A stretch of 64,000 bases of DNA, from NCBI GenBank assembly GCA_016787225.1, contig JAEUUY010000026.1, positions 1-64,000 on the forward strand, in the 5' to 3' direction. A program made the translations under genes and the position numbers. This stretch comes from Chitinophagales bacterium (lineage in GTDB: Bacteria; Bacteroidota; Bacteroidia; Chitinophagales; JADJOU01). Of the stretch, positions 1 through 64,000 are shown piece by piece; the stretch's first letter is position 1; every line of letters starts with the position of its first letter. A model generated the notes under the pieces. It was not told where the DNA came from. It saw nothing but the letters and a program-made list of their open reading frames with translations, and ran no database searches.

Positions 1-147
1 TCAGGAAAAGTAATAATCAGAAGTATTGAATTATTAGGAATGAAAAATATTACTGTACATTTGTTTAGGATTTAGAGAAAAAAATGTAATCCAAATCAGT
101 TTTTTAACCAAAAACTGTCAAGTAATTTTAGGACGAGACAACCTATA

Positions 148-390
148 TTGTTTTGGGCTATGGTTCTCTTCGGATGGGCTATAGGCTCAATGATTTGCGG
201 TTTCTTGATAAGACTTATCAGCAAATCAGAATCTACAAAATTACCTTTAATTGCTGGCACTATACTCACACTCACAGCAGTCATCAATTTTCTTTCATTT
301 CCTCACCCGACTTGGTTTATCATCGTTGGATTAGTCATATTTATTCCTATGACTCTCTTAGGATTTAAGATAAGAGGGAAGCAAGTATAG
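148..390 (+). CDS. Small three-helix membrane protein, probably 5'-truncated
   Basis: The frame encodes about 80 residues with three hydrophobic segments (about residues 1-20, 33-52 and 56-73) and a short basic tail. Its tail, with a Ser-Phe-Pro-His-Pro-Thr-Trp turn before the last helix, resembles small unnamed Bacteroidota membrane proteins of about 120 residues. Homologues as I remember them have a further N-terminal helix. Here the frame is closed by a stop at 73-75, and the residues just before the first helix have no good start, only TTG at 148 and ATG at 160. It is therefore either a short protein or the remnant of a longer one. Its stop lies 2 bases from the stop of the convergent acetyltransferase. 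The function is unknown. Confidence 0.45.
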   Translation: MFWAMVLFGWAIGSMICGFLIRLISKSESTKLPLIAGTILTLTAVINFLSFPHPTWFIIVGLVIFIPMTLLGFKIRGKQV

Positions 391-392
391 GA

Positions 393-878
393 CTACTTCC
401 TTTCCCACTTCATTACAAAATCGTTCATAAAATAGCCCTGTCCAATGTCAAAATCAGCGACATGATCTATTTTGAAACCGAGCTTGAAATAAAAGTTGAT
501 GGACTTGTAGTTACTTCGATTGACAGTAAGAGAAAAAGTTTTTACAGCAGGATAAATAGCAAGAAGTTCGCTAAAGGTTGTAGCTCCATGACCCTGACCC
601 TGTATATCCTGATCGATATAAAATTTATGTATAAACATATCCTCTTGTCCACTCACAGATATGAATCCTCGGATTAGTCCATTGATTTCTATAAGATAAA
701 ATTGATGTTTGCTCTCCGTCATTTGCCTTGTCAAATCCTCCGTTGAATATATCTTAGCCAACATATAATCTACCTGTTCTTGACCAACAATAGGCACATA
801 ATGGTGATTCCAAATTTTTACTGCCAGTTGGTAAATAGTAGGTATTTCGGCAGAAGTAGCGGGGAGTAGTTTTATCAT
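393..878 (-). CDS. GNAT-family N-acetyltransferase
   Basis: A 161-residue protein of the GNAT fold, which transfers an acetyl group from acetyl-CoA to an amine. The acetyl-CoA pyrophosphate loop is visible in motif A near residues 86-97 (FYIDQDIQGQGHG, the Q-x-x-G-x-G/A pattern). It is followed by the usual helix and a C-terminal strand with an Asn-Tyr-Lys-Ser-Ile-Asn-Phe-Tyr segment typical of motif B (neighbouring residues then a bulky FYFKLGF). The substrate cannot be told from sequence, and RimI-like or small-molecule acetylation are both possible. It starts at ATG 878 and is separated by about 50 bases from comF upstream on the same strand, so the two may be co-transcribed. Confidence 0.85.
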   Translation of the reverse strand: MIKLLPATSAEIPTIYQLAVKIWNHHYVPIVGQEQVDYMLAKIYSTEDLTRQMTESKHQFYLIEINGLIRGFISVSGQEDMFIHKFYIDQDIQGQGHGATTFSELLAIYPAVKTFSLTVNRSNYKSINFYFKLGFKIDHVADFDIGQGYFMNDFVMKWERK

Positions 879-926
879 AGGGTGAGTATTCTAAATTATT
901 CGAAAATTTCCAGTTATAATTAAGAC

Positions 927-1598
927 TTAAACTTCAAATGCCGTTGCCAAAGTATAGATACTGAGACTAGCGCAGCCAGCCTCCAGGAGAGATTGCCCAG
1001 CAGAAATAAGTGTAGCTCCAGTGGTCACGACATCATCGAGCAAGACGAGATGCTTGCCTTTAATTTTTTCAACATTAACAACATTAAAAGCTGCATCTAG
1101 ATTTTGAAAACGTTCATTTCTATCGAGCTTGGTTTGTGAGATTGTTTTCTTATTTCTAGTTAATACATCTTTGTACATAGGTAGATTAGAAACCTCAGAT
1201 AATCCCTCTGCAAAGCGTTCTGTCTGGTTATATCCTCTCAGTTGTAATTTAGAGGCATGCAGAGGAATAGGGATAAAACAATCTATCGAATTTGAAAACA
1301 TATTTTCATGGTTACTATAGGCTAGCCTTCCCATTTCGCGCGCTAATTCCTGATTGTTATTATATTTCATTTCCCATAAAATCTGCTGCACCATTTCATT
1401 TTTATTGTAGTACAAGAACGAACCAGCTGCTTTGAGGTTTATAAATGGCTTCAGCTTGTCTAATACGATGTTATCTTCTGATAAATTGAAGTAGGTTCTT
1501 GGGAGCAGACCATTGCACTCGATGCAAAATAAATTGTTGGAAGCTAAAATTCGTTTATTGCAAAAAGCACAGGTATTGAGGAATATTTCCATACTCAA
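927..1598 (-). CDS. comF: ComF family protein (phosphoribosyltransferase-like)
   Basis: A 223-residue ComF/ComFC-type protein. The N-terminus holds a four-cysteine zinc ribbon (Cys10, Cys13, Cys25, Cys28). The C-terminal half is a type I phosphoribosyltransferase fold with the PRPP loop at residues 185-197 (VLLDDVVTTGATL). ComFC proteins are needed for DNA uptake during natural transformation in several bacteria and are thought to act in the cytoplasm on incoming single-stranded DNA. No other competence gene is adjacent here. The start ATG overlaps the stop of the upstream VanZ-like gene by 4 bases, so the genes are translationally linked in a glyA-gcvH-vanZ-comF direction. Family assignment is secure; the role in competence is inferred. 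Confidence 0.88.
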   Translation of the reverse strand: MSMEIFLNTCAFCNKRILASNNLFCIECNGLLPRTYFNLSEDNIVLDKLKPFINLKAAGSFLYYNKNEMVQQILWEMKYNNNQELAREMGRLAYSNHENMFSNSIDCFIPIPLHASKLQLRGYNQTERFAEGLSEVSNLPMYKDVLTRNKKTISQTKLDRNERFQNLDAAFNVVNVEKIKGKHLVLLDDVVTTGATLISAGQSLLEAGCASLSIYTLATAFEV

Positions 1599-1999
1599 CC
1601 TCTTATTTTATGCACCCATAGATAAAAACTACAAGCACCTACAAAATTGCAAATGGTATCTTCCCAAGTAAAAAAACGATTGAAAGGAAGAATTTTCTGC
1701 AAAACTTCTATAACAAATCCAAATATACCTAGTAATACTGGATATTTCCATAATGTAATGGTAGGCCCTGAGATATGGCTATATAATGCCAAACTAAGTG
1801 CGTAGGCAAGGCTAGCATACATGGCTAAATGAACCACTAAATCCACTCTGGTAAATCCTACTTTTGGCAAAGATTTCTGTGGTATGAGAGATAGCACCAA
1901 AACCAATAACGCGAGACCTATGAATAAGCCCCACTTATTACGAAAAAAAGTTGGGAAAAAGTAGGTATTATCCCACAATGGCTGAGTAGTCATCTGCAC
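1595..1999 (-). CDS. VanZ-like family membrane protein
   Basis: A 134-residue integral membrane protein with about four hydrophobic helices. It matches the VanZ-like family in layout: a short basic N-terminus, a helix, an Asp/His-containing turn ([18 protein letters not shown]), then a helix with an acidic Glu-Val-Leu-Gln and a final Trp-Glu-Asp-x-x-x-Asn motif ([12 protein letters not shown]). VanZ relatives are of poorly known function; the name comes from low-level teicoplanin resistance. The start lies inside the 3' end of gcvH, overlapping it by 26-32 bases depending on whether Met1 or Met3 is used. The stop overlaps comF by 4 bases. This packing points to one operon. Confidence 0.82.
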
Positions 2000-2345
2000 T
2001 GAGCAAACCAGCTAATTCACTTTCGTTGGCTAGCTCTATTTCTACCATCCAACCTGCACCATAGGGATCAGAATTAACTAATTGTGGATCTGCCTCTAGT
2101 GCACTATTGATGCCCAAAATAGTACCTGTTACGGGCATATACAAGTCAGAAACTGTTTTTACAGCTTCTATAGTACCGAAAATCTCATTTTGAGCTACTT
2201 TTTTTCCTTGAGTATTGATATCTAGGTAGACGATATCACCCAATTCTTTTTGAGCAAAATCTGTGATTCCGATTTTCGCTTTATTTCCTTCTACAAGTAT
2301 CCACTCGTGTTCTTTGGTATATTTTAGATTAGCTGGAAAATTCAT
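1968..2345 (-). CDS. gcvH: Glycine cleavage system H protein
   Basis: The 125-residue lipoyl carrier of the glycine cleavage complex. It shuttles the aminomethyl intermediate between the P, T and L proteins in the cytosol. The lipoylated lysine is Lys63 in the motif [18 protein letters not shown], matching the family consensus ES/AVKxVSDxYxP. Length is normal for the family. The gene sits just downstream of glyA on the same strand, so two enzymes that feed the glycine/one-carbon pool are paired, although gcvP and gcvT are not in the window. A TAAATTTG box at 2369-2376 overlaps the glyA stop and could give gcvH its own promoter. Confidence 0.96.
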
Positions 2346-2368
2346 TATTTACTTTTAATTTTAGAGGA

Positions 2369-2376
2369 CAAATTTA
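2369..2376 (-). promoter_or_regulatory. Bacteroidota-type -7 box upstream of gcvH
   Basis: On the minus strand the bases read TAAATTTG, matching the TAnnTTTG -7 consensus of Bacteroidota housekeeping promoters. It lies 24 bases upstream of the gcvH start and overlaps the last codons of glyA. Assignment is by motif and position only. Confidence 0.4.
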
Positions 2377-3642
2377 ACTAGGAAGATAAAACTGATTAGA
2401 AAAATTATTTACTTCCTGTTTTATAGAGGCTAAAACAGCCTCGTTTTCATGATTCATTATAGCGCTATCGATCCATTCTACAATCTTGACCATATCTGAC
2501 TCATTCATTTTTCTGGTAGTTATCGCTGGTGTACCAATGCGAATACCAGAGGTTATAAATGGAGATTTATCATCAAATGGAACCATATTTTTATTGACGG
2601 TGATATCTACCTTGCCTAAAGTAATCTCAGCCTTTTTCCCTGAAATATTTTTATTTCTTAAATCTATAAGCAATAGGTGATTATCAGTACCGCCCGAAAC
2701 CAAATGATATCCTTTATCAATAAAAGCCTTGGTCATAGCTTGTGCGTTCGATAAGACTTGTTTTTGATAAGTAATAAAATCATCTGCCAAAGCTTCTCCA
2801 AAAGCTACTGCCTTTCCAGCAATCACATGCTCTAAAGGTCCTCCTTGAGTGCCTGGGAAAACAGCTAAATCTATTAATTCACCCATAGATCTGACCTCTC
2901 CTTTCGGATTCGTGTGACCCCATGGATTGGGGAAGTCCTTGCCTATCATAATGACACCTCCACGTGGACCTCTAAGTGTCTTGTGTGTCGTAGAAGTCAC
3001 AATATGACAATATGGTATGGGATCACTCAATTGTTTTGCAGCTATTAAACCTGCGGTATGCGAAATATCAGCTAGCAAAATAGCCCCCACCTCGTCTGCT
3101 ATAGCTCTGAATCTAGGGAAATCATAATCTCTCGTATAGGCTGATGCTCCACAAATTATCATTTTGGGTTTGCATTCCTTTGCCTTTGCATGCACTTTAT
3201 CCATGTCGATTCTACCTGTCTCCTGCTCTACCCCATAAAACTCAGCCTTATAAAGTTTTCCAGAAAAATTGACAGGCGAACCGTGCGTCAGGTGACCTCC
3301 ATGAGATAAGTCTAATCCTAAGATAACATCGCCTGGCTTGAGACATGCTAGCATCACTGCTGCATTAGCCTGAGCTCCAGAATGTGGTTGTACATTAGCA
3401 TATTCAGCACCAAACAATTTTTTCAATCTATCAATGGCTTCTTGCTCCACCTTATCTACGACTGCACATCCTCCATAATATCTACGTCCTGGGTATCCCT
3501 CTGCATATTTATTGGTCAAGCAAGAACCTATAGCACGCATCACAGCCTCCGATGTATAGTTCTCACTGGCTATCAGTTCTATACCTTCACGCTGTCGAGT
3601 ATATTCTTCTTTTATTAAGTTTTCGATGATGTTATCGTTCAT
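2374..3642 (-). CDS. glyA: Serine hydroxymethyltransferase
   Basis: A 422-residue PLP enzyme that interconverts serine and glycine with tetrahydrofolate, supplying one-carbon units. The PLP Schiff-base lysine is Lys221 in [14 protein letters not shown], a hallmark of SHMT. The N-terminal segment with IELIASENY (residues 21-29) and the [10 protein letters not shown] loop (49-58) are also diagnostic. Length matches bacterial SHMTs. It is the first gene of a minus-strand run with gcvH, the VanZ-like gene and comF. A TACATTTG box lies 26 bases upstream of the start. It is divergent from bamA across a spacer of about 380 bases that holds a MITE-like repeat. Confidence 0.98.
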
Positions 3643-3667
3643 TTATTATATTTTATTTTATTTGAAG

Positions 3668-3675
3668 CAAATGTA
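3668..3675 (-). promoter_or_regulatory. Bacteroidota-type -7 box upstream of glyA
   Basis: The minus strand reads TACATTTG followed by C, a good match to TAnnTTTGC, 26 bases before the glyA start. Confidence 0.5.
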
Positions 3676-3794
3676 ATCAAACAGCTAATAGTTAATAGCT
3701 AAAAATATTACTATAAGTTTTACAACAAGTATAGGATTAAAAACATGACATAATACTTATAAAAAAGATAAATAATTCTGAAATTAAGCAAATT

Positions 3795-3942
3795 ATCCCA
3801 AATTCTGCATTAGAAAATGCAGAATCGATTAAGAATTTGTATTTCAATATTTTGTATATCTTAAAACAAATTCTAAATCGGGATAACCCCAACTAAATCA
3901 TATAGTTCGCCACGTAGTGGCTTCTAATGATTAATTTGGGAT
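3795..3942 (-). repeat. MITE-like interspersed repeat, copy 1 (148 bp)
   Basis: This element lies between divergent glyA and bamA and is the best preserved of three copies in the window (others at 13610-13768 and 31175-31346). Its ends are a perfect 10-bp inverted repeat (ATCCCAAATT and AATTTGGGAT). After a 3-bp mismatch the inverted match resumes for 8 bp (CATTAGAA and TTCTAATG), giving terminal arms of about 21 bp with 18 matches. It contains no ORF. A possible TTA target duplication flanks it. The conserved interior includes ATGATTTAGTTG, CGATTTAG and AAATTCTTAATCGATT. The rest of the 3643-4022 spacer shows only the two candidate promoters. Confidence 0.75.
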
Positions 3943-3979
3943 TATAAGTTATTTCCAAAGCGCCCTCATTATTAAATGA

Positions 3980-3987
3980 TAGTTTTG
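3980..3987 (+). promoter_or_regulatory. Candidate -7 box upstream of bamA
   Basis: The bases TAGTTTTG fit TAnnTTTG and lie 36 bases upstream of the preferred bamA ATG at 4023. Motif-only evidence. Confidence 0.35.
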
Positions 3988-4022
3988 AGCTAAAATATGG
4001 ATATTTGGAGTTTTATTCAAAA

Positions 4023-6662
4023 ATGAACAAGTTGATTCAATATAGCAAGTTTAACCTTTTTCTAACTTTACTACTTTTCATCTGCATAGGTGAGGTAAAA
4101 TCACAGGAAAATGAGTACAACATAGCTGCTATACGAGTTGAAGGACCCGTTACTACGGATAAAGCAATGATCGTAGCCTTATCTGGATTGAGTGTAGGTC
4201 AAACCATTCACATACCGGGACAAGAAGCAACTCAAGCAATCAAACAACTTTGGAAACAAGGCTTATTCTCCAATATTGATATTCAAGCAGAACGCTACCA
4301 AGGAAAAAGTGTATTTCTACTAATTAAATTAGAGGAGAAACCAAGGATAACCAAATATAAAATCACAGGAGTCAAGAAAGGCGACATAGAAGAATTGAGA
4401 CCAAAACTGGAGTTACGAGCTGGCTCTATACTCAACGACCAATTAGAAACAAACATCCAAAACATTATCAAGAATTATTACAAAGAAAAATCTTTTATTT
4501 ATCCTAAAATAACGATTGATAAAGTAGCAGACTCTTCTATAGCCAATGGTGTAGCTATAAAAATCAATATAGATAGAGGTTATAAATATGTTGTAAAAGA
4601 TATCATTTTTATCGATAACCAAAAAGCCTCTAGTGCTGGCCTTAAAAAAGCCATGAAAGAAAACAAAGAACAGGCTAAGATTCAGTTATTGGAAATGTTT
4701 AGATTCAAAAAACACCTTGCCAATCCTGGTTGGAGCTGGTACGATTATCTGGGAGTTATCACACCTAAGAACATAAAAAATTATGCTTCGGAATTTATAC
4801 AGCCAAACATTTTTGCAGGAGCTAAATACAAACCAGAGGAGCTAAAACAGGCAGACTTCGCTTCTATAAAGGATCATTATGCTAGTCTCGGTCATAGGGA
4901 TGCTAAAATTACTTGGGATACCGTCGTAGAACATTCGAATCAGCGAGTTAAAATATTTATCAAAGTAGACGAAGGCAAAAAATATTATTTCAGAAATATA
5001 AACTGGGTAGGAAATACCAAGTATCCAGACTCTATACTTTCTCAGATATTGGATATTCGAAAGGGTGACCCTTTTGATCAGGAAAAACTAGATAAGAGAC
5101 TTCAACAAAATCCTGAAGGTGGAGACGTATCTGGACTTTACATGGATGACGGATATTTATTTTTCCGAATAGATCCACAAGAAGTGGCTGTGGTAGGTGA
5201 TAGTGTAGATTATCTTATGCGAGTCTATGAAGGCAATCAATCGACAATAAACAATATTACCATTTCAGGAAACGTCAAAACGAATGAGCATGTCATACGT
5301 CGTGAATTAAAATTAAGACCTGGAGATAAATTTGACCGATCAAAGCTAATAAGAACCCAGCGTGAATTAGCAGCTATGGGATACTTTAATCCTGAGGCCA
5401 CTCAGATACTGCCTAAGCCAAATGAAGATGGGACCGTAGACATTGACCTCATTGTGGAAGAAAAACCGAACGATCAATTATCACTTTCATTGGGATATGC
5501 GAATTTCTTTTATGGACAAGTAGGAATGAATTTCACCAATTTCTCATTGAGAAATATGTTCAATCTCAAAACGTGGAAACCTCTCCCCTCTGGTGATGGG
5601 CAGACGCTGGCGATCAATGTGCAGTCTTCTGGTGTATTGAGCCAAATATTTAACGTCTCATTTACAGAACCGTGGCTAGGTGGTAAGAGTCCTACCTCAT
5701 TAACGGTGTCGGGAACACACAGTAGATTTTCCAATCCATTAGCTGACGGATCTAGAAGTTTATTTATACGTAATAATTTCTCTGTAGAAGTAGGGAAGCG
5801 TCTTCGTTGGCCAGATGATTATTTTGTAGCCTTCTTTGGCGTGACCATGGAGAATAACATATTGGAAAACAACAATCAATTCGGAGCAAACTTTTCGACG
5901 GGTGTAGTCAATAACTTGTATGGAAGATTTACCCTCACTCGAAATTCATTGAATGGACCTATAGGGCCTCAAATCTATCCTACTACAGGATCAAATATAT
6001 CATTCTCCGTTCAGGCGACACTTCCTTATTCGAAAATATTTAGTTCTAGAAATCTAAACTACGAAGATCCTAACTTAAGCAAGTCTCAACATTGGAACTG
6101 GATAGAATATCATAAATGGAAATTCTCTACGGATGTTTATATGCCTTTAGCTGGAAATTTGGTGGCTCGATTTGCTTCGCGATTTGGGACCATAGGTTCT
6201 TTTAATAGTCGCTATGGCATATCTCCATTTGAGCGATTCCGAATAGGGGGAGATGGTCTCGTGATGTGGAATCAGTTCGGACAGGAAACCTATGCCCTCA
6301 GAGGCTACGATGAACGTGAGGTGACTATCAATAAAGAGGGGGAGTTTTTCCAAGGAGCAACAGTATTTAATAAATATATCTTCGAACTGAGATATCCTAT
6401 CATGCTCAATCCAGGCTCTTCTATCTATACCATGTTATTTGCAGAAGCGGGAAATGGCTGGGAACGATTTAAAGACTTTGATCCATTCAATGTGAAAAAA
6501 TCCTATGGTCTGGGTGTTCGATTCTTCCTTCCAATGTTCGGCTTACTAGGATTTGACTATGGTCTAGGAGTAGATAAATATGTACCTCCAGGACTTCAAA
6601 ATGCCAGTATTTTCGACAAATATGGCAAGTTTAGATTTATCCTAAGCTTCGAGCCGCAGTAG
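4023..6662 (+). CDS. bamA: Outer membrane protein assembly factor BamA (Omp85 family)
   Basis: An 879-residue Omp85 protein that folds and inserts beta-barrel proteins into the outer membrane. ATG 4023 is preferred over the upstream TTG at 4005 because it directly precedes a signal peptide (basic MNKLIQYSK, hydrophobic core, cleavage near VKSQ). About residues 30-430 form a series of POTRA-like repeats, seen as recurring Arg/Lys-x-Gly-Asp-x-(F/I) turns such as LRPGDKFDRSKL. The C-terminal 400 residues form the barrel, with the conserved RGY of the L6 lid motif at Arg760 (YALRGYDER). The C-terminus ends FRFILSFEPQ rather than with an aromatic residue. It stands alone; no skp/ompH or uppS neighbour is present. 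The downstream region is the minisatellite. Confidence 0.95.
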   Translation: MNKLIQYSKFNLFLTLLLFICIGEVKSQENEYNIAAIRVEGPVTTDKAMIVALSGLSVGQTIHIPGQEATQAIKQLWKQGLFSNIDIQAERYQGKSVFLLIKLEEKPRITKYKITGVKKGDIEELRPKLELRAGSILNDQLETNIQNIIKNYYKEKSFIYPKITIDKVADSSIANGVAIKINIDRGYKYVVKDIIFIDNQKASSAGLKKAMKENKEQAKIQLLEMFRFKKHLANPGWSWYDYLGVITPKNIKNYASEFIQPNIFAGAKYKPEELKQADFASIKDHYASLGHRDAKITWDTVVEHSNQRVKIFIKVDEGKKYYFRNINWVGNTKYPDSILSQILDIRKGDPFDQEKLDKRLQQNPEGGDVSGLYMDDGYLFFRIDPQEVAVVGDSVDYLMRVYEGNQSTINNITISGNVKTNEHVIRRELKLRPGDKFDRSKLIRTQRELAAMGYFNPEATQILPKPNEDGTVDIDLIVEEKPNDQLSLSLGYANFFYGQVGMNFTNFSLRNMFNLKTWKPLPSGDGQTLAINVQSSGVLSQIFNVSFTEPWLGGKSPTSLTVSGTHSRFSNPLADGSRSLFIRNNFSVEVGKRLRWPDDYFVAFFGVTMENNILENNNQFGANFSTGVVNNLYGRFTLTRNSLNGPIGPQIYPTTGSNISFSVQATLPYSKIFSSRNLNYEDPNLSKSQHWNWIEYHKWKFSTDVYMPLAGNLVARFASRFGTIGSFNSRYGISPFERFRIGGDGLVMWNQFGQETYALRGYDEREVTINKEGEFFQGATVFNKYIFELRYPIMLNPGSSIYTMLFAEAGNGWERFKDFDPFNVKKSYGLGVRFFLPMFGLLGFDYGLGVDKYVPPGLQNASIFDKYGKFRFILSFEPQ

Positions 6663-6758
6663 GGCTTAGTTATTAGCTTTTGGCTAATATTGAATAGTTG
6701 ATGGGGTAGTCAAGGGTAAATCCCCATATCTTTAATTCTATTATTTATGATTTAATGG

Positions 6759-7115
6759 TCATCATGGCGTTATTGTCAACCATCATGCTCTAATGAATAC
6801 TCATCATGCCAATATTGTCAATCATCATGCTCTAACGAATACTCATCACGTCATTATTGTCAATCATCATGCTCTAATGAATACTCATCATGCCATTATT
6901 GTCAATCATCATGCTCTAATGAAGTCTCAACATGCCATTATTGTCAATCATCATGCTCTAATGAATACTCATCATGTCATTATTGTCAATCATCATGCTC
7001 TAATGAATACTCATCATGCCATTATTGTCAATCATCATGCTCTAATGAAGTCTCAACATGGCATTATTGTCAACCATCATGCTCTAACGAACACTCATCA
7101 TGCCATTATTATCAA
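6759..7115 (+). repeat. Hierarchical minisatellite: 17 units of 21 bp in 42-bp and 126-bp higher-order repeats
   Basis: The stretch is 17 contiguous 21-bp units with no gap. Two unit types alternate: TCATCATGCTCTAATGAATA plus C, and TCATCATGCCATTATTGTCA plus A. They share their first 8-9 bases, so the visible period is 42 bp. The six units starting at 6843 and the six starting at 6969 match each other in variant positions (both have the GAAGTC then TCAACATG variants), which shows a 126-bp duplication. Two plus-strand frames stay open because 21 is a multiple of three, but neither has a credible start at the array edge, so I do not call a gene. It lies between bamA and the accessory gene patch. 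Confidence 0.93.
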
Positions 7116-7147
7116 ATCTTTTGTCTAACTTAAATGACATTTCTAAA

Positions 7148-7208
7148 CTTCGCGGTGACAACAGCGCGAAGAGCGGTTGGTTAAGGTACGAGTTTGCAAA
7201 CTCGCACC
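7148..7208. repeat. Palindromic element A (two hairpins)
   Basis: Two inverted repeats lie in tandem. The first has arms CTTCGCG (7148-7154) and CGCGAAG (7165-7171). The second is a near-perfect 24-bp palindrome at 7185-7208 with arms GGTACGAGTTTG and CAAACTCGCACC. It begins about 10 bases beyond the stop of the minus-strand gene at 7219-7626. The GCAAACTCGCAC core recurs in element B (8605-8616). It could be a transcription terminator or an interspersed repeat. Confidence 0.6.
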
Positions 7209-7218
7209 AGCGAGGGGT

Positions 7219-7626
7219 TTATTCTAATATTTTTCCACTTGTATCTTTTATTACAAGATATCGAACATCAATATCAACTCTATTAAACTTTTTCAACGGA
7301 ATTTTATGGTCAGAATTAAGGTGTATAATTCTCCATCTTTTGGATTTATTTACAATAAATAATTCATCGTTATAGGTAGCAAATGGGATATAGATTAAAC
7401 TATCTTTCCAGTAAAAGTCCATACTTCCTACATTGCTATATTTTATAAAATTATCCTTAGGAGATAAAATTCCGTAATATGAATATGGCATGATATAACA
7501 ACTTCCTCCCAAGCGTTTCCAAACTGTAAGTTGAGTCTTATTGTCAATATTTACAACCTTTCTACGCATATCTAAATAAATCAATATGAATAAAAGGCAA
7601 ATAGCTAAATACAATATCTTTTTCAT
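7219..7626 (-). CDS. Hypothetical membrane-anchored protein
   Basis: A 135-residue protein that I do not recognise. An N-terminal hydrophobic segment (residues 4-18, ILYLAICLLFILIYL) followed by a basic stretch suggests a single inner-membrane anchor or uncleaved signal. The rest is a small beta-rich domain with many Tyr, Trp and Asp residues. Its ATG overlaps by 4 bases the stop of a 46-codon fragment upstream on the same strand, so the two were probably read as a pair. It is the last of a series of short same-strand genes, and palindromic element A follows its stop. An immunity-type role next to a toxin fragment is possible, but that is inference from layout only. Confidence 0.6.
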   Translation of the reverse strand: MKKILYLAICLLFILIYLDMRRKVVNIDNKTQLTVWKRLGGSCYIMPYSYYGILSPKDNFIKYSNVGSMDFYWKDSLIYIPFATYNDELFIVNKSKRWRIIHLNSDHKIPLKKFNRVDIDVRYLVIKDTSGKILE

Positions 7627-7787
7627 CTTACAGGCAATAATCTTTCCTTAAAATAATCATTTCCTATTCTATAACCAACTCTTTGCGCTGATTGTGTAAG
7701 CATAGCTTCTGAAAATAGTCCTCCTTGTTGCCAAGTGCTCCCACCTGTCATTTTTAAAGTCATAGACGCTGCCCGTAGTGTCAGCAC
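7623..7787 (-). pseudogene. C-terminal fragment of an unidentified protein
   Basis: An open frame of about 54 codons (first ATG at 7763, 46 residues) ends in a TGA that overlaps the ATG of the next gene. The peptide includes MTGGSTWQQGGLFSEAML and ends GNDYFKERLLPVR, and looks like the end of a larger protein rather than a free small protein. A stop closes the frame upstream at about 7788. A second frame over part of the same bases reads ADTTGSVYDFKND, so a frameshift within a longer decayed gene is possible. Its pairing with the next gene resembles the displaced toxin-end/immunity pairs of polymorphic toxin loci, which I cannot confirm. The rest of 7788-7930 shows no gene. Confidence 0.35.
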
Positions 7788-7932
7788 TCAATATACTAGA
7801 CCAGAATATACTAAACCATAAAATCAGCATTCGAGGCAAGGTCTAAAGATAGTCTATTTAAGAAAAAGGCAAAGATACCACTTCCGCTTATATTTGCGCT
7901 ATGTAGATTAAATCACAGATTTATTATCACTC

Positions 7933-7956
7933 GAACGAAGTCAATAGACTTCGCTC
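7933..7956. repeat. Palindromic element D
   Basis: Inverted repeat with arms GAACGAAGTC and GACTTCGCTC (9 of 10 pairs) and a 4-base loop AATA. It overlaps the stop codon of the minus-strand gene at 7955-8422, so the palindrome supplies the end of that gene. It could act as a terminator. Confidence 0.5.
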
Positions 7957-8422
7957 AGTGGAGGGAATCATATACTGAAATCTTTTTTAAATTTAATTCT
8001 ACATAATTTTTCGTGTAATAGAATATTTGGTCATTATCATTCAATTCTACAATTTTAATTTTATCTGAAAAATTTCTTGTAACGTTACTTATCGAACAGG
8101 ATTCAGCGTAGATTATCAAAGAATCTTGATTTAATGAAATCCTATAAAAAATCATATCCGTATAAAACACAATGTCTTGTTCGTTATTAAAATCGTTATC
8201 CGGCTTTTTCGATAATAAGATTCGAGTATGGTTACCAGATACTCCCCATATCTTTGCTTTTAAATAAAAAACAGGTTCATTTCTTAGTTTTATCTCCTTT
8301 ATATTAAAATTAGAACTAAAAGATTGGGCTGTAATCTTATTTTTATCCTTATAGTAAACCAAATAAACTATAAGAAATAGAATAACGAGAAATGTTGTAA
8401 TCACTTTATTTTGATATCTCAT
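7955..8422 (-). CDS. Hypothetical membrane-anchored protein
   Basis: A 155-residue protein that I do not recognise. The N-terminus is basic (MRYQNK) followed by a strong hydrophobic helix (residues 8-24, ITTFLVILFLIVYLVYY) and a lysine-rich stop, so it is probably anchored in the inner membrane with the rest in the periplasm. The soluble part is predicted beta-rich from its alternating pattern and has a single Cys at about residue 110. Architecture, size and orientation match the gene at 7219-7626, although the sequences are not obviously related. It begins 9 bases after the stop of a truncated frame (8432-8635), and its own stop lies in palindromic element D. Confidence 0.6.
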   Translation of the reverse strand: MRYQNKVITTFLVILFLIVYLVYYKDKNKITAQSFSSNFNIKEIKLRNEPVFYLKAKIWGVSGNHTRILLSKKPDNDFNNEQDIVFYTDMIFYRISLNQDSLIIYAESCSISNVTRNFSDKIKIVELNDNDQIFYYTKNYVELNLKKISVYDSLH

Positions 8423-8431
8423 AAAACTATT

Positions 8432-8635
8432 TTATTTTCCAGAATTCCATCCTTTTAGACTCATTCTATATTGATAGAAATTTTCTCTAAGAGTTGGGGC
8501 TACAAATTTAGTAGGATTAGAAGTGATTTTTAATTCGCTGTCCAGAGACCACACCGCAAAGGGCACAGATATTACTGTCGCTAATATCTCCGCTATGTAG
8601 GTGTTGCAAACTCGCACTAGTGGGAGAACCTTCAT
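8432..8635 (-). pseudogene. Chimeric short frame, probably a gene fragment
   Basis: A 67-codon frame starts immediately after the stop of the lipoprotein remnant (TAAATG junction). Its first half is encoded by palindromic element B and is unlikely to be native protein. Its second half (about residues 33-67, ending QYRMSLKGWNSGK) looks like the C-terminus of a larger protein and runs up to 9 bases from the next gene. The layout repeats that seen at 7623-7787: a C-terminal fragment, then a small membrane-anchored gene. It is more likely decayed than functional. Confidence 0.3.
8563..8625. repeat. Palindromic element B
   Basis: A mosaic of modules seen in the other elements. It has CAGATAT-type arms around ACTGTCGCTA (shared with element C at 9171-9209), the CGCTATGTAG module also present near 7897, and GCAAACTCGCAC shared with element A. 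It follows the stop of the lipoprotein remnant at 8636-9012 within about 11 bases. Confidence 0.5.
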
Positions 8636-9012
8636 TTAACTTTTAATTTTATTCATAGTCTTTAACTGCTTGTAAAAACCAATATCATTAAATTTTAAGG
8701 AATCATCATACTTAGCAAAACTTGTAATTATAAAGTCAAAATTATTTAGCATATACACTTTGGTTTTTTCTGTCCTTACAAAATTGCCACAATTGCACTG
8801 TAAATAAAAATCTAAATATCTTTTCCCGTTTAAATAGATGACTAAATCTTTGTTTTTATGTCAAACCATTGAATGTCTCTTTCAGACATTATTTTCGAAA
8901 CTTTTCCACTATTAATTTCCCTTATCTCAAAGGTCAATTTACTATTATATTTCAAGGTAGTACAAGAAATTTCACTTAGAAATAGAAATAATAAGACCTT
9001 ACTATGCCACAT
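8636..9012 (-). pseudogene. Frameshifted small lipoprotein-like gene
   Basis: Two adjacent frames together read as one protein of about 124 residues. The first begins at ATG 9012 with a hydrophobic N-terminus (KVLLFLFLSEISC, a weak lipobox) and stops after FDIKTKI at about 8843. The second continues with DLVIYLNGKRYLDFYLQ and ends at TAA 8636. Insertion of one base in the A-run near 8850 would join them as IKNKDLVIYLNG. The second half has a CNCG pair. The gene is thus broken by a one-base deletion in a homopolymer, or carries a sequencing error there. No family recognised. Confidence 0.5.
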
Positions 9013-9170
9013 TTTACTTATCTATTTAATTGATACCAACCACTATGAGAGGTAAAGCAGCGGTGATTGGTAACATGACTTATAATGTCATGACCCCAAA
9101 GGTTAAACCAAGCTAGGCTAAATAAGAATAGAGACAACCTTAGCATGATGTAAAGATAATCATTTTAATT

Positions 9171-9209
9171 TATAGCACAGATATCGCTGTCGCTAATATC
9201 TGCGCTATG
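9171..9209. repeat. Palindromic element C
   Basis: Inverted repeat with 14-base arms (TATAGCACAGATAT at 9171-9184 and ATATCTGCGCTATG at 9196-9209, 12 pairs) around an 11-base loop CGCTGTCGCTA. It lies 12 bases beyond the stop of the gene at 9222-9701. The gene-free stretch 9013-9170 holds only a short CATGAC/GTCATG inverted repeat near 9075-9095. Confidence 0.6.
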
Positions 9210-9221
9210 AGGAAGGCGGAC

Positions 9222-9701
9222 TTAATACAAATCTAATATTGAGTCTATATAATACTTATCTTTTTCTTTAATCAAGAATAATGTTATGGTATATTCGTTA
9301 TAATTAGCAAAGGAAACCATATAAGATAAATCAGACTTTTTAGTAATGGTTGGTTGATTAGCTGTATTTGAATCAAAATCTTGCGAATTTGTGAATGGGT
9401 CATAATCCAATTCCAATGTGTCTAATATCTGCAATAACCTATCTGAACAATAGCTTGATTTTATACCTTTTAATTTTTTCTCGTCAACAGGGAATTTAGC
9501 TATTTGAGATAAATACTCTGTATAAAAATTATATAGTGTTGAACGAGCTTGTTCATCTTCATTATTTGATTGTGATAAAAGCACTTCTTCTGTTTCATTT
9601 GTTGCCATTGATTCTACAGTTTCGCTTTCGCTGTTATTGCAACTAAATAAAATACTTATTACAATTGCTAAACTTTTTAAATTAATTATTCGATTTCCCA
9701 T
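9222..9701 (-). CDS. DUF3828-like lipoprotein
   Basis: A 159-residue protein with a lipoprotein signal: hydrophobic residues 8-18, then SILFSCNN with the acylated Cys at position 21. An acidic Ser/Glu-rich linker follows (about 23-48). The mature domain (about 50-159) begins with a helix ARSTLYNFYTEYLSQ and contains a conserved SSYCSDRLLQIL-type segment. It resembles the DUF3828 group of small secreted proteins of unknown function. It is probably anchored to the outer or inner membrane. It is one of a run of short minus-strand accessory genes. The start is 30 bases downstream of the end of the gene at 9732. Palindromic element C follows its stop. Confidence 0.6.
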   Translation of the reverse strand: MGNRIINLKSLAIVISILFSCNNSESETVESMATNETEEVLLSQSNNEDEQARSTLYNFYTEYLSQIAKFPVDEKKLKGIKSSYCSDRLLQILDTLELDYDPFTNSQDFDSNTANQPTITKKSDLSYMVSFANYNEYTITLFLIKEKDKYYIDSILDLY

Positions 9702-9731
9702 CTCAATATTGCTGTTTGTGGGCGAATATAC

Positions 9732-10463
9732 CTATTCTGTCAATCTAGTTATCCATAAATCTGAAAACAGAAATATAAATTTTTTATTTATCTCTATTTT
9801 CTGATTGAGTACAGTAACATCTTCTCTATTTAAGTAAGTGACATTTAATATTAGCTCATAACAGAAGTCTCTTATTTCACTAACATGACCGCGTATGATT
9901 AATTTTTTATAATTGATTAAATGCCTTCTTGATGTATCACAACCGAATCCTAAGGTATTGTAAATATAAACACCATCATTTCCTAACACAGAGTCTATAG
10001 GCATTATAATTTGAATAGAATCTCCTACTTTAATTCGAGCACAATTCACACTATCTACTCTTTTTGACAGCTCCTTACAAGGGTCAAGTCCACTATACAG
10101 TGATGATATCCTTTGTATTTCTTTGTCTATATTTAGTTTCCTTTTATTTAATTTTCTATGTAGAGCAAGTAGAATTATATAGGAATAATCATCTGGATGT
10201 GCTAGGCCTCTTTCTAGAAAATACCTAGAAATTCTATTTGGATTATTAAGCATATTATTTCGAATCCAAATTCCCATGACGAAATGCTGATTGTTTACAG
10301 CTTTTTTTTCCTCCTGCTTTTTAAATTTCAATTTTTCTTTAGGGGGCATAGTTTTTTCTAAGAAAATAAGTGCTTCATTCAAGGACATGCGGTCATAATC
10401 AATCTGTGAATATATAGAAATACTAATTATTAAACTTAAAGTTAGAATTTTCATTAATCGCAT
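9732..10463 (-). CDS. Secreted hypothetical protein with a DUF6794-like domain
   Basis: A 243-residue protein with an N-terminal signal peptide (MKILTLSLIISISIYSQ; Met4 is as likely a start as Met1). Residues about 23-110 contain LNEALIFLEK, GIWIRNNMLNN and ERGLAHPDDYSYIILLALHR. That order (helix, IRNxxxL, then a Gly-x-x-His-Pro-Asp-Asp turn) is what I recall for the DUF6794 domain of unknown function. The C-terminal half has two Cys pairs and a beta-rich pattern without a recognised family. It heads the run of short minus-strand genes in this accessory patch. The role is unknown. Confidence 0.55.
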   Translation of the reverse strand: MRLMKILTLSLIISISIYSQIDYDRMSLNEALIFLEKTMPPKEKLKFKKQEEKKAVNNQHFVMGIWIRNNMLNNPNRISRYFLERGLAHPDDYSYIILLALHRKLNKRKLNIDKEIQRISSLYSGLDPCKELSKRVDSVNCARIKVGDSIQIIMPIDSVLGNDGVYIYNTLGFGCDTSRRHLINYKKLIIRGHVSEIRDFCYELILNVTYLNREDVTVLNQKIEINKKFIFLFSDLWITRLTE

Positions 10464-10541
10464 AAAATCATTTATTGGTTATTTTCAAGAAGTCTATTGG
10501 AATGTATATGTCTTTATGGTTACAAGGAAGTTGATGCAGAA

Positions 10542-12218
10542 TTAGTTAAGGGTAAATCCTGACTCGACTTTAAAGTTGATTTTTTTATTTGAAGATGGGT
10601 GAATAAATAACAACTCTTCTGCATGTAGAAATAATCTTTGATCTCGTTTGCCATATAAATCGTCTCCAAGTATAGGAGTATTCAATCCTAATAGATGAGC
10701 TGCATGTACTCGCAACTGATGAGTACGACCACTAACTGGAAAAAAATGGACCAACGTTTTATTGTTTCGGGTTTCTATGACCTCATAGCGTGTTAGAGCT
10801 GACTTCCCATACTCAAAACTCACTTTTTGCCTAGGTCTGTTTTCATAATCTACAGCTATGGGTAAATCTATCTCACCTGTTTTAGATTCTATAATTCCAT
10901 CTAAAACTGCTACATAGCGTTTATGAATCGTTTTCTGTAAAAACTGAATCTGTAAATGTTTATGAGCATGTTTCTTTTTAGCAAAGAGTATCAAACCTGA
11001 AGTAGACATATCCAATCTATGCACAACCATGAGATCCTTGATCTCTGGATATAGCAACTGAATTCTTGTAAAAATAGAATCCACAATATTTTTACCTGGT
11101 ACGGAGAGAAAATCATGGGGTTTATTTATGACTATTATATCATCATCTTCATAAACGATATCCAAGTCTACGAATTTCGCGGGATTATCTTCCAAAGGAT
11201 TGGGGTCCACCTCTAGCCCTTGAAGCATATGCGATAAAATAGGCAAGCACTTCGATTTACAAGAAGGGTAGAAATATCCATGTTTGCGAATTTCTGAGCT
11301 AGGTGATTTTCCATACCAGAACTCAGCCATGCAAATAGGTTCTAGGTCATGACTATAGGCATAATGTAATAATTTGGGAGCTGCACATTCTCCTGCACCA
11401 GAGGGTGGCAGCTCTCCATTATCTATAGGGAAAATAGAATGTAGAGATTTTGATTCTTCCTTCGCATTGAGAAAAGTATAATTTTCAAATAATCGGTGCT
11501 GCAGAGCTATAGACATAGCTTTACGCTTCTGCTTTTCATTACTAATGACAGCTTCGTGCTGAAAAATTTTCTCTTTCAGGTCACCTATTCGGTTTTTCCA
11601 TTCACTCGACAAATGTTTCAAGTCGTAATGCCACTTTGCACTCTCCCTATCTAGCTCTTGCAATTCTGGCAAAGCATCTTCACTACTTCGCAATGCCAAA
11701 ATTTCATTTCGAACTTGCACTCGCATTGCTTTAGCTTGCTTCTTTTTTTCTTTAAATTGTTCGATTTCTACTACACTTTGCGCTTCCATTTTAGCCAACT
11801 CCTCCTGCCATTGCGCATAGTTTTCATCTTCTATTAGTTGGTTTATTCTAGCACTTTGAATATTGATTTTCTCTTCTTCACTTTTATAAAATTGACCTGC
11901 TGCTAGCATATCATAGACTGGAGGCACGAAGCGGTCATAGTCATTTTTCATTCCTAACTTGCCGGAGAAAGCACTGATGTAACCGAGCTCTCCTTTGGTA
12001 TTTCGCACTACCATCACTCCAAACATTTTACCTATTCCAGACGCCCCACTTTCCAAACCAAAATTATGAATAGGCTCAATCTCTTTTTGGATATACGATT
12101 TCAACTCCTCTGCAGCCTGAATTGCAATAGGAGCAGGCTTATAGTTAAAAGGAAAGGTGAATTTATCTGGAAGTTTGAATAAGGAAACGTCAGATAAAAA
12201 AGGTATGAAAAATGACAT
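10542..12218 (-). CDS. RluA-family pseudouridine synthase with long N-terminal extension
   Basis: A 558-residue RNA pseudouridine synthase. The catalytic domain occupies about residues 350-555: the RluA motif II HRLDMSTSGL at 400-409 has the catalytic Asp403, and the end has an RTHQLRVHAAH motif. The first about 340 residues are an extra region with a long charged coiled coil (about 115-245) and a Cys-x-x-x-Cys segment (320-324). This large architecture occurs in several Bacteroidota and gammaproteobacteria as an RluA/TruC-type enzyme. The RNA target is unknown; tRNA or 23S rRNA uridines are typical. It is divergent from the homogentisate dioxygenase gene. Confidence 0.9.
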   Translation of the reverse strand: MSFFIPFLSDVSLFKLPDKFTFPFNYKPAPIAIQAAEELKSYIQKEIEPIHNFGLESGASGIGKMFGVMVVRNTKGELGYISAFSGKLGMKNDYDRFVPPVYDMLAAGQFYKSEEEKINIQSARINQLIEDENYAQWQEELAKMEAQSVVEIEQFKEKKKQAKAMRVQVRNEILALRSSEDALPELQELDRESAKWHYDLKHLSSEWKNRIGDLKEKIFQHEAVISNEKQKRKAMSIALQHRLFENYTFLNAKEESKSLHSIFPIDNGELPPSGAGECAAPKLLHYAYSHDLEPICMAEFWYGKSPSSEIRKHGYFYPSCKSKCLPILSHMLQGLEVDPNPLEDNPAKFVDLDIVYEDDDIIVINKPHDFLSVPGKNIVDSIFTRIQLLYPEIKDLMVVHRLDMSTSGLILFAKKKHAHKHLQIQFLQKTIHKRYVAVLDGIIESKTGEIDLPIAVDYENRPRQKVSFEYGKSALTRYEVIETRNNKTLVHFFPVSGRTHQLRVHAAHLLGLNTPILGDDLYGKRDQRLFLHAEELLFIHPSSNKKINFKVESGFTLN

Positions 12219-12294
12219 CGATTCTGCTTAACATTTTATTGGCCTTGGTATTTTCTTTAAGTATTTACTCCAATCTTTTTCTGCTAAAATAGTG

Positions 12295-12302
12295 TATATT
12301 TG
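12295..12302 (+). promoter_or_regulatory. -7 box upstream of homogentisate dioxygenase
   Basis: TATATTTG, a perfect TAnnTTTG match, lies 18 bases upstream of the ATG at 12321, so the transcript leader would be only about a dozen bases. Confidence 0.55.
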
Positions 12303-12320
12303 TCTATCAATTTTTAAAAT

Positions 12321-13478
12321 ATGCCACACTATCAGAGATTAGGCACTGTGCCACCCAAGCGCCATACCCAGTTTAGAAAACCAGATGGCGGTTTGTATCA
12401 AGAAGAATTAGTGAGTACAGAGGGCTTTTCCAATAATTATTCTTTGGTCTATCATAGCAATCCTCCCACAACGGCTACTAAATACCTTGAGGCATTTTCA
12501 GTAGCTCCACCTATAGTGGAAGTGGAGCATTGCCGACCACGCGCATTTATGGGTTACAAGCATGCCCCTACCGATGATTATCTCAAAGGTCGCAAGCCAC
12601 TTATGGTCAATAATGATTGTGAAATCACTGTTTGTGCGCCTACCAAATCCATGACAGATTATTTCTATAAAAATAGCTCTGCCGATGAGTGTATTTTCAT
12701 TCATGAAGGCGAAGGAACTTTCAAATCTGTTTATGGTGAATTAGAATTTAAATATGGCGATTATATTATCATACCTCGAGGAACTATATACCAGTTTGAG
12801 TTTAAAAATGAAAATAATAGACTATTAATTATTGAGTCGTTTGGCCCTTATGATTTTCCAAAACGCTATTTATCGAAGTATGGTCAGTTAATGGAGCACT
12901 CGCCCTATTGTGAGCGAGACATTATACCGCCTTCCAATCTTAAAACACACGATGAAAAGGGTGAATTTCTCGTATATATCAAGAAAAATCAAATGATGTA
13001 TCCTACGACTTATATGTATCACCCTTTCGGGGCTATAGGTTGGGACGGGTGTCATTATCCCTACATATTTTCCATCCATAATTTCGAACCTATTACAGGA
13101 AGGCTGCATATGCCACCGCCGATTCACCAAACATGGGATGGTAAAGATTTTGTTATTTGTAGTTTTGTGCCGAGAAAATATGACTATCATCCACTATCTG
13201 TGCCTGCCCCATACCACCATGCCAATGTAGATAGTGATGAAGTTTTGTACTATGTCGATGGTGATTTTATGAGTCGCAACCACGTAGAAAAGGGAATGTT
13301 TTCGCTCCATCCTATAGGCATACCACATGGTCCGCACCCAGGTGCTATTGAGCGAAGTTTGGGCAAGGAAAAAACAGATGAGTTAGCTGTGATGATTGAC
13401 ACTTTTCGACCCCTTAAGCTCACACAATATGCCCTCGACATAGAATGGACGGAATACGCTTATAGTTGGGTGCATTAG
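12321..13478 (+). CDS. hmgA: Homogentisate 1,2-dioxygenase family protein
   Basis: A 385-residue cupin-fold iron dioxygenase. Homogentisate dioxygenase opens the ring of homogentisate to maleylacetoacetate in phenylalanine/tyrosine breakdown. Diagnostic segments are the N-terminal YQRLGTVPPKRHTQF, the His/Glu iron-binding segment PAPYHHANVDSDE (residues 296-307) and the downstream IPHGPHPG. The protein is shorter than the about 440-residue mammalian and proteobacterial enzymes, as is usual for Bacteroidota members. No other tyrosine-degradation gene is adjacent. Assignment to the family is firm; substrate specificity is inferred. A -7 box lies 18 bases upstream. Confidence 0.9.
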   Translation: MPHYQRLGTVPPKRHTQFRKPDGGLYQEELVSTEGFSNNYSLVYHSNPPTTATKYLEAFSVAPPIVEVEHCRPRAFMGYKHAPTDDYLKGRKPLMVNNDCEITVCAPTKSMTDYFYKNSSADECIFIHEGEGTFKSVYGELEFKYGDYIIIPRGTIYQFEFKNENNRLLIIESFGPYDFPKRYLSKYGQLMEHSPYCERDIIPPSNLKTHDEKGEFLVYIKKNQMMYPTTYMYHPFGAIGWDGCHYPYIFSIHNFEPITGRLHMPPPIHQTWDGKDFVICSFVPRKYDYHPLSVPAPYHHANVDSDEVLYYVDGDFMSRNHVEKGMFSLHPIGIPHGPHPGAIERSLGKEKTDELAVMIDTFRPLKLTQYALDIEWTEYAYSWVH

Positions 13479-13609
13479 TATTTAATTTTAAATTTTAAAT
13501 TCTTAATATTAAAAAGGCTAGGGAGAGTGAATGCGGTTGTATATATTATAGTTACGTGACTCGATTGTGAATACATACTTCTCTTCATTTTTAGGAACGA
13601 TTTCTCCTT

Positions 13610-13768
13610 AACCTCAAATTAGTCATTAGAAGCCACAGCTAAGCGAAGTATATGATTTAGTTGTCCCGAAGGTTCTTCAGGACGATTTAGAAATTGTTTC
13701 GAGATTTTCAAAATATTGAAATACAAATTCTTAATCGATTCTATATTTTTTAATGCGGAATTTGGGTT
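13610..13768 (+). repeat. MITE-like interspersed repeat, copy 2 (159 bp)
   Basis: This copy lies in the gene-free stretch 13479-13966 downstream of hmgA. It starts AACCTCAAATTAGTCATTAG and ends GCGGAATTTGGGTT, with eroded terminal inverted repeats. Compared with copy 1 it keeps the AAATTCTTAATCGATTCT core and the GATTTAG motif and has an internal hairpin with arms GTCC/GGAC and GAAG/CTTC. It is in the same orientation as copy 3 and opposite to copy 1. The rest of the spacer holds no gene that I can support. Confidence 0.75.
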
Positions 13769-13952
13769 CAAAAAATGCCATTCTTTTGTAAATTATAAAT
13801 TTACAAATAACTCTATGTAGTCAAAGAAAAAGGCATTGCAGCACTATACCTAGCAAAGCACTAAATGAGCGCCTTTCAGGAGACATAATGTGAAAGTGAG
13901 TCAAGAGCGGTTCTGTATGATTATTACTTCATTTTATCTCTTGTAAATCATT

Positions 13953-13960
13953 TATATTTG
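13953..13960 (+). promoter_or_regulatory. -7 box giving a near-leaderless transcript
   Basis: TATATTTG followed by C ends only 6 bases before the ATG at 13967, so transcription would start at or next to the start codon. Confidence 0.5.
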
Positions 13961-13966
13961 CTAATA

Positions 13967-14146
13967 ATGAAAAAGGAAATTTATTATGGTACCAAAGAAG
14001 AGCACAATGCTCGAAGAGAAGCGAAATTTCTCAGTCTGACGCCCTATGAAAGACTGCAAAGATATTTCAATATGGTAGCACAAAATATCACACCAAGCGA
14101 CAATGAGAAAAAAGGAAATTTCATCCTTGCAAAAACAAAAAAATGA
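13967..14146 (+). CDS. Small basic protein paired with a nucleotidyltransferase
   Basis: A 59-residue protein from ATG 13967; the TTG at 13958 lies inside the -7 box and is not a likely start. It is highly charged, with a Thr-Pro-Tyr-Glu-Arg-Leu helix in the middle (LTPYERLQRYFNMV). No family is recognised. Its stop overlaps the start of the nucleotidyltransferase gene by 4 bases (ATGA), so the two are translated as a pair. Such a small gene directly before a minimal nucleotidyltransferase resembles a toxin-antitoxin layout, but nothing in the sequence proves that. Confidence 0.6.
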   Translation: MKKEIYYGTKEEHNARREAKFLSLTPYERLQRYFNMVAQNITPSDNEKKGNFILAKTKK

Positions 14147-14613
14147 ATACAGCTTTATTCAATAAAGAGGTCAATGACTTTATTCTTTTTGCCAATAAGA
14201 ATAAAGTTCAAATGCTTCTAGTCGGAGGTGGAGCAGTCAATTTCTATGGATATCAGAGGCATTCATCCGATGTCGATTTTTGGATAAGTATATCAGAAGA
14301 CAATTTCATGAGATTGAAAAATACACTAATAGATATAGGTTTTGAAATAGATAGTTTTCCTCAAGATGTCTTAAATGGAGCGCAAAACATTTCTATAAAA
14401 ATAAGCCCTATATCTGAAATTGAGTTAATAACCAATTTTAACCCTGGTTGCAGTTTTGATGAAGCATATCTTAGGAGAAAAGAAATCATCAATGAAAACT
14501 TAGTTTACCCGATTATTTCACTGAAAGACCTTATTGATAGTAAAATTAAATCACAAAGACCAAAAGATTTATTAGATGTTTATGAGTTAAAAAGAATACA
14601 TAGGATAGATTAA
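14143..14613 (+). CDS. Minimal nucleotidyltransferase (DUF6036/AbiEii-like)
   Basis: A 156-residue protein of the polymerase-beta nucleotidyltransferase superfamily. The helix-turn LLVGGGAVNFYGYQRHSSDV leads into the metal-binding DVDFW motif (residues 45-49), the signature of this fold. A third acidic residue is likely Glu in the strand EIELIT. The C-terminal helix (LKDLIDSKIKSQRPKDLLDVYEL) is typical of DUF6036 and AbiEii-type proteins, which transfer nucleotides to RNA or protein and often act as toxins or in phage defence. It overlaps the preceding 59-residue gene by 4 bases. Whether the pair is a toxin-antitoxin module is inference. Confidence 0.78.
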   Translation: MNTALFNKEVNDFILFANKNKVQMLLVGGGAVNFYGYQRHSSDVDFWISISEDNFMRLKNTLIDIGFEIDSFPQDVLNGAQNISIKISPISEIELITNFNPGCSFDEAYLRRKEIINENLVYPIISLKDLIDSKIKSQRPKDLLDVYELKRIHRID

Positions 14614-14826
14614 AATCTATGTTGAATTTCCTCAAGCAGACATAAACGAAGTGTTGTCTGTGCTTTTCTATCATCATTCGCTTTAAATGAAGGTACAGAA
14701 ACCGTTGCTCTTATTTCTGCGTTAGACTTTCGAACGACAGCTCCATGCTAGTGGTATCAGCTTTATTCATAGAGCTTTTAACTTTAAAGGCATTCATATT
14801 TGCATCGCAGGAGTGGCAACCACTGA
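14610..14826 (-). pseudogene. Remnant of an unidentified gene, split by a frameshift
   Basis: Two minus-strand frames read as consecutive parts of one protein end. The first gives GCHSCDANMNAFKVKSSMNK and on to TSMELSFES before a stop near 14720. The second, one base out of register, continues NAEIRATVSVPSF and ends LEEIQHRF at TAA 14610. The junction near 14726 needs a one-base change to join. No start is present. It lies between the stop of the deacetylase gene and the stop of the plus-strand nucleotidyltransferase, and overlaps the latter's stop. No family recognised. Confidence 0.35.
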
Positions 14827-14830
14827 ACTT

Positions 14831-15403
14831 TTATCTCATTTCCATTAAATAATACGGTAACATAATTTTCAAATTTTGAAATGATTTTTCATTATCATGA
14901 AATACGAAAATGGAACCATTTTTTGCCTGTTTGATTTTTGACTTGATTTTTTCCATAGGGTCTATATTCATTTTCCAATCTTCGGTCAAGATATCCCACA
15001 GCATTATTTTTATACCTTTTTTCTTTAGATATTGAAATATGTACCAGGTCATTTTCCCATAAGGAGGGCGATAAATTTTGGACTTAAAAATTGCTTCACA
15101 TTTTTCAAAATCCTGCACAAATTCATGATTATTCTGACGCCACACATTTGTATGTGAATAGGAATGATAGCCCACTTGATGTCCTCTTTTTAATATTTCA
15201 TTAAAAAAGTCAGGATAGGCTTCGATATTTTTTCCTATACAGAAAAATATAGCTTTTGTGTTATAGGTATCCAGCAAATCTAATATCCATAAGGTATTCG
15301 GACTAGGTCCGTCATCTATCGTGAGGTGCCAAGTTTCAGACCCAGTGTAGAAAAATTGAAGCTGGCTAAACCATTTTTGAATCCAAGAATAAACAATTCT
15401 CAC
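14831..15403 (-). CDS. Polysaccharide deacetylase (NodB homology domain)
   Basis: A 190-residue metal-dependent carbohydrate esterase 4 enzyme, which removes N-acetyl groups from chitin-like, peptidoglycan or capsule sugars. The five NodB motifs can be followed: TIDDGPS (about 27-33, with the catalytic and metal-binding Asp pair), HSYSH (metal His residues), RPPYGK, LWDILTEDW and FVFHDNE. There is no obvious signal peptide. The start ATG overlaps the preceding acetyltransferase stop by 4 bases. Both are read together, which suggests a joint role in modifying an amino sugar, although the GNAT partner's substrate is unknown. Confidence 0.88.
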   Translation of the reverse strand: MRIVYSWIQKWFSQLQFFYTGSETWHLTIDDGPSPNTLWILDLLDTYNTKAIFFCIGKNIEAYPDFFNEILKRGHQVGYHSYSHTNVWRQNNHEFVQDFEKCEAIFKSKIYRPPYGKMTWYIFQYLKKKGIKIMLWDILTEDWKMNIDPMEKIKSKIKQAKNGSIFVFHDNEKSFQNLKIMLPYYLMEMR

Positions 15404-15828
15404 ACCAAGGTCTTTTTCATTTTCAAGTGAGGAATACCCACCTCATCAAATTCATCAGAATAAATCTCGAAGTTTAGTTTTTCATAAAAAGGAATCGCAT
15501 TTTTCCTAGCATGACAGTATATTTCTTTTATTCCATGTTTCCTCAGCTCTTCTTCGCAATGCATAAATAAATCTTTTCCTATTCCTCTGCCTTGATAGGT
15601 TTTGACTGTAGCCACTTGGCGCATTTTTGCTTTATCTCCTTCTATGATAAACTGACAAGAAGCCACAATTCGGTCTTGTAAAAAATAAGCATAAATCCAC
15701 TCTTCCGCTTCATTTTTTATATCCAATTTCTGATATCGCATGCCGAGAGGCAATCGCAACTCGATTTCTCGCATACGAAGCAAAGCCCAATATTGAGGAC
15801 TAGCATAAATTATTTTCGAGATACTCAA
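15400..15828 (-). CDS. GNAT-family N-acetyltransferase
   Basis: A GNAT acetyltransferase of about 143 residues. The frame is open to 16014, but that longer form would overlap the divergent protease gene and adds a non-family N-terminus. The TTG at 15828 gives the usual beginning SISKIIYASPQYWALLR, and a TACATTTG -7 box lies at 15852-15859, so I prefer it. The acetyl-CoA loop is VKTYQGRGIGKDLF (Q-x-x-G-x-G), followed by IYCHARKNAIPFYEKLNFE, the usual motif B. It overlaps the deacetylase start by 4 bases. The substrate is unknown. Confidence 0.75.
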   Translation of the reverse strand: MSISKIIYASPQYWALLRMREIELRLPLGMRYQKLDIKNEAEEWIYAYFLQDRIVASCQFIIEGDKAKMRQVATVKTYQGRGIGKDLFMHCEEELRKHGIKEIYCHARKNAIPFYEKLNFEIYSDEFDEVGIPHLKMKKTLV

Positions 15829-15851
15829 AGATTTCGTAAATTTGTAATAGA

Positions 15852-15859
15852 CAAATGTA
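15852..15859 (-). promoter_or_regulatory. -7 box upstream of the GNAT/deacetylase operon
   Basis: The minus strand reads TACATTTG, 24 bases before the TTG start at 15828. It supports the short form of the acetyltransferase. Confidence 0.45.
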
Positions 15860-15953
15860 CATATATTTTTTCTTGCCCTGATTAAACTCATTAGATGAAA
15901 AACTAAAAAGGATGCCTTCACTATAGCCAAATTTGCTAGTATAATTGAATATA

Positions 15954-18608
15954 ATGTATAATTTTCTACATGTAATAAAACTGAAACGCATACTATCCGT
16001 GAGGTTCTGCGCAATTATTTTATTTATAATCTCTAATTATATTCTGCAAGCTCAATCACTATCGATGAGACTAAAGTTTGAGCAACATGTAGGAGAATAT
16101 CCATTGATCATAGAGGCAGAGCCTGGTCATTTGAATCAATATTTAGAACGAAATAAACAAATTAAAATCGGCACATCTATAGGCAACTATTTTACCATAT
16201 ACGTACCGAAAGAAAATATCCATGACTTATACAAACAAACCTGGATAAGACGAATAGAAGACGGATTGATTGAAATGAGACCCTTGTTGGATTCTGCCAG
16301 AATTCTCAATAACATAGATTCCGTGCACTCTGGAATAGCGCCACTGACTGCAAATTACAAAGGTAGAAATGTTTTGGTAGGGATTATAGATTTCGGATTG
16401 GAGTGGAGGCATTTAGATTTTAAAAACGCCCCCAATGATAGCAGAATATTGGCTCTCTGGGATCAGAATAAAGATAGCATACCTCCTGTAGGATACAGCT
16501 ATGGTCATCTGTGGACTAAAAATGCTATAGACTCAGGCTATTGCAGACATGTAGCTAATATCTCTACGAGTCATGGAACGAATGTAACTGGTATAGCTGT
16601 AGGCAATGGAAATTCTTACTCTCCCAATAGAGGAACTGCTCCTGAAGCAAAAATAGCCTTTGTATCCTTAAAAAATAATTCTGCGTGGTTAAGCAACATG
16701 ATAGATGGTGTACATTATATCCTTAAACTTGCAGATAGCCTCAATTTACCTGCTGTAATTAATCTCAGTGTAGGAACATACGATGGTTCTCACGATGGTA
16801 GAGATGCCAGCACGCGAATGCTAGAAGCTACGCTCAATAAAAAAGGAAGAGCCATTATAGCTGCCTCTGGCAATGCAGGTCACATGAATCAGCATATACG
16901 TTTCACACCTAACAATGATACCAGCTTTTCTGATTTCACTTATTCTTCGGGCTTTCTAGGAACTTATTTTAATTTCTGGGCGGATACGTCAGATGTTCGA
17001 AATTTAATCATTGGAATTCAAGCAGACTCTAATCCTACTTTACTACCTTTATCTCAATCTTATTTTTTCCCATTTAAATCGAGATTCCTTGATTCATTAA
17101 TCAAGTATGGCTATTACGAAGACTCCATGGTAGTTAAAAATATTATTGATAGCCCAATGGGTACAGCAATATTTTATGTCTTAAAACAAGAAAATACTGT
17201 CAATTTTCAATGCTATATCAAACCTAAAAAAACTACCTATCTATGGAGATTCTCCGCTGCTGGTCAGGGAAAATTAGATATGTGGGTACACCCATCCTTA
17301 CAAACAACATCAGCCTTGTATACCAGTCCGTTGCCAACTCCTGCAGTTAATCCTGCTATTGTGCGATACAAACTATCAGATCAGGCATGTTCTATTGTAT
17401 CTGGATTTCAATGTTCGGATAAGATTATAACCGTAGGAAATTATGTCAATAAACATGGAATTATCGATATCGATACCATATATAGAGCATATGGTGGCAA
17501 GCAAAATGAAATAGCCAGTAACTCGAGTAAAGGACCTACACGCGATGATCGCATCAAGCCAGATATCGTAGCCACAGGAGCTGGAACTCTCACTACTATA
17601 GACTCTATCACGGGTGCATCTTATGCAGGGAATGTTTCACTTCGAAGACGATTAGGGATTACAGGAAAATATGTCATAGCCGGAGGAACATCAATGTCTT
17701 CTCCCGTTGTAACAGGAACTCTAGCCTTACTTTTAGAAAAAAAATCAGATTATTGGTCCAGTCAGTTACTCTATCTGCTGAAAAAGACAGCTAAAAAAGA
17801 CAGTTTTACAACACCAATAGCGAATAGCACCTATGGCTATGGCAAAGTCGACGCCTTTCGACTATTGAGCTATCAACCAACCTATGGCTGCAAAGATACT
17901 GGAAGCATTAACTATAGTGTATCTAGTGATTTTGAGGATAGCAGTTTTTGTGTTAAAAAAGTCTATGGATGCACGGACACGGGAAGCATCAACTATAACC
18001 CTTTGGCGAATGTTGATAATGGTTCTTGTATCAAAAAAGTTTATGGATGTACCGACACGGGAAGCATCAACTATAACCCTTTGGCGAATGTCGATAATGG
18101 TTCTTGTATCAAAAAAGTTTATGGATGCACGGACACGGGAAGCATCAACTATAACCCTTTGGCGAATGTTGATAATGGTTCTTGTATCAAAAAAGTTTAT
18201 GGATGTACCGACACGGGAAGTATCAACTATAACCCTTTGGCTAATGTCGATAATGATTCTTGTATCAAAAAAGTTTATGGATGCACAAATCCTAAGGCTA
18301 TAAATTATAATCCCAAAGCAAATGTAAATGATGGCTCATGCGCATTTCCGCCATCATCTATAGTCAACTATGAATCAAATAAACTTGTCATTTATCCTAA
18401 TCCAACAGATGATAAGATATATTTCCATATTCCATCAAACATCAAAAGCCTAGATGTTTCCTTATTTAATGTATATGGAATCAAAATTAGAGATATCAAT
18501 GTGGTTCACCAGAAGGTTGTTTCCTTAGAAAATTTAGCCAAAGGGGTGTATTATTTAGTGGTCTATACAGATGGAACTATGGAGAAATATAGAATTCTAT
18601 TGAAATAA
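15954..18608 (+). CDS. Secreted S8 (subtilisin-like) protease with Cys-rich tandem repeats and T9SS type A sorting domain
   Basis: An 884-residue exported serine protease, numbered from ATG 15954, which precedes a signal peptide ending near ILQAQ. The catalytic triad is visible: Asp146 in VGIIDFGLEWRHLDF, His207 in STSHGTNVTG and Ser580 in GGTSMSSPVVTG. The protease domain carries a long insert between His and Ser, as in other Bacteroidota members. Residues about 645-800 are six 26-residue repeats (YGCTDTGSINYNP...NGSC), each with two Cys that probably pair. The last 75 residues (VIYPNPTDDKIYF to EKYRILLK) are a Por/T9SS type A C-terminal sorting domain, so the protein is sent across the outer membrane and released or attached to the surface. 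Confidence 0.92.
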   Translation: MYNFLHVIKLKRILSVRFCAIILFIISNYILQAQSLSMRLKFEQHVGEYPLIIEAEPGHLNQYLERNKQIKIGTSIGNYFTIYVPKENIHDLYKQTWIRRIEDGLIEMRPLLDSARILNNIDSVHSGIAPLTANYKGRNVLVGIIDFGLEWRHLDFKNAPNDSRILALWDQNKDSIPPVGYSYGHLWTKNAIDSGYCRHVANISTSHGTNVTGIAVGNGNSYSPNRGTAPEAKIAFVSLKNNSAWLSNMIDGVHYILKLADSLNLPAVINLSVGTYDGSHDGRDASTRMLEATLNKKGRAIIAASGNAGHMNQHIRFTPNNDTSFSDFTYSSGFLGTYFNFWADTSDVRNLIIGIQADSNPTLLPLSQSYFFPFKSRFLDSLIKYGYYEDSMVVKNIIDSPMGTAIFYVLKQENTVNFQCYIKPKKTTYLWRFSAAGQGKLDMWVHPSLQTTSALYTSPLPTPAVNPAIVRYKLSDQACSIVSGFQCSDKIITVGNYVNKHGIIDIDTIYRAYGGKQNEIASNSSKGPTRDDRIKPDIVATGAGTLTTIDSITGASYAGNVSLRRRLGITGKYVIAGGTSMSSPVVTGTLALLLEKKSDYWSSQLLYLLKKTAKKDSFTTPIANSTYGYGKVDAFRLLSYQPTYGCKDTGSINYSVSSDFEDSSFCVKKVYGCTDTGSINYNPLANVDNGSCIKKVYGCTDTGSINYNPLANVDNGSCIKKVYGCTDTGSINYNPLANVDNGSCIKKVYGCTDTGSINYNPLANVDNDSCIKKVYGCTNPKAINYNPKANVNDGSCAFPPSSIVNYESNKLVIYPNPTDDKIYFHIPSNIKSLDVSLFNVYGIKIRDINVVHQKVVSLENLAKGVYYLVVYTDGTMEKYRILLK
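17961..18272 (+). repeat. Four near-identical 78-bp intragenic repeats in A-B-A-B order
   Basis: Four units of 78 bp start at 17961, 18039, 18117 and 18195. Units 1 and 3 share GGATGCACGGACACG and GTTGATAAT; units 2 and 4 share GGATGTACCGACACG and GTCGATAAT. The pattern shows duplication of a two-unit, 156-bp block. Degenerate units flank the array on both sides (17883-17960 and 18273-18345). The period is a multiple of three, so copy number can change without breaking the protease frame. Confidence 0.9.
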
Positions 18609-18613
18609 TATCT

Positions 18614-18621
18614 TAAATTTG
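18614..18621 (+). promoter_or_regulatory. -7 box upstream of the pyrR operon
   Basis: TAAATTTG followed by C lies 15 bases before the ATG at 18637, between the protease stop and the first gene of the pyrR-pyrB cluster. Confidence 0.5.
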
Positions 18622-18636
18622 CTAAAAATTTAAAAC

Positions 18637-19071
18637 ATGATATTAAAAAGTATTCACGGATTGGTGGCTTATTTTTTTCTAATAACAACTATTGCTTTTG
18701 TTATAGTATCACTAATCGGGTTTTTTCAAAAATCAGAATTTAAGAAACTTAATATGACCTTAGGGCGTCTTTCTTTCATAACTAGTCACTTTCAGTTGCT
18801 ATTAGGCTTTGGTGTATGGTTTCAAATGGGTTATCTCACAATGATGAGTGAAAATATGAAGGGCGTTATGAGCGAGAAAGCTCTGCGAATGCTTGCGGTG
18901 GAGCATCCAGCTACTAATATATTAGCCATAGCTTTGCTTACTATTGGCTTTATTTCCATCAAAAAATCAACTTTAGACCAAACCAAACATATCAAAGGAA
19001 TATTGTATTTCGGCATTGCCTTGATACTTATCCTATCCAGAATACCATATAAAACATGGTTAAATCTATAA
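18637..19071 (+). CDS. Four-helix membrane protein of unknown function
   Basis: A 144-residue integral membrane protein with four hydrophobic helices (about residues 8-29, 44-65, 90-108 and 119-138). Histidines sit at helix 1 (His7), helix 2 (His51) and before helix 3 (His90-Pro). That spacing resembles small cytochrome b-like proteins annotated in Bacteroidota, but haem binding cannot be proven. The 3' end overlaps pyrR by 16 bases, so it is probably in one operon with pyrR-pyrB, although no pyrimidine link is known for it. Confidence 0.7.
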   Translation: MILKSIHGLVAYFFLITTIAFVIVSLIGFFQKSEFKKLNMTLGRLSFITSHFQLLLGFGVWFQMGYLTMMSENMKGVMSEKALRMLAVEHPATNILAIALLTIGFISIKKSTLDQTKHIKGILYFGIALILILSRIPYKTWLNL

Positions 19072-19613
19072 ACGAAGTCAATAAAATCATTTTAGACGCG
19101 CAGCAGCTTGACTTTATACTGCATCGTCTAACTCATCAATTGATAGAGGTTCATGGAGATTTTAATGATTCTATGCTACTAGGTGTGCAACCTAGAGGTA
19201 TAATTTTGTGCGACCTTATTCACCAATTGATAGAGCAAAAATTAAAAAAGAAAGTACACAAGGGATACATCGATATTTCTATGCACAGAGATGATATTCA
19301 TATTCAAGGTACGAGTTTGACCATGGCAAAAACCGAAATTCCCTGTTCATTAGATAAAAAAAATATAATACTCATAGATGATGTGCTTTATACTGGTCGA
19401 ACAATACGTGCTGCGCTAGATACGCTGATGGATTATGGAAGACCGAGGGATATAGAATTGCTCGTACTAATAGATCGCAGACTGCATAGGCATGTACCTA
19501 TTCAGGCTAAATACATAGGGCGAACTATAGACTCTATAGAAGAGGAAAAAGTCAGAGTTTTATTAGAAAAAGATTCAAAAAAAAATAGAGTGGAAATACT
19601 CACTCAGAAATAG
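19056..19613 (+). CDS. pyrR: Bifunctional pyrimidine regulator / uracil phosphoribosyltransferase PyrR
   Basis: A 185-residue PRTase-fold protein. In Gram-positives PyrR binds pyr mRNA in response to UMP and also converts uracil and PRPP to UMP. The PRPP loop is IILIDDVLYTGRTIRAALD (about residues 103-121), and the DSMLLGVQPRGIILC segment near residues 38-52 is typical. The gene overlaps the preceding membrane gene and lies 2 bases before pyrB. I see no convincing anti-antiterminator hairpin upstream of the operon, so the RNA-binding regulatory role is not supported by the local sequence. Confidence 0.92.
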   Translation: MVKSINEVNKIILDAQQLDFILHRLTHQLIEVHGDFNDSMLLGVQPRGIILCDLIHQLIEQKLKKKVHKGYIDISMHRDDIHIQGTSLTMAKTEIPCSLDKKNIILIDDVLYTGRTIRAALDTLMDYGRPRDIELLVLIDRRLHRHVPIQAKYIGRTIDSIEEEKVRVLLEKDSKKNRVEILTQK

Positions 19614-19615
19614 AT

Positions 19616-20545
19616 ATGTTTAAACACAAGCATTTACTAGGAATAGAACCACTTCATAAAGATGAAATCGTTCAAATTTTGGATCAAGCACAGCAATTCA
19701 AAGACATCATCAATCGACCTGTGAAAAAAGTGCCGACATTGCGCGATTTCACTATAGCTAATTTATTCTTTGAAAATTCAACGCGCACAAAGCTCTCATT
19801 TGAACTAGCGCAGAAGCGACTTTCCGCAGACGTTCTTAATTTTTCGTCTTCTAATTCTTCGGTGAAAAAAGGGGAAACACTGCTCGATACGGTCAATAAT
19901 ATATTGGCTATGAAGGTAGATATGGTCGTCATTAGACACAGTAGCCCAGGTGTTCCTATTTTCCTCTCCAAACATATCGATGCCCATATCGTCAATGCAG
20001 GGGATGGAACGCATGAGCACCCAACGCAGGCATTGCTTGATGCCTTTTCTATTCGCGAAAAACATAGTGGATTCAAAGGACTCAATGTGGCTATTATCGG
20101 TGATATCATGCACTCTAGAGTCGCTCTATCCAATATATTCTGTCTCAAAAAACTAGGAGCGAATGTGAAGCTCTGCGGTCCACCTACCTTGATACCAAAA
20201 TATGTCGAAGAGCTGGGGGTCACCGTGAGTCACAATATAGAAGAAACGCTTGCTTGGTGCGATGTAGCCAATGTACTTCGCATACAAATGGAGCGTGCAG
20301 ACGATGCTTATTTCCCATCGACCAGTGAATATGCACAATTCTATGGAGTCAATATGGAGCGCCTTGATAAACTATCAAAAAACATAACGATACTGCATCC
20401 AGGTCCTATTAATCGAGGCGTCGAAATTACAACGGATGTAGCTGATTCTGCTCATTCCGTCATTCTCGATCAGGTAGAAAATGGCGTCGCCGTGCGAATG
20501 GCAGTAACCTATTTGCTTTTTTCGCAGAGAATGCAGAGAAGTTAA
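19616..20545 (+). CDS. pyrB: Aspartate carbamoyltransferase catalytic subunit
   Basis: A 309-residue enzyme that joins carbamoyl phosphate and aspartate in the second step of de novo pyrimidine synthesis. The carbamoyl-phosphate loop is FFENSTRTKLSFELAQKRL (about 50-68), the 80s-type loop is SSVKKGETLLDT, and the phosphate/aspartate contacts include GDGTHEHPTQALLDAF. The C-terminal HPGPINRGVE motif is also typical. It follows pyrR by 2 bases. No pyrI regulatory subunit gene follows, so a trimeric unregulated enzyme is likely. It converges on the dpnA-like pseudogene, with 9 bases between the ends. Confidence 0.97.
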   Translation: MFKHKHLLGIEPLHKDEIVQILDQAQQFKDIINRPVKKVPTLRDFTIANLFFENSTRTKLSFELAQKRLSADVLNFSSSNSSVKKGETLLDTVNNILAMKVDMVVIRHSSPGVPIFLSKHIDAHIVNAGDGTHEHPTQALLDAFSIREKHSGFKGLNVAIIGDIMHSRVALSNIFCLKKLGANVKLCGPPTLIPKYVEELGVTVSHNIEETLAWCDVANVLRIQMERADDAYFPSTSEYAQFYGVNMERLDKLSKNITILHPGPINRGVEITTDVADSAHSVILDQVENGVAVRMAVTYLLFSQRMQRS

Positions 20546-20554
20546 GTTAGAGAA

Positions 20555-21750
20555 TTAATCCTTCTTAGATTTTAAAATACGATCCAAAGTAGTCAAAGAA
20601 GGTAGGTATTGTCTAAATAAATTCATATTGTAAGAATCGCCCTCATCATAAAGGTTCTGTGCATTCATTTCAAAACAAAACGCAGGCTCCAATGTAAAAT
20701 TTTGATCCAATTTTATCTCATAATAGAGGTGTCGTTTAGAACTACTAATGCTTTCTTCATGTTTCATTAACTTAATAGATTGAATCTTACCATTGAGACC
20801 TGTCAACCTATAGGGCTTGCTCCTACCACCAGAATATAGAACAACGAGAGAACCATCTTCGATACCAATAGGAAAATCTTTGATAGCTAATTTATTATCA
20901 ATAGCATCAAATCTAAATGTATCTTGTTCTAATTTAGACTTTAGACTAGATGATTTGCAAAATCCGAGAACAACTTTAATCTTTTTATCATCCACTTCAC
21001 CTTCTATATGTTTTGCAAAATCTAAACTCGAATTTAATTTTGAAATTTTCTTAATGTAATTTAATCTAGTAGCTTCAACTTCGATTTCACTTTTTCTATT
21101 TTTACTTATTTCAAGAAAATCGATTTCTTTATCTATTCCTAAGAATCTTCTATTGCAAAGATTAGCAGAAATGCCGGTAGTACTGCTGCCTGTAAAAGGG
21201 TCTAGTATCCATGCTCGCGGTTTGGTCGATGCTAAAATCAATCTAGTCAATACCGACAATGGCTTCTGTGTCGGATGCTTACCGCAGGATTTTTCCCACG
21301 GAGATATGGCTGGAAGAGTCCAAACATCTTTCATCTGTTTGTCTCCATTGAGCTTTTTCATCAACTCATAGTTATAATAATGCGGGATTTTTTCAGATTT
21401 TCTAGCCCAGATTATTTGCTCAGTAGAATAAGTAAAATAACGACAAGAAAAATTAGGCGGAGGATTGGTTTTTTCCCAAGTGATGACATTTAGTATTTTA
21501 AAACCTAGCTCTGTCAATATCTGCCCGACTGAAAAAATATTATGCATCGTGCCACTTATCCATATCGTAGCATCTTCTTTCATTTTGTCACGCACCAAAG
21601 AAAGCTACTTTCCATAGAACTGATTAATGTATTCAAAACCGTGATATTTGTCCCAATTACCCTTGTTTACGCCAACAATTTGTCCGTTATAATTGATAGT
21701 CCGTTGTTTGATAAAAAATAGGGTGGGTCAGCAAAAACCATATCAATCAA
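20555..21750 (-). pseudogene. dpnA: DpnA-like GATC adenine methyltransferase, disrupted
   Basis: The intact part (ORF from 21598) contains SCRYFTYSTEQIIWARK, HYYNYELMKKLN, KQMKDVWTLP, GKHPTQKP and the SAM-binding ILDPFTGSSTTG. That is the order in DpnA, the second methylase of the pneumococcal DpnII system. The DPPY motif is encoded upstream as VFADPPYFLSNNG (from about 21741) but is cut off by a one-base frameshift near 21686-21697. The restored frame (VGVNKGNWDKYHGF) then meets TAG at 21605-21607 where a conserved Trp codon TGG is expected. About 30 N-terminal residues are missing altogether, the frame being fused to the end of dpnD. A C-terminal extension of about 170 residues lies beyond the methylase core. 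The protein is most likely inactive. Confidence 0.88.
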
Positions 21751-22057
21751 TTAATGATTTCAATCGTTCTAGATTTTCGAAAATATGGTTTTGGGGTTGA
21801 TTTGACTCTTCAAAATGCTTTTGCTCATCTGAATACAGATAATTAATAACTTCTTTCGTTAGTGAGTTTATCTCATCTGACTTACTTTGGCTGTTTATAT
21901 CGGTAAAATTTACTTCAGCAAAGTCATTGTAGTCTAATACTATTTCTGCTTTTTCATATTGCTCATTTACCTTTGATAAAGCTTCTTGAATGTTCTCAGC
22001 CTGAATTTCTACCACACGAGCAAGTAACTCTTGAATTTCAATTTTAAATGTTTCCAT
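21743..22057 (-). CDS. dpnD: DpnD/PcfM-like protein
   Basis: A 104-residue acidic protein starting at METFKIEIQELLARVVEIQA. The earlier in-frame ATG at 22111 is deep inside dpnC and less likely. The first about 50 residues, with RVVEIQAENIQEALSKV and EIVLDYNDFAEVNF, match the small DpnD-PcfM domain as I recall it. In pneumococcus dpnD follows dpnC in the DpnI cassette, and its function is unknown. The start overlaps the dpnC stop by 14 bases. The frame ends at TGA 21743, exactly where the residual dpnA reading begins, so its 3' end marks a recombination junction. Confidence 0.8.
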   Translation of the reverse strand: METFKIEIQELLARVVEIQAENIQEALSKVNEQYEKAEIVLDYNDFAEVNFTDINSQSKSDEINSLTKEVINYLYSDEQKHFEESNQPQNHIFENLERLKSLID

Positions 22058-22823
22058 ATTTAATTTTTTTGTATTTACCTCGACCAACAAATTCAATAAT
22101 CCCTTTATCACGGAGTATTTGAAGTTGTTGTCTGATTTTGTCTTTAATGAAATTGTTATTAGGATATTTCAATTTGAGTTTATTCTCACAATTATAGACT
22201 TCTTCAAGATTGAAAACATCAGTTTTTATTTCATCAACACACTTCATAATATCTAAAATCCAACCCTTTGCATCACTTGATTTCTGCCTAAGAAACAAAG
22301 TTTTATTAAAAAATTTATTTACCACTTCACGGTCAATAATCTCTGAGTTTTTTACCAAATAAATTTTGCCTGACTCAGCCACTTTGGATATGTCAATATT
22401 GCACCCTATCCATCCTGCTCTCCTTGCCGTTAGAGCTAATGGTGATCTTTTAATGATAATTTCTTCTGTAAAGAATTGTTTAGGAATAATCAAAAAGTCG
22501 TTAACACTCCAATTCTTTGAATATGTTAGAAAGAAAAAATTTGGATTGTTTTCAGAGTTTATTCTTTCAATCATTGTTGAATAAGCTCCGTCCGTAATTG
22601 TATTCGTGAGTTCCCCACCCTTACTTTTTAATTCAAATTCTTCTAAACATTTTTTGCAATAAAAGTCAGCAACAGGTCTATTGTTTTCAAATTCATTTAA
22701 TGGTAAATCTCCGCAACTAGGACAATATGAATTGTTTAGAACCCAATTTTCTGTGAGAATTCTCGCTATTTGAGAATTACTTTGATAACCTTCTGCAAGT
22801 TTTAAGTTAAACAATAGATTCAT
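22044..22823 (-). CDS. dpnC: DpnI-like methyl-directed restriction endonuclease
   Basis: A 259-residue protein that closely follows DpnI along its whole length. DpnI cleaves GATC only when the adenine is N6-methylated. The PD-(D/E)xK catalytic residues are Asp53, Glu64 and Lys66 (PVADFYCKKCLEEFELKSK), at the same numbers as in DpnI. The zinc site is Cys34, Cys37, Cys56 and Cys59. The C-terminal winged-helix region carries IRQQLQILRDKGIIEF and GRGKYKK, nearly identical to DpnI. No lesion is seen. It starts 2 bases after the dpnM stop and overlaps dpnD by 14 bases. Its activity would be lethal beside a working GATC methylase. Confidence 0.94.
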   Translation of the reverse strand: MNLLFNLKLAEGYQSNSQIARILTENWVLNNSYCPSCGDLPLNEFENNRPVADFYCKKCLEEFELKSKGGELTNTITDGAYSTMIERINSENNPNFFFLTYSKNWSVNDFLIIPKQFFTEEIIIKRSPLALTARRAGWIGCNIDISKVAESGKIYLVKNSEIIDREVVNKFFNKTLFLRQKSSDAKGWILDIMKCVDEIKTDVFNLEEVYNCENKLKLKYPNNNFIKDKIRQQLQILRDKGIIEFVGRGKYKKIKYGNI

Positions 22824-22825
22824 TC

Positions 22826-23779
22826 TTAGCAGAAAGTTGCGTTAGGGATAGAAGTGGAAAGTCCGCAGCGAAGCGAGGACTTGCAACGGATAGCCCGACC
22901 CGATAGGGGAACGCCCAAATAATTTTTTTCAGGATTTGCATTTATACTTCGTTTAGCTTCAACCCTTTCAATTTTAAAATCTGCATTTAATTCGTTAAAA
23001 AAATTGTCATTCTCATCTTTGCCCATAAAGTATAAATTACTCAATATCCAATGATGGCCCAATATATCCAGATTATTACAAAAATTTCTCAATCGCTCCT
23101 GTTCCGCATCGTCAAATACTTCCTGTGCATAGGTATTAAAACTAGAAGTCTGGCTGAGTGGCTTGTAAGGTGGGTCTAGGTAAAAAAGACTTGGCTTGTC
23201 TATTCCCGAGAGTGTATCCTCAAAATCACCACAGCGCATTACTACCTTTTTCAGTGCTTCGTGTACAGCTAATATATTTTCTTTTTGGCATATAGTAGGC
23301 AAGGTATATCTACCTATAGGTACATTATATTTGTTTTTCCTATTGACACGATAGAGTCCATTGAAGCAGGTTTTATTTAGAAAAATAAATAAGGCTGCCT
23401 GATGTATATTATCTGATTTTCTGCTATTAAAAATAGTTCTTTTCTCAGCATAATATTCACGGCGTCTCTCTTCAAGCTTATCAACTGCATGAAATTCTTC
23501 TTGCCATTCATTGAGAAGCGAAATAAGTTGTATTGGTTGGCTAGCAATAATCTGATAACAATTTACGAGGTCAGCATTGATATCATTGATGATGGCATGT
23601 TCTATTTTTGGAAATTCATTCAATACCCAAAACAACACAGCACCACTGCCTACGAAGGGTTCTACATAAGTGGATTTTTCCGAATAGAATCTTTTGGGTA
23701 TTCTTTTAGAAATCTCTGCGAGAAGTTGTGTTTTACCCCCTGCCCATTTTAGAAAGGGTTTGGCTACAATATTTGACAT
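22826..23779 (-). CDS. dpnM: Dam/DpnM-like GATC adenine methyltransferase with replaced C-terminus
   Basis: A 317-residue class alpha m6A methylase of the Dam/DpnM group. Visible motifs are FLKWAGGKTQLL (9-20), VEPFVGSGAVLF (39-50), the target-region segment NGLYRVNRKNKYNVPIGRY (140-158), the catalytic DPPY at 202-205 and AKRSINANPEK (275-285). Family members then end with a Gly-x-(I/V)-x-E-(L/I)-L-I strand. Here residues from about 286 (NYLGVPLSGRAIRC...) are encoded by an unrelated palindromic repeat, so the last strand is lost and about 32 foreign residues are added. Activity is doubtful but not excluded. A TATATTTG -7 box is 17 bases upstream of the start. Confidence 0.88.
   Translation of the reverse strand: MSNIVAKPFLKWAGGKTQLLAEISKRIPKRFYSEKSTYVEPFVGSGAVLFWVLNEFPKIEHAIINDINADLVNCYQIIASQPIQLISLLNEWQEEFHAVDKLEERRREYYAEKRTIFNSRKSDNIHQAALFIFLNKTCFNGLYRVNRKNKYNVPIGRYTLPTICQKENILAVHEALKKVVMRCGDFEDTLSGIDKPSLFYLDPPYKPLSQTSSFNTYAQEVFDDAEQERLRNFCNNLDILGHHWILSNLYFMGKDENDNFFNELNADFKIERVEAKRSINANPEKNYLGVPLSGRAIRCKSSLRCGLSTSIPNATFC
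22839..22917. repeat. Interspersed palindromic repeat inserted at the dpnM 3' end
   Basis: On the minus strand the element runs from GGGCGTTCCCC through CGGGTCGGGCTATCCG and a hairpin with arms AAGTCC and GGACTT to TCTATCCCTAACGC. The GCGTT and AACGC ends form an inverted pair. It resembles a GGGCGTT...CCCTAACGC repeat that I recall as common between genes in Bacteroidota. It supplies the alien C-terminus of the methylase and stops about 16 bases before the dpnC start. Confidence 0.6.
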
Positions 23780-23795
23780 ATAACTATTATAGAGA

Positions 23796-23803
23796 CAAAT
23801 ATA
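23796..23803 (-). promoter_or_regulatory. -7 box upstream of the dpn-like operon
   Basis: The minus strand reads TATATTTG, 17 bases before the dpnM start. As no other good box is seen before dpnC, it may drive the whole operon including the DpnI-like nuclease. Confidence 0.5.
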
Positions 23804-23860
23804 ACCAAAGTTTCATTGGAATTTAGCTTGATTATCCACAAAATTCATATAAAGTTTTGG

Positions 23861-24598
23861 TTAAACTCCCTTCTTCCTCAACACAAAATTCTGACCGAGA
23901 TATACTTTTCGAACCGTTTCATCTTGGCTGAGTTCTTCGGCGGTACCTGATTTCAGAACACTTCCTTCGAAAAGCAGATAAGCTCTTTCGATAATGGAAA
24001 GAGTTTCTTGCACATTATGGTCTGTAATCAAGACTCCTATATTTTTATCTTTGAGTTGAACCACTATTTTCTGAATATCCTCTACAGCAATTGGGTCTAT
24101 CCCTGCAAAGGGTTCGTCTAGTAAAATGAAAGCAGGACTCGTAGCCAGACAGCGCGCTATTTCGGTTCTTCTTCTCTCACCTCCCGAAAGCACATCGCCA
24201 TTGCTCTTGCGAACGTGTCCCAGTCTAAATTCTGCTATTAAATTTTCCAATCTATCTTTTTGTTCCTGCTTAGAAAGATTTGTCATCTCCAATACAGCGA
24301 GAATATTATCCTCCACGGTCATTTTTCTAAAAACAGAAGGTTCTTGCGGTAAATAACCTATTCCCATTTGAGCTCGCTTATACATTGGTATCTTGGTGAT
24401 CTCTTCCTCATTGAGAAATACCTTACCTCCATCGGGTTTGATTAAACCCACCGTGATATAAAATGATGTCGTCTTCCCTGCACCGTTGGGTCCTAGCAAG
24501 CCAACAATTTCACCTTGCTTGACTTCGATCGATACATCATTGACGACCTTTCTGCCTTTATATGCCTTGACTATATGTTCTGTGCGTAATACTTTCAA
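23861..24598 (-). CDS. lptB: LPS export ABC transporter ATP-binding protein LptB
   Basis: A 245-residue ABC ATPase that powers extraction of lipopolysaccharide from the inner membrane with LptF/LptG. Walker A is GPNGAGKT (36-43), the signature LSGGERRR (137-144) and Walker B FILLDEP (157-163). The sequence around the signature ([17 protein letters not shown] then [13 protein letters not shown]) is the LptB subgroup pattern. It is transcribed away from dpnM, on the same strand, after the SUI1 gene. LptA, LptC and LptF/G are not in the window. Confidence 0.95.
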
Positions 24599-24619
24599 TA
24601 TTTATATTTTATAGTTTTA

Positions 24620-24940
24620 CTACTTTGTATTCTTATATCCCAGTTGAATTAATAAATCTTTCAACTTAGCTACGTAATCGCCTTGAATAATTATTTCTCC
24701 ATCTTTGACCGTACCTCCTACACCTAGTTTAGTTTTCAACTGCTTAGCTAAAGCTTCTAATTCGCTATCTGAGCCTTGAAATCCATGGACTATAGAAGCC
24801 TTTTTTCCTGCGCGATGCTTAGTTTCCAAACGTATTCGTAATTTCTGACTATTGGAATCTAAGTTTAAATCTTCTTCCAATTCTTCATCCTCCAACTGCT
24901 GATTGGGATTTGTAGAATAGACTAGCTTATTTTTACTCAT
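24620..24940 (-). CDS. SUI1/eIF1-family translation initiation factor (YciH-like)
   Basis: A 106-residue protein. The first about 30 residues are acidic and probably flexible. Residues about 33-104 are an SUI1 fold with the conserved KLGVGGTVKDGEIIIQGDY segment, which in eIF1 and YciH contacts the small ribosomal subunit and helps start-codon selection. It lies 21 bases upstream of lptB on the same strand and probably shares a transcript. The bacterial role remains poorly known. Confidence 0.9.
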   Translation of the reverse strand: MSKNKLVYSTNPNQQLEDEELEEDLNLDSNSQKLRIRLETKHRAGKKASIVHGFQGSDSELEALAKQLKTKLGVGGTVKDGEIIIQGDYVAKLKDLLIQLGYKNTK

Positions 24941-24976
24941 AATTCGTATTGACGATTCAAAAATAGAGTTTTTGCA

Positions 24977-25480
24977 CTATACCTTCGCTAAAATCCTATA
25001 AGCGATATCAAAGGTTTCTTGGCTATAAGCAGCAAACAAATCTTGTTTTCTCAATTCTTCTATCCTAACTTTTTTCATCCATTTTATTTCAGAGACCTCT
25101 TCATTAAACACTATTTTTCCCATCATAAATGACGGTAAAAATCCACTAAATAAAGTCACTAGAGATGTTCCTATGGTAAAATGAGATTGCAATTCTAAAT
25201 CTAATTGTGTAGAATTCAAACCCAACTCTTCTTCTACTTCCCGATAAGCCGCTTGCATGATATCATACTCTCCACTGACCAGGCTTCCTGTAGTTGTAGC
25301 CCACCGATTGGGAAACCAAGTAAGATGAGCTGCACGCTTTTGAATTAAAAATTCCTGATGCTCATTATAAATCCATATATGAACAATACGATGAAAAAAA
25401 CCATCTGGTATAGTCTCACCACGCTTTACAGAAATCCCTTGATACTCTCCTGTAGCATTATACAAGTCCCAGAATTCCAT
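24977..25480 (-). CDS. Nudix hydrolase
   Basis: A 167-residue Nudix protein, related in overall layout to isopentenyl-diphosphate isomerase-type Nudix enzymes (long N-terminal strand region with FHRIVHIWIYNE and FLIQKR). The Nudix box lies at residues 65-88: GSLVSGEYDIMQAAYREVEEEL then Gly-Leu. It has eight rather than seven residues between the first Glu and the Arg-Glu pair, one more than the canonical GX5EX7REUXEEXGU. Substrate unknown. Its ATG lies immediately next to the stop of the giant PKD protein (25481), so it is likely co-transcribed with it or read through. Confidence 0.85.
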   Translation of the reverse strand: MEFWDLYNATGEYQGISVKRGETIPDGFFHRIVHIWIYNEHQEFLIQKRAAHLTWFPNRWATTTGSLVSGEYDIMQAAYREVEEELGLNSTQLDLELQSHFTIGTSLVTLFSGFLPSFMMGKIVFNEEVSEIKWMKKVRIEELRKQDLFAAYSQETFDIAYRILAKV

Positions 25481-28400
25481 CTATCTGATAAGGGTAACAC
25501 TACCAGACTGAACTATGCGTTCATTATCATAAGTAAAAGCTTCGACATACCACACATAAACTCCTGCAGGACTCTTATCGCCATCTATGGTTCCATTCCA
25601 GCCAGAATTAATATCTGTCGTCGAAAATACTTTTTCACCCCAGCGATTAAAAACTTTAAAATAAGTAATGGAACGAATATTGAGATGTTTGACAATCTTA
25701 AACTCATCGTTGATGCCGTCTCCATTTGGAGTAAATCCTGTGGGAATTAAAAGAACATTTTTTCCATAGACAAAAACATAGACACTATCGCGCCCTATAC
25801 AACCTCGTCCATCTGTAGCTTCCACAAAATAAAGCGTCGTATCTTTTGGACTTACACTTATTTCTTTTAAATATGGATTAGTTGATAATTCACTTTTAGG
25901 AAACCATTCAACTTGATCCACCTCAGTTTTCGCATTTAAGATTATTTCTTGTCCTCGATAAATATTGGTGTCCTTACCTAGGTCTACTTTTGGTATACTA
26001 TCGACGTAGACATCTACTTTGATAGAATCTGTAAAACAGTCGTTCGATATCACAGCGGTATAGGTGAAAAATGAATCTGGGAAAACCTGTGGTGTCCTGG
26101 ATAAAGTATCGTTAATATTATATGGTGGCTTCCAGAGATAATACAACCCCCCCTCAGCATATAAATCTATAAATTTACCCTTACATATTCTTACAGGCCC
26201 TTTAGCATAAGGCTTGATAGGCTTTTGAACTGGGATAATAAAACTATCTAGCCATGTACATTGATGAATATTTGTAGCTTTTACATAATATTTCGTAGTC
26301 TCTTCTGGAAATGCTAATACTGTTTTAGCTGTATCCGAACTTAAAGAATTAGAAGGTCGCCAAAGATACTCACATTTTTCTTTGGTTAAAATTGTCAAAG
26401 CGACTGTATCTCCCATACAGAGATATCTGGGGAGATTTACAACACTTAAATATGGCAATTCATGCACCAGAAGTCGAATGGAATCTATATTGCTACAAGT
26501 ATTGGTATCTATTACCTTTAAAGTATAAGTTTGAGAAGTCTTAGGCTTGGCTGTAGGGTTTGAGATTTTTTTATTACTAAAACTAGGTTCGTTTGTAGTC
26601 CATGTATAGTCGACATGAGCTGGGTTCGAGATAAACTGGTAGGTCTCACCGAAACATATAGAATCTAGAGATATCAGCCCTACATCTGGTAGCGGAAAAA
26701 CATTAACCCTTACAGTATCGAATCTTGTATAACAATAATTTGAAATTCGAAGAGTATATTCTGTGGTGGTAAGTGGTTTTAAAATTGGTGTTCGAATATT
26801 CGAGTTAGAAATATTGAAAGGTGCGAATGGATTCGATGTCCATTGATATGCTGAAAACTCACCCTGATCATGCGGGAAGATTTGAAATGTATCTCGCGGA
26901 CATATCGAGGTATCGTTCATCAATATAAAATTGAAATTAGGGTCTAAAACAATAACCCTGACAGTATCACGTATTAGACATCGATTTGTATCTATACCAT
27001 GAAAAATATAATCTGTATTTTGAATAGGTCTTGCGATAGGCGTATATGTATTCGCATTTGTCAAGGTAGCATTAGGTAGCCAATAGACAGAATTAAAGAC
27101 CCCTGTTCCGTTTAGTTGCACAAAGTCTCTAGCATTGACACTAGGTGGCAAGCAAATACTAGTATCGGTTCCTGCATTAATTGAAGTTTTGGTGAAAAAT
27201 TTAATTTTGACTGTATCAAAATTGAAGCAACTGTTAGCATCTGTTCCTTTTACGATATAGCTTATAGAATCAGGATACGGTGGGCTAGCTATGGTCGAAG
27301 CGGCATTTGCATTAGACAAATAGACAGGTGGAGACCACTGATAATTCAATGCTCCTGTGGCAAAAAGTGGTGTCACCTGATCATAACAAAGAGTAGTATC
27401 TCTAAATGCTCTCACGACAGGGAGTGGATTTACGGTAAAAGGGAAACTCATAGAATCCTTACAACCAAAATTAGAAATAGCCCACAGGTTGATAGTACCT
27501 GCAGCCATGGTCGTAGGTGTATAAAAAGCATTACATGTTGTAAATTGAAGACTATTGGGTAGAGTCCAACGATAAGCAGTTATAACCGATGGTGATGAAA
27601 TAGAAACTTTGCATTCAAGGTTCATAGGTTGACCAATACAGCCATTAGGAACTATCGCTGCAATATTTGGCTTAGCTAAAATAGTCACTTTTTTTACTAT
27701 CTCAGAAGTGCAACCAGCATGGGTAGTTACTTTTAGTTTCACATTAAAATCACCAGCATTCGTATAGGTATATACTGGATTTTTCAAACTAGATTTTTGA
27801 CCATTGCCAAATTCCCAATCCCATTTGACTATTGGTCCACCCGTCAAGGGAGTTAAATCATTAAATTGAATGGGCGAACCTTGACATACCTGATCCTGAA
27901 AATTAAAGTTGGCCACTAACTTTGGATACACTTTGCAAATTCTACGAGTAGTATCAAAACATAGCTGACCGTCTATCCTTTTCTTAAATGCTCTCAATAC
28001 TACAGTATAAATACCCGAATCAGAAAAAGTATGTGTAGGATTGGCCTGAGTAGATGTATTATTGGCACCGCTAGCCGGATCCCCGAAATTCCATTCATAT
28101 CTATCTGCATTCGTACTAGTATTGGTAAAACTTACTCTTAAATCACCGCATAGAATAAATGTACCAATATTTAGCTTAGGATCAAAGGTGCCAGGAACAA
28201 AGGGTGCATCCGCTTTGGGCAAATCACAATCGACTACGTTGTACTGAAAATCGCGAGCAAATGAATTTATAACTTCTCCATTCCGTATCTCCTTGACCAT
28301 AACCGAAGCTACAAAGCGACCAACCCTATCTGGTTTACAAACCAATAATCCAGATACAGGATCTATACTCATTGGGGGATTTCCTCCTAAAATATTATTG

Positions 28401-29140
28401 ACACTATAGCCATTAGACCAAGAAACAGGATTGACATTTAAGGTCTGAATCCTATTAATGGGATTATCTGAATCTAAGCCTGCGAGAGGAGTTGAGAGTG
28501 AATACTCAAGCGCATCACCGTCAGTATCTGTAGCTGAATGGTCAAAATAAAAGGACTGATTGACACATATAAATATAGGTGGAAATTCTTTAAATCTAGC
28601 AGAATTATTAGGCTTGGTGCCATATGGTGGGATAAAAGTACGCAAGGTAAAACCGGGTTTATCTTGCTTCCCTGGCTGATTTTGTATATTTAAGATGCCA
28701 TCATTTCTGCAGCATCGCATGTGCTGAATGGTATATCCTACATTATTTTTAGGCAAGGTAATAATGGTCTCATACAGTCCTCGCTCTACACAGGTAGATT
28801 TATCTACTTTCAAGCATGGATTGACAATTACAGGTTTAATTTCCACCCTACTTAATAACGATAATGCATTATTATTAGCATAAATATTGAAATCTATATT
28901 CCCTTCAAATACGCTAAAATAGAATGGTGGCATTTGCTGACCATTTTTAGGAGGGGTGCCATCATAATCTACTACAACTTGCGAATTACAATCCCTATAT
29001 ACCTCAAAGATAAGCTTGTATCGATCGCCACCAAGATATTCATAGTAGATAACTCCGCCCACAATGTGAGTCGCAAACACAGTCTGATAGCTCAATACAA
29101 CCATCAATAAACTGATAAAAATATAAGTGGCTCGTTTCAA
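25481..29140 (-). CDS. Large secreted PKD-repeat protein with gliding-motility-type (T9SS type B) C-terminus
   Basis: A 1219-residue cell-surface protein. A signal peptide (residues 1-23, ending VFATH) precedes a long beta-rich region. PKD-like domains are visible by motifs such as YEWNFGDPASG and THTFSDSGIYTVVLRAF (about 348-385) and WEFGNGQKSS with YTNAGDFNVKLKVTTHAGC. Several Ig-like repeats rich in Asp-Thr-Ser-Ile-Cys follow. The last about 90 residues (PTGFTPNGDGINDEF, FNRWGEKVF, SPAGVYVWYV) are the gliding motility-associated C-terminal domain, a T9SS type B signal that targets the protein to the surface. It is probably an adhesin or structural surface protein. A TAACTTTG box lies 21 bases upstream. 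Confidence 0.93.
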   Translation of the reverse strand: MKRATYIFISLLMVVLSYQTVFATHIVGGVIYYEYLGGDRYKLIFEVYRDCNSQVVVDYDGTPPKNGQQMPPFYFSVFEGNIDFNIYANNNALSLLSRVEIKPVIVNPCLKVDKSTCVERGLYETIITLPKNNVGYTIQHMRCCRNDGILNIQNQPGKQDKPGFTLRTFIPPYGTKPNNSARFKEFPPIFICVNQSFYFDHSATDTDGDALEYSLSTPLAGLDSDNPINRIQTLNVNPVSWSNGYSVNNILGGNPPMSIDPVSGLLVCKPDRVGRFVASVMVKEIRNGEVINSFARDFQYNVVDCDLPKADAPFVPGTFDPKLNIGTFILCGDLRVSFTNTSTNADRYEWNFGDPASGANNTSTQANPTHTFSDSGIYTVVLRAFKKRIDGQLCFDTTRRICKVYPKLVANFNFQDQVCQGSPIQFNDLTPLTGGPIVKWDWEFGNGQKSSLKNPVYTYTNAGDFNVKLKVTTHAGCTSEIVKKVTILAKPNIAAIVPNGCIGQPMNLECKVSISSPSVITAYRWTLPNSLQFTTCNAFYTPTTMAAGTINLWAISNFGCKDSMSFPFTVNPLPVVRAFRDTTLCYDQVTPLFATGALNYQWSPPVYLSNANAASTIASPPYPDSISYIVKGTDANSCFNFDTVKIKFFTKTSINAGTDTSICLPPSVNARDFVQLNGTGVFNSVYWLPNATLTNANTYTPIARPIQNTDYIFHGIDTNRCLIRDTVRVIVLDPNFNFILMNDTSICPRDTFQIFPHDQGEFSAYQWTSNPFAPFNISNSNIRTPILKPLTTTEYTLRISNYCYTRFDTVRVNVFPLPDVGLISLDSICFGETYQFISNPAHVDYTWTTNEPSFSNKKISNPTAKPKTSQTYTLKVIDTNTCSNIDSIRLLVHELPYLSVVNLPRYLCMGDTVALTILTKEKCEYLWRPSNSLSSDTAKTVLAFPEETTKYYVKATNIHQCTWLDSFIIPVQKPIKPYAKGPVRICKGKFIDLYAEGGLYYLWKPPYNINDTLSRTPQVFPDSFFTYTAVISNDCFTDSIKVDVYVDSIPKVDLGKDTNIYRGQEIILNAKTEVDQVEWFPKSELSTNPYLKEISVSPKDTTLYFVEATDGRGCIGRDSVYVFVYGKNVLLIPTGFTPNGDGINDEFKIVKHLNIRSITYFKVFNRWGEKVFSTTDINSGWNGTIDGDKSPAGVYVWYVEAFTYDNERIVQSGSVTLIR

Positions 29141-29160
29141 GTATAAAATATTGGTTACTA

Positions 29161-29168
29161 CAAAGTTA
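29161..29168 (-). promoter_or_regulatory. -7 box upstream of the PKD-repeat protein
   Basis: The minus strand reads TAACTTTG, 21 bases before the start at 29140, in the divergent spacer shared with moxR. Confidence 0.45.
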
Positions 29169-29276
29169 ATATAAATAAATCAAATAGAATATTAATAATT
29201 GGGCAAGAACTATTGGATTAACAATATTTTGCATGGGTTAATCTTTTTTATATAACGTAAAATCAGACTAGAAATT

Positions 29277-29284
29277 TATATTTG
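29277..29284 (+). promoter_or_regulatory. -7 box upstream of moxR
   Basis: TATATTTG followed by C ends 18 bases before the ATG at 29303. The TTG inside it gives an apparent longer frame but is part of the promoter. Confidence 0.55.
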
Positions 29285-29302
29285 CATAAAACAAAAATCA
29301 AG

Positions 29303-30301
29303 ATGGCAAATAACGCTACAGATATCAGAGAACTAAATGAAATAGTAAACAGAGAAAGTTTATTTATTGAAGTTATAGAGCGAGAACTTTCTAAAAAAAT
29401 TGTAGGGCAAAAAGATATGATAGACAAAATTCTACTCGCCCTTCTTGCTCATGGACATATCCTCTTAGAAGGTATGCCTGGTCTAGCTAAGACGCTCACA
29501 ATTAAATCCTTAGCAGACTCTCTAAAATGTACATTTAATAGAATTCAATTTACCCCTGACCTCTTGCCTGCGGATATTGTAGGTACTATGATATATAATC
29601 AAAAGGTCGGTGAATTTCAAGTTAAAAAAGGACCTGTATTTGCCAATTTTCTTTTGGCAGATGAGATCAACAGGGCTCCTTCTAAAGTACAGTCTGCCTT
29701 GCTAGAGGCTATGCAAGAAAAACAAGTGACATTAGGTGAGCAGTCCTATAGACTCGACGAACCATTTTTAGTAATGGCTACTCAAAACCCATTGGAACAA
29801 GAAGGAACCTATCCGCTCCCAGAAGCCCAGCTAGATAGATTTATGATGAAAATCCTGGTAGGCTATCCTACGAAAGCAAATGAGATAGAAATTTTGAAAC
29901 AAAACTCGAGTGACCATCGCTCTGTAATAGAACCAGTAGTGGATAAAATGGCTATCATCAAAGCCAAAGAAATCGTCAAGCAAATTTACATGGATGAGAA
30001 AATTGAACAATACATAGTAGATATTGTTTTTGCCTCAAGATTTCCAGCTGACAATAAATTAGATAAATTAAAACACCTGATAGCTTATGGCGGCTCACCT
30101 AGAGCCTCTATCAATCTAGCCTTGGCGGCTAAAGCGAATGCCTTCATGAAACGCAGAGGGTATGTAATTCCTGAAGATGTGAGAAATGTATGTTATGATA
30201 TTCTTCGACATAGAATAGGACTCACCTATGAGGCAGAAGCAGAAAATATCACAACAGATGATATTATTACAGAACTATTGAACGCAGTAGAAGTACCATA
30301 G
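29303..30301 (+). CDS. MoxR-family AAA+ ATPase
   Basis: A 332-residue AAA+ ATPase starting at MANNATDIRELN (the upstream TTG at 29282 lies in the promoter). Walker A is GMPGLAKT (57-64), Walker B FLLADEINR (116-124), and a sensor segment reads MATQNPLEQEGTYPLPEAQLDRF. MoxR ATPases work with VWA-domain proteins as chaperone-like assembly factors, in Bacteroidota usually with DUF58 and Bat proteins. The DUF58 gene starts 4 bases downstream, and a BatB-BatC fusion is encoded at 37971-39704, so the set is split in this genome. Confidence 0.94.
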   Translation: MANNATDIRELNEIVNRESLFIEVIERELSKKIVGQKDMIDKILLALLAHGHILLEGMPGLAKTLTIKSLADSLKCTFNRIQFTPDLLPADIVGTMIYNQKVGEFQVKKGPVFANFLLADEINRAPSKVQSALLEAMQEKQVTLGEQSYRLDEPFLVMATQNPLEQEGTYPLPEAQLDRFMMKILVGYPTKANEIEILKQNSSDHRSVIEPVVDKMAIIKAKEIVKQIYMDEKIEQYIVDIVFASRFPADNKLDKLKHLIAYGGSPRASINLALAAKANAFMKRRGYVIPEDVRNVCYDILRHRIGLTYEAEAENITTDDIITELLNAVEVP

Positions 30302-30305
30302 TAGT

Positions 30306-31169
30306 ATGGAGGTATCCGAGCTCATAAAAAAAGTTCGTAAACTCGAACTTAAAACCCGAAAGCAAAGTAAGGACTTGTTTACAGGAAACTATACCTCTAC
30401 TTTTAAAGGTAAAGGTATTTCATTTCATGGCGTCAGAGCTTATACCTACGGAGACGATGTGCGAAACATTGATTGGAACGTAACTTCTCGTAGTCAAGAA
30501 CCTTATATTAAAGAATTCGAAGAGGAAAGAGAGCTGACTTTTATTTTATTAGTAGATATTTCGTTGTCAAATTATTTTGGCAGTGGGGAATCCTCCAAGC
30601 GAGACATAGTCAATGAAGTAGCAGCAACGCTTTCCTTCAGTGCTCTTAATAACAATGATAAAGTAGGTGTCATTTTTTTTAGTGAAAAGGTAGAAAAATA
30701 TATTCCACCCAAAAAGGGGAAATCGCATATTTTAACCATATTGAGAGAATTAATAAACATAGAACCTTCTAGATCTACAACCAATGTAGGAGAAGCACTT
30801 CAATTTTTAAGTAATACGATAAAGAAAAAGTCCACGGTGTTTATCCTTTCAGATTTTATTGAAAGTGGTGATTTTGAGAAACAATTGATGATTTCTCGTA
30901 CCAAGCATAATTTTTATGCCCTTCAATTCTATGACAAAGCAGAAGAGAACTTTCCTGACCTTGGCTTGGTAGAACTTTTCAACTCTGAAAAGCAGCGTTA
31001 TGAATGGGTTGATACCACATCATTATCCTTTAAAAACCATATGAAAACTAAGATTCAAGAAAATCTAAAAAGGCACAAAACCTTATTTAAAAAGATAGGA
31101 GGTGAATACTGCGCCATAGACACCCAAGAACCATATATTCATAAGGTGGCAGAGTTGTTTAGGAAGTAA
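30306..31169 (+). CDS. DUF58 domain-containing protein (VWA-like)
   Basis: A 287-residue protein. Residues about 38-70 hold the DUF58 signature (GVRAYTYGDDVRNIDWNVTSR followed by YIKEFEEERELT). Next comes a VWA-like domain with a metal-ion-dependent adhesion site DISLS near residue 84. It has no membrane helix. DUF58 proteins pair with MoxR ATPases, and this gene follows moxR by 4 bases, so the two form an operon. The function is inferred to be envelope or stress related, as for the Bat cluster. The stop is followed by MITE-like copy 3. Confidence 0.92.
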   Translation: MEVSELIKKVRKLELKTRKQSKDLFTGNYTSTFKGKGISFHGVRAYTYGDDVRNIDWNVTSRSQEPYIKEFEEERELTFILLVDISLSNYFGSGESSKRDIVNEVAATLSFSALNNNDKVGVIFFSEKVEKYIPPKKGKSHILTILRELINIEPSRSTTNVGEALQFLSNTIKKKSTVFILSDFIESGDFEKQLMISRTKHNFYALQFYDKAEENFPDLGLVELFNSEKQRYEWVDTTSLSFKNHMKTKIQENLKRHKTLFKKIGGEYCAIDTQEPYIHKVAELFRK

Positions 31170-31174
31170 TAATT

Positions 31175-31346
31175 AACCTAAATTAATCATTAGAAGTCAC
31201 AACATGCCGAACTAAATGATTTGGTTGTCCTGAAGGTTCTTCGGGACGATTTAGTATTAGTTTCAATCCCGTGCGTACGGGATTGCAAAAGATTGAAATA
31301 GAAATTCTTAATCGATTTCGCATTTTCTAATGCGGAATTCGGGATT
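31175..31346 (+). repeat. MITE-like interspersed repeat, copy 3 (172 bp)
   Basis: This copy fills the spacer between convergent DUF58 and menB and ends on the menB stop codon. It begins AACCTAAATTAATCATTAG and ends GCGGAATTCGGGATT. It keeps the AATTCTTAATCGATT core and CGATTTAG. It has two extra clean hairpins: arms GTCCTGAAG and CTTCGGGAC around GTT (one G-T pair), and CAATCCCGT and ACGGGATTG around GCGT. These could act as a terminator for both genes. Confidence 0.75.
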
Positions 31347-32169
31347 AAGGAAACTTAGGATATTTTTGAAAATCGGGGTCTCGCTTTTCTAGGAAGGCAT
31401 TTTTACCTTCTTGGGCTTCTTCCATAAGGTAAAACATCAAGGTAGCATCTCCAGCCATTTCCATGATGCCTAGCTGACCATCTAATTCGGCATTGAAGCC
31501 TCGCTTGAGCATACGAATAGCCATAGGACTGCGTTTCATAATCGTTTTTGCCCATTTGATGGTTTCTCTTTCGAGAAAATCAATTGGTACTACTCGATTG
31601 ACCAAGCCCATATCCAGTGCCTCATAGGCAGTGTATTGTTCGCAGAGGTACCAAATTTCGCGTGCCTTTTTCTGACCTACATTTCTAGCCAAAAAACTAG
31701 AACCAAAACCAGCATCAAAGCTACCTACCTTAGGTCCAGTCTGTCCGAAAATGGCATTATCGGAAGCTATACTGAGGTCGCAGACGACATGTAATACATG
31801 TCCACCACCTATGGCATACCCATTGACCATAGCTATGACTGGCTTAGGCATAGAGCGAATTTTTTTATGTATATCTAATACGTTTAATCTAGGTACACCA
31901 TCTTTACCCACATATCCACCGATACCTTTGACTTGCTGGTCGCCCCCGCTACAAAATGCCTTTTTGCCAGCACCCGTCAGCACTACAATATTGATATTCG
32001 TATCTTCACGACAGATATCAAGTGCATCTAAAATGTCGAAATTGGTTTCTGGTCGGAAAGCATTATGTCTTTCTGGTCTATTGATGGTGATTTTTCCTAT
32101 GCCATCATAGAACTCAAATAAAATGTCTTCGTATTTTTTAATTTCTTGCCACTTTACTTTTTGTAACAT
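31345..32169 (-). CDS. menB: 1,4-dihydroxy-2-naphthoyl-CoA synthase
   Basis: A 274-residue crotonase-fold enzyme that closes the naphthoate ring from o-succinylbenzoyl-CoA in menaquinone synthesis. The MenB-specific features are the N-terminal [14 protein letters not shown], the [17 protein letters not shown] loop that binds the CoA thioester, and [21 protein letters not shown]. The C-terminal [11 protein letters not shown] is typical. Menaquinone is the usual respiratory quinone in Bacteroidota. No other men gene is adjacent. Upstream lies a large TPR/transglutaminase gene, 10 bases away on the same strand. Confidence 0.96.
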
Positions 32170-32179
32170 ATCTTATTTA

Positions 32180-35100
32180 TTATTTGTAACTTATCAAATT
32201 TGCTTGCTTTTCTAGAACATTCTCAATGTATTTTTTAAATTCTGCATATTCGGCTACTGTGATAGTTTGAAGTGAGGTATTATGCTCTAATTTGATATTT
32301 AGTTGATTTGGTTTTTCTAAAGTGTATTTAATTTTAAATGAATGCTCTTTAAAGGAATGTTCACTGTCTTTTGGTAATTCAAGAAACTTTTCTTCTGGGG
32401 CTATCTCGATATTTACATCAGATTGATACTTACTAAAAACTTCGAATTGTGAATATACAAGGTTATGTTTTCTTTCTTCTGTACTTACTAATGCCATAGA
32501 GTATGGCTTATAGATTATTGGGGTTTCTAATAGTTTCATTCCTCCAATTGATTTTGGCTTTTCAGATGTTTCAAAATTTATAGTGATAACCGACTTATTA
32601 TTTATGCTATCAAAGTGTTCTTTTTTATAACCAATAAGTTTTAGAGGTTTATTATAAGCAGTGCTAAATGCCTCTTCTATGGTTTTCTTAATTAAATCTT
32701 CACTTAGTCCACTATAAAATAATTTTTTGTAATAACCACTATTACCTGTAGTAGTAATATTCAGACTCAGAGTCGTAGATTTAGGATTGATTTTATAGTT
32801 ATATTTGACTTGAACAGACTCGTTTTCAAAGTTTTGTTTAACTCTAATTAATTGTGATTTTTCATTAGCCTCTTTATCGGGGTAAATTACTAATGCAAGA
32901 GCATTTTCAATATTTAAGTTATAGGTTAAAAAACCAGCATCTTTATCAGTCATTTCTAGAAAATTGTCTTTCCCATTCAATTTAATTTTTACAATCATAT
33001 GGTCAAAAGCAATTTCAGGCAATTTTAAATACTCAGTGCCATTTCTGCTGGTAAGGGTTAATACAGTCGAAGCATCTAAGCCTGCTTTTCGCGCCATAGC
33101 GACAAAAAGCGTCGATAAATCTTTACAATCGCCGAGCCTCGTACGTACTGTCTTTGATGGCTTTTGAGGTGTGAATCCAGATTGCCTAAAATTTACATAG
33201 CTATAGTTCAAATTGTCACAGATATAATAGTAGATTTTATGAGCCCTGGTTTTTTCATCATATTTATCTGCCCCATTAGGAAATATGCTATTATAAGCAT
33301 CCAGAGCTTCATCCTCCAGTTTTGTATTGTTTCTAACTAGATCGTAATACCAAGTGGCTATTTCTCCCCAGTTTTTAATCGTAGATAAAGCGATACAATG
33401 GACTCTATCAAAATATGATGGGCATAGTACTTCTGGGTTATCTAGTTCATCTAGATTTGTCGCTTCCCATTTTTGAAAGTTTTTATTATTAAACTTAGTT
33501 AGTGACATTTTAGAAGTTCCATTTATTTCATGAAAGTTAAACTTGACACTATCTGGATATAAGATGCCAAACCGGCTAATATTGCATGGGTATTCGCTTT
33601 TAAAATAATTCCATTTATTAAAATCTTTATAAAATCTGCCAGTATTATTGGTATAGTTCTTAAAATCTAAAAGAATAACGTCTCCAATATCGAGATTAGT
33701 CGATACAAAGGTATAACCGTTATTCTCGATTGGAATTATTTTACCACTAGGTTTAATAATTTCACTCCTTACATAATCATGTCCACCATTAGCATTAATT
33801 TCCTTTAATTTTTCTATGCCCTCTTTTCCTGTTATTTCATAGATCATAAAGCTTTTTGATTCCGTAATATAGCTATCGAACACATTCTCTATATATTCAT
33901 CTAACAATATGCGAACCCCTTTATTAGATTGGGTATTTTTACCTCTACTAGCACTTATGAATTGATAAATATCTTGAGTCCTAAGCTTTTCTAATTCACT
34001 TTTATATCCTATAAAGTCATGGTATTTTTCATGTAAAGAGTAGTCATTGGGATTGCTTAGCATAGCTTTTCTATACCAAAAAATAGCTGAATCTTTTTTC
34101 TTCAGTTGTTTGTATATATCTCCCTTAGTCTCCATGGCAGAAAGAGAGTATGGGAAATTTGCCGAAATACTATCCGTTAGTGATAGAGCCTCTTGGTAGG
34201 CATTTTTATCAATTAAAAAATCGATAAGATTTTGAATGGTATAATTGTCGTAAGGCATCTTACGCATTTGAGAATAATGAATATGTTTTATGGAGTCATA
34301 TAGCTTTGCATCTTCCAGTTCTTCTATTATCTGATGCAGTGCACTGCTATTTTCATATTTGGAATAAAGGTCATAAAGGATTCCAAGATATTTATCTTCC
34401 TGATTGTCAATAGTTTTGTAAAACTCAGCAATAGACAATATTGTTGAATGTCCGAAATCTGCTCTTCGCAGTAAGTCTTCAGCATTCTTTGTTATTGAAG
34501 ACTTATCATTTTCTTCTATTGAAGCTAATAGCTTATATAATGGAGGATATATTGAATCTACCTTTAGACTCCTTTTGGCTTTTTTTTCTATTTCTTCTTT
34601 TGTCAAATCTAGGTAAAAATCAATACTTTGAAAGTCCTGTATAAAATTTGCGAAATAGAATGAATCTTCAGTTTCCATCTTTTTTTGCAGCTCTTCTACA
34701 CGTTCATCCTGGTCGGTGCTATTAAAATAGTCCTTCTTTAACATTGCTATCATAGAGCTATTAGGGTATATTGTATCAAAATAAGATATTTGTTTCCAAA
34801 GCTCTCTCATTTTACCATTTTGCTGATATGAGATAGCAAGAAGATATTGATGTAATAAAAAATTGGAACTATTTTTAGGTGTAGTTTTGAAAAAACGGTA
34901 ATATTCCGGATCAATTTTAGAAACTTCTACTTTCGTTTTTTCATAGTCTTTGTGGGAGTCATGATATACTAGTCCATCGACTTTTGTGTCATCAACATTG
35001 GTAAAGTTACAGTAAAAATAATTATCAAGACCATGCTTGACGGTATATTTTAGTAATAGTCTATTGTAGCCTTTTTTTAATTGAAGTCGCAATATATTAG

Positions 35101-35911
35101 AGTTTGGAAAATTTGGCTGAGCCTCATCATCTAGATATATCTCGGAATCGTTTAGAAAAAGTTTGAGGCTATTTTGATAACCAAAGTTAAGATTTACTAG
35201 CTTATCAGTTGGGGACTCAATGAATATTTGTGCATACACAATCCCTTGAGAGAGACTCGTTTCATTATTGAAATAATAATAGCCTTTTTCTTTATTTCTA
35301 TTCGGAACTGTGTACCAGCCTACCTTCCCATTACTTCTAGCATCAAATAGTTTATCAGATTTGCTATACTTCTCTGGTTCATAAGTGGTGTAAATACCAC
35401 TATTATTTAGATCTTCGAAGACACCACACACTTGCCAATTATTGATTGAGTTTATTTTGCTATCAATAGTGTCTGTATTTAATCTTCGATATTGATTTGC
35501 TGATCTTTTGGATATTTTGAATATTTCATCGTTTTTAAACTTAGGGTCCGACGATATAATATCTACAGTTTCTAATGCTGAAGTTGAATATAGGGATTCT
35601 CCGAAAACATTAAATAAAGGGTGATACTTAAGTGGGAAGATATAAATAGGAGACTTTTCAAATTGGATAAAACTCTTTACTTCATTTTTATCAAAAAATA
35701 AACGACCATTTTCATATTGAAGAATCAAATCAGTTGTAAAGACGTCTATATCTGATAATTTCTTATCCTTAAGTTTTTTATCAAATAAAATTTTAGCCTC
35801 CTTCCTTTTGTTATTTAATAATAAATCCCACACTATACTCAAATCAGACTGACTAAAAATTGTAAACGGAAAATAAATACAAATAGCTATAATAGTGAAT
35901 CTAGTCCTCAT
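32180..35911 (-). CDS. Large exported TPR / DUF3857-transglutaminase protein
   Basis: A 1243-residue protein with a signal peptide (residues 1-20, ending FTIFSQ). The first about 600 residues contain a sugar-binding-like beta region and helical TPR-like repeats (for example SALSLTDSI and KKKDSAIFWYRKAMLSNPNDYSLHEKY). The region from about 640 is DUF3857, followed by a transglutaminase-like domain with Cys929 in LGDCKDLSTLFVAMARKAG and His971 in FDHMIV. Such proteins are common in Bacteroidota, and their substrate is unknown. A TATATTTG box lies 25 bases upstream. The gene precedes menB by 10 bases, but a functional link is not expected. Confidence 0.85.
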   Translation of the reverse strand: MRTRFTIIAICIYFPFTIFSQSDLSIVWDLLLNNKRKEAKILFDKKLKDKKLSDIDVFTTDLILQYENGRLFFDKNEVKSFIQFEKSPIYIFPLKYHPLFNVFGESLYSTSALETVDIISSDPKFKNDEIFKISKRSANQYRRLNTDTIDSKINSINNWQVCGVFEDLNNSGIYTTYEPEKYSKSDKLFDARSNGKVGWYTVPNRNKEKGYYYFNNETSLSQGIVYAQIFIESPTDKLVNLNFGYQNSLKLFLNDSEIYLDDEAQPNFPNSNILRLQLKKGYNRLLLKYTVKHGLDNYFYCNFTNVDDTKVDGLVYHDSHKDYEKTKVEVSKIDPEYYRFFKTTPKNSSNFLLHQYLLAISYQQNGKMRELWKQISYFDTIYPNSSMIAMLKKDYFNSTDQDERVEELQKKMETEDSFYFANFIQDFQSIDFYLDLTKEEIEKKAKRSLKVDSIYPPLYKLLASIEENDKSSITKNAEDLLRRADFGHSTILSIAEFYKTIDNQEDKYLGILYDLYSKYENSSALHQIIEELEDAKLYDSIKHIHYSQMRKMPYDNYTIQNLIDFLIDKNAYQEALSLTDSISANFPYSLSAMETKGDIYKQLKKKDSAIFWYRKAMLSNPNDYSLHEKYHDFIGYKSELEKLRTQDIYQFISASRGKNTQSNKGVRILLDEYIENVFDSYITESKSFMIYEITGKEGIEKLKEINANGGHDYVRSEIIKPSGKIIPIENNGYTFVSTNLDIGDVILLDFKNYTNNTGRFYKDFNKWNYFKSEYPCNISRFGILYPDSVKFNFHEINGTSKMSLTKFNNKNFQKWEATNLDELDNPEVLCPSYFDRVHCIALSTIKNWGEIATWYYDLVRNNTKLEDEALDAYNSIFPNGADKYDEKTRAHKIYYYICDNLNYSYVNFRQSGFTPQKPSKTVRTRLGDCKDLSTLFVAMARKAGLDASTVLTLTSRNGTEYLKLPEIAFDHMIVKIKLNGKDNFLEMTDKDAGFLTYNLNIENALALVIYPDKEANEKSQLIRVKQNFENESVQVKYNYKINPKSTTLSLNITTTGNSGYYKKLFYSGLSEDLIKKTIEEAFSTAYNKPLKLIGYKKEHFDSINNKSVITINFETSEKPKSIGGMKLLETPIIYKPYSMALVSTEERKHNLVYSQFEVFSKYQSDVNIEIAPEEKFLELPKDSEHSFKEHSFKIKYTLEKPNQLNIKLEHNTSLQTITVAEYAEFKKYIENVLEKQANLISYK

Positions 35912-35935
35912 ATTGGTTTGTTTAAAAATTTAGAG

Positions 35936-35943
35936 CAAATATA
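35936..35943 (-). promoter_or_regulatory. -7 box upstream of the TPR/transglutaminase gene
   Basis: The minus strand reads TATATTTG followed by C, 25 bases before the start at 35911. Confidence 0.5.
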
Positions 35944-35996
35944 ATTGGCTTGTTACATCTCAAAAAGAATAAAATAGACATATTAAAATCCTTGTA

Positions 35997-37868
35997 CTAA
36001 TATGCTCTCTCATTATTATTTTCATAATAGTTAATAAATGATTGGTTGGCTACGCGATTGCCACCTGGAGTAGCGTAGTTTCCGCTGAAATACCAGTCAC
36101 CTCTATCGTTAGGGCAGGCTACTGCTAGATTCTCCAAGGTTTGAAATACTAGCTCGACTTCATAATCCGCATGATCTGGTGTCACAAGTTCAGCAGCAAT
36201 TTTAGTTAATTCTTCATCATTAAATTGAGCATAAAATTCTTGAAGTATATTTTGAATTTCTGCAAATGGTTTTTGATTTTCCGATTTACATTTCTCGTAA
36301 ATTTCTTCAATAAAGTCAAGCTTATTTTTTCTAGTTAAAATTTCTTTGGCAGCTCTAAACACCAACAAATCACCTAGCTTGCTCATATCTATGCCGTAGC
36401 AATCTGGATATCGAATTTGTGGAGCCGATGATACGACTATTACTTTTTTAGGTTTTAATCGACCGAGTATATTGATGATACTTTGCTTGAGTGTAGTACC
36501 TCTCACTATAGAATCATCAATGATACAAATCGTATCCCGACCTGACACTATAGAATTGTAGGTTATGTCATATACGTGAGACACTAGGGCATTGCGGCTA
36601 GAATCGTTGGTAATAAAGGTTCGCAACTTAGCATCTTTGACTATCAATTTTTCCGCACGAATTCTTCCTTCTACCAACTCGGCAGCATGGTCTTGGTCCA
36701 GAGATGAAATAATGTTGGAACGATAAATCTGTTCCAACCCCTTTATCAATCCCATATAGGCGAGCTCTGCAGTGTTAGGGATAAATGAGAATACCGTATT
36801 ATTAAAATCTGCTTTAATTTTATCATAGACTATTGGAGCTAGGAGTTTTCCGAGCATTTTACGTTCACTGTATATAGCTCCATCTGTGCCGCGGGCAAAG
36901 TATATACGCTCAAAGCTACAAGACAATCGCTCTCTAGGCTCTTGAATTTTCTTGATAGAAAGAGGTTGATCATTTTTTAAAATCAAAGCATGCGCGGGAG
37001 GCAATTCATTGATTTGATTATAATCTATATTGAATGTAGTAGCAATAGCCGGTCGTTCACTAGCCACTATCGTTACTTCATCGTCCGAATAATAATGACA
37101 TGGTCTAATACCACTTGGATCGCGGAAAGCAAAGGCATCTCCATAACCCAAAACTCCTGCTATATTATATCCCCCATCAAAACCTTTGACAGCTCTAGAT
37201 AACAAATTTTCTATGACAAGTTCCTTTTGAATTTTGTCTGAAATTTCTTGATTATCTAGTCCTACTTTTTTATATTCATCAAATAAAGTCTGAACTTCTA
37301 CATCCAAAAAATGCCCAATTTTTTCCAAGACTAATACCGTATCTGTATTTTGTCTTGGATGTTGTCCTAGATTGACGAGCTGAGCCATGAGTTCTTTGAC
37401 ATTGGTTAAATTAAAATTGCCAGCTAAAACCAAGTTTCTGGTAAGCCAATTGGACTTTCTGTAAAAAGGATGACAAACCTTTTCGGAATTGACACCGTGG
37501 GTTCCATATCGGAGATGACCCAAAAATACATGACCGAAAGAATCACTGTTTTGAATTAAGAACTTGGCATCATTTTTTTGCTCCTCGGTAAAATTTTCAA
37601 AATGTGCATACGATTTTTGAAAAATATGTTGCAAACTATTTGCATCTGCACTTCTTTCACGATAAATAAAGTCATGACCGAAATGTGTTTCTCGCTTAAT
37701 AACAGCTATCCCCGAACCGTCCTGACCCCTATTTCTCATTTTCTCCATCATGAGATACATCTTGTCTAGAGCATAAGTAGGCGTTTTATACTTGTCAATA
37801 TAGAATTGAAGTGGCTTATTTAATTTGAGGAGGGCCACTCCACATTCGTGTTTGATGCTATCGGACAT
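35997..37868 (-). CDS. purF: Amidophosphoribosyltransferase (PurF-like, long Bacteroidota form)
   Basis: A 623-residue enzyme of the first committed purine step, converting PRPP and glutamine to phosphoribosylamine. The class II glutaminase nucleophile is Cys9 (KHECGVALL), so a short leader must be removed or tolerated. RNRGQDGSGIAV and HLRYGTHG support the glutaminase half. The PRPP loop is ICIIDDSIVRGTTLKQSI near residues 446-463. The protein is about 120 residues longer than E. coli PurF, as usual for this Bacteroidota type, with an extended C-terminus that ends with NYATPGGNRVANQSF. It follows the BatB-BatC gene by about 100 bases on the same strand. Confidence 0.92.
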   Translation of the reverse strand: MSDSIKHECGVALLKLNKPLQFYIDKYKTPTYALDKMYLMMEKMRNRGQDGSGIAVIKRETHFGHDFIYRERSADANSLQHIFQKSYAHFENFTEEQKNDAKFLIQNSDSFGHVFLGHLRYGTHGVNSEKVCHPFYRKSNWLTRNLVLAGNFNLTNVKELMAQLVNLGQHPRQNTDTVLVLEKIGHFLDVEVQTLFDEYKKVGLDNQEISDKIQKELVIENLLSRAVKGFDGGYNIAGVLGYGDAFAFRDPSGIRPCHYYSDDEVTIVASERPAIATTFNIDYNQINELPPAHALILKNDQPLSIKKIQEPRERLSCSFERIYFARGTDGAIYSERKMLGKLLAPIVYDKIKADFNNTVFSFIPNTAELAYMGLIKGLEQIYRSNIISSLDQDHAAELVEGRIRAEKLIVKDAKLRTFITNDSSRNALVSHVYDITYNSIVSGRDTICIIDDSIVRGTTLKQSIINILGRLKPKKVIVVSSAPQIRYPDCYGIDMSKLGDLLVFRAAKEILTRKNKLDFIEEIYEKCKSENQKPFAEIQNILQEFYAQFNDEELTKIAAELVTPDHADYEVELVFQTLENLAVACPNDRGDWYFSGNYATPGGNRVANQSFINYYENNNERAY

Positions 37869-37970
37869 TTATTCGTGTTCAGTTTATTCTGATGGTTTAG
37901 TTCATTCAGTTGGCAGTTTGTTCTTATCAACTTTTCAATTTTCCTTTCAACATATCAATTCTTATATATT

Positions 37971-39704
37971 TTACCAATCTTTCTCACTTTTTTTATTATC
38001 TGGTTTTGCTTTTTTGGCTTCCATTTTATTCTGTGTATTTTGTTCCTGATTCTTTAAAGCTTCTAAGAGACGCTGAGCCTGTTCCTTTGTCATTCCTTTA
38101 TTTGGTTGCCTTTCCTCTTGTTTTGAATCTTCCGGCTTTTCTTGAGGTTGCCCTTCATTTGTATTATCTTTCTTCTGATCTTTATTGTCCTTATTATCTT
38201 TCTTATCTTGATTTTTCGGCTGATTATTCTTACCTCCACCTTTGTTCTTCTGTTGTTTCTTGGCGAGCGCTAAATTATACTTGGTATCCATATCATTAGG
38301 ATTGAGTTTCAGTGCATTTTCATATGCTTTAATTGCCTCTGCAAGCTGATTGGATTTAAAATAAGCATTACCTATATTGTGATAAACTCTTGCTCTTGAC
38401 AATTTGTTATCATTTTTATTGATACAACTTTCAAATGATTCAACAGATTCCTGAAATTTTTGTTGACTATATAGAGAATTTCCAAGATTAAAATTAGCAA
38501 CCCGATTTTTAGGCTGCAGAGCTAGTGCTTTTCTATAGTTTAGTTCAGATTTTTGGAAATTATTGTTTTGATAACTTGAATTGCCTTTGCGTATCAGAGT
38601 CTTTACAGTTTTTTTGTGCTTTTCTGCTTCATTATTTTGTGATTGAGCGGAAGCTGTAAAAAGTAGCAAGAAGCTTATACTAAAAGCCCTCTTAATAAAC
38701 TGATTAAAATCTATATCTGGAATGATAAATTCGATAAAAAGTAAAAATAATACGACCAAAGCAAACCAATAGAAATAACTATTAAAATTAGAAAAATCGA
38801 ACTCTTCAAAATCTTTACCCTCCAATTTATTTAACTCAGAAACTACATCTTCTTCAATATTACCTTGTTGGCCCAAATGAAAGAAACCGCCATTACCAAT
38901 TGAAGCTAACTTTTCTAAGACACTTCTGTTAAATGCAGTCATCACTGTATTACCTTGGTCATCTTTTTTGAATTCTCCATTACCTAAAGGTATAGGAGCA
39001 CCATTTTCTTCTCCTACACCAATTGCAAAAACTTTGATGCCATTTTTCCTAGCATCTTCTATTGCTGCATTAGCTTCTCGATCATGGTCTTCACCATCCG
39101 TAATTATAACAATAGCTTTACTTTTAGAGTCCGTTAATCCTAGAGTTTTACCAGCCATACCAACTGCTTCTCCAATATTAGTACCCTGTGAAGGAAAGTT
39201 ATTAGGATCTATGATAGGCAAACTCATTTTGATAGAGGTAAAATCTATCGTCAGCGGTACTTGAATATAAGAGCTACCAGCGAACAAAATTAGGCCGACT
39301 CTATCATGCTTTAGTTTGTCTAAAAACTTAGTAATAAATAGTTTCGATCTACTGATTCTGTTAGGATTAATATCTTCTGCCAACATACTATTTGAGACAT
39401 CAAGCAGTAGCATAATATCGAGTCCCTGCCCTTTAATTTTTTCTCCTTTGACTCCAATCTGAGGATTGGCTATAGCTATGATTAATAAGATAAGACTTAC
39501 GAAAAACAATACAAGCTTAGTTCTAATCTGAAAGGAATTCTTAAATGGGATGATATGACCGAGTATTGTAGTTTTAAAAGAATTAGCTTCAGTTTGCCTT
39601 TGCCAGCGATAATACCAAATAATTAGACCTACTAAAGGCAGTAGTAACCACAATAAATTTAGCAAATAGGAATATTGAAATCTTTGCATACACTTAAAAA
39701 GCAA
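37971..39704 (-). CDS. BatB-BatC fusion: VWA membrane protein with TPR domain
   Basis: A 577-residue protein. Two N-terminal membrane helices (about 13-31 and 62-80) lead to a VWA domain with MIDAS motif DVSNS (102-106) and ITDGEDHD (201-208), then a third helix (311-328): the BatA/BatB plan. A second hydrophobic stretch ending in an Ala-x-Ala-like site (RAFSISFLLLFTASAQSQ, 339-356) looks like the signal peptide of BatC, now internal. Four TPR-like units follow (about 365-480), then a Lys/Asn/Asp-rich tail, as in BatC. Met6 is an equally good start. Bat proteins take part in envelope stress or aerotolerance with MoxR and DUF58, here encoded 7 kb away. Confidence 0.88.
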   Translation of the reverse strand: MLFKCMQRFQYSYLLNLLWLLLPLVGLIIWYYRWQRQTEANSFKTTILGHIIPFKNSFQIRTKLVLFFVSLILLIIAIANPQIGVKGEKIKGQGLDIMLLLDVSNSMLAEDINPNRISRSKLFITKFLDKLKHDRVGLILFAGSSYIQVPLTIDFTSIKMSLPIIDPNNFPSQGTNIGEAVGMAGKTLGLTDSKSKAIVIITDGEDHDREANAAIEDARKNGIKVFAIGVGEENGAPIPLGNGEFKKDDQGNTVMTAFNRSVLEKLASIGNGGFFHLGQQGNIEEDVVSELNKLEGKDFEEFDFSNFNSYFYWFALVVLFLLFIEFIIPDIDFNQFIKRAFSISFLLLFTASAQSQNNEAEKHKKTVKTLIRKGNSSYQNNNFQKSELNYRKALALQPKNRVANFNLGNSLYSQQKFQESVESFESCINKNDNKLSRARVYHNIGNAYFKSNQLAEAIKAYENALKLNPNDMDTKYNLALAKKQQKNKGGGKNNQPKNQDKKDNKDNKDQKKDNTNEGQPQEKPEDSKQEERQPNKGMTKEQAQRLLEALKNQEQNTQNKMEAKKAKPDNKKSEKDW

Positions 39705-39772
39705 ATTTCAGAAAATTCGAGCTAAAAAAGGCAGAAGAAAGTCTAAAAATCGTTAAGTGTGGATATGTAAGA

Positions 39773-40873
39773 CTACACCACTGATAAATCTGGAGGAAGT
39801 GCTGTAGAATCCTGAAAATGATGTGATTTTTCAAATGGTTTTACATAATTTTCAATGAACTGTTTTTTGTAGTCGCGATATTCCGAAATACCTCCTAAAA
39901 AGTGAAGAAGTTTGACATAAAGCCATGGTAAATCCAATTGATAAGGCAGAAAACCGCTTCTAGCACTTGTAGCAAATAGGTGGTGATTGTTATGCCATTC
40001 TCCAGCTACATATCCTGGCCATAATTGATTGATAGAGTAGTCTGCACGGTTATAGTCGGAACTACCCCAGCCTTTTTTACCCTTGCCTTTACCATGCCCT
40101 TCATAATTGAAAGTTCTGATACCTACTGCCCATACAAAGGTGCCACCGAAAATTGCACAAAGCAATCCTAACCCGCCGCCATAGGCACCTGCCCATTCTC
40201 CTAAGAAATAAAAGAAAGTGCCCCAAAAAGCCCAATTCAAAAAGGTGGAGGCCAAAACGTAACCCGGATGAGCTATAGTGCCATATTTTTTATATTGTTC
40301 ATAACTATTCATGACAGTACCAGTATGTGCTATATTCTTTTTGGCTATATTATAATCCGCTTCTGACAAGTCTCTATTCATCAATTGATGATTGGTGTCT
40401 GCAAGAAAGCAGTAAAAAAAGCCTCCGAAAGCATTATAGGGATCACCTGGCTGGTCTGATTTCTCATGATGCACATGGTGGGAAACAACATACAACTCTT
40501 CTGGAATTACCTTTACAACCAAATGCTGTGAAATAAATTTCCAGAAGCTATTTTTAAACGTAAACGCATTGTGGGTAGAATAGCGATGATACCACATAGT
40601 GCCATGGCTTCCCATAAACACCATGCCATAGAAGAAGGCTATCAGTAAATTGCTTACAGATAAATATTTTGTAATTAATAATAAGAAGAATGGCATAAGT
40701 AACAAGACTAAAAGCCAAGCATACAAAGGAAACCAATTGCGCTTATCACGGAAAATATTGATTCTATAAAAATATTCAGAAAACATTTGACCCAGAGTAG
40801 GTCGAATAAAATTTCCTTGTTCATCTGCCCACTTATAGCGTGGCTCCATCAATATATAGTCGCTTAATTTCAT
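39773..40873 (-). CDS. Acyl-CoA/fatty acid desaturase
   Basis: A 366-residue membrane di-iron desaturase, which introduces a double bond into membrane fatty acids. The three histidine boxes are HRYSTH (96-101), HHVHH (132-136) and HNNHH (294-298), the delta-9 acyl-CoA desaturase-like pattern. Hydrophobic helices lie at about 50-68, 75-92, 207-225 and 233-251. A TACCTTTG box lies 19 bases upstream of the start. No redox partner is adjacent. The regioselectivity cannot be read from the sequence. Confidence 0.92.
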   Translation of the reverse strand: MKLSDYILMEPRYKWADEQGNFIRPTLGQMFSEYFYRINIFRDKRNWFPLYAWLLVLLLMPFFLLLITKYLSVSNLLIAFFYGMVFMGSHGTMWYHRYSTHNAFTFKNSFWKFISQHLVVKVIPEELYVVSHHVHHEKSDQPGDPYNAFGGFFYCFLADTNHQLMNRDLSEADYNIAKKNIAHTGTVMNSYEQYKKYGTIAHPGYVLASTFLNWAFWGTFFYFLGEWAGAYGGGLGLLCAIFGGTFVWAVGIRTFNYEGHGKGKGKKGWGSSDYNRADYSINQLWPGYVAGEWHNNHHLFATSARSGFLPYQLDLPWLYVKLLHFLGGISEYRDYKKQFIENYVKPFEKSHHFQDSTALPPDLSVV

Positions 40874-40891
40874 GTTTTTAATTTGGATTTA

Positions 40892-40899
40892 CAAAGGTA
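40892..40899 (-). promoter_or_regulatory. -7 box upstream of the desaturase
   Basis: The minus strand reads TACCTTTG, 19 bases before the start at 40873. Confidence 0.45.
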
Positions 40900-40950
40900 T
40901 TTAAATGAAAATAAACTGGAATAAATTAAGTGTTAATTTTTTTCCGTTTT

Positions 40951-41298
40951 CTAGTCCCAATCTCCTTCTACCTCGTCTGATTGATACTCTTGTCGGGTCT
41001 TCCACTTAGCAATCATTCTTGCCATGTAAAGTTCTGCTATTGCTATGGAAATCTCCTTTGATGATTTATCAGCGTCAAAACATGCTTTAACTTTCGTTTC
41101 GGATATATCCGATTTATATAACAATTCTAACAATCTACTATAATCATGATCCATCAATTTCTGAATAGCATAAGCCGTGAGATATTTTAAGTTTTCATAG
41201 ACCTCTTGCTCTGACATGGCTTTGATATTCGTCCATTTTTTCAGAACTCCAAAGTCCTGTTTAGCTTTATCAATCAGAAACTCATATTTGCTCAGCAT
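40951..41298 (-). CDS. Conserved-looking hypothetical cytosolic protein
   Basis: A 115-residue soluble, mostly helical protein with an acidic C-terminus (SDEVEGDWD). No family is recognised. It has a single Cys (about residue 78) and no signal or membrane segment. Its ATG overlaps the stop region of the flippase gene upstream by 17 bases, so the two are translationally coupled and it belongs to the bestrophin-flippase operon. Small proteins in this position may be unrelated to envelope work, so no function is offered. Confidence 0.7.
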   Translation of the reverse strand: MLSKYEFLIDKAKQDFGVLKKWTNIKAMSEQEVYENLKYLTAYAIQKLMDHDYSRLLELLYKSDISETKVKACFDADKSSKEISIAIAELYMARMIAKWKTRQEYQSDEVEGDWD

Positions 41299-42577
41299 CG
41301 AATTCCAACTTTTTATTTATAAAATTTCTTCGTTTCAGATAAAATAAATCGATAACAGATAATATGGCTACTAAACTATAGCTGATACTCGATGCCCAAG
41401 CTGAAGCTATGATACCATGCTGTGGCAAATAGATAAAATTAAGTCCTAAATTAAGAAGAACTCCCAACCCTAGAATAATAAGTAAGGATTTTTTGAGCCG
41501 TATGGAGAAGTAAATATTATAGTTGAAAATAAAAATAGAAAGCGTAATAAAACCGATGAGTAAAATTCTAAGGCAATTTACACCCTCTGGATTATGTTTT
41601 TTGTAATACCATAAATAAAGCCAAGGACTCATAATATAGATGACAAATGCTAAGCCTATACTAATCAACACTATAAGCATGAGCATTTTTTTAGATTTAT
41701 CTAATACCGCTATTAGATTATCATTCGCTAGTATTTTCGGAAGATACATGACGCATATAATACCTGTAATCATAAGCAAATTCTCAACAATAGTTCCACC
41801 TATGCCATATACTCCTACCTGGTGATTGTTATAAAATGCTTTGATAAAATATTGGTCTGCCTTTAATAATAACATATACAAAATGCCAGCGATATAGGCC
41901 TTCGAATTAAACAAAATATTCTCTTTGAAAAATCCCATATCCCATTGCAGCGGCCAGATATTCAACAGAGACTTTTTATGAGCAACTATAGTAAACACGA
42001 GGTATTCTAAAGTCATAAAAATAGTAATGCTAAGTATGGAAATGCACTCGAGGTAATAGCTAACACCTATAAAAATTAGATAAGCTAATCTCGTCGCCAA
42101 ATCGACCTGTTGCATGAAGAGATTCTGATCTAGACCGAGCAAAAATGACCTGTAAATAAGTGAAAAAGAATAAATAGCATAGCATAGCACAAATACAATA
42201 CGCAAGCTATCTGACTGAAACTGAAAATAATATCCGAAACCAATTAAAGACACAATAATGACTATAATACTAAAAGCTGTGATAATAAAACACGTGGTGA
42301 GATACAAATGCAATTTCTCAGGCTTTTTGCCTGCATAGTAGATGGCACTGCCATTAAATCCAAAATTGAGAAAGGTAGCGAAAAGTACAAGCGAACTAAT
42401 AAATAAGCCATAGAGCCCACTCTGTGCTTCTCCGAGTTCGCGTCGCATGACAAAACCTGTGAAAAGATTGATTAGGACTACCCCGCCGCGCATCAGCACA
42501 TTGGCAGAAAATATTTTAAGCAATCGATTATACTTCTCGAGATAAAAATCAAATTGTGTTTTCCACGTTTCCATCAA
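41282..42577 (-). CDS. Polysaccharide/oligosaccharide flippase (MOP superfamily)
   Basis: A 431-residue integral membrane protein with about 12 helices and the layout of Wzx/MATE-type flippases. The N-terminal stretch NVLMRGGVVLINLFTGFVMRRELGEAQSGLYGLF (given here only as the segment around residues 25-58) has the Arg-Arg-x-Leu-Gly turn found after helix 1 of Wzx proteins. It probably moves lipid-linked glycans across the inner membrane. It overlaps the bestrophin gene by 4 bases and the small downstream gene by 17 bases. No glycosyltransferase is next to it; glycan genes lie 19 kb away at the end of the window. Confidence 0.82.
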   Translation of the reverse strand: MMETWKTQFDFYLEKYNRLLKIFSANVLMRGGVVLINLFTGFVMRRELGEAQSGLYGLFISSLVLFATFLNFGFNGSAIYYAGKKPEKLHLYLTTCFIITAFSIIVIIVSLIGFGYYFQFQSDSLRIVFVLCYAIYSFSLIYRSFLLGLDQNLFMQQVDLATRLAYLIFIGVSYYLECISILSITIFMTLEYLVFTIVAHKKSLLNIWPLQWDMGFFKENILFNSKAYIAGILYMLLLKADQYFIKAFYNNHQVGVYGIGGTIVENLLMITGIICVMYLPKILANDNLIAVLDKSKKMLMLIVLISIGLAFVIYIMSPWLYLWYYKKHNPEGVNCLRILLIGFITLSIFIFNYNIYFSIRLKKSLLIILGLGVLLNLGLNFIYLPQHGIIASAWASSISYSLVAILSVIDLFYLKRRNFINKKLEFDAEQI

Positions 42578-43449
42578 GCTAAAATTTCAGCGACATGAAC
42601 TCTTATATTGTCGGCTATCTTATCCATCGGGATATCATTTTCATCGCCACTAAACGGGTCTTCTATTTCCTCTGCCACCAGTTCCATACCTAGCATAGTG
42701 TAGAAAACTAAAGCGACAATAGGTACACACCAATAGCCCAAGGTGAAACTCAATCCTACAGGCATAGTAGCTATATAGAAAAAAACTACTTTTTTGATAA
42801 AGGCAGAATAGCTATAGGGAATCGGAGTATTTTTGATTCGCTCGCAGGCTCCACATATATCTGCAAAATTGGATAATTCTATATTGATAAGACGCATATC
42901 GTCTGCACTGAGGCTCCCCGTTTTATACAAATCGTAGGTTTTTTGAAAGATTAATTTTGCTATTTGATTCGGAACGTGTTTCGAGTCATCAATATCTATT
43001 TCTGGGTGAGACAAATCATCGAGCATCAACCGAGTCTTTTCTTTCAAGAGGTGAGCCTTTAGGTGCTCCGCAAATAAGGGTATAGTTTGGCGATAAAAAT
43101 CTCTATCTGCTTCGCTGCTTGGTATCATGGCATTTATCTTAATGGCCAAATTCCGTGAAGAATTGACTAGGCTACCCCATAGCTTGCGCCCTTCCCACCA
43201 TCTGTCGTAGGCAGTATTCGTGCGAAATACCAATAGTATAGAAATAGCAAAGCCAAGAAAAGTTTGAAGCATCAGCACATTTTTTACAGGATGGTCTTGT
43301 GGTAATTTGAGAACATCCTGCTCTATGTACACTATAATGATCGTAAAAATACATACCGCCAATATCAACCAAGCCATCAGATGAAAAGATGAAGTCTGAT
43401 GAGGCTTCAATAATAAGCTAAACCAATCTCTGGGATTATATACTCGCAT
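42574..43449 (-). CDS. Bestrophin-like anion channel family protein
   Basis: A 291-residue membrane protein of the bacterial bestrophin (UPF0187) family. Diagnostic features are the N-terminal RDWFSLLLKPH, the helix-flanking FRTNTAYDRWWEGRKLWGSLVNSSRNLA (positions about 76-103) and the later helix SAFIKKVVFFYIATMPVGLSF. Bacterial bestrophins form pentameric ion channels in the inner membrane. The ion carried cannot be judged here. It starts the operon with the flippase and is divergent from the SDR gene. Confidence 0.92.
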   Translation of the reverse strand: MRVYNPRDWFSLLLKPHQTSSFHLMAWLILAVCIFTIIIVYIEQDVLKLPQDHPVKNVLMLQTFLGFAISILLVFRTNTAYDRWWEGRKLWGSLVNSSRNLAIKINAMIPSSEADRDFYRQTIPLFAEHLKAHLLKEKTRLMLDDLSHPEIDIDDSKHVPNQIAKLIFQKTYDLYKTGSLSADDMRLINIELSNFADICGACERIKNTPIPYSYSAFIKKVVFFYIATMPVGLSFTLGYWCVPIVALVFYTMLGMELVAEEIEDPFSGDENDIPMDKIADNIRVHVAEILA

Positions 43450-43500
43450 TTCTATATTTAGTGAGTAAAACTAAGACAAATAAAATATATACCTTTGATG

Positions 43501-43508
43501 TAAATTTG
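43501..43508 (+). promoter_or_regulatory. -7 box giving a near-leaderless SDR transcript
   Basis: TAAATTTG followed by C ends 7 bases before the ATG at 43516. A second candidate, TACCTTTG, lies at 43490-43497. Confidence 0.5.
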
Positions 43509-43515
43509 CAGCATA

Positions 43516-44280
43516 ATGAATAATAAAAAATTAGCCTTTATATCAGGAGCAACGTCTGGTATAGGAAAAGCAGCAGCCATACTTTTTGCTCAGAACAACT
43601 GGGATCTCGTAATTTCAGGCAGAAGAAAGCCTCGACTTGAAGAACTGACTCGTGATCTTGAGACTTCGTATGGCGTAACTGTTCTGCCACTTTGCTTTGA
43701 TATAGCAGATAGAGCGGCCCTTCGCAATAGCATTGAACAGAAAAAAGAAATTATATCATCTGTAAACGTACTAGTAAATAATGCTGGACTGGCATTAGGC
43801 AAATCAAGTTTCCAAGAAGGATTAGATGCTGACTGGGAAATGATGATAGACACCAATCTTAAAGGTTTAATCTATCTCACAAAGGAAATCGTACCTTTTA
43901 TGGTAAAAAATAAATCAGGCCACATCATCAATGTGAGTAGCACTGCTGCTAGAGATATGTATCTTGGTGGCAATGTCTATAGCGCCACTAAAAGCGCAGT
44001 AGATGCTTTGACTAAAAGTCTTCGCCTTGACCTATTGGAACACAATATAAAGGTGAGTAGTATAGCCCCAGGCATGGTTCATACAGAGTTTTCTGAGGTT
44101 CGTTTTCATGGAAATAAAGAACTTGCTGACAATGTTTATAAGGGTTTCGAACCTCTATCAGCTCATGATGTTGCCGATGCCATTCTTTATATAGCTAGCA
44201 GACCTGCACATGTGCATATTGGAGACCTATTGATTACATGCACGGCTCAGGCAAATTCAAATGTTGTATATAAGAGTTAA
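43516..44280 (+). CDS. SDR-family NAD(P)-dependent oxidoreductase
   Basis: A 254-residue classical short-chain dehydrogenase. The cofactor loop is SGATSGIG (10-17), the NNAG motif is at 88-91, and the catalytic residues are Ser141 or Ser142, Tyr155 and Lys159 (YSATK). Arg36-Arg37 after the second strand suggest preference for NADP(H). The sequence around PGMVHTEFSEVRFHG resembles the YdfG/serine dehydrogenase-like group, which acts on 3-hydroxy acids. It is a single-gene unit with its own promoter. Confidence 0.92.
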   Translation: MNNKKLAFISGATSGIGKAAAILFAQNNWDLVISGRRKPRLEELTRDLETSYGVTVLPLCFDIADRAALRNSIEQKKEIISSVNVLVNNAGLALGKSSFQEGLDADWEMMIDTNLKGLIYLTKEIVPFMVKNKSGHIINVSSTAARDMYLGGNVYSATKSAVDALTKSLRLDLLEHNIKVSSIAPGMVHTEFSEVRFHGNKELADNVYKGFEPLSAHDVADAILYIASRPAHVHIGDLLITCTAQANSNVVYKS

Positions 44281-44361
44281 AAAAATATCTTAGCGTCTTG
44301 TAAATAAAGACTTTTTATAGAACTATCAAAATAATTAGGTCGATTTCCATTTTTTTTGTAT

Positions 44362-44369
44362 TATCTTTG
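44362..44369 (+). promoter_or_regulatory. -7 box upstream of the starch-synthase-like/DUF4270/glmS operon
   Basis: TATCTTTG followed by C lies 47 bases before the ATG at 44417, giving a leader of about 40 bases. The next three genes are tightly spaced behind it. Confidence 0.5.
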
Positions 44370-44416
44370 CATATACTTAACCAGTGATTCTGTACACCTT
44401 TAAATTTTTCATTTAA

Positions 44417-45253
44417 ATGACTAAGAGAAAATTATTATTTCTAACTTCTGAGTTAGAGCCATTCAACAATCTATCTGATATAGCTACAAAAATTTCTGAA
44501 CTTCCAAACGAACTAGCATCATGCGGACTTGATGTAAGAATACTCATGCCACGTTTTGGAACAATAAATGAAAGAAGGCATAAATTGCATGAGGTTGTAC
44601 GATTGAGTGGTATCAATGTCATGTTTAACGATGAGGACTTTGCCTTGACAGTTAAAGTGGCTTCACTTCCTAATTCGAAGCATAGATTGCAAATATATTT
44701 TCTCCACAATGATGATTTCTATAATCGTAAAAATGACTATCTTGATGATAACGGGAAATTCTTTGAAGATAACTCTGAGAGAATGATATTTTTCAATAGG
44801 GGAGTTATGGAGACGGTTCGTAAATTTGGGTGGGCGCCTGATTTCATAATTTGTAATGGATGGATGACTAGCTTGGTTCCTTTTTATGCAAGAACTATTT
44901 ACGGCTCTGACCCTATATTCTCTGAATCAAAAATATTCTTCAATGTTTTTGATGAAGGTTTTAAGAATTCGCTTGAGTCAAAATTCTTGGAAAAAGCCCT
45001 CCTAGATGGAGTGATTAAAGAAGATAAAGGCATAGAGTATAAACCCGCAACACATACCGCTCTTTGCAAAGGTGCCATTCAATATGCTGATGCCATCGTT
45101 CTTAATACACATTCTATAGATAGTGAGCTCAATAAATGCATTATGAATTCAAAAAAGCCCACATTTAACAGGGACTTGCCGAATGAAAATCCTAAAGCAT
45201 TTTTTGAATTTATTGACGTATTCAAACCTGTAGTAGAAAGTGAGGGAGCATAA
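44417..45253 (+). CDS. Short glycogen/starch synthase-like protein (GT5 N-terminal domain only)
   Basis: A 278-residue protein that corresponds to the N-terminal (starch synthase catalytic) domain of GT5 enzymes. It has FLTSELEPFNNLSDIATKIS, where GlgA has the ADP-glucose-binding KxGGL loop, and later FDEGFKNSL and CKGAIQYADAIVLNTHS. The C-terminal nucleotide-sugar-binding half is absent, and the KTGGL lysine-glycine motif is not kept, so glycogen synthase activity is unlikely. Short forms placed before DUF4270 and glmS recur in Bacteroidota as I recall. It overlaps the DUF4270 gene by 14 bases. Confidence 0.82.
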   Translation: MTKRKLLFLTSELEPFNNLSDIATKISELPNELASCGLDVRILMPRFGTINERRHKLHEVVRLSGINVMFNDEDFALTVKVASLPNSKHRLQIYFLHNDDFYNRKNDYLDDNGKFFEDNSERMIFFNRGVMETVRKFGWAPDFIICNGWMTSLVPFYARTIYGSDPIFSESKIFFNVFDEGFKNSLESKFLEKALLDGVIKEDKGIEYKPATHTALCKGAIQYADAIVLNTHSIDSELNKCIMNSKKPTFNRDLPNENPKAFFEFIDVFKPVVESEGA

Positions 45254-46553
45254 ACCGTTCATAATATTTTATCTCTTAAATCTTTTTATATTCCTAGCTT
45301 CTTGTAGTAAAGAAGGAAGTGATTTTATAGATGACACCCCTATACCACTTGGAGCAAAGGTAGACACAAGTTTTGAGATTATTGGCTACAATAGTATTGA
45401 TTCTATACGATCTATACGCAACACCAGTGTCGTGCCATTTGGAACCAAAGTAGATGGCAACTACGGAACCTTTCGATCCAGTTTCTATGCTAGCTATCAA
45501 ACTACCCTTACAAGCAAATCCTTTAGCTTTTCTTCTGTTGATTCTATTGTTTTAATAATACCATATTTCAGTAATACGCCAAAATATGGAGCAGCCAACC
45601 AACCGTTTAGTGTAGAAGTATATGAAATGACTGAAGGTATAGAAACAGACCCGAATAGTAAAAAAATGAGCTATACCTATGCATCTGGTCTTATTGGATC
45701 CAAGTACAATTTTATACCAAATGTTAAAGACAGTATCATAGATATTGGCGGCAAAATTCCAGCTGCAATTAAAATACCTCTTAACTTGAGTTTAGCAAAC
45801 AAAATTATAGCTCCTGGCAGCTATGCTAGTGACGCAGAACTTCAAAATATATTCAAAGGTCTTTATGTGAGAAGTTCCTCGAATTCGAATACAAATGGTT
45901 TTGTGTTATTGAGCATTAGTTCTGACAATATAATTCGTATTTACGGGAAAAATTCAGGTGGATTATCCATTACATCCGACTTTTCTACAGGAGGGAGTAA
46001 CTCCACCACGGTCAATGAGTATATTCACGATCCTGCTAGTATAGCCAGAACAAGCAGTATTAATCCAAACCGTACGACTGGAGATAATCTGCTCTATACA
46101 CATGGGTTAAACGGCTATGTACCCACGCTCATTTTGCCTGACCTATCAATCTATTCCAAAACTAAAAGTATATTCAAAGCAGAATTAAGTCTTTACAGTA
46201 TTGATACTAGTATTTTAAGTGTAGAAAGCTTTGGGCTTATGTACTTAGATACTGCAGGGAATAAAGAATTCTTATTGCCAGATGAGTTATATAAAAAGAA
46301 ATTTCTCATATCTACAAAAGATACTATTATTAGTGGAAAGGCATGTAAAGAATATAAATACAATATAGCAATGTATCTTAATAGACTAATTTCTACGCCA
46401 GGTATAAGTAGAAAAATTCGAGTGTACTCTGCGCCATTACTTATTTCCAATTCGGTAACCAAGTATTCTGATTTTTTACCTTCGAGTGCTATTATTGGAG
46501 GAACGGGGCATATAGCCAAGCCTAAATTAAGAATATATTATAAAGATATTTAA
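45240..46553 (+). CDS. DUF4270 family lipoprotein
   Basis: A 437-residue lipoprotein. The signal has FIIFYLLNLFIFLASCSKE with the acylated Cys at residue 22, so it is likely surface- or periplasm-facing on a membrane. The body is beta-rich with a repeated Asp-Ser-Ile pattern, and the N-terminal GAKVDTSFEIIGYNSIDSI segment fits DUF4270. The function is unknown. Its position between the short starch-synthase-like gene and glmS is a phylum-typical order and hints at an envelope or amino-sugar role. It overlaps the upstream gene by 14 bases and is followed by glmS after 11 bases. Confidence 0.82.
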   Translation: MREHKPFIIFYLLNLFIFLASCSKEGSDFIDDTPIPLGAKVDTSFEIIGYNSIDSIRSIRNTSVVPFGTKVDGNYGTFRSSFYASYQTTLTSKSFSFSSVDSIVLIIPYFSNTPKYGAANQPFSVEVYEMTEGIETDPNSKKMSYTYASGLIGSKYNFIPNVKDSIIDIGGKIPAAIKIPLNLSLANKIIAPGSYASDAELQNIFKGLYVRSSSNSNTNGFVLLSISSDNIIRIYGKNSGGLSITSDFSTGGSNSTTVNEYIHDPASIARTSSINPNRTTGDNLLYTHGLNGYVPTLILPDLSIYSKTKSIFKAELSLYSIDTSILSVESFGLMYLDTAGNKEFLLPDELYKKKFLISTKDTIISGKACKEYKYNIAMYLNRLISTPGISRKIRVYSAPLLISNSVTKYSDFLPSSAIIGGTGHIAKPKLRIYYKDI

Positions 46554-46564
46554 TTCAATAAAAT

Positions 46565-48409
46565 ATGTGCGGAATAGTAGCCTATATTGGTACCAGAGAT
46601 GCCTATCCTATTTTGATAAAAGGTTTAAAAAGACTTGAGTATAGGGGATATGATAGCGCTGGTGTAGCTTTGATGAAGGATCAAAAGATATCGCTTATTA
46701 AACAAAAAGGAAAAGTATCCGAGTTAGAAGAGCTAGCAACAAAATCAGATGTAACTGGTACACTGGGTATAGGTCATACTCGCTGGGCTACCCATGGACC
46801 GCCTAGTCAAATTAATTCGCACCCCCATCTCAGCAATAATGGTGATATTGCTGTTATTCACAATGGTATCATAGAAAATTTTCAATCCATAAAAGAGGAA
46901 CTAACACGTAGAGGCTATCAATTCATCTCAGATACTGATACAGAGGTACTAGCACACTTAATAGAAGAAGTTCAGAAAAATGAAAAATGCAATTTAGACA
47001 AAGCAGTTAGACTAGCCCTTAATGAAGTAACTGGAGCCTATGCCATAGCTGTATTTTCTAAAAAAGAACCCGATATACTCATAGGAGCTCGAAAAGGTAG
47101 CCCTCTTATAGTAGGTATAGGTAAAAATGAGTTTTTCCTTGCGTCAGATGCATCTCCAGTCATCGAATACACGAAAAAAGTTGTCTATATTAATGACGAG
47201 GAAATGGTGACATTAAATAGAAGTGGAGATTTTGAATTAAAAACTATACAAAATCAGGAGAAAACCCCTTATATCCATGAATTAGAGTTAAATCTTGAAT
47301 CTATAGAAAAGGGTGGCTATGAGCACTTTATGCTTAAAGAGATTCATGAACAACCCAAAAGTATTTATGATAGTATTAGAGGTAGAGTCGATATAGAGAA
47401 TGGTCTTATCAAATTAGGCGGACTCGAAGAGTATAAGGATCGTATCATGGCTTCCAGAAGAATTATCATTGTGGCATGTGGTACCTCATGGCATGCAGGA
47501 TTACTTGCTGAGTATATGATAGAGGATTTAGCCAGAGCCAATGTAGAGGTAGAATACGCCTCTGAATTTAGATATAGAAATCCAGTCATTGATGAAGATG
47601 ACATTATTATAGCCATATCACAATCAGGTGAAACAGCAGATACTCTGGCGGCAATAGAAATGGCTAAACAAAAAGGATGTCTCATTTTAGGAGTTTGCAA
47701 CGTAGTAGGCTCTTCTATACCTAGAGCATCGCATGCTGGCTGTTATACACATGCTGGTCCTGAGATAGGTGTAGCTAGTACCAAAGCTTTTACAGCTCAA
47801 GTTTCTGTTCTATTTCTAATAGCATTGTGGATAGCAAACAACAAATCAACACTATCCAAAACTAGAATTAAACAATTACTAAAGGAATTAGATAGTCTAC
47901 CTTCGAAAATTGAATCATTACTTAAATCTTGTGAAGAGAAGGTAAAAACGATAGCTCATAACTATAAAGATGCAAGAAACTTTCTCTACCTAGGTAGAGG
48001 CTATAATTTCCCTGCAGCATTAGAAGGGGCATTGAAATTGAAAGAGATTTCTTATATTCATGCAGAAGGATATCCAGCGGCAGAGATGAAACATGGCCCA
48101 ATTGCTTTGATTGATGAAGAAATGCCTGTTGTGTTTCTTGTCAATAATATAAGTAGTCATGAAAAAACTTTGAGCAATGTGCAAGAAGTAGCTGCAAGAA
48201 AGGGTCAAGTAATAGCTATTGCAAGACACGGAGACGCCCAAATCAAAAAACTAGCGAAGCATGTGATTGAGGTACCTGATACGGAGGATTGCCTTAGTCC
48301 TATATTAGCTTCTATTCCACTACAATTATTATCCTATTACACAGCCATTGAAAGAGGGTGTAACGTAGATCAGCCTAGAAATTTAGCCAAAAGTGTGACT
48401 GTTGAATAA
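46565..48409 (+). CDS. glmS: Glutamine-fructose-6-phosphate aminotransferase (isomerising)
   Basis: A 614-residue enzyme making glucosamine-6-phosphate for peptidoglycan and LPS. The N-terminal glutaminase nucleophile is Cys2 (MCGIVAYIG) after Met removal, with RGYDSAGVAL and HTRWATHG typical. The two SIS domains (from about residue 280) carry CGTSWHAG and SQSGETADT, and the C-terminal NLAKSVTVE is the conserved end that closes the active site. It lies between DUF4270 and the penicillin-binding protein gene with gaps of about 10 bases. With glmM at 51296-52684, two steps of UDP-GlcNAc synthesis are encoded within 6 kb. No glmS ribozyme is seen upstream. Confidence 0.98.
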   Translation: MCGIVAYIGTRDAYPILIKGLKRLEYRGYDSAGVALMKDQKISLIKQKGKVSELEELATKSDVTGTLGIGHTRWATHGPPSQINSHPHLSNNGDIAVIHNGIIENFQSIKEELTRRGYQFISDTDTEVLAHLIEEVQKNEKCNLDKAVRLALNEVTGAYAIAVFSKKEPDILIGARKGSPLIVGIGKNEFFLASDASPVIEYTKKVVYINDEEMVTLNRSGDFELKTIQNQEKTPYIHELELNLESIEKGGYEHFMLKEIHEQPKSIYDSIRGRVDIENGLIKLGGLEEYKDRIMASRRIIIVACGTSWHAGLLAEYMIEDLARANVEVEYASEFRYRNPVIDEDDIIIAISQSGETADTLAAIEMAKQKGCLILGVCNVVGSSIPRASHAGCYTHAGPEIGVASTKAFTAQVSVLFLIALWIANNKSTLSKTRIKQLLKELDSLPSKIESLLKSCEEKVKTIAHNYKDARNFLYLGRGYNFPAALEGALKLKEISYIHAEGYPAAEMKHGPIALIDEEMPVVFLVNNISSHEKTLSNVQEVAARKGQVIAIARHGDAQIKKLAKHVIEVPDTEDCLSPILASIPLQLLSYYTAIERGCNVDQPRNLAKSVTVE

Positions 48410-48418
48410 ACCTAGCTG

Positions 48419-50686
48419 ATGGAAAATAGCTTTAGATTCTATTTTAGACTTTTTCTAAAAATAAGCTTAGGTTTCTTTTTATTTTTTTCAATACTCCTAT
48501 TTGCGGTGTCTCAAGGTTGGTTAGGCGAACTTCCATCTATCGAGTATATTAAGAACCCATCAAGTCAATTATCGTCTACCATTTATTCCGAAGATTATGA
48601 GGTAATGGGTAAACTCTATTATGAGAATAGAACAGAACTAAACTACAAACAGATTTCAACGAGTACTATAGAAGCCCTCATAGCTACGGAAGATGAGCGA
48701 TTTTACGACCATTCAGGAATCGATGTTTTCGGTTTAATTTCAGCTAGCTTTAGAACTTTTATCTTAGGTAAACCCTCTGGCGCTAGCACTATTACCCAAC
48801 AATTAGCGAAAAATCTATTCCATTCAGAAGAAGGAAGAAAGAATAAGCTAAAACGCCTCATTCAAAAAGTTAAAGAATGGTATATAGCTATAGAATTGGA
48901 ACGTAATTTCTCAAAACAAGAGATACTTGCACTATATTTCAATACGGTTCCTTTTCTTCACAATTCTTATGGACTGCGAGAGGCATCAAAAACATATTTC
49001 AATAAAGAACCAATAAAACTAACAATAGATGAATCTGCAGTTTTAGTTGGTATGCTTAAAGGACCAGCGCTCTATAACCCTAAATCGAAACCAGATAATG
49101 CACTCAAAAGACGCAATGTAGTCTTAGAGCAGATGCGGAAAGCAGGTTTTATTGATGAAATGACAGCAACCAGTGCTAAAAAACTTCCAATAAAACTTGA
49201 TTATAGATTAACCTCTCCGAGTACTGGATTAGCACCATATCTAAGAGAACAAATAAGAATGGAATTAGGAGATATCTTACAAAATTTTTCCAAAGAAAAT
49301 GGAGATCCATATGATATTTATGCTGACGGCTTAAAAATTTATACCACCATAAACTCCAAGCTGCAAACTTATGCAGAAGAGTCTGTATCAGAACACATGC
49401 CTTGGCTGCAAAGGGAGTTTCTCAGAGAGTGGGGGGCAAAGGACCCATACAAGTATGGGGCGAAGGCGAATCCTGATTTGGTTAAAAATATTGTACGCGC
49501 ATCAGAACAATACAAAAACCTCAGCGATGAAGGCAAATCTGAAGATGAAATTTTCAAAATACTCAGTACAGAGAAGCATGCTATGCGAATTTTTACCTGG
49601 CGCGGGCCTATAGATACGACGATGAGTTTTATAGATTCGATTAAATATGTAAAGAAGATTTTACAAGCTGGGCTATGTGCAATTGACCCACATACGGGGA
49701 AAATTCGAGCTTGGGTTGGCGGTATAGATTTTAATTTCTTTAAATACGACCATGTCAGACAATCAACAAAAAGGCAATCAGGATCAACCTTTAAGCCATT
49801 TCTCTATAATGTAGCATTAGAAAATGGACTGACCCCATGTAGTAAACTTATTTACGAAAAACCACTCATTGAAGGGCACGAAAGCTGGGATCCTAAAGGT
49901 TCTAAGAATTTTAAAGATGGAGAAGAAGTCACTTTAAAAGATGGATTACAAGTTTCCGACAACAGAATAGCTGCACTTTTGATAAAACAATTTGGCCCTT
50001 CCTTACTTATTGATAAAGCCAAGCAACTAGGCATAGATGCAGAGTTTGAAGAAGTACCAGCTATCAGCTTAGGCACTTCGGATATATCCGTAATAGAAAT
50101 GACTGGAGCCTACACTCCTTATATGAATGGCGGTATCTATAGTAAGCCATTTTATATTGAACGTATTGAAGATAAGGATGGAAATGTCATATTCGAGAAA
50201 AAACCGGAGTCCAAAGAAGTAATGCCTGAAGAAATTGCAAAAACAATGAATCTCATGCTTCAGGGAGTATCCAAAGACAAAGGTACCGCCGCAAGACTTC
50301 GTGGTCAATACGGTTTTAAGGATGAAATCGCATGCAAAACTGGAACTACTCAATCTAACTCAGACGGTTGGTTTATAGGCAGCACATCACAACTTTTAAC
50401 TACAGTTTGGGTTGGAGCAGATGACCCCTCCATAAGTTTTGCATCTACCAGACTCGGACAAGGTGCAAATACTGCGCTTCCCATTTGGGCAAAGTTTTAT
50501 AAAAAAGCTACGTCTATCCCTAAATACAAGTCAGGATCTTTTTTCTCTGAATCGGACAGTACACTTATTAAACAATTTGATTGTAGCTTCCAGAACTCTG
50601 CTTTACCTCTGGATGACACAAATACCGACTATAGCCCTACTAATGATACTTTGCCAATATATAATGATAGCAAAAAGGACTATTAA
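48419..50686 (+). CDS. Class A penicillin-binding protein (transglycosylase/transpeptidase)
   Basis: A 755-residue bifunctional peptidoglycan synthase of the PBP1A type. One N-terminal membrane helix (13-32) leads to the GT51 transglycosylase, with catalytic Glu91 in ATEDERFYDHSG and GASTITQQLAKNLF. The transpeptidase has active Ser456 in SGSTFKPF, an SDN motif (QVSDNRIAA) and KTGT starting at Lys640. The protein acts on the periplasmic side. The gene follows glmS by 9 bases, linking precursor supply and wall synthesis. The 3' end overlaps the convergent PAP2 gene by 4 bases. Confidence 0.96.
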   Translation: MENSFRFYFRLFLKISLGFFLFFSILLFAVSQGWLGELPSIEYIKNPSSQLSSTIYSEDYEVMGKLYYENRTELNYKQISTSTIEALIATEDERFYDHSGIDVFGLISASFRTFILGKPSGASTITQQLAKNLFHSEEGRKNKLKRLIQKVKEWYIAIELERNFSKQEILALYFNTVPFLHNSYGLREASKTYFNKEPIKLTIDESAVLVGMLKGPALYNPKSKPDNALKRRNVVLEQMRKAGFIDEMTATSAKKLPIKLDYRLTSPSTGLAPYLREQIRMELGDILQNFSKENGDPYDIYADGLKIYTTINSKLQTYAEESVSEHMPWLQREFLREWGAKDPYKYGAKANPDLVKNIVRASEQYKNLSDEGKSEDEIFKILSTEKHAMRIFTWRGPIDTTMSFIDSIKYVKKILQAGLCAIDPHTGKIRAWVGGIDFNFFKYDHVRQSTKRQSGSTFKPFLYNVALENGLTPCSKLIYEKPLIEGHESWDPKGSKNFKDGEEVTLKDGLQVSDNRIAALLIKQFGPSLLIDKAKQLGIDAEFEEVPAISLGTSDISVIEMTGAYTPYMNGGIYSKPFYIERIEDKDGNVIFEKKPESKEVMPEEIAKTMNLMLQGVSKDKGTAARLRGQYGFKDEIACKTGTTQSNSDGWFIGSTSQLLTTVWVGADDPSISFASTRLGQGANTALPIWAKFYKKATSIPKYKSGSFFSESDSTLIKQFDCSFQNSALPLDDTNTDYSPTNDTLPIYNDSKKDY

Positions 50687-51249
50687 TCTAGCTTTTCATT
50701 AATACCAATACATTTAGACCGGATCCAAATACTGCCTATATAACCTATTGTAGCACCTATCAATATTCCCCCAATTACATCTGAGGGGTAATGCACCCCA
50801 ATATAAACCTGACTAAAAGAAATAGTAACTACCCAAACTGCCAATAACCATCTATAGGTTTTAGGTATAAAATAGAAAAGAAAAGAAGCCAAGGAAGCAT
50901 GGTTCATAGCATGGCAAGATGGGAAACTATATGTTTGGCTACAAAACGGAAATTGGTTTAGCCAAAATTGAAATTCAGCTATTTGGCAAGGTCTCGGTCG
51001 TTGAAATAAGGGTTTTAATAAGCGCGCACATAAAATATCACACAAAGCGGTAACCAAAATAGTAGTTATAAAAATCTTCCAAAATTCATCAGGAAATTTT
51101 CTCCAAATGTAGTATGTAAATAATAAATATAAAGGAATCCAGGTGGTCTTAGTTCGAAGAATGGGACACAATGTATCTAAAGATAAACATTGTAGGTTGC
51201 CATGTATCCATTTAAGAACAGCAATATCAATCGACTGAATAAGTTCCAC
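50683..51249 (-). CDS. PAP2-superfamily phosphatase (possible undecaprenyl-diphosphatase)
   Basis: A 188-residue membrane phosphatase. The PAP2 motifs are KPLFQRPRP (KX6RP), SFPSCHAMNHAS (PSGH with Cys for Gly) and SQVYIGVHYPSDVIGG (SRX5HX3D-like). About five helices are present. Family members dephosphorylate lipid phosphates; recycling undecaprenyl diphosphate would fit the neighbouring wall genes, but that is inference. It is convergent with the penicillin-binding protein gene, overlapping it by 4 bases at the 3' ends, and lies about 45 bases after glmM on the same strand. Confidence 0.88.
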   Translation of the reverse strand: MELIQSIDIAVLKWIHGNLQCLSLDTLCPILRTKTTWIPLYLLFTYYIWRKFPDEFWKIFITTILVTALCDILCARLLKPLFQRPRPCQIAEFQFWLNQFPFCSQTYSFPSCHAMNHASLASFLFYFIPKTYRWLLAVWVVTISFSQVYIGVHYPSDVIGGILIGATIGYIGSIWIRSKCIGINEKLD

Positions 51250-51295
51250 TTTTGAAAATGCTTAAATTTTAAACATCTATTTTGATATACGTTTA

Positions 51296-52684
51296 CTATG
51301 TAATCATACTTTTCAACTCTTCTACAAACCTAGACGCCAATTGGTCCGCTTTTTTTGCGGTTTCTGCTTCTGAATAGATACGAATAATAGGCTCGGTGTT
51401 AGACTTACGTAGATGTACCCACCCATCTGTGAAGTCTATTTTTAGACCATCTACCGTGTTACATTGCTCTATATCTTTATATTTGGCATGCATTCCAGCA
51501 ATGAGTCCATCAACGTTAATATTAGGATTAAGCTCAATTTTATTTTTAGCCATCTCAAACTGTGGCAAACCTGCTTTGATGGCAGACATTTTTTGGTTTT
51601 TCTGCGCATAATAGCTGAGGAATAGTCCTATGCCCATGAGTGCATCCCTCCCATAGTGGGAATGTGGGAAAATAACGCCTCCATTGCCTTCTCCTCCAAT
51701 AATTGCTTTCACTTCTTTCATCTTCGCAACTACATTTACCTCCCCTACAGCGGAGGCATGGTATTGACCACCATGTTTTTTGGTTATCTCTCGCAGGGCA
51801 CGTGTCGAAGAAAGATTGGAAACAGTATTCCCTTTTTCTTTAGACAAAATATAATCTGCTACAGCTACTAGGGTGTATTCTTCTCCGAAAAGGCTACCAT
51901 CTTCATTGACAAAGCAAAGTCTATCTACATCAGGATCTACTACTATTCCTAGATCTGCTTTTTCTGACACTACCGATTCACAGATTTGTTTGAGATGAGG
52001 TGCTAATGGCTCTGGATTGTGTGCAAAATTTCCAGAAGTATCACCGTTGAGTAGGATAATGTCCTCTACCCCTAATGCTTTTAATAGCAATGGGACAGCT
52101 ATACTACCACTACTATTGATACCATCTACCACTACTTTTATTTTCTTTCCTTTTATCGCTTGTGTATCTGTCCATTTAGAATCCGCTATCTCAGCTATGT
52201 GCCAATTTAGAATGGTATCGTCTGAGGTAATTTTACCGAGTTCATCAACTTTTGAAAAGTCAATATTTTCAAGCTCTAGAGCCATATCTATGACTTTTTG
52301 ACCTTCGGCAGCGGAGATAAACTCGCCTACATCATTGAGAAGCTTGAGCGCGTTCCACTCCTTTGGATTATGACTAGCTGTGAGAATAATTCCACCTTGC
52401 GCATTTAACTTTTTTACCGCTTTTTCTACAGTGGGGGTAGTAGAAAGTCCCAGATTTACTATATCGATACCTAAACCAATTAATGACCCTGAAACTATAT
52501 TGTAGACCATTTCTCCTGATATACGTGCATCTCTACCGATGACGATTTTTGGTCTTGAATATTTAGATTTAACTAATTGACCATAGGCCAAGGCATAACG
52601 CTGAATATCTAGTGGAGATAAGCCTTCTCCATGTTTTCCTCCTATGGTACCTCTAATTCCAGAAATAGATGCTATTAAAGACAT
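51296..52684 (-). CDS. glmM: Phosphoglucosamine mutase
   Basis: A 462-residue alpha-D-phosphohexomutase. The phosphoserine is Ser104 in TASHNPKEWNALKL, the metal loop is DPDVDRL (about 250-256), the sugar-binding loop is GGEGNGGVIFP, and the C-terminal phosphate loop is RKSNTEPIIRIY. GlmM converts glucosamine-6-phosphate to the 1-phosphate. The presence of glmS and cell-wall genes nearby favours GlmM over phosphomannomutase, but Bacteroidota members of this group can be hard to tell apart. The gene has a short AT-rich upstream spacer with direct repeats of AAGTTTTAAGT. Confidence 0.9.
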   Translation of the reverse strand: MSLIASISGIRGTIGGKHGEGLSPLDIQRYALAYGQLVKSKYSRPKIVIGRDARISGEMVYNIVSGSLIGLGIDIVNLGLSTTPTVEKAVKKLNAQGGIILTASHNPKEWNALKLLNDVGEFISAAEGQKVIDMALELENIDFSKVDELGKITSDDTILNWHIAEIADSKWTDTQAIKGKKIKVVVDGINSSGSIAVPLLLKALGVEDIILLNGDTSGNFAHNPEPLAPHLKQICESVVSEKADLGIVVDPDVDRLCFVNEDGSLFGEEYTLVAVADYILSKEKGNTVSNLSSTRALREITKKHGGQYHASAVGEVNVVAKMKEVKAIIGGEGNGGVIFPHSHYGRDALMGIGLFLSYYAQKNQKMSAIKAGLPQFEMAKNKIELNPNINVDGLIAGMHAKYKDIEQCNTVDGLKIDFTDGWVHLRKSNTEPIIRIYSEAETAKKADQLASRFVEELKSMIT

Positions 52685-52743
52685 TTACTAGTTTTAAGTT
52701 TTAAGTGATAAGTTTTAAGTCCATAATTACTAGTTATTCACTA

Positions 52744-53313
52744 TTAGTTATGAAGTTGCTTCTTCCAATTTTCTATCAATTTCAAGCCTTGCGGAGTGCC
52801 TACAGACTCAGGATGGAATTGAATACCATATATATTATGCCTTTTGTGTCTTACAGCCATAATCTCTCCAGCCTCGTCTCTGGCTATCACATGCAGTTCT
52901 GATTCTTTTTTATCTTGTAAAGCTAGACTATTATAACGCATGACCATCAAATTTTCGGTGTCAATATTATGAAAAATAGCATCATCTCTATTAGAAATTT
53001 TTACTGATATTCCATGTATAGGATTATGAGATTGAACTAAGGTATGTCCATAATACATACCGATGGCCTGATGACCTAAACAAATACCCAATATAGGCTT
53101 GTATCCAGCGAATTTTTCAATAATTCCAAACAATACAGGAACATCAACAGGAGAATTGGGACCTGGAGACAAGACTATAGTATCATAGACTAGTATTTTA
53201 TCTAATATAATATCCCGACAATTAATTACATCCACAACAAGACCGCATTGCTTTAAATAGTCGTAAATATTTAGTGTATAAGAATCGTCGCAATCTAAGA
53301 GCAGAGCATTCAT
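52744..53313 (-). CDS. Anthranilate/aminodeoxychorismate synthase glutamine amidotransferase (TrpG/PabA)
   Basis: A 189-residue class I glutamine amidotransferase that supplies ammonia to a chorismate-using partner. The triad is Cys78 (ILGICLGHQAIG), His167 and Glu169 (IQFHPESVGTP). LSPGPNSP near residue 48 is also typical. TrpG and PabA cannot be separated by sequence alone. No trpE or pabB is adjacent, so it may serve both pathways or belong to folate synthesis. It stands alone between glmM and the peroxidase gene. Confidence 0.9.
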   Translation of the reverse strand: MNALLLDCDDSYTLNIYDYLKQCGLVVDVINCRDIILDKILVYDTIVLSPGPNSPVDVPVLFGIIEKFAGYKPILGICLGHQAIGMYYGHTLVQSHNPIHGISVKISNRDDAIFHNIDTENLMVMRYNSLALQDKKESELHVIARDEAGEIMAVRHKRHNIYGIQFHPESVGTPQGLKLIENWKKQLHN

Positions 53314-53414
53314 ATATTGGTAGTCTGGAATAAGACTATTGTAGTTAGTTGAGGAGTTAGAAATTCGAAATTAACTTTACTTTGCAGTATATTACTGACC
53401 ACTGGCAACTGTTT

Positions 53415-54491
53415 TTACTTAAACGGATCACTAAAGCTCGTATCGCTGATAAATGCTGGATCATCAAAAGCAAGCAAATAAGCCTTTAGGCGTGCAATTC
53501 TATCTGGAGTTAGCTGGATACCACCTTGATTGGCCTTTTTCATATTAGGGTCTATTGAGAAATTGTTTTTTACACCAGAATTATAATGGGTCAAAACAGC
53601 ATCTAGATTGGCAAGGCGTCCATCATGCATAAAAGGTTTAGAATAAGATAAATTTCTCAAAGCTCCAGTTTTAAATTTACCAACATCTGGACCAGAAACA
53701 CCCGTCACAAATCCCAATCCTGGGTCCTTAAATAATCCAGGACTCATATAAGGGTCTAGTCCATTATTATGAAACAAATTGTCTGTCATCAAAGGTTGAC
53801 CGGTGATATCCCCATGACAATGAAAGCAATCGCCTTCTTCTGTTTCAAAGATATTTCTTCCTTCAATTTCTGCTGCTGTTAGATACTTATTGGGATTCCC
53901 TTCAATTTTACCTTTATCTACTCTAGATGAACCAGAGACCATAGTCCGAATGAAACTTGCCAAAGCTTTTTCAACCATATCATCGGTAGGTTCTGTAGAA
54001 CTAAATGCAACATTAAAGGCATCCTTGTATCTCTGCTCTGGCATGAGTCTCGTTTTGACAAAATCAATGTTAAATTTTTGTTCTCCTTTCAAGGCATCTT
54101 TTACAGTAGCCTCTAGAGTTTTAGTGCGTCCATCCCAGAAAAATTCTTTAGTAAAAGCTAAATTAAAAAGCACCGAACTATTTCTTGTAGTCATATCTCC
54201 ATGAACCTTCATATCCAAAGCTTTATCAGAACCAAAGGCAAATTCTTGTTTATGACAATTAGCACAGGCAATTTTTAAATCTTCTGAAATTCTTTTTTCA
54301 TAAAACAACATTCGACCCAATTTTACTTTGGCTTCAGTTAACGGATTATCTGCAGGAATAGATGCTGGCGGAAAATGACTAGGCACTTTAAGCACAAAAG
54401 GCTTTGTAGTATTCCCACCTGAATTTTCTGAGCTACAGCCTACTTGTAGAGCGATTACACTTAGAACAGAAACGAAATATACTATTCTCAT
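53415..54491 (-). CDS. Dihaem cytochrome c peroxidase (MauG/CcpA family) lipoprotein
   Basis: A 358-residue protein with a lipoprotein signal (LQVGCSS, Cys19). Two c-type haem sites are visible: Cys76-Ala-Asn-Cys79-His80 and Cys222-Phe-His-Cys225-His226. The peroxidase-family landmarks LGRMLFYEKRISED and FMHDGRLANLDAVLTHYN are present. Such enzymes reduce hydrogen peroxide with electrons from small cytochromes in the periplasm; MauG-like oxidation of other substrates is the alternative. A TATATTTG box lies 21 bases upstream. Confidence 0.93.
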   Translation of the reverse strand: MRIVYFVSVLSVIALQVGCSSENSGGNTTKPFVLKVPSHFPPASIPADNPLTEAKVKLGRMLFYEKRISEDLKIACANCHKQEFAFGSDKALDMKVHGDMTTRNSSVLFNLAFTKEFFWDGRTKTLEATVKDALKGEQKFNIDFVKTRLMPEQRYKDAFNVAFSSTEPTDDMVEKALASFIRTMVSGSSRVDKGKIEGNPNKYLTAAEIEGRNIFETEEGDCFHCHGDITGQPLMTDNLFHNNGLDPYMSPGLFKDPGLGFVTGVSGPDVGKFKTGALRNLSYSKPFMHDGRLANLDAVLTHYNSGVKNNFSIDPNMKKANQGGIQLTPDRIARLKAYLLAFDDPAFISDTSFSDPFK

Positions 54492-54511
54492 AACATTGAA
54501 TTTAGCCTTAC

Positions 54512-54519
54512 AAATATAC
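54512..54519 (-). promoter_or_regulatory. -7 box upstream of the dihaem peroxidase
   Basis: The minus strand reads TATATTTG, 21 bases before the start at 54491. Confidence 0.5.
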
Positions 54520-54548
54520 GAAATTGGATATAATGTGTTTGTGAATAT

Positions 54549-55433
54549 TTACACCTTTTTACAAAAAGATTTAAAACCTTGCCGACCCTGCAGGCCGCCG
54601 GTATGCACAGCTACTACTCTATCTTCAGGCGAGAATTTACCAAGTTTTATATCCTGAAAAATTCCATACATCATCTTACTTGTATAAATAGGGTCTAAGG
54701 GAATGTTATATTCTTCTTCAAAATTTTGAATGAAACTCCATAAATCATTGGACATTTTCGCAAATCCCCCAAATGTATAATCATAACAAATATTACCTCG
54801 TACTTTTAAAGAATAATCTAAAGTCGCTGCATAACCTAGTAGTTTTTGTTCTGGATTTAGATAAGTCTGGAGTCCTAGATAGGTGCCGAAAGTACCTACA
54901 GGTGTGCAAACCAAATCAAAATCTTGCAACCCATTTTTCACCAATGACTCAAACCCCTCATGCGTCCATTCATTAGTGCCTCCTTCAGGTATAAAATAAG
55001 AATTGGGATAAATACGCATTAATTCACCTAGAACTTCATCGAAACTATTTCTCAATATCTCTCTCGGATAAAAATGAAGCTGAACACCTTTTTCTTTTAA
55101 ATGTTTGAGAGTATAACCATACTCTTTTGGTTCATGTCCTTTTATGATAGCGACTAAATTTTTAGCAATTAACTCTGGCAAATACCCACAGGCATATAAG
55201 TAATTAGAATAATTCCCACCTACGGTGATAATATTTTGTATGTCGGTATCTTTAATTCTTTGCAAAGTACCATATAGTTTACGAATTTTATTCCCGCTAA
55301 ATTTAGTATGATTCAGATAATCAAGATAGAAAAATAAATTTGTGGTAGGTAATCCAAACTTAGTTACATCAATAGTTTTTAAAAGGTTAGTATCATAACT
55401 CAAAGAAGCAACAAATTGGTTCCAAAGTCTCAT
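54549..55433 (-). CDS. 1-aminocyclopropane-1-carboxylate deaminase / D-cysteine desulfhydrase-like PLP enzyme
   Basis: A 294-residue fold-type II PLP enzyme. The cofactor lysine is Lys49 in KFSGNKIRKLYG, followed by the TVGGNYSNYLYACGY loop that cradles the substrate carboxylate and PEGGTNEWTHEGFESL for the phosphate region. Bacteroidota proteins of this group are annotated as ACC deaminase or D-cysteine desulfhydrase, and the sequence does not decide between these. It starts at ATG 55433 and has a TACCTTTG box 16 bases upstream, divergent from topA. Confidence 0.87.
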   Translation of the reverse strand: MRLWNQFVASLSYDTNLLKTIDVTKFGLPTTNLFFYLDYLNHTKFSGNKIRKLYGTLQRIKDTDIQNIITVGGNYSNYLYACGYLPELIAKNLVAIIKGHEPKEYGYTLKHLKEKGVQLHFYPREILRNSFDEVLGELMRIYPNSYFIPEGGTNEWTHEGFESLVKNGLQDFDLVCTPVGTFGTYLGLQTYLNPEQKLLGYAATLDYSLKVRGNICYDYTFGGFAKMSNDLWSFIQNFEEEYNIPLDPIYTSKMMYGIFQDIKLGKFSPEDRVVAVHTGGLQGRQGFKSFCKKV

Positions 55434-55448
55434 TAATTAAAAAAAAGT

Positions 55449-55456
55449 CAAAGGTA
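55449..55456 (-). promoter_or_regulatory. -7 box upstream of the ACC-deaminase-like gene
   Basis: The minus strand reads TACCTTTG, 16 bases before the start at 55433. Confidence 0.4.
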
Positions 55457-55471
55457 AGATGGTTTTCTATA

Positions 55472-55479
55472 TAGTTTTG
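55472..55479 (+). promoter_or_regulatory. -7 box upstream of topA
   Basis: TAGTTTTG followed by C lies 33 bases before the topA start at 55512. Confidence 0.4.
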
Positions 55480-55511
55480 CAATTTTTAAACCCGAACCTA
55501 AAGGATAAGGT

Positions 55512-57899
55512 ATGCCAAAAAATTTATTAATCGTAGAGTCACCTGCCAAAGCAAAAACTATTACTAAATACTTAGGTGGCAATTTCATAGTGGCATCAAG
55601 TTATGGTCATATTAGAGACTTACCCAAAAACAACCGAGCTATAGATATCGAAAATGGATTTGTACCGAGTTATGAAGTTTCAAAAGAAAAAGAAAAAGTC
55701 GTAGCAGAACTAAAAAAGCTTAAAAAAGAAGTTAAAGAAGTCTATCTAGCAACGGATGAAGACCGAGAAGGTGAAGCGATTTCATGGCATTTATGTGAAG
55801 TTTTAAAACTAGACCCAAAGACAACTAAAAGGGTCACCTATTCAGAAATTACAGAATCTGCTATTAAAAAAGCTATAGCTAGTCCTAGAAACATAAATAT
55901 GAATCTAGTCAATGCACAGCAAGCTAGAAGGGTATTAGACAGAATTGTTGGCTTTGAGATTTCTCCCATTCTATGGAGAAAGGTAAGACCCAACTTAAGT
56001 GCAGGCCGCGTTCAGTCGGTGGCTGTAAGACTTATTGTGGAGCGTGAACGAGAAATACAACAGTTTCAGGCAAAGATGTATTATAAAGTAGCTGCACTAT
56101 TTGACGAAAAAGATATAGAAGGGAAACCAGTCAAAGTAAAGGCAGAAAGTTCTAAAGATTTGTCAAGTGATGCTGAAGCTAAAAAAGTAACTGAGAGCTT
56201 TGTAGGAGCGAAATTCAGTATTTCGAAAATTGAAAAAAAGGCTGGCAAAAAATCTCCTGTAGCGCCATTCACTACATCCACCTTGCAACAGGAGGCTTCC
56301 AAAAAAATGGGGTACTCCGTAGCTAAAACCATGCAGGTGGCGCAGCGACTATACGAAGCAGGGCATATAACCTATATGAGAACAGACTCGGTAAATTTGA
56401 GCGATACTGCTATAGCTGACGCTCAAAAAGCTATCGAAAAATTTTATGGAAAGAACTACCATAAAATGAGAAAATATACTAGTAAAATAGCAAATGCCCA
56501 GGAAGCACATGAAGCCATAAGACCAACAAGTTTTGCCAAAAACAATATAGATGCAGACTCAGATGAGATTAAACTATATGATTTAATATGGAAAAGAGCG
56601 ATCGCTTCGCAAATGAGCGATGCTGCAATTGAAAACACTATTGTCACCATTGGTAATGATAAAAATCAAATAGATCTCACAGCCAAACAAGAGGTTGTGA
56701 CATTCGAAGGATTTTTAAAAGCCTACATGATAGAAAAAGATGAGGATGATGAGGAAAATAGTGGTGGATTTCTACCTCCTATGAAAGAAGGTCAAGCTAT
56801 GATGCTTAATAATCTTACCGCCACCCAGAAATTCACAAAACACCCCGCAAGATATAATGAAGCTAGCTTAGTAAAAAAACTAGAAGAGCTAGGTATTGGT
56901 CGTCCATCTACCTATGCGCCTACCATTTCTACTATACAGAATAGAGAGTATGTTCTAAAGGATTATAGAGATGGTAAAAAGCTTGATTTTCAAGTATATA
57001 AATTAGAAAAAGATAAGGTGAGTTTGGTGACAGAATCTATGATAACTGGGGCAGAAAAGGCCAAGCTTTTTCCTACCGATATAGGTATGTTGGTGACCGA
57101 TTTTCTAAAAATTCACTTTGAAAAAGTGATCGATTACAAATTTACAGCTAATATGGAGGAGGATTTCGATGAAATCTCCAATGGTAAGATAGAATGGCAA
57201 AAAATGCTTGAGCGATTTTATAAACCATTCCATGAAGAGGTGGAAACCACCTTAGAAACAGCTGAGCGTGTATCTGGTGAACGCAGTCTAGGTAACCATC
57301 CAGATTCCAAAGAACCTATGATAGCGCGGATGGGAAGGTTTGGACCCATGGTACAAATCGGTGTAACTGATGAAAATAATCCGGACTATAAACCTCGATA
57401 CGCTAGACTGAGAAAAGACCAAAGTATAGAAACTATCACGATGGAGCAAGCTCTGGATCTATTCAAACTTCCAAGAATTCTAGGAGAATTTGAAGGCAAA
57501 GAACTCAAAGTCAATGTAGGTCGTTTTGGTCCTTATGTTCAGCAAGGCAGCACCTTTACATCTCTTAAAAAGGAAGATGATGTCATGTCTATTGACCTAG
57601 AAACCGCTATTCAACGAATCATATATAAACGCGAATCAGACGCTAAAAAACTAATACTTGATTTTACTGAAGAAGGCATTCAAGTGCTTCAAGGGCGCTG
57701 GGGGCCATTTATTAAACAAGGAAAAGAGAATTACCGTATACCGAAAGGAGTAGAAGCTGAGAAATTAACCCTTGAGGTGATTCAGAAAATAATTAAAGGA
57801 GAGTTTAAAACAGAAGCTATCAAAACTTCTAAGAAAACAGCTAAAGCGACTGCTAAAAAAACAGCAAAGAAAACTGCTAAAACGACTAAAAAGAAGTAA
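55512..57899 (+). CDS. topA: DNA topoisomerase I
   Basis: A 795-residue type IA topoisomerase that relaxes negative supercoils. The Toprim domain opens with LLIVESPAKAKTI and carries the DEDREGEAISWHL metal motif (about 79-91). The catalytic tyrosine is Tyr288 in YMRTDSVNLS. Near the C-terminus, instead of clear zinc ribbons, repeated GRFGPYVQ/GRWGPFIKQG segments form the topo C-terminal repeats (about 600-760), followed by a Lys/Ala/Thr-rich tail (KKTAKATAKKTAKK type) that likely binds DNA. The gene is separate from its neighbours, and a strong inverted repeat follows its stop. Confidence 0.97.
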   Translation: MPKNLLIVESPAKAKTITKYLGGNFIVASSYGHIRDLPKNNRAIDIENGFVPSYEVSKEKEKVVAELKKLKKEVKEVYLATDEDREGEAISWHLCEVLKLDPKTTKRVTYSEITESAIKKAIASPRNINMNLVNAQQARRVLDRIVGFEISPILWRKVRPNLSAGRVQSVAVRLIVEREREIQQFQAKMYYKVAALFDEKDIEGKPVKVKAESSKDLSSDAEAKKVTESFVGAKFSISKIEKKAGKKSPVAPFTTSTLQQEASKKMGYSVAKTMQVAQRLYEAGHITYMRTDSVNLSDTAIADAQKAIEKFYGKNYHKMRKYTSKIANAQEAHEAIRPTSFAKNNIDADSDEIKLYDLIWKRAIASQMSDAAIENTIVTIGNDKNQIDLTAKQEVVTFEGFLKAYMIEKDEDDEENSGGFLPPMKEGQAMMLNNLTATQKFTKHPARYNEASLVKKLEELGIGRPSTYAPTISTIQNREYVLKDYRDGKKLDFQVYKLEKDKVSLVTESMITGAEKAKLFPTDIGMLVTDFLKIHFEKVIDYKFTANMEEDFDEISNGKIEWQKMLERFYKPFHEEVETTLETAERVSGERSLGNHPDSKEPMIARMGRFGPMVQIGVTDENNPDYKPRYARLRKDQSIETITMEQALDLFKLPRILGEFEGKELKVNVGRFGPYVQQGSTFTSLKKEDDVMSIDLETAIQRIIYKRESDAKKLILDFTEEGIQVLQGRWGPFIKQGKENYRIPKGVEAEKLTLEVIQKIIKGEFKTEAIKTSKKTAKATAKKTAKKTAKTTKKK

Positions 57900-57909
57900 T
57901 ACCAATCAT

Positions 57910-57941
57910 ACATATAAAATAGTTCAATGTATTTTATATGT
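57910..57941. terminator. Hairpin between convergent topA and DUF4440 genes
   Basis: A perfect 12-bp stem has arms ACATATAAAATA (57910-57921) and TATTTTATATGT (57930-57941) around an 8-base loop, 11 bases after the topA stop. The stem is AT-only and has no clear U-tract, so it is a candidate bidirectional terminator rather than a canonical one. The rest of the 57942-58066 spacer shows no gene. Confidence 0.5.
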
Positions 57942-58066
57942 TTAGAGTGGTAAATGCCGTTGTGAATTGTGTTTAGTCCATTGGAGCGTGGCATAAAATT
58001 GGACTATTACAGAGTTCCAAACGGTATAAATCGGTTTGTTTAGAAGGTGCCATATATTCTAGCTTC

Positions 58067-58489
58067 CTACAATTTGGTAGACTGCCAATAAAACAGTTGA
58101 AATCTCTTCTTATATCTTTTATAGAATGAGGTAAATGCCAATTTTATTTGAAATGACTGACCTTCATAAAGTCCATCAACTAATACTATTCCTTTAAAAG
58201 CAAGCTTTTCTTGATTTCTGAAAATAAGACTTCTATTGATAAATTTAAATTTTTGATACACAATTTTTCCGCTTGTCATTGATTGAATAATATTTTTTTT
58301 GGATTCCTCCAGTCCATTGGAATGGATATAAGTCAAGGAATCATGCAAAATTTGTTTAAGAGAAGAAGTATCTCTATCTACTAAAAGTTCAAATCTCTTG
58401 GCATCTAGGTTAAAATTTTGACCTTTAACTTGTAGATTTAACAGAATAAAACAAAAGCAAAGTAAAAGTGAATTCAATATTTCAAACAA
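58067..58489 (-). CDS. Exported DUF4440/SnoaL-like (NTF2-fold) protein
   Basis: A 140-residue protein with a signal peptide (hydrophobic residues 5-18, cleavage near VKGQ). The mature part has RFELLVDRDTSSLKQIL, SLTYIHSNG and SKKNIIQSMTSGKIVYQKFKF in the order of DUF4440 domains, an NTF2-like fold with a small ligand pocket. Function unknown. It is divergent from the AMP nucleosidase gene, with about 30 bases between starts, and converges on topA. Confidence 0.8.
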   Translation of the reverse strand: MFEILNSLLLCFCFILLNLQVKGQNFNLDAKRFELLVDRDTSSLKQILHDSLTYIHSNGLEESKKNIIQSMTSGKIVYQKFKFINRSLIFRNQEKLAFKGIVLVDGLYEGQSFQIKLAFTSFYKRYKKRFQLFYWQSTKL

Positions 58490-58495
58490 TTAATT

Positions 58496-58503
58496 TATAT
58501 TTG
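58496..58503 (+). promoter_or_regulatory. -7 box upstream of AMP nucleosidase
   Basis: TATATTTG followed by C lies 16 bases before the ATG at 58519, a perfect match to TAnnTTTGC. Confidence 0.55.
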
Positions 58504-58518
58504 CAAAAATAGAAGAGA

Positions 58519-59289
58519 ATGAATTCTAAAGAAGAGATAGTTAATAATTGGCTTCCGAGATATACTGGGGTTCCATTAGAAAATTTTGGAGAGTATATCC
58601 TGCTTACCAATTTTATTGGCTATGTCGAGCTTTTTGCCGACAAGTTTCAGGTTGAGGTTTTAGGAAAACAACGTCCTATGCAGACAGCCACAGCGGAGAA
58701 TATCACGATTATCAACTTCGGAATGGGCAGTCCTAATGCTGCTACCGTTATGGATTTATTAAAAGCTATAAATCCTAAAGCCTGTTTATTTTTAGGGAAA
58801 TGTGGTGCATTGAAATCAAAATTTAATATTGGTGATCTCATTTTACCTATAGCTGCAGTAAGGGGTGAAGGTACGTCAAATGACTACTTCCCTTCCGAAT
58901 TGCCAGCTTTACCAGCTTTCGCACTTCAAAAAGCAATATCTACAACGATTCGAGATTTTGATAAAGATTATTGGACTGGCGCTGTCTATACGACGAATCG
59001 CAGAGTATGGGAACATGATCAGGAATTTAAAGATTATTTGACAAAATTAAGAGTGGAAGCTATCGATATGGAAACAGCTACTATATTTACGGTAGGGCAT
59101 TATAATAAAATACGCACAGGAGCACTATTATTAGTGAGCGATAAACCTATGGAACCCGATGGTGTAAAAACTGAGAAAAGTGATACAAGTGTAACAGCTA
59201 ATTTTGTAGATAGTCATATACAAATAGGAATTGAATCTTTAAAACAGCTCATTAATAATGGGCAAACTATTAGACATTTGAAATTTTAA
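58519..59289 (+). CDS. amn: AMP nucleosidase (short form)
   Basis: A 256-residue phosphorylase-fold enzyme splitting AMP into adenine and ribose-5-phosphate. Segments supporting this are INFGMGSPNAATVMDLL, LFLGKCGALKSKFNIGDLI and the substrate-binding VEAIDMETATIF with Glu and Asp residues, then LLVSDKPMEPDGVKTEKSD. It lacks the N-terminal domain of E. coli Amn, as is usual for the short Bacteroidota form. The gene precedes the YfhO gene by 10 bases, and the two may be co-transcribed without a known link. Confidence 0.93.
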   Translation: MNSKEEIVNNWLPRYTGVPLENFGEYILLTNFIGYVELFADKFQVEVLGKQRPMQTATAENITIINFGMGSPNAATVMDLLKAINPKACLFLGKCGALKSKFNIGDLILPIAAVRGEGTSNDYFPSELPALPAFALQKAISTTIRDFDKDYWTGAVYTTNRRVWEHDQEFKDYLTKLRVEAIDMETATIFTVGHYNKIRTGALLLVSDKPMEPDGVKTEKSDTSVTANFVDSHIQIGIESLKQLINNGQTIRHLKF

Positions 59290-59299
59290 TCAACAACTA

Positions 59300-61729
59300 A
59301 TGAATCAAATATTAGAAAAATTGAAAGGGTATTTACCTTATATAGCAGGATTGATATTGATATCTTGTATTATATTTTACCCAGAATTGCAAGGAAAGAA
59401 GTTAAGTGCACATGATGCCGTAACATGGCAAGAAGCCTCTAAGGAGTGGAAAGACTATCAAGATAAAGGTGAAAGTATATTCTGGACTAATAGAATATTT
59501 AGTGGTATGCCACTATTCACGGTTGCCAGTGACATTTCGGGCAATCTAATTTCGAAATATTTTTCAAAATTAGTCTTTGCTTTACCTAACAATGTAGGCT
59601 TTTTATTTTTTCTATTGCTATGCGGATTTGTATCACTTATTCTACTTAATGTCAATAAAAAAATAGCGTTTATTTGTGCTATAGCTCTTGGTTTAAACAC
59701 TTGGATATTAGATTCACTTTGGGCATCTCATCCTACCAAGATTCTATCATTTGCCTTCTTACTGCCAGTCTATGCTGGATTTATATGCTACATGAGAGAT
59801 AACAAGTTGATAGGTTTGATAGCCATTATGCTAGGAATAAATCTCTCAATAGCTTTTGGGCACTATCAGATAGTCTATTACGGAGTAATAGTTTCTGTTA
59901 TTTTAGCTTTATATTTTCTCATAGATTCTATTCGCTCCAAAACGGTGACAGGTTATCTTAAAAAAGGATTCATTACTTTAATATTTGTAGCTATTGGTGC
60001 ACTTCCAAATTTATCTACTTTACTAATAGTCGAAGATTATAATAAAGAAACAATGCGTGGCGGCAAAACAGAACTTGTAAAACCTGAGGCTAACTCTACA
60101 TCCAAGGATGGTGGCTTAGATATCAATTATGCCTTTAGTTGGAGTTATTCATGGGAAGAACTTGTCAATTTTTTCGTTCCTGATGCTACAGGTGGTTCTA
60201 GCAATTATACTGTAAAAGGCAAGAAGTCAAAACTGGCAGAACAACAGGCACAAGCAAGTGGCCAAGAGGAAGTTACTTTGCCATTTTATTGGGGGATTCA
60301 ACCATTTACTGGTGCACCAAATTATTTGGGAGCAATTACGTTATTTCTCTTCATTTTCTCTTTATTCTATTGGAAAAATAATTTCAAATATGCACTTATC
60401 TTCATCTTTGTCCTATCGCTATTTATGGGACTAGGCAGAAGCTTTCTTGGCTTTAACGAATTGCTTTTTCAATACCTACCCCTATACAATAAGTTTAGAA
60501 CACCGACCATGTCTTTTTCTATTCTTAATACTATTTCTGTAATTACAATTGGCTTGGGATTAACTTCTTTCTTCAGAAATGAGAAGAATGAGGTTATGAT
60601 CAAAGCATTAAAATATAGCGCATATACATTCTTAGGATTGCTGATAATAGGATTTGCCATGATATCGAGCGCTGGCTATACGGGAGTTAACGACTTGCAA
60701 ACTTTTGGAGAAAATAAACAGGCGTTGGACCTGATGATAGAAGATAGAGCTTCTTTTTTCAAATCAGACCTTTTAAGAACCTTATTTTTAGTTAGCTTGG
60801 TAGTTGCTGGTTTTTATTTTTACATTCGAAATAAATTTACTTATCAGCATCTTATCATTGCGCTTGGGTTACTGATTTTCTTCGACCTTTGGAGCGTGCA
60901 CAAACGATATCTATCTGCTGATGTTTTTCAAAAAGTAGATAAGCCAGAAGACCTAATTCCTAATGAGGCGTATAATCAATATTTAGAACAGGACAAATCT
61001 CATTTCCGCATTTTCAATACAACTAGCCAAAGTGTATTTAGCAGTAATACGGATGGTTACCGCTTTAGCAACGTGGGTGGATATTCTCCCGCCAAACTAT
61101 ATCGTTACCAAGACCTAATTGACGTGCATTTGTCAAGAGGCAATATGCCTGTGCTCAATATGCTCAACACGAAATATCTCATTGTAGGCACGCAAGACGG
61201 ACAAAAAATGCCACAACAAAATCCTGATGCATGCGGAAATGCATGGTTTATCAAGGAAGTAAAATTTGCGAAAAATGCAAATGAAGAAATGGACTCTATA
61301 GGCACTTTTAATCCTAAAAACACGGTATGGATAGATCAGCGCTTTAAAAACGAAACAAACTTTGCCATCAATGCAGATCCTAGCGCCTCGATAAGTCTTA
61401 CCAAGTATCATCCTGACAATATGGAGTATCAATCAAAATCATCTTCAGGGGGATTTGTAGTATTCTCTGAAATATGGTACAAAGGAAATGAAGATTGGAA
61501 TCTCTATGTCAATGGTAAACCACAAAAACTAGTACGTGTAAATTATCTGCTTCGTGGAGCATATATTCCTGCAGGGAATAATAAGGTGGAGATGAAGTTT
61601 ACAGCTAAGAAATTAGATAGCTATTTAACTCTAGGTTATGTAGCAAGTGTACTAAGTTTTTTACTGATATTAGGACTTGTATATTGGGTTTATTTCCGAC
61701 GAACGACTAGCTCCAATGAGCAGGGATAA
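59300..61729 (+). CDS. YfhO family membrane protein (putative GT-C glycosyltransferase)
   Basis: An 809-residue protein with about 13 membrane helices, among them residues 13-28, 90-107, 112-128, 145-158 and 782-799. YfhO proteins help attach sugars to lipoteichoic acid or wall polymers in Firmicutes. Bacteroidota homologues are common, and the role is unproven. The N-terminal loop SGMPLFTVASDISGN and the PDATGGSSNYTVKGK loop face outward. The large C-terminal soluble part (about 545-775) holds YRFSNVGGYSPAKLYRYQDL. The 3' end overlaps the GT4 gene, so a glycan role is favoured by context. Confidence 0.88.
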   Translation: MNQILEKLKGYLPYIAGLILISCIIFYPELQGKKLSAHDAVTWQEASKEWKDYQDKGESIFWTNRIFSGMPLFTVASDISGNLISKYFSKLVFALPNNVGFLFFLLLCGFVSLILLNVNKKIAFICAIALGLNTWILDSLWASHPTKILSFAFLLPVYAGFICYMRDNKLIGLIAIMLGINLSIAFGHYQIVYYGVIVSVILALYFLIDSIRSKTVTGYLKKGFITLIFVAIGALPNLSTLLIVEDYNKETMRGGKTELVKPEANSTSKDGGLDINYAFSWSYSWEELVNFFVPDATGGSSNYTVKGKKSKLAEQQAQASGQEEVTLPFYWGIQPFTGAPNYLGAITLFLFIFSLFYWKNNFKYALIFIFVLSLFMGLGRSFLGFNELLFQYLPLYNKFRTPTMSFSILNTISVITIGLGLTSFFRNEKNEVMIKALKYSAYTFLGLLIIGFAMISSAGYTGVNDLQTFGENKQALDLMIEDRASFFKSDLLRTLFLVSLVVAGFYFYIRNKFTYQHLIIALGLLIFFDLWSVHKRYLSADVFQKVDKPEDLIPNEAYNQYLEQDKSHFRIFNTTSQSVFSSNTDGYRFSNVGGYSPAKLYRYQDLIDVHLSRGNMPVLNMLNTKYLIVGTQDGQKMPQQNPDACGNAWFIKEVKFAKNANEEMDSIGTFNPKNTVWIDQRFKNETNFAINADPSASISLTKYHPDNMEYQSKSSSGGFVVFSEIWYKGNEDWNLYVNGKPQKLVRVNYLLRGAYIPAGNNKVEMKFTAKKLDSYLTLGYVASVLSFLLILGLVYWVYFRRTTSSNEQG

Positions 61730-62846
61730 ACTAAAGTTACTTACTCTCATTTCATATAAATTTCTTCCAGCTCTCACTGGTGGAGAGATAGCTCATCTTC
61801 ATTTTCACAATCATATCGCTGACTATATCGATAATTATGTGATAGGCAGCAGTAAGAATAATGAAAGTAATTGTATTCTTAAATTTAAACTTATAGCAAA
61901 ATTTAAAAATAAGATTCTGACCTATCTTCAAATTCCGTACTTATATGCTATAATATCAACAATAAAAAAAGAAAGAATAGATGTGCTAATGTGCTCGCAC
62001 CCCTATCTTGGCTTATCGTCATATTGTGCAGCCAAATGGTGTGGGATAAAACTCATATCCTATAGTCATAATATTGAATCAGAAAGGTTTAGAACCCTAG
62101 GGAAATGGTGGTCTCCAATATTATTTCATTATGAGAAATGGGTGCTATCTGTAAGTGAAATTACATTTTTTGTCACAGAAGAAGATAGAAGGTGGGCAAT
62201 AAAAAACTACAATCTAGATGTCGCGAAAACTAAAGTATCACCATTCGGAATAAATATAGATCATAAACCGCACAAAGACCTTCAATATAGAAAAAAATTA
62301 CAAACCAAATATGGTCTACAAGAAGATTCGAAAATTCTTTATTTTATAGGCACCTTCCCCTATGAACCGAATAATCAAGCTGTAAATTTCATAATCGATG
62401 AAATCAATCCACGATTGAAAAAAACCGACCTAAAATACAAGATACTTGTAATTGGGAAAAATTTGGATGTGGAAACGCAGAAAAAAATACAAGTCGAAGA
62501 CTCTATAGAATATTTGGGCTTTATAGATGATATAAGAGAAATACTAGATAGTGCCGACATTATGCTCAATCCTATGCTCCTCGGGGGAGGTATTAAAACG
62601 AAAGCCGTAGAAGCTCTGGGGCATAACATCAAAGTTGTGAGTACTTCCAACGGTGCATTTGGATTAGACCCCACAGTATGCCGCGGCATGTTATTTATAT
62701 CGGCAGATAATGACTGGGAAGAGTTTGTTTCAAATATTCTTTTAGCTTCTAAAACTCAATCTGAAATTTCACCAAAATTTTACGAGCATTATTATTGGGG
62801 CGCGGTGACTAAGAGGGTGGTAGATGATATTCAAACTTTACTTTGA
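61716..62846 (+). CDS. Glycosyltransferase family 4 protein
   Basis: A 376-residue GT-B glycosyltransferase from ATG 61716 (MSRDKLKLLTLIS; the upstream TTG at 61677 is inside yfhO and unlikely). The N-terminal acceptor domain has PALTGGEIAHLHF and a YSHNIESERFR segment. The C-terminal donor domain has FIGTFPYEPNNQAV, YLGFIDDIREIL and NPMLLGGGIKTKAVEALGHN, the last near the family's E-x7-E-like region. It probably adds a sugar to an LPS, capsule or exopolysaccharide intermediate. It overlaps yfhO by 14 bases. Its end overlaps the convergent methyltransferase gene by 9 bases. Confidence 0.9.
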   Translation: MSRDKLKLLTLISYKFLPALTGGEIAHLHFHNHIADYIDNYVIGSSKNNESNCILKFKLIAKFKNKILTYLQIPYLYAIISTIKKERIDVLMCSHPYLGLSSYCAAKWCGIKLISYSHNIESERFRTLGKWWSPILFHYEKWVLSVSEITFFVTEEDRRWAIKNYNLDVAKTKVSPFGINIDHKPHKDLQYRKKLQTKYGLQEDSKILYFIGTFPYEPNNQAVNFIIDEINPRLKKTDLKYKILVIGKNLDVETQKKIQVEDSIEYLGFIDDIREILDSADIMLNPMLLGGGIKTKAVEALGHNIKVVSTSNGAFGLDPTVCRGMLFISADNDWEEFVSNILLASKTQSEISPKFYEHYYWGAVTKRVVDDIQTLL

Positions 62847-63500
62847 AATAATAGCTGTACCTCCATTGTCAGGTATTGGTGTATAGCCAATTTTTAATTC
62901 AGCACAAAACTTTACTACAGCTTCTCTAGCGCCTTTATAACCTTCATTATTGAAGTCATGAATAAAAATATAACCTCCTAGCTCCAATTTAGGATAGAAA
63001 AAATGAAGTCCCTCATATATAGGCTGATATAAATCTGCATCAAGACTTACAAAACAAAAACTGTCTTCAAGTCCAGCTGTCGTTTCAGGAAAAAAACCTT
63101 TTTTTACAATACAATTTTCTTTGTTGATCATTTTTGACAATACTAACTCTACGCTTGTATTTGAAAAATTTTGTTCCCCTGTTGAATAGTTATCCATTAT
63201 TTCAGCTAAGATATCTCTTTTATCAAAACCTTCAAAAGTATCAAACAAATAAAGTTTTCGTTCAGGGAAAAGCTTGTTTAATTTTTCTGAAAAATTGCCC
63301 TTATAAACACCAACCTCAGCTAGATTTCCTCTTACATTTTTTAATTTAATCTCATTAGCGCATAACTCTAAAGATCCGTAGCGAACAAAATCGAAGTTTG
63401 CGTCTAGTAATGATTTTTTAGAATAAAAACTTAGTGACTTGACAACATATAAATTATAATTCTTTAGAAATCTGGCGATGAAAAGAAATATTGCTCTCAT
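62838..63500 (-). CDS. TylF/MycF-family O-methyltransferase
   Basis: A 220-residue SAM-dependent methyltransferase. The SAM site is GNLAEVGVYKGNFSEKL (about 58-74), and the metal-binding/catalytic region includes FCFVSLDADLYQPIYEGLHFFYPKL and YIFIHDFNNEGYKGAREAV, typical of TylF/MycF sugar methyltransferases. The N-terminus has a short hydrophobic patch but no clear signal. Next to GT4 and GT2 genes it probably methylates a sugar in a surface glycan. It converges on the GT4 gene with a 9-base overlap. Confidence 0.88.
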   Translation of the reverse strand: MRAIFLFIARFLKNYNLYVVKSLSFYSKKSLLDANFDFVRYGSLELCANEIKLKNVRGNLAEVGVYKGNFSEKLNKLFPERKLYLFDTFEGFDKRDILAEIMDNYSTGEQNFSNTSVELVLSKMINKENCIVKKGFFPETTAGLEDSFCFVSLDADLYQPIYEGLHFFYPKLELGGYIFIHDFNNEGYKGAREAVVKFCAELKIGYTPIPDNGGTAIISK

Positions 63501-63544
63501 TTTGTTTAGTTGAAAAAGTTCAAATTACATTTTGATATAGAGTG

Positions 63545-63569
63545 ATTCCTAGCACCTATAGCTAGGAAT
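63545..63569. terminator. Hairpin between the GT2 and TylF-type genes
   Basis: A perfect 9-bp stem has arms ATTCCTAGC and GCTAGGAAT around a 7-base loop ACCTATA. It lies 32 bases after the GT2 stop on the minus strand. TTTT follows it only on the plus strand, so terminator function is a guess. Confidence 0.4.
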
Positions 63570-63601
63570 TTTAGATATTAAGGTATATTGTTTAAGTAAA
63601 T

Positions 63602-64000
63602 TCATAATTTTAGTTTAAATCCTTCCCTTAGTCCATTCAATAGACTTTGTCTCTGAGCCGAATTAAATTTAAGATAAAATACAACTCTTGCTAGCAAATG
63701 ATATCCTATTGAGATATATTTGCGTATGCCCGTGTAATGTTTACGAATAAAGTATATCTTATTTCTATTGGAATAGAAAATATAAAATTTAGAGTCATCT
63801 CCGCCAGAACTTACTGAAACAAGGTGAGTAATAACCAATTCTGGAACATACCATAATTTAATTCCTAATTGTATACAGCGATATACGAAATCAGTATCAT
63901 CTGTATAGACAAAGTAGGTTGAATCCATAAGACCGACTGTGTCAAATACAGAATTTTTTATTGACATAAAACATGTGGGCGAGTAGGTAACTAACTGATT
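63602..64000 (-). CDS. Glycosyltransferase family 2, partial (5' end beyond window)
   Basis: The C-terminal about 132 residues of a GT-A glycosyltransferase; the frame is open to the window edge (reading TYSPTCFMSIKNSVFDTVG into the shown part). The DTVGLMDSTYFVYTDDTDFVYRCIQLG segment (near the edge) is the acceptor-side ED-type motif of rhamnosyltransferase-like GT2 proteins, followed by LWYVPELVITHLVS. The end is basic with an amphipathic helix. It forms part of a surface-glycan cluster with the TylF-type and GT4 genes. Confidence 0.85.
   Translation of the reverse strand, partial: NQLVTYSPTCFMSIKNSVFDTVGLMDSTYFVYTDDTDFVYRCIQLGIKLWYVPELVITHLVSVSSGGDDSKFYIFYSNRNKIYFIRKHYTGIRKYISIGYHLLARVVFYLKFNSAQRQSLLNGLREGFKLKL

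Follow-up and report, generated by a model that had tools for sequence, protein, structure and literature searches.

A DpnI-type restriction locus set between truncated DpnII methylase genes in a Chitinophagales bacterium, and the recurrence of such stumps at DpnI loci

DpnI kills any cell that methylates GATC, and a DpnII or Dam cell hence cannot simply acquire it: how, then, does a DpnI gene come to lie between two GATC methylase genes? This arrangement occurs in the 64,000-nucleotide stretch analysed here (the window), from a Chitinophagales bacterium with a draft genome of 34 contigs. A unit at 20546-23860, inserted between the convergent genes pyrB (19616-20545, plus strand) and lptB (23861-24598, minus strand), carries on the minus strand, in this order, a Dam/DpnM-type gene, an intact DpnI gene (dpnC), dpnD and a broken dpnA. 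Profile searches and open reading frames agreed with the first-pass annotation on gene order and coordinates, and chance origin of the locus is ruled out by the profile scores and the synteny conserved in relatives.

The nuclease gene is the least ambiguous part. dpnC (22044-22823, minus strand) encodes a full-length DpnI endonuclease matching PF06044 and PF17726, which aligns end to end without gaps to PDB 4esj (E=6e-104) and has the hallmarks of the family: the PD-(D/E)xK residues D53, E64 and K66, the zinc cysteines C34, C37, C56 and C59, all as first described, and the C-terminal winged helix. The methyl-pocket residues L129, R135, W138 and G140 (PMC4117772) are also retained in this putatively Gm6ATC-specific enzyme. 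It is the sole DpnI-family gene in the genome and is followed, as in DpnI-type restriction loci, by dpnD (DpnD/PcfM family, PF14207; 21743-22057, minus strand), whose ATG at 22057 places its start within the end of dpnC. Carriage of DpnI by plasmids or phages was considered and rejected: the plasmid collection yielded nothing but two gonococcal records of chromosome size, and in phages the similarity is confined to the winged-helix part.

The methylase genes on either side are both incomplete. Upstream, dpnM (22925-23779, minus strand; TIGR00571 and PF02086) encodes a Dam/DpnM-type GATC adenine methylase without its last ~22 codons, so that the 3'-end loss proposed earlier holds. The corresponding open reading frame (23779-22826, minus strand) scores 274.9 bits against TIGR00571 (cut-off 114.85), and the closest PDB structure to its product is 2dpm; a second D12 methylase in the genome scores below the Dam cut-off. 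Native dpnM sequence ends at ...RSINANPEK (about 22925), from where the frame stays open through a repeat and reaches its stop 5 nt short of the dpnC ATG. With dpnM truncated at the dpnC junction, a DpnI-family gene thus disrupts a dam-family gene in drg-like fashion. A predicted Bacteroidota -7-type promoter motif, TAnnTTTG (TATATTTG; 23796-23803, minus strand), lies 24 nt upstream of the dpnM start.

The junction repeat itself (about 22826-22921, minus strand; ~100 bp, of intergenic type) is foreign to this genome, where it occurs once. It is likewise single-copy, at the Dpn junction, in the congener G001, is dispersed in four copies in genome G017, and marks the dpnM/dpnC junction at 18 loci. 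We discarded an integron attC site as its identity since its ends, GTT...AAC, have opposite polarity.

Downstream, dpnA is broken in more than one way. A remnant of its 5' part (DMVFADPPYFLSNNG; 21605-21746, minus strand) starts right after dpnD, from 21744, lacks the first ~31 codons, is frameshifted near 21702-21676 and ends in an in-frame TAG (21607-21605). The 3' part (PF01555; 20555-21604, minus strand, with an open reading frame at 21598-20555) is open to the native end, has a ~150-aa C-terminal extension and keeps 107 of 109 invariant columns. The start of dpnA is hence gone, as had been proposed, but by more than the simple 5' truncation then envisaged. PF04556 (dpnB) had no match in the whole genome, in accord with the dpnB absence reported at first. 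The locus is therefore no intact dpnM, dpnB and dpnA operon: dpnB is missing, dpnM has no C-terminal segment and dpnA is broken.

What the module replaced can be read from the order of intact operons. In all five Bacteroidota DpnII operons holding all three genes, found mainly by an order-wide dpnB search (a DpnII search of 296 genomes of the phylum gave few full operons), the order is dpnM-dpnB-(x)-dpnA, and the repeat, dpnC and dpnD occupy the dpnB position. Because of this order, it is dpnB together with the methylase ends that was replaced, and not the dpnM-dpnA junction as in the first-pass annotation, which was right in that the interior of a DpnII-type operon was replaced and both methylases truncated. 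The DpnI locus of Streptococcus anginosus has a dpnM 5' stump on its left and a dpnB 3' stump on its right. These match the first and last genes of an M-A-B operon, the S. pneumoniae order that would be expected in this species.

Such stumps are widespread. A methylase stump was present at 51 of 82 DpnI loci surveyed, several of them on contigs of metagenome-assembled genomes (L003 included): upstream it was the dpnM 5' end at 41 loci and the dpnA 5' end at two (L018 and L079), downstream the dpnA 3' end at 32, and 24 loci had a stump at either flank. The dpnM N-terminal motif appeared in 18 of 3577 control windows. Stumps measure ~8 to ~295 aa, and it is the outer end that is retained; the native dpnM C-terminus, present in six of six intact DpnII loci, was adjacent to dpnC at none of the 82, and no relative had the four genes in this order with each of them undamaged. 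The pattern is hence far more general than one locus, and that locus is neither unique nor novel outside the Firmicutes. At the remaining 31 loci no stump was detectable, so that other acquisition routes, or complete erosion, exist.

The stumps also bear on dpnC expression. TAnnTTTG occurred within 110 nt upstream of the stump at 24 of 40 dpnM-stump loci (270 of 3614 background windows, 7.5%; p=4e-17) and a dpnM-frame stop fell at -6 to +2 of the dpnC ATG at 26 of 41 (12 of 86 control frames; p=4e-8), p-values that overstate the case since the 41 loci are not independent and 18 share the repeat junction. The dpnM promoter would drive dpnC, whose translation would be coupled to the dpnM leader frame, and such capture would account for the dpnM start being the part most often kept, with its frame ending just before the dpnC ATG.

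Altogether, this DpnI-type, methyl-directed restriction locus probably arose by replacement of the middle of a DpnII operon, with entry through the methylase ends and capture of promoter and start. The module would enter by homologous recombination through those ends and, in one event, remove the DpnII nuclease, break both GATC methylases and install DpnI; for a GATC-methylated cell this may be the main survivable way to gain DpnI. The nuclease would then cut incoming Gm6ATC DNA in a host presumed to have unmethylated GATC sites, a reading against which the second D12 methylase in the genome counts. The same scar in dozens of distant bacteria suggests that DpnI usually enters by knocking out the methylases simultaneously. 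We lean, on balance, towards the wider view that in at least four phyla DpnI spreads as 'methylase-killing' modules, with resident methylase ends as landing arms. The crossover that brings such a module in would destroy those methylases, and in-frame leader coupling would hand it the promoter and start codon of dpnM.

Trees and mosaics help to decide whether this happened more than once. In the dpnM tree intact and hybrid rows interleave (seven changes for seven intact rows, at least five forced by well-supported branches), and stump-bearing loci are spread over the dpnC tree, which needs 24 changes, of which at least 13 are forced. L003 and L005 are 98.7% identical in dpnC and 83.3% in dpnM, where identity rises from ~82% to ~99% at a breakpoint ~60 bp before the stump end; the window and L002 are 65% identical in dpnM and then 90-95% from the repeat onward. 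As read from the gene sequences, these data show that the module has passed from genome to genome, its breakpoints lying within dpnM, and that hybrids arose repeatedly, and the mosaics support DpnI/DpnII exchange at the operon level. The pyrB-lptB site is a different matter: it is empty (~16 bp) in the congeners G002 and G003 and holds an unrelated SDR-type gene in G001, and DpnII occupies it in none of these congeners. Hence what landed at this site, in one piece, was the completed hybrid or its direct parent, and the idea of a cassette switch caught part way at this site has to be given up.

A single ancient replacement of dpnB by dpnCD, with the hybrid spread horizontally, stump lengths due to later erosion and mosaic dpnM trees to occasional gene conversion, would fit the NANPEK-plus-repeat junction common to many loci across phyla, the whole-unit movement at pyrB-lptB and the moderate correlation of dpnC, dpnM and dpnA distances (Spearman 0.42-0.44). 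We nevertheless find it rather unlikely, as hybrid dpnM stumps are closest to different intact DpnM genes, the L003/L005 and window/L002 breakpoints fall in dpnM, the S. anginosus locus rests on a different operon order, and L018 and L079 have the dpnA 5' end upstream.

Could the truncated methylases still be active, or newly employed, in a four-gene system with methylation and DpnI separated in time or by specificity? The window dpnM is indeed constrained: it keeps its catalytic motifs and 36 of 37 universally conserved residues, has no stop (12.6 expected) or net indel across 280 codons, and shows 99 amino-acid changes where 173 were expected. Its many derived changes, at 21.5% and 13.1% of first and second codon positions that are conserved elsewhere, could be taken for relaxed selection, but the conserved-residue and stop-codon results point instead to a divergent but long-constrained lineage, and the gradual methylase decay first proposed gives way to a conserved core with a clean 3' truncation common to many loci. 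Stumps in most other hybrids look as constrained as intact genes. Such constraint can, however, be older than a recent truncation; many stumps (8-126 aa) are far too short for enzymes, and among the long ones not one has the C-terminal segment found in each intact DpnM. Several dpnA stumps contain stops or have lost the start, and co-expression of a GATC methylase with DpnI should be lethal; together these points make continued activity very improbable. As the core keeps its catalytic residues, the presumed loss of DpnM function hinges on the missing C-terminal segment, and an AlphaFold model of the truncated protein, of middling confidence, has a low-confidence tail and no replacing strand. 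An assembly or binning artefact merging DpnI and DpnII strains, which a 34-contig draft with a repeat at the junction might invite, is scarcely credible given that the repeat is single-copy here, the arrangement recurs in a congener and in isolates (Pelobium manganitolerans, Flavobacterium cyanobacteriorum, Moraxella), and two complete genomes, those of Flavobacterium ammonificans and S. anginosus, carry short stumps.

If methylase-end replacement is correct, immunity and its own precondition arrive in one step, and the stumps record how the barrier was crossed: the DpnI gene arrives through the methylases and breaks them. The single pneumococcal story would widen to a process that recurs, replicated dozens of times in nature; the order of switching and the part played by the dpnM leader could be tested directly, and a dpnM start, dpnC and a dpnA end would make a simple sequence marker for lineages predicted to be GATC-unmethylated.

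In Streptococcus pneumoniae, DpnI and DpnII are complementary, mutually exclusive cassettes replaced at one locus (Lacks et al. 1986; PMC3573125; PMC4263131). The present locus has homologues of dpnC-dpnD and of the dpnM/dpnA/dpnB set, but the pneumococcal cassettes swap whole through outside flanks, whereas the ends that exchange in our locus fall within dpnM and dpnA and leave stumps as part of it. Bacteroidota operons, moreover, run M-B-(x)-A, and the unit is found at several chromosomal sites. Outside the Firmicutes, where the first-pass annotation had seen novelty, the neisserial drg (dam-replacing gene) was already known as a DpnI-family nuclease gene in a truncated dam, with drg+ and dam+ mutually exclusive (PMC4269198, PMC516771). 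It shares with our locus the truncation of a dam-family gene by a DpnI-family gene, and differs in its single Dam locus next to leuS; those two papers report for drg no dpnD/dpnA sandwich, repeat junction, two-sided stumps or leader-frame coupling. The available part of PMC11037411 notes methylases frameshifted beside DpnI-like genes in a Bacteroidota genome (CP064983.1) and in Moraxella ovis (CP011158.1), inactivated to avoid conflict. These are the same kind of neighbourhood, noted there as isolated cases; that part of the paper does not trace these methylases to the opposite ends of a DpnII operon, nor report recurrence, mosaic breakpoints or promoter and start capture.

The four genes that the first-pass annotation had placed at 20555-23803 were found on the minus strand in the same order: a Dam/DpnM-type gene (23779-22826), the DpnI nuclease gene dpnC (22823-22044), dpnD (ATG at 22057, end at 21743) and a dpnA-like ORF (21598-20555). 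The alignment of DpnC with pneumococcal DpnI (4esj) is full-length and gap-free, and the protein retains D53, E64, K66 and the four zinc cysteines, as annotated, besides the methyl-pocket residues L129, R135, W138 and G140 (PMC4117772). The genome has this one DpnI-family gene, and a whole-genome search found no DpnII endonuclease, in agreement with the claimed absence of dpnB. The losses described for the dpnM 3′ and dpnA 5′ ends were also borne out: native dpnM sequence ends at RSINANPEK, its frame continuing through a ~100-bp intergenic repeat at the dpnM-dpnC junction (22826-22921; TTTGGGCGTTCCC...GGGTCGGGCT...CCCTAACGCAA) to a stop 5 nt before the dpnC ATG; dpnA lacks its first ~31 codons, with a DMVFADPPY remnant behind dpnD and a frameshift and in-frame TAG ahead of the long 3′ part. 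Elsewhere in the window, near-identical tandem repeats (CTDTGSINYNPLANVDNGSCIKKVYG) occur at 17884-18600, close to the C-terminal end of a secreted protein resembling subtilisin.

Scanning a single genome from each species yielded 80 close DpnI loci, examined together with the window's and one from G017, which represents another family within the order. Among these 82, which are the closest relatives of the window's locus and biased to Bacteroidota, a truncated methylase part (stump) lay beside dpnC in 51, as detected by Bacteroidota queries that miss short or distant remnants. Upstream of dpnC, the 5′ part of dpnM was present in 41 loci and that of dpnA in 2; downstream, the dpnA 3′ part was present in 32, and stumps flanked dpnC on both sides in 24. 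Of 3577 control windows, just 18 contain the dpnM N-terminal motif. Stump lengths vary freely, and the end retained is the outer one (dpnM start or dpnA end). A metagenome artefact was ruled out, since stumps also occur in isolates and in Flavobacterium ammonificans and Streptococcus anginosus, whose genomes are complete. The variant with a dpnA 5′ stump instead of dpnM directly upstream of dpnC occurs in L018 (2646-3269) and L079 (5796-5993), from Lentimicrobiaceae and Patescibacteria MAGs. In a Brumimicrobium MAG (L066:5074-5925, minus strand), a near-full-length dpnA-like gene lies just upstream of dpnC in the opposite orientation; there, DpnI and a GATC ssDNA methylase may coexist.

All five intact Bacteroidota operons with the three DpnII genes have the order dpnM-dpnB-(x)-dpnA, x being a variable gene, and therefore dpnCD stands in the place of dpnB and not, as had been claimed, of a dpnM-dpnA junction. 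In pneumococcus, of the same genus as S. anginosus, the order is dpnM-dpnA-dpnB, and in S. anginosus DpnI is flanked on one side by a 5′ stump of dpnM and on the other by 33 residues of the dpnB 3′ part, interrupted by a stop. In each lineage the stumps thus represent the outer ends of its expected operon. Between dpnB (or dpnD) and dpnA, the cargo varies: a GmrSD-type restriction protein (L120:5706-7367), an ATPase with OLD-like features (L143:3685-5454), an unknown 184-aa protein (L141:3309-3863), or RhuM (PF13310) with an unknown 73-aa protein (L119:4634-5858). RhuM is found again in this slot in several hybrids (L007, L014, L017, L019, L027, L062, L068).

Hybrid stumps interleave with intact DpnM in the long-dpnM tree, where the 7 intact rows need 7 changes, at least 5 of them forced by well-supported branches, and stump-bearing loci are scattered in the dpnC tree (24 changes, at least 13 forced). 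Between the loci of a Taibaiella MAG (L003) and Flavobacterium cyanobacteriorum (L005), nucleotide identity is 98.7% in dpnC and 83.3% in dpnM, rising from ~82% to 99% about 60 bp before the stump end; between the window and locus L002 it is 65% in dpnM and 90-95% from the repeat onward. The repeat is single-copy in the window's genome and the congener G001, each time at the Dpn junction, has zero copies in the congeners G002 and G003, and has at least four dispersed copies in G017 (contigs C32, C65, C173, C184). These identity breakpoints and the repeat's distribution mark the repeat-dpnC module as foreign to the adjoining dpnM. The repeat has hitch-hiked with dpnC.

The first-pass annotation saw a DpnII-to-DpnI switch under way between pyrB and lptB. 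In G002 and G003 these genes are convergent neighbours ~16 bp apart, while G001 has an SDR-type gene between them and carries a separate Dpn hybrid elsewhere, on a different contig. The junction (window 20546-23860; L146, L147 and L148) is a variable insertion site in the genus, empty or SDR-occupied in congeners, and therefore the window's unit was inserted whole. A switch in progress at this position is thus not supported.

Nor is the proposed decay supported for dpnM, in which 36/37 residues conserved universally and 59/65 invariant in Bacteroidota are intact, with 0 stops (12.6 expected were substitutions random) and 99 amino-acid changes (173 expected). This pattern is that of a divergent lineage under long selection and truncated afterwards, not of an old ruin. 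A C-terminal segment (RGxLxELLITN...), presumably the last core strand of the methyltransferase fold, is kept in 6/6 intact loci, absent from the window's dpnM and retained in 0 of the 82 DpnI loci. In a structure model of truncated DpnM the tail is of low confidence and no strand replaces the segment. Activity has probably been lost. dpnA is more plainly broken. The window's genome also encodes another D12 adenine methylase that scores under the Dam cut-off (contig C18, 44628-45245; L150), beside genes for a C5 methylase and a conjugation-like ATPase in a mobile-looking region; any GATC methylation by this enzyme would conflict with DpnI.

The mosaics show that a module made up of the dpnM tail, the repeat, dpnC and dpnD has moved between loci; we propose that it enters a resident DpnII operon by recombination within the methylase genes. 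As follows from the anatomy, this removes dpnB and cuts dpnM and dpnA. Replication would then dilute GATC methylation, making DpnI tolerable, and dpnC would use the dpnM promoter and translation start. Such use has statistical support: in 26/41 loci (12/86 control frames) the frame of the stump terminates between -6 and +2 relative to the dpnC ATG, and in 24/40 (7.5% of background windows) TAnnTTTG is present upstream. As 18 loci have the repeat junction in common, the p-values of both enrichments overstate independence. The finished unit also travels whole, as shown here at pyrB-lptB.

A 2024 survey mentions two genomes, one from Bacteroidota and one from Moraxella, in which frameshifted methylases adjoin DpnI-like genes, and reads this as conflict avoidance (PMC11037411). 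Open-licence literature yielded no report of two-sided stumps, a link to DpnII operon ends or leader coupling, and novelty is thus unproven. Direct precedents are the DpnI/DpnII alternation of pneumococcus (PMC3573125, PMC4263131) and, in Neisseria, drg truncating dam (PMC4269198, PMC516771).
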